Positions 1 to 5,745 of a stretch of 5,745 nt of DNA are shown here, one piece after another (position 1 is the first letter of the stretch; each line of letters opens with the position of its first letter). The stretch comes from JADFSZ01 sp022560555 [NCBI: PVC group bacterium] (GTDB taxonomy: Bacteria; GCA-001730085; JADFSZ01), in the NCBI GenBank assembly GCA_022560555.1, contig JADFSZ010000116.1, forward strand, positions 1 through 5,745. The letters are read 5' to 3'. The translations under genes and the position numbers were made by a program. Under the pieces are notes generated by a model, which was not told where the DNA came from, searched no databases, and worked only from the letters and a program-made list of their open reading frames with translations.

Positions 1-5
1 AAATC

Positions 6-506
6 ATGAAAAAATTACTCATAACAATGATGGCTTTAATGCTGATGGTTGGTATAAGCGCATCTGCAGATGCGGCGACCCCAACAGACACTATCAATGT
101 GACCGTCACCATTACTGCTAGCGGAGTCAGTGTCGTTGTGACTCCTGATGCTTGGGCGATCAGTGACATAGATGCATCGGACTCACCGACTACCGTTGGT
201 ATCGGTCCGGATTTCTTCACGGCGCTCAATGACAGTAATGCGAGTGAAGATCTTACGCTTAGTTCAGCAAGTAGTGATGACTGGACATTCGCTAACACAC
301 CTGGCGCTGATCAGTTCGGAATGAACTTTAGCACCGGCGGAGCGTTGCCAGTGTGGAACACGATTGACTCTTCAACGGGTGGCGAACTAGCAACTGGCTT
401 GGGAGCAGGTGCAGTTCGGACATTCGATTTACAATTGGAAGCGCCGACTTCAACCACGGTCGGAGGAACTCAGCAGACAATTGTTGTCACAGTGACAGCA
501 TCGTAA
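6..506 (+). CDS. Small acidic secreted beta-rich protein, possible structural subunit
   Basis: This encodes a 166-residue exported protein that I do not recognise as a named family. Residues 1-24 form a clear Sec signal peptide: MKK, a Met/Leu-rich core, then ASADAA, with cleavage likely after residue 23 or 24. The mature part has about 16 Asp/Glu against a single Arg (R138), no Lys, no Cys and no Tyr, and is rich in Thr, Ser, Val, Ala and Gly, as expected of an extracellular all-beta protein. A strand-like segment TINVTVTITAS (29-39) opens the mature chain, and a similar one, TIVVTVTAS (158-166), ends it. W50, W93 and W117 are probable core residues. The start codon lies at the edge of the window, so its ribosome binding site and promoter are not visible. 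A strong hairpin follows, then two exported Ig-like genes on the same strand. A structural or surface-layer subunit is inferred; a binding or adhesion protein is equally possible. The reading frame is secure, the function is not. Confidence 0.85.
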   Translation: MKKLLITMMALMLMVGISASADAATPTDTINVTVTITASGVSVVVTPDAWAISDIDASDSPTTVGIGPDFFTALNDSNASEDLTLSSASSDDWTFANTPGADQFGMNFSTGGALPVWNTIDSSTGGELATGLGAGAVRTFDLQLEAPTSTTVGGTQQTIVVTVTAS

Positions 507-528
507 GAGGAAGCCAAAACGATAGATA

Positions 529-560
529 TCTCACCCCGCCTTTTTGAAGGCGGGGTGGGA
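529..560 (+). terminator. GC-rich hairpin between the secreted subunit gene and downstream genes
   Basis: A near-perfect inverted repeat pairs 529-542 with 547-560: 14 pairs including one T-G wobble, with the innermost 11 pairs (CACCCCGCCTT with AAGGCGGGGTG) perfect and a four-base TTTG loop. It begins 22 bases after the stop codon of the first gene and ends 41 bases before the start of the next. No T-run follows on either strand, so it is not a textbook intrinsic terminator. It could be a U-tract-less terminator, a partial terminator (attenuator), or a 3'-end stabiliser protecting the upstream message. The pairing is directly visible; the role is inferred. Confidence 0.6.
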
Positions 561-601
561 GCGTCTATTACCATGTCAAAAATAGATAACAAGGGATAAC
601 T

Positions 602-1549
602 ATGAAAAAAAATTTACACTTCATAAGTTTGATAATTATTTTGTCAGGTGTCTTTATCATTCATAATCTTTATGCCGAAGAAGAAACACCGCCTCCAAAA
701 GAAATGGGTCTCAGGGTTGAACCCGGCGGCATGCTGGTTCAATATGTCCCCATAGGCATCACTTATGATTTTAAGAAAGAAGTGGGAATCCCTCTCACGA
801 TTTACAACCGGGATGACCGGGCGCATACCTATGTGCTCACAACGAACAAACCCTCCACGGTCGCGGCAAGAAAATGGCTGAAGGGTTATATTGAAATTCC
901 CAATCCCACGTGGTTTTGGTTTGATCAAAACGAGATCACCGTCCCCGCTCAGGGTACGGCCGAGGTCAATATGTATCTCAAAACTCCGGATGCTGAAAAA
1001 TATTACAATCAGCACTGGGCGATTTCCCTGGGAGTCAGCGGCAAACCCGGATCGGGACAACTGTTTGCTTTGGCCGTCTTTCCGCGCGTTGAGATTGAAA
1101 CATTGAGTAAAGATGATGCCAACGAAAATCCCCAGGGCATATTGGCGACCATGCCGAGCACGCTTGCCTTTGAAGATGTTGCTTTGGGAACAAAAGAGTC
1201 GAGAACGCTTCGAATATTTAACAATAGTGACAAAAAAAATCAATACAAACTGACACCGATGATTTTTCCCGCAGATCCGGCCAAAAGGCAAATATTTCCG
1301 TCGCCGACATACTCCTGGATCCCGGAGGTGAAATGGATTAAGGCGGACAAGAAAAAAATCCGGATCAACCCGAGGGAAGACGCGGAGGTAACGATCAGCA
1401 TAAAAATCCCCGTTGATAAAGAGCATTATCATCGCAAATGGGAAGCGATATTGTTTATTGAACCGGAAGTTGGGATTTCGGCCTTTGCGCGCATTCAAAT
1501 CGAAACGAAATCTGAAAATGAAAACATTGCAAAAGAGAATAGCGATTAA
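602..1549 (+). CDS. Exported protein with two duplicated Ig-like domains
   Basis: This encodes a 315-residue secreted or periplasmic protein. The start is supported by AAGGG at 591-595, six bases before the ATG. Residues 1-25 form a signal peptide (MKKN, hydrophobic core, LYA before EEE). The rest is two Ig-like, beta-rich domains, about 36-167 and 180-302. They are duplicates: with a constant offset of 141 residues, W104/W245, D108/D249, I112/I253, AEV 120-122/261-263, K127/K268, P129/P270, Y135/Y276 and W139/W280 align without gaps, and both domains end in IET (165-167 and 300-302). The layout (an N-terminal strand with a VEPGG-like turn, then N-rich strands and a VP turn) recalls the DUF916-type partners of WxL surface proteins and periplasmic pilus chaperones, but I cannot assign it to either. 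There is no transmembrane or sorting signal at the lysine/glutamate-rich C-terminus. It lies between two other exported genes and overlaps the next by 32 bp, which points to co-expression. Confidence 0.85.
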   Translation: MKKNLHFISLIIILSGVFIIHNLYAEEETPPPKEMGLRVEPGGMLVQYVPIGITYDFKKEVGIPLTIYNRDDRAHTYVLTTNKPSTVAARKWLKGYIEIPNPTWFWFDQNEITVPAQGTAEVNMYLKTPDAEKYYNQHWAISLGVSGKPGSGQLFALAVFPRVEIETLSKDDANENPQGILATMPSTLAFEDVALGTKESRTLRIFNNSDKKNQYKLTPMIFPADPAKRQIFPSPTYSWIPEVKWIKADKKKIRINPREDAEVTISIKIPVDKEHYHRKWEAILFIEPEVGISAFARIQIETKSENENIAKENSD

Positions 1550-2342
1550 TTTACCCAGGACGGCCCTGTGGATCTTTTTCTTGATTCTTGCCTCTCCGCA
1601 AGCCGGATGGGCCGCGTCGAGCGGGTCGGTGGCTATTACCGTCACGATCGAACAGATCGCGGGTGTTGAAGTTTCGGCCCCAACGGATCAATCCGGAGAT
1701 CCTAACGAGACATTAAACTATCTTTTTAATGTAGAAAACACGGGTTCGGGTCCCGACAATTTTGATTTAACAACTGAATCGACGGAACGTTTCCGGGTCA
1801 ATTTGCCGCAAGGAAAGAAAACCGGAATCCTGAATCCCGGCGATATCGCTGCTGTTTCGGTTGAAACAACGATTCCCGAGGGTGAGGCGGCCGGGGTCCA
1901 AGACATCCTGACACTTAAAGCAAAATCCCAGATCAATCGAAAAGTGTTTGATACAGATTTTGTCACGACAACGGTAAACACGGCCGCGGGAATTCATATC
2001 GATCCGCCGCGGGACAAATCAGATCAGCCCGGCAAAACAGTTTCCTATAACTTTACATTAGCCAATAGCGGGAATGTGATTGATCAGTATCAATTGATCG
2101 CAACATCGTCTTCGGGATGGAGCGTTGCGCTTCCCGAAGGAAATCTCAGCGACTCCCTCGCTTTTGGAAAGGGAGGCGGCACAAAGCAGCAGATTGCGGT
2201 TGAGATCACGATTGATACGAATGCAGCGGATGGAACGATTGACACGCTGACTTTACGGGGCACGTCTCTCTTTGATCCTTCAGTTTTTCAGGAAGTTTTT
2301 GTAAACACAACAGCCGTGATCCGCGGCCGGAACCAACCCTAA
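1518..2342 (+). CDS. Exported protein with two NEW3/COG1470-like Ig modules
   Basis: The product has 274 residues. I chose the ATG at 1518 because it places a normal signal peptide at the N-terminus (MKTLQKR, hydrophobic 16-30, cleavage near WAA 31-33). The frame stays open further upstream to a TTG at 1413, but that would bury the signal peptide. The mature protein starts with a strand SVAITVTI (37-44), then carries two modules, about 50-153 and 159-267. With an offset of 109 they share P55/P164, D57/D166, S59/S168, P62/P171, T65/T174, Y68/Y177, F70/F179, N74/N183, G76/G185, D80/D189 and L96-P97/L205-P206. After one four-residue shift they share D129/D242 and LTL 131-133/244-246. The pattern Pro-Gly...Tyr-x-Phe...Asn-x-Gly...Asp followed by a later LTL strand is typical of NEW3/COG1470 extracellular Ig-like repeats. 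There is no anchor at the C-terminus. No good Shine-Dalgarno sequence precedes the start, and it overlaps the upstream gene by 32 bp, so translational coupling is likely. Confidence 0.85.
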   Translation: MKTLQKRIAINLPRTALWIFFLILASPQAGWAASSGSVAITVTIEQIAGVEVSAPTDQSGDPNETLNYLFNVENTGSGPDNFDLTTESTERFRVNLPQGKKTGILNPGDIAAVSVETTIPEGEAAGVQDILTLKAKSQINRKVFDTDFVTTTVNTAAGIHIDPPRDKSDQPGKTVSYNFTLANSGNVIDQYQLIATSSSGWSVALPEGNLSDSLAFGKGGGTKQQIAVEITIDTNAADGTIDTLTLRGTSLFDPSVFQEVFVNTTAVIRGRNQP

Positions 2343-2365
2343 CGATATCGGCAGGAGCCCTGTTT

Positions 2366-3112
2366 TTATGATTTGTTTAAAAAAACAATGATGTTTTTTA
2401 TGACAAGAGTGACGGCACTAACTGAACAGATTCCTAAAACAACTGTACGGATACGTCCCTGATCCAAGAATGCGGAAAGCCTGGGGGATATCCAGTACCC
2501 TATTAACATCCCCGGAGCAAGGAGGATTCCTATCACGAAATGTTTCATTCCCCACAAACCACCCAACCACATGACGGCGAGCATACCTAGAGACCCAAAA
2601 AAGAAGAGAAATGCCAAAAGCGCCCGTAGACGATTCCCAGGTTCATCCTGATACATCAAAGCTAAAGGCGGCGCACCAATCCCGGTTGTTGAACCCATAA
2701 ACCCGGAAATGGTTCCGATGAGCACCTGGTTTTTCCGAGTCTTTTGGATACGGTTTCCCTTAATGCTGAGAACAACAGCCAAAAGGATAATGATGCTAAA
2801 AATAAATCCAAGGAGTTTGGAATCTACGACACGAACTAAGGCCACTCCGAATATGGCACCGATAAAAATCCCTATCAGGTCCGGAATCACTTCCGTGGGG
2901 TGAAATTCGCGGCGCCCTCGATAGGCCATTTGACTTGTCAGAATCAGACTGGCAAGAATAATCGGCGCCGGCACAAAAACGGGATTGATCAACAACAATA
3001 TCGGAACGGCTATCAAGCCGGCCCCCAAACCCACCGAGGCCTGCACCGTTGCACCAAAAACAATAGCTAAGATAGCTCCGACATAATGCGCTAAGCTAAA
3101 ACCTAATTCCAT
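2366..3112 (-). CDS. TSUP (TauE/SafE) family membrane permease
   Basis: This encodes a 248-residue inner-membrane protein of the sulfite exporter TauE/SafE family (TSUP, COG0730), whose members move small anions or organosulfur compounds across the membrane. Length (about 250) and topology of about eight hydrophobic segments are standard. The two pseudo-symmetric family signatures are visible: G20-ATVQASVGLGAGLIAVPIL (20-39) in the first half and GTISGFMGSTTGIGAPPLAL (133-152) in the second. A basic cytoplasmic stretch with RGRRE (65-69) and another with KTRKNQ (124-129) separate the helices. The ATG at 3112 gives a full-length family member; the sequence just upstream of it has no strong Shine-Dalgarno. 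It is convergent with the exported gene on the + strand (23 bp between stops) and 58 bp downstream of the next - strand gene. There is no sulfur-metabolism neighbour, so the substrate cannot be told from context. Confidence 0.93.
   Translation of the reverse strand: MELGFSLAHYVGAILAIVFGATVQASVGLGAGLIAVPILLLINPVFVPAPIILASLILTSQMAYRGRREFHPTEVIPDLIGIFIGAIFGVALVRVVDSKLLGFIFSIIILLAVVLSIKGNRIQKTRKNQVLIGTISGFMGSTTGIGAPPLALMYQDEPGNRLRALLAFLFFFGSLGMLAVMWLGGLWGMKHFVIGILLAPGMLIGYWISPRLSAFLDQGRIRTVVLGICSVSAVTLVIKNIIVFLNKS
2380..2399. terminator. AT-rich palindrome at the convergent gene ends, possible bidirectional terminator
   Basis: AAAAAACA (2380-2387) pairs with TGTTTTTT (2392-2399) around the loop ATGA, giving 8 pairs with a T-run on each strand. 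It lies inside the last codons of the permease gene and 38 bp past the stop of the convergent exported gene, where both transcription units should end. The stem is almost all A-T and therefore weak. A second, four-pair stem, CAGG/CCTG at 2352-2362 followed by TTTTT (2363-2367), lies nearer to the + strand gene. Either could be coincidental. Confidence 0.25.
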
Positions 3113-3170
3113 ATTTTAAGGATAGTATTTTCTTGGAACATAATGAACATTTTTAAAATTCCATTTTTAA

Positions 3171-3560
3171 CTACAGTTCATGTTCTTTTTCATTAACTTC
3201 AAATTCTTCAGTTTTTTCTTTTTCAACAGTAAGGCTCCATACTCTTATATTGCCGGTGAGGCCAAGCCCAAGCTTTTTGGGATGTTCACCACCCAAACTC
3301 CGGTAGTATTTTTCTATAAGATCATAAACCTTTCTTTTATTATTAATCCCCACCTTATCATCCGGGACATTTTTCATATCAGTGATTTTCCCTTCAAGAT
3401 CGCTGCCGGCCGATTGTTTAATATCTGTATGGAGGTTACGATGCGTTCGACCATCGACATGAAGATCATAATATACTCTAGATATCATGTTTTTTTCATC
3501 ACTTCCGAAATCTTTGGAGTCCAACACACATTTATTAAAGATCATTTTTGCCTTTTTCAT
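3171..3560 (-). CDS. Hypothetical soluble protein, 129 residues
   Basis: This encodes a small cytoplasmic protein with no signal peptide or membrane segment. I do not recognise a named domain. The strand is decided by an excellent ribosome binding site, AAAGGAGG (complement of 3567-3574), six bases before the ATG; the 156-codon frame open on the opposite strand across this interval (3180-3650) has no such support and translates to a Phe-rich, low-complexity protein. Segments that look conserved are the SRVYYDLHVDG strand pair (27-37), the following IKQSAGSD turn (47-54), the helix RKVYDLIEKYYRSLG (76-90) and NIRVW (104-108). The C-terminus is Glu/Lys-rich. Its start is 13 bp behind the stop of the 144-residue membrane protein gene, so the two are almost certainly co-transcribed. 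Base composition is AT-richer than in the flanking exported genes. It resembles a widespread class of small proteins with an N-terminal beta pair and a C-terminal YYR helix, but I cannot name a function. Confidence 0.8.
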   Translation of the reverse strand: MKKAKMIFNKCVLDSKDFGSDEKNMISRVYYDLHVDGRTHRNLHTDIKQSAGSDLEGKITDMKNVPDDKVGINNKRKVYDLIEKYYRSLGGEHPKKLGLGLTGNIRVWSLTVEKEKTEEFEVNEKEHEL

Positions 3561-3566
3561 TCTCTG

Positions 3567-3574
3567 CCTCCTTT
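3567..3574 (-). promoter_or_regulatory. Ribosome binding site of the 129-residue gene
   Basis: On the - strand this reads AAAGGAGG, six bases before the ATG ending at 3560, which is close to a perfect anti-Shine-Dalgarno match. Its first base is also the last base of the stop codon (TGA, 3574-3576) of the upstream gene, so ribosomes terminating there would sit on it; translational coupling is likely. It decides the coding strand at this locus. Confidence 0.8.
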
Positions 3575-4008
3575 CAATGAATTAATATTTTTGGCTTCCT
3601 CTTATCGTCATCCTCCTCCCATATGTCTTTACATCTATATCCGTAGATGAACATAGCGATATATTGCGGAATAAGAAGGAGAAAAATCCAAACAACAATA
3701 AACATGTCAAATATCATATCCATAAACATTCCTAGGGCGTAATTTTCTTTATATATATTGGACAGGACAAAGCCATTGTGGATGAAAAACCAAAACAAAC
3801 TCATGAGCCACCATATTCTCCAGAGGATATAATTAAGAATTTTCTTTTTAAAAGTATAGCCATAAACCGCAAGAAGATCTATAGGTGAAAGATGTGTCAC
3901 TAGGGTATCAAGAAGTTTTATCGGGGCATACATAAAAAAATAGGGAAATAAAATAAAGGAAGAAACGCTCAATGTAAACACAATCCAAAAATAAATCTTC
4001 CAGAACAT
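3574..4008 (-). CDS. Hypothetical four-helix membrane protein, 144 residues
   Basis: This encodes an integral membrane protein of unknown function. Hydrophobic segments are visible at about 5-27, 30-51, 58-84 and 91-122, separated by short basic loops (FKKKIL 53-58). The tail after 124 is charged and probably cytoplasmic, with the acidic run EEDDD (131-135) followed by KRKPK. Aromatic residues, especially Trp and Phe, are unusually frequent (for example WRIWWLMSLFWFF, 63-75). The ATG at 4008 is preceded by AAGGA (complement of 4016-4020) at a spacing of seven bases. It is immediately followed by the 129-residue gene and probably forms a two-gene unit with it, driven by the TATAAT at 4045-4050. 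AT-rich composition and lack of recognisable relatives suggest accessory rather than core function. Confidence 0.78.
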   Translation of the reverse strand: MFWKIYFWIVFTLSVSSFILFPYFFMYAPIKLLDTLVTHLSPIDLLAVYGYTFKKKILNYILWRIWWLMSLFWFFIHNGFVLSNIYKENYALGMFMDMIFDMFIVVWIFLLLIPQYIAMFIYGYRCKDIWEEDDDKRKPKILIH

Positions 4009-4044
4009 TCATCTTTCCTTATAATAAATCAATAGAATGCGAAT

Positions 4045-4050
4045 ATTATA
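4045..4050 (-). promoter_or_regulatory. Consensus -10 box ahead of the 144/129-residue gene pair
   Basis: The - strand reads TATAAT, a perfect sigma70-type -10 hexamer, 36 bases before the ATG ending at 4008 and just beyond the stop codon of the 104-residue gene. The best -35 at 17-base spacing is the poor TTCTTG, while the better TTGCCA lies only 14 bases upstream, and there is no extended TGn. In AT-rich DNA a chance match is possible, so this is a moderate candidate. Confidence 0.4.
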
Positions 4051-4060
4051 CACCTTTTTG

Positions 4061-4375
4061 TTATTGGCAAGAAATAATGACTAAGCCTACAAGCAAAATA
4101 CCCCAAATGGTGATTTTAGTTGTTAAGAACCCTATAAAGAACCCCAAATCTATTTTGTGAAGTTTTTGTGATTTATACAATCGAACATTGTAGAGATAAT
4201 AGGCGAAAAGGATAAAATAGCCAAATGCGCTTGGCCAAATGACAGGCTCTTGATAAACACAAAAGTCCAAAAAATAGATCGCTAAAACCAGATAATACGA
4301 AATCGCGTACGGAACACAACAATCATGACGGTAAAAATTGTAAATCTTCGAAAACAGTCCAAAGATTTTTTTCAT
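4061..4375 (-). CDS. Hypothetical three-helix membrane protein, 104 residues
   Basis: This encodes a small integral membrane protein of unknown function. I place the start at the ATG ending at 4375 rather than at the in-frame GTG three codons upstream, because GAGGTG (complement of 4382-4387) lies at an ideal distance from the ATG and overlaps the GTG itself. Hydrophobic segments are at about 23-40, 47-62 and 75-102. The N-terminus is basic (MKKIFGLFSKIY), followed by a CysCys pair (19-20) and C39 and C103, with no clear metal-binding spacing. Tyr and Phe are frequent, as in the 144-residue neighbour. It starts 24 bp after the ychF stop codon without an obvious terminator between them, so it could be transcribed from the ychF promoter. 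I know of no functional link between the two. Confidence 0.72.
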   Translation of the reverse strand: MKKIFGLFSKIYNFYRHDCCVPYAISYYLVLAIYFLDFCVYQEPVIWPSAFGYFILFAYYLYNVRLYKSQKLHKIDLGFFIGFLTTKITIWGILLVGLVIISCQ

Positions 4376-4381
4376 CAATCT

Positions 4382-4387
4382 CACCTC
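4382..4387 (-). promoter_or_regulatory. Ribosome binding site that sets the 104-residue gene start
   Basis: On the - strand this reads GAGGTG, with six to seven bases between its core and the ATG ending at 4375. Because the alternative GTG start is the last triplet of this same element, initiation at the ATG is favoured. Confidence 0.6.
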
Positions 4388-4399
4388 AACTCTTTTATG

Positions 4400-5500
4400 T
4401 CAGGTGCTGACACGAAATTCTGTGACATCCCCATCCTGCATAATATAGTCTTTACCTTCAATGCGCAGCAATCCGGCTTCTCGAGCTCCCTTCTTTCCCC
4501 CATACTTATCGATGGCTTCAAACGGAATAATTTCTGCTCGAATATATCCTTTTTCGAAATCCGTATGGATAACAGCAGCCGCTTTCGGACCCTTTGTCCC
4601 TTTATGGATGGTCCAAGCACGAACTTCCTGCTTACCGGATGTCAAAAAGGTCATTAAGCCCAGACTACTGTAACTGGTACGAATCAAACGATCCAATCCG
4701 GATTCTTTCAAACCAAGCTCTACGAGAAACTCTTTAGCATCAACCTTATCAAGCTGGGCGACTTCTTCTTCTATCAGCGCGCTAATCGGCACAACCAGAT
4801 CTCCGCTTTTTCCGGCCAATGTACGGACACCCTTCACATGGTCATTGTCCATATCCGGCAAATCGTCATCTCCCACATTAGCGGCATAAATGATATTTTT
4901 TGAAGTCAGAAAACGGTAATCACGAACAGCTATTTTGTCTTCATCACTAAGCTCAAGACTACGTGCGGATTTCTCCTGGCCAAGATGCTCTGAGACACGT
5001 GTTAAAACTTCGCATGTTTTCGCCACTTGTTTATCCCCACTCCTAGCTTTTTTAGACAATCGTTTTATCGCTCGATCACAATAGTCCAGATCAGCCAGGA
5101 TCAACTCCAGGTTAATCGTTTCAATATCTCTAACAGGATCAACGGCTCCGTCAACATGCACCACTTGATCATTATCAAAGCAGCGAACGACATGAACAAT
5201 GAGATCGACGTGATGAATATGTTCCAGAAACTGATTTCCTTTCCCCTCGCCCTTTGATGCACCCTTCACGAGACCGGCAATATCAACAAATTCGATCGTC
5301 GCATAAATCTTCTTATCCGGTTCTTCGATTTCGCACAAGCGATCGACTCGACTATCCGGGACTTTAACCACACCGACATTGGGATCAATTGTACAAAACG
5401 GATAGTTAGCTGCCTCAACACCGGCATTCGTTATCGCATTAAAAAGGGTTGATTTGCCAACATTCGGCAAGCCAACAAGACCACATGAAATTCCTGCCAT
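4400..5500 (-). CDS. ychF: Redox-regulated ATPase YchF (Obg family, OLA1-like)
   Basis: This is a complete 366-residue YchF, the usual length (about 363-366). YchF is a cytoplasmic, ribosome-associated P-loop NTPase of the TRAFAC/Obg group that prefers ATP, and it has been linked to translation quality and oxidative-stress responses. Visible motifs in order are: G1 GLPNVGKS (10-17), the NYPFCTIDPN switch region (32-41), G3 DIAG (73-76) followed by LVKGASKGEGKGNQFL (77-92), HVVRCFDND (103-111), the G4 position NVGD (208-211), G5 SA (240-241), and a C-terminal TGS domain (about 283-366) with VRAWTI (293-298), HTDFEKG (312-318) and EGKDYIMQDGD (348-358). The helical coiled-coil insertion covers about 130-200. 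The ATG at 5500 has GGAG (complement of 5509-5512) eight bases upstream. The common neighbour pth is not adjacent in this window. Identification is certain. Confidence 0.98.
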   Translation of the reverse strand: MAGISCGLVGLPNVGKSTLFNAITNAGVEAANYPFCTIDPNVGVVKVPDSRVDRLCEIEEPDKKIYATIEFVDIAGLVKGASKGEGKGNQFLEHIHHVDLIVHVVRCFDNDQVVHVDGAVDPVRDIETINLELILADLDYCDRAIKRLSKKARSGDKQVAKTCEVLTRVSEHLGQEKSARSLELSDEDKIAVRDYRFLTSKNIIYAANVGDDDLPDMDNDHVKGVRTLAGKSGDLVVPISALIEEEVAQLDKVDAKEFLVELGLKESGLDRLIRTSYSSLGLMTFLTSGKQEVRAWTIHKGTKGPKAAAVIHTDFEKGYIRAEIIPFEAIDKYGGKKGAREAGLLRIEGKDYIMQDGDVTEFRVST

Positions 5501-5532
5501 AGGATCATCTCCGCAAATGGTAGATATATTTA

Positions 5533-5691
5533 TTATTTAGTATTCAAATAACGTCTTGTTAAGGCCACAAGAAAAAGGGGTGTCAATGTCAGGCTTTGTA
5601 TTATCCCCAGCCATATCATAGAATGAATATAGCGGATTTCGCCCCCTCGATCAATCAAAAACCTTAAATGAAGATTATTCTGTTTAAGCAC
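5533..5691 (-). CDS. Possible small membrane peptide upstream of ychF
   Basis: A - strand reading frame runs from a GTG ending at 5691 to TAA at 5533-5535, giving 52 residues. An internal ATG ending at 5619 would give 28 residues (MIWLGIIQSLTLT, then PLFLVALTRRYLNTK). The second half is a single plausible membrane helix ended by a basic RR, and the first half (LHLRFLIDRGGEIRYIHS) looks protein-like. Against it, neither start has a good Shine-Dalgarno sequence, the frame is closed by a stop a few codons before the GTG, and this interval also has to hold the ychF promoter. It may be the decayed or frameshifted end of a larger gene beyond the window, or no gene at all. Confidence 0.25.
   Translation of the reverse strand: MLKQNNLHLRFLIDRGGEIRYIHSMIWLGIIQSLTLTPLFLVALTRRYLNTK
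5558..5586 (-). promoter_or_regulatory. Weak candidate promoter for ychF
   Basis: The - strand carries a perfect -35 hexamer TTGACA (complement of 5581-5586), a 17-base spacer, and the poor -10 CTTAAC (complement of 5558-5563), which matches the consensus at three of six positions. It lies about 58 bases before the ychF start. The region closer to the gene is very AT-rich (5521-5550) and contains no better pair that I can see. Confidence 0.2.
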
Positions 5692-5745
5692 AAGAAAGCT
5701 TCTTGGAAAGATTAATAAAACCTACATTGATGTCAGAGATTCAAA

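Follow-up and report, generated by a model that had tools for sequence, protein, structure and literature searches.

A conserved cassette pairing an unnamed family of small exported proteins with a PapD/WxLIP-like protein: a candidate usher-less donor-strand assembly in a diderm bacterium

The systems closest to the locus analyzed here are the WxL/WxLIP (DUF916-DUF3324) clusters of Gram-positive bacteria and the archaic and alternative chaperone-usher pili (CsuC-CsuA/B, CfaA, EcpB). According to PMC10599100, WxL clusters encode a small protein, a large protein with a C-terminal domain and a two-Ig partner, and AlphaFold2 predicts that a strand of WxLIP inserts into WxL. An N-terminal alternating strand is described for the pilus subunit CsuA/B in PMC4654587. 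The archaeal threads (Saci_0406) are donor-strand filaments to which PMC9715654 assigns neither a chaperone nor an usher, so that an usher is not essential for a donor-strand fiber; unlike the host of the present locus, the cells bearing these threads lack an outer membrane. Among the matches listed for WxLIP, chaperone-usher and donor-strand systems, which were open-licence papers represented mostly by titles and opening lines of abstracts (including PMC10599100, PMC4654587, PMC7616799 and PMC9715654), the present cassette is not described.

The window, a stretch of 5,745 nucleotides from the PVC group bacterium JADFSZ01 sp022560555, is an entire contig whose first base lies 5 nt ahead of gene 1 (g1), so that the visible sequence begins there. 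As the initial annotation had proposed, it opens with three consecutive genes on the plus strand (Table 1), of which g2 and g3 overlap by 32 nt; the stop codons of g1 and g2 and the start and stop codons of g3 were checked. All three products have signal-peptide-like starts, called by a crude home-made rule for g1 and g3 and by reading the sequence for g2. With cleavage sites judged by eye, the mature proteins lack Cys and have pI values of 4.1 (g1), 4.4 (g3) and 6.2 (g2), and the first protein is small and acidic, as had been noted. An antisense open reading frame of 333 aa over g2 (644-1645, minus strand) was rejected because conservation favors g2 on the plus strand.

Table 1. Features of the cassette, with positions in the window
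Feature	Position	Strand	Description or basis
Gene 1 (g1)	6-506	+	166 aa; exported, small and acidic; the g1 domain family was founded on it
Gene 2 (g2)	602-1549	+	315 aa; exported two-domain PapD/WxLIP-like protein, proposed chaperone
Gene 3 (g3)	1518-2342	+	274 aa from ATG 1518; exported, two NEW3-like repeats; proposed base or partner
g1 N-terminal alternating strand DTINVTVTITA	87-119	+	proposed donor strand
g1 C-terminal conserved motif APTS...QQTIVVTVTA	441-503	+	alignment of the g1 family
RNA hairpin between g1 and g2	521-569	+	without T-run; RNA folding
g2 domain 1, PapD/WxLIP_PGBD-like	713-1117	+	profile-profile comparison
g2 domain 2, duplicate of domain 1	1127-1519	+	profile-profile and structure-model comparison
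g3 N-terminal strand GSVAITVTIEQ, like the g1 strand	1623-1655	+	matrix score
g3 repeat 1	1671-1973	+	repeat comparison
g3 repeat 2, 33% identical to repeat 1	1998-2312	+	repeat comparison

Sequence comparisons identify g1 as an unnamed conserved family. The g1 protein has no Pfam match at E ≤ 1, and for 22 members Pfam gave nothing better than E 0.01 and NCBIfam nothing better than E 0.0013. Searches of Pfam, NCBIfam and the PDB found no similarity to pilins, and the only PDB match of the g1 profile was a short one to CFAP74 (E 3.4e-4). Trp93 and Pro147 are invariant in all 22 aligned rows. The domain either makes up a small exported protein or closes a large one, lying 0-6 aa from the C-terminus in 11/11 of the large proteins examined, a count confined to the mapped loci. 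One g1 copy was found in the own genome (G000). The structure model of g1 is poor (pLDDT 37) and unusable for judging a lacking strand or an acceptor groove. The last strand of g1 is much like its first strand, and the g1 fold may therefore be complete.

A profile search of 386 genomes found g1 in 20, g2 in 29 and both in 16 (Fisher 3.4e-17), a pairing that covers 11 families, and in 14 of the 16 genomes having both the two genes are adjacent (within 5 kb, on the same strand). Five of these genomes (G000, G004, G067, G072 and G116) had contributed rows to the profiles; with these left out, g2 was present in 12/16 g1 genomes and in 24/381 overall (p 2.7e-13), and after removal of their genus and family mates as well in 9/12 (p 1.5e-10). 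Four of the 20 g1 genomes have no g2 match, and G001, the sole genome of the same phylum shown, has neither gene. A large protein with the C-terminal domain stands beside the small one in L011, L068, L069 and L073, with the order large - small - g2 in the first three and likewise in L073 with one extra gene. The cassette of exported beta-rich proteins is conserved as regards g1 and g2, which co-occur and adjoin in distant genomes; for these two genes the outcome is the opposite of the missing co-occurrence that the initial annotation had named as refuting its reading. In the loci examined, g3 is not conserved as a family. That three unrelated secreted proteins adjoin by chance would agree with the lack of family conservation of g3 in the loci examined, but the co-occurrence test, the strand common to the proteins (see below) and the g2/g3 overlap make this highly improbable.

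g2 has the two domains that had been described, and these are mutual duplicates (hhalign 99.7%, pairwise E 3.4e-25), so that the protein consists of a single type of PapD/WxLIP-like domain present twice in tandem. Its structure model is of moderate quality (pLDDT 64) and matched WxLIP (9i1y; Z 10.9, rmsd 3.2 over 112), CsuC (6fq0; Z 10.6, rmsd 3.0 over 103) and Caf1M (2os7; Z 10.4, rmsd 2.1 over 91), with PapD also among the domain-level matches (Z about 10). These matches span approximately one domain of a fold common to many Ig-like proteins, with ciliary proteins ranking above, and the model indicates a PapD-like fold at the level of fold only. In direct sequence searches, PapD_N (PF00345) gave no match at E ≤ 1, the first domain of WxLIP (PF06030) matched g2 below the cut-off (E 9e-4) and 4/20 g2 members at E ≤ 0.1, and g2 family members otherwise matched only generic Ig-type families. 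DUF3324 was not among the Pfam matches of g2, and the PDB profile search returned nothing below E 0.019, with WxLIP at E 0.021. A link is provided by the two-domain proteins of usher-like clusters (A9), which match g2 (A6; 97.4%, pairwise E 1.1e-11) and whose similarity to WxLIP of Enterococcus faecium spans both domains (E 1.4e-5). The sequence comparisons point to g2 being a distant homologue of the WxLIP-type proteins, and its model to a PapD-like fold. The resemblances to surface-fiber and WxL/DUF916 clusters suggested by the initial annotation were good leads; its statement that the cassette fits no named system is at most partly supported, since g2 does have such a resemblance.

Like the WxL/WxLIP clusters, the cassette families comprise a small domain-only protein, in some relatives a large protein with a C-terminal domain, and a two-Ig partner with a distantly homologous first domain. 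In contrast to these clusters, they have no WxL match, no DUF3324 and no terminal transmembrane helix, the C-terminus of g2 being hydrophilic on reading of its sequence; g2 is one domain duplicated, and Omp85 was found in the host genome. Searches of the own genome returned 0 matches for WxL (PF13731, control positive) and 0 for WxLIP_PGBD (PF06030). WxL was absent among the families matched by the 22 g1 members at E ≤ 0.1, and of the 2/386 genomes bearing WxL neither has g1. Comparison of g1 with two real WxL rows gave an hhalign value of 0.8% (a shallow alignment), a tblastn search of plasmids with a real WxL protein gave no match, and WxL (A11) matched no PDB profile at E ≤ 1. Assignment to a WxL cluster was rejected on the missing WxL domain, DUF3324 and terminal helix and on the diderm host. 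The same composition and the distant homology of g2 to WxLIP would also suit a counterpart of the WxL platform in diderms, in which g1 would be a C-terminal attachment domain binding peptidoglycan or another surface and g2 a WxLIP-like stabilizing partner, with no polymer formed. We consider this rather unlikely, since no g1 genome of the set has WxL, g2 has a duplicated domain in place of DUF3324, and the strand common to g1 and the gene-3-slot proteins would be left unexplained.

Similarity to chaperone-usher pili lies in g2 as a two-Ig exported helper with a PapD-like fold, in the N-terminal alternating strand of g1 and in the position of the g1 domain at the C-terminus of the large protein of relatives. 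Unlike these pili, the cassette shows no PapD_N match, usher or similarity of g1 to pilins, and strand exchange by g1 is a proposal. The earlier report that no usher is visible was borne out in the own genome (91.5% complete), where the usher family PF00577 had 0 matches (E. coli control positive) and no convincing usher-like protein was found. A classical chaperone-usher system was rejected because of the missing usher and of the missing PapD-family sequence match. In the usher-like clusters (L018, L120, L121 and L137-L140), most of which pair small exported subunits with a two-domain PapD/WxLIP-like protein, there is, unlike in the cassette, an usher-like protein of 836-1032 aa (a putative barrel), and their two-domain proteins, unlike g2, have a WxLIP-type second domain. 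In the own genome, the usher-like A8 gave only a weak C-terminal match in a non-barrel-looking protein, and PDB profiles returned no usher for A8, only NOMO2 (E 0.0019). Where small subunits of these clusters were compared with g1, the alignment was limited to the signal peptide and the initial strands, and these subunits (A10) matched no PDB profile at E ≤ 1. The cassette is best read as an usher-less relative standing between WxL clusters and chaperone-usher systems.

The third gene had been described as tandem NEW3-like. Its two repeats are well supported (33% identical, E 7e-15), but the NEW3 likeness is weak and under the cut-off (NPCBM_assoc, E 0.008). The model NF041740 (choice-of-anchor T) scored 38.8 bits against a curated cut-off of 70, and no PDB profile matched g3 at E ≤ 1. 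Weak matches of g3 to the g1 profile over residues 28-89 (E 2e-4) and 143-204 (E 1e-4) raise the possibility that the strand common to g1 and g3 in the window belongs to a wider homology. In the loci examined, proteins occupying the gene-3 slot differ in family, and what is conserved is the slot and an N-terminal strand; in relatives, fn3 or Ig domains occur in the proteins of this slot. FlgD_ig scored above the cut-off in the slot proteins of L070 and L071, the latter also having Por_Secre_tail and CHU_C, and CHU_C was found under the cut-off in that of L016. Together with barrels near g2 in L015, L016, L076, L079 and L080, which we take to be PorV-like, these domains would fit a cassette that supplies cargo and helpers to a type-IX-like secretion route, but Pfam found no type IX C-terminal sorting domain in g3 of the window, and this explanation is very improbable.

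The shared strand was scored with a matrix of 12 manually selected and positioned g1 N-termini, using signal peptides called by the crude rule, in a test devised after the pattern had been noticed. Fifteen slot proteins were defined and L015 was dropped (no signal peptide by the rule). The 95th percentile of the controls, taken from the full matrix, was exceeded by 9/14 slot proteins, scored without their own-locus rows, compared to 5/89 control secreted proteins (p 2.4e-6), in a set where L017, L074 and L075 represent one genus and L068 and L069 one family. The L011 protein passes via a segment behind the expected strand, leaving 8/14 that pass at the expected place. All scored adjacent proteins, including those outside the slot, also differed from controls (p 2.0e-6), and none of the 89 control proteins equaled the score of the g3 strand of the window. 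Five slot proteins fell short (L013, L081, L083, L071 and L075), with 11/89 controls scoring as high as L071 and 6/89 as high as L075. No small g1 was found in L013, L081 or L083.

Strands of g1 and slot proteins were more alike within the same locus than between loci (30.4 versus 20.6, p 1e-4, in hand-placed windows of 24 residues). Without L073 and L085, whose partners are themselves hit by the g1 profile and so are possible paralogues of g1, the difference gave p 0.007; the test did not include L012 and L084, nor L069, L074 and L075, which are near relatives of L068 and L017. The strand signal preceding the g1 domain is weaker in large than in small proteins (p 7e-4), where the small set includes one low-scoring piece at a contig edge (L016 3-524), probably the tail of a large protein. 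Upstream of the g1 domain of large proteins, scores were slightly above random (p 0.006). Their mature N-termini were at background in 7/8 scorable cases, that of L073 scoring high (2/89 controls as high), and 3/11 large proteins have no signal peptide by the rule. Same-locus matching and the low scores of most large-protein N-termini suggest a polarized use of donor and acceptor. They argue against a secreted matrix, a mesh like an S-layer or a soluble complex of adhesins, where the N-terminal strand would serve simply for dimerization or as a docking handle for g2 and no head-to-tail polymers would form. Such a product would agree with the signal-peptide-like starts of all three proteins, the acidic g1 and g3, the failure to find an usher in the genome and the fn3 or Ig domains in slot proteins of relatives, and we regard it as decidedly unlikely.

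We tentatively favor, with a probability of about 0.47, a chaperone-assisted donor-strand-type assembly of the envelope or surface of a diderm bacterium. The three proteins would enter the periplasm via their signal peptides, and g2 would bind g1 domains and keep them soluble. g1 would be the repeating subunit, its N-terminal strand docking into the g1 domain of a neighbor, whereas g3, with the same strand ahead of Ig-like repeats, could donate but not accept a strand and would sit at one end as a cap or anchor. The large protein of relatives, which ends in a g1 domain and mostly lacks the strand, would be an acceptor-only tip, and its counterpart at this locus may lie just off the contig. An acceptor-only tip, a donor-plus-acceptor subunit, a donor-only base and a PapD-like helper would fit donor-strand fibers. 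The genes, their conservation and pairing, the duplication in g2, the C-terminal position of the g1 domain in the large proteins examined and the strand statistics are direct results, from which we infer that g2 acts as a chaperone, that strands are exchanged, how the subunits are ordered, where the product lies on the surface and how it leaves the cell. The proposal gives the g1 and g2 families a possible joint function in little-studied bacteria, and it points to a parallel use of WxLIP in Gram-positive walls and of PapD-type chaperones on the two sides of the monoderm/diderm divide. If it is right, fibers would be expected in cassette-bearing bacteria that have no recognized usher beside the cassette. 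It is possible, though doubtful, that the cassette represents an undescribed usher-less donor-strand fiber system of diderms whose chaperone has a duplicated domain, and that this system and the usher-like clusters acting as a bridge trace the WxL/WxLIP surface complexes of Gram-positive bacteria and the chaperone-usher pili of Gram-negative bacteria back to a single ancestral machine for sharing strands.

The hairpin noticed earlier between g1 and g2 proved to be strong (-35.7 kcal/mol, z -5.45), with 0/200 shuffles equally good. It was rejected as an intrinsic terminator because the T-run is missing. Four other g1-g2 junctions, some folded only partly, had z values of +0.75, -1.12, -2.13 and +0.44, and no comparably strong hairpin was found among them. 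In the window, the hairpin is possibly an mRNA stabilizer or a dosage element.

The source genome (1.66 Mb, 222 contigs, 91.5% complete), in which the window is the complete contig C86 (5745 bases), contains an Omp85 match (E 5.4e-73), which indicates a diderm host. A Pfam search at E ≤ 1 found no family for the product of gene 1, and a 22-row alignment of the gene 1 family revealed invariant W93 and P147 residues and a well-conserved last strand (QQTI.VTVTA). Gene 2 shows weak generic Ig-type matches in Pfam (fn3_5, 1.1e-6; FixG_C, 1.5e-5; ASH, 9.5e-5) and a match to WxLIP_PGBD under the cut-off (E 9e-4), and the Ig/NEW3-like and choice-of-anchor T matches of gene 3 are all sub-threshold.

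Cassette genes of the window and recurring WxLIP-type clusters in other bacterial genomes (L loci)
Feature	Location	Positions	Strand	Remark
Gene 1	window	6-506	+	signal-peptide-like N-terminus
Gene 2	window	602-1549	+	signal-peptide-like N-terminus
Gene 3	window	1518-2342	+	signal-peptide-like N-terminus
WxLIP-type cluster	L018	2664-8349		
WxLIP-type cluster	L120	1545-8080		
WxLIP-type cluster	L121	3292-8289		
WxLIP-type cluster	L137	917-6377		
WxLIP-type cluster	L138	5044-9613		
WxLIP-type cluster	L139	1-3238		
WxLIP-type cluster	L140	3262-8712		

Two loci were confirmed by searching the contigs of the genome set with gene 2, namely L011, from Hydrogenedentota at 38% identity, and L012; each has an adjoining gene 1-like protein. 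Eight-row profiles of gene 1 (A2) and gene 2 (A3), applied to the same 386 genomes (G numbers), detected gene 1 in 20, gene 2 in 29 and both in 16 genomes (11 families; Fisher p 3.4e-17, a statistic that ignores phylogeny). After removal of the five profile-row genomes, gene 2 was present in 12 of 16 gene 1 genomes (p 2.7e-13), and in nine of 12 when their genus and family mates were also removed (p 1.5e-10). Several gene 2 matches are weak and partial; strict cut-offs retained 18 gene 1 and 19 gene 2 genomes with 15 in common. The two genes are on the same strand and at most 5 kb apart in 14 of the 16 co-occurrence genomes (exceptions G208 and G291). The profile search did not find gene 2 in four genomes with gene 1 (G086, G213, G226, G365), and neither gene in G001, the sole genome shown from the window's phylum. 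G253 has a second gene 2 copy with an in-frame TAG (G253:C98:74-940).

In L011, L068 and L069, a large protein with a C-terminal gene 1 domain precedes small gene 1 and gene 2; L073 has the same order plus an additional gene of 173 aa. The small gene 1 - gene 2 order is also found in the window, L070, L071 and L072, and is reversed in L012, L017, L074 and L075. In all 11 large proteins examined, the gene 1 match stops 0-6 residues short of the C-terminus. The large protein of L011 (3484-7338) contains a HELTH motif and presumably resembles an M4-type metalloprotease. Putative outer-membrane proteins, which we take to be PorV/UPF0164-like, are located close to gene 2 in L015, L016, L076, L079 and L080.

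The halves of gene 2 represent one domain twice (hhalign 99.7%, pairwise E 3.4e-25). PapD, unlike this duplicate, consists of N and C domains. WxLIP also differs, with the domains DUF916 and DUF3324 (excerpt of PMC10599100). A moderate AlphaFold2 model of gene 2 (pLDDT 64) matched Enterococcus faecium WxLIP (9i1y, chain residues 18-158; Z 10.9, rmsd 3.2 over 112 residues) and, among the matches listed, CsuC, Caf1M and PapD (Z 9.4-10.6), all outranked by ciliary ASH/Hydin proteins (Z to 12.2, rmsd near 18). The gene 2 sequence profile had no significant match in the PDB (WxLIP at 0.021). A bridging alignment (A9) of two-domain proteins from L120, L018, L121, L115 and L127 matched both domains of E. 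faecium WxLIP (1.4e-5) and domain 1 of gene 2 (97.4%, pairwise E 1.1e-11); the L120 protein is above the WxLIP_PGBD cut-off. An analogue of the WxL platform ranks second after donor-strand assembly, at about half its probability. A WxL cluster and a classical chaperone-usher system were rejected on the features tested.

In the recurring clusters, a WxLIP-type two-domain protein is encoded beside an 836-1032-aa protein, mostly with small exported subunits. Several of the 836-1032-aa proteins have C-terminal prealbumin-like domains; searches against Pfam and the PDB did not match an usher, and they may be unrecognised ushers. The gene 1/gene 2 families occur elsewhere in the genomes of L137 (G116), L138 (G257) and L139 (G291). 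In the control genome of Thermotoga maritima, WxLIP_PGBD was above cut-off and WxL was not. L088 (92-1547; G255, related to the window host at the domain level only) encodes two tandem WxL-domain proteins (PF13731, 1.7e-9 and 3.4e-7).

Gene 1 proteins carry an alternating segment directly after the signal peptide (DTINVTVTITA in the window). A matrix of 12 such segments, with the own locus of each test protein withheld, was applied to 14 exported proteins of the gene-3 slot (adjoining gene 2, or gene 1 in one genus) and 89 secreted controls from relatives' genomes. In this test, devised after the pattern was seen and using partly related loci, nine of 14 slot proteins exceeded the controls' 95th percentile versus five of 89 controls (Mann-Whitney p 2.4e-6). 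Eight pass at the expected place, L011 only via a segment behind it, and the window gene 3 score was equalled by none of the controls. L013, L071, L075, L081 and L083 fell short; no small gene 1 was found in the L013, L081 and L083 loci. The domains behind the slot strand vary, including fn3 (L016), Ig (L071, L072) and, below cut-off, TSP3 (L068) and NEW3-like (window). Likeness between gene 1 and slot strands was higher within the same locus (30.4) than between loci (20.6, p 1e-4; mean versus controls 9.1), also without L073 and L085 (p 0.007). The segment ahead of the large-protein gene 1 domain is weaker (small versus large, p 7e-4), still slightly over random (p 0.006). Of the eight mature large-protein N-termini that could be scored, seven did not rise above background, with 19 to 57 of 89 controls scoring at least as high; that of L073 stood out (two of 89). 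Gene 3 of the window also matches the gene 1 profile over 28-89 and 143-204 (about 1e-4), and therefore the shared strand may here be part of a wider relationship.

Chaperone-usher pili divide labour between acceptor-only, donor-plus-acceptor and donor-only subunits and a PapD-like helper. By analogy, the large protein would be acceptor only, the small gene 1 protein donor plus acceptor, the gene 3 protein donor only, and the PapD-like gene 2 protein the helper. Because these proposed roles would match, and the alternating residues resemble the N-terminal donor strands of CsuA/B (excerpt of PMC4654587), donor-strand assembly is the most likely reading, with a probability slightly under one half (about 0.47). 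Its key element, an acceptor groove in gene 1, is putative, the gene 1 structure model being unreliable. The C-terminal strand of gene 1 closely resembles its first strand and therefore gene 1 may be complete. The least secure part of donor-strand assembly is the exit route, since neither an usher nor a convincing usher-like protein was found in the incomplete (91.5%) source genome. Donor-strand filaments without an assigned usher exist in an archaeon without an outer membrane (excerpt of PMC9715654). Among the papers listed by literature searches on WxLIP, WxL, chaperone-usher and donor strand, none described the cassette, which we rate as a putative strand-sharing, PapD-fold-assisted surface assembly.

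Downstream, on the minus strand, three short ORFs of 129, 144 and 107 aa without Pfam matches (3171-4384) lie between the genes for a TauE/SafE-type permease and YchF; the 144- and 107-aa products resemble membrane proteins. The GC content is 45-50% in the cassette genes (6-2342) versus 40% at 2343-5745, possibly reflecting acquisition or coding bias alone. Between genes 1 and 2, a strong hairpin without a T-run (521-569, z -5.45) could set the ratio of subunit to helper.
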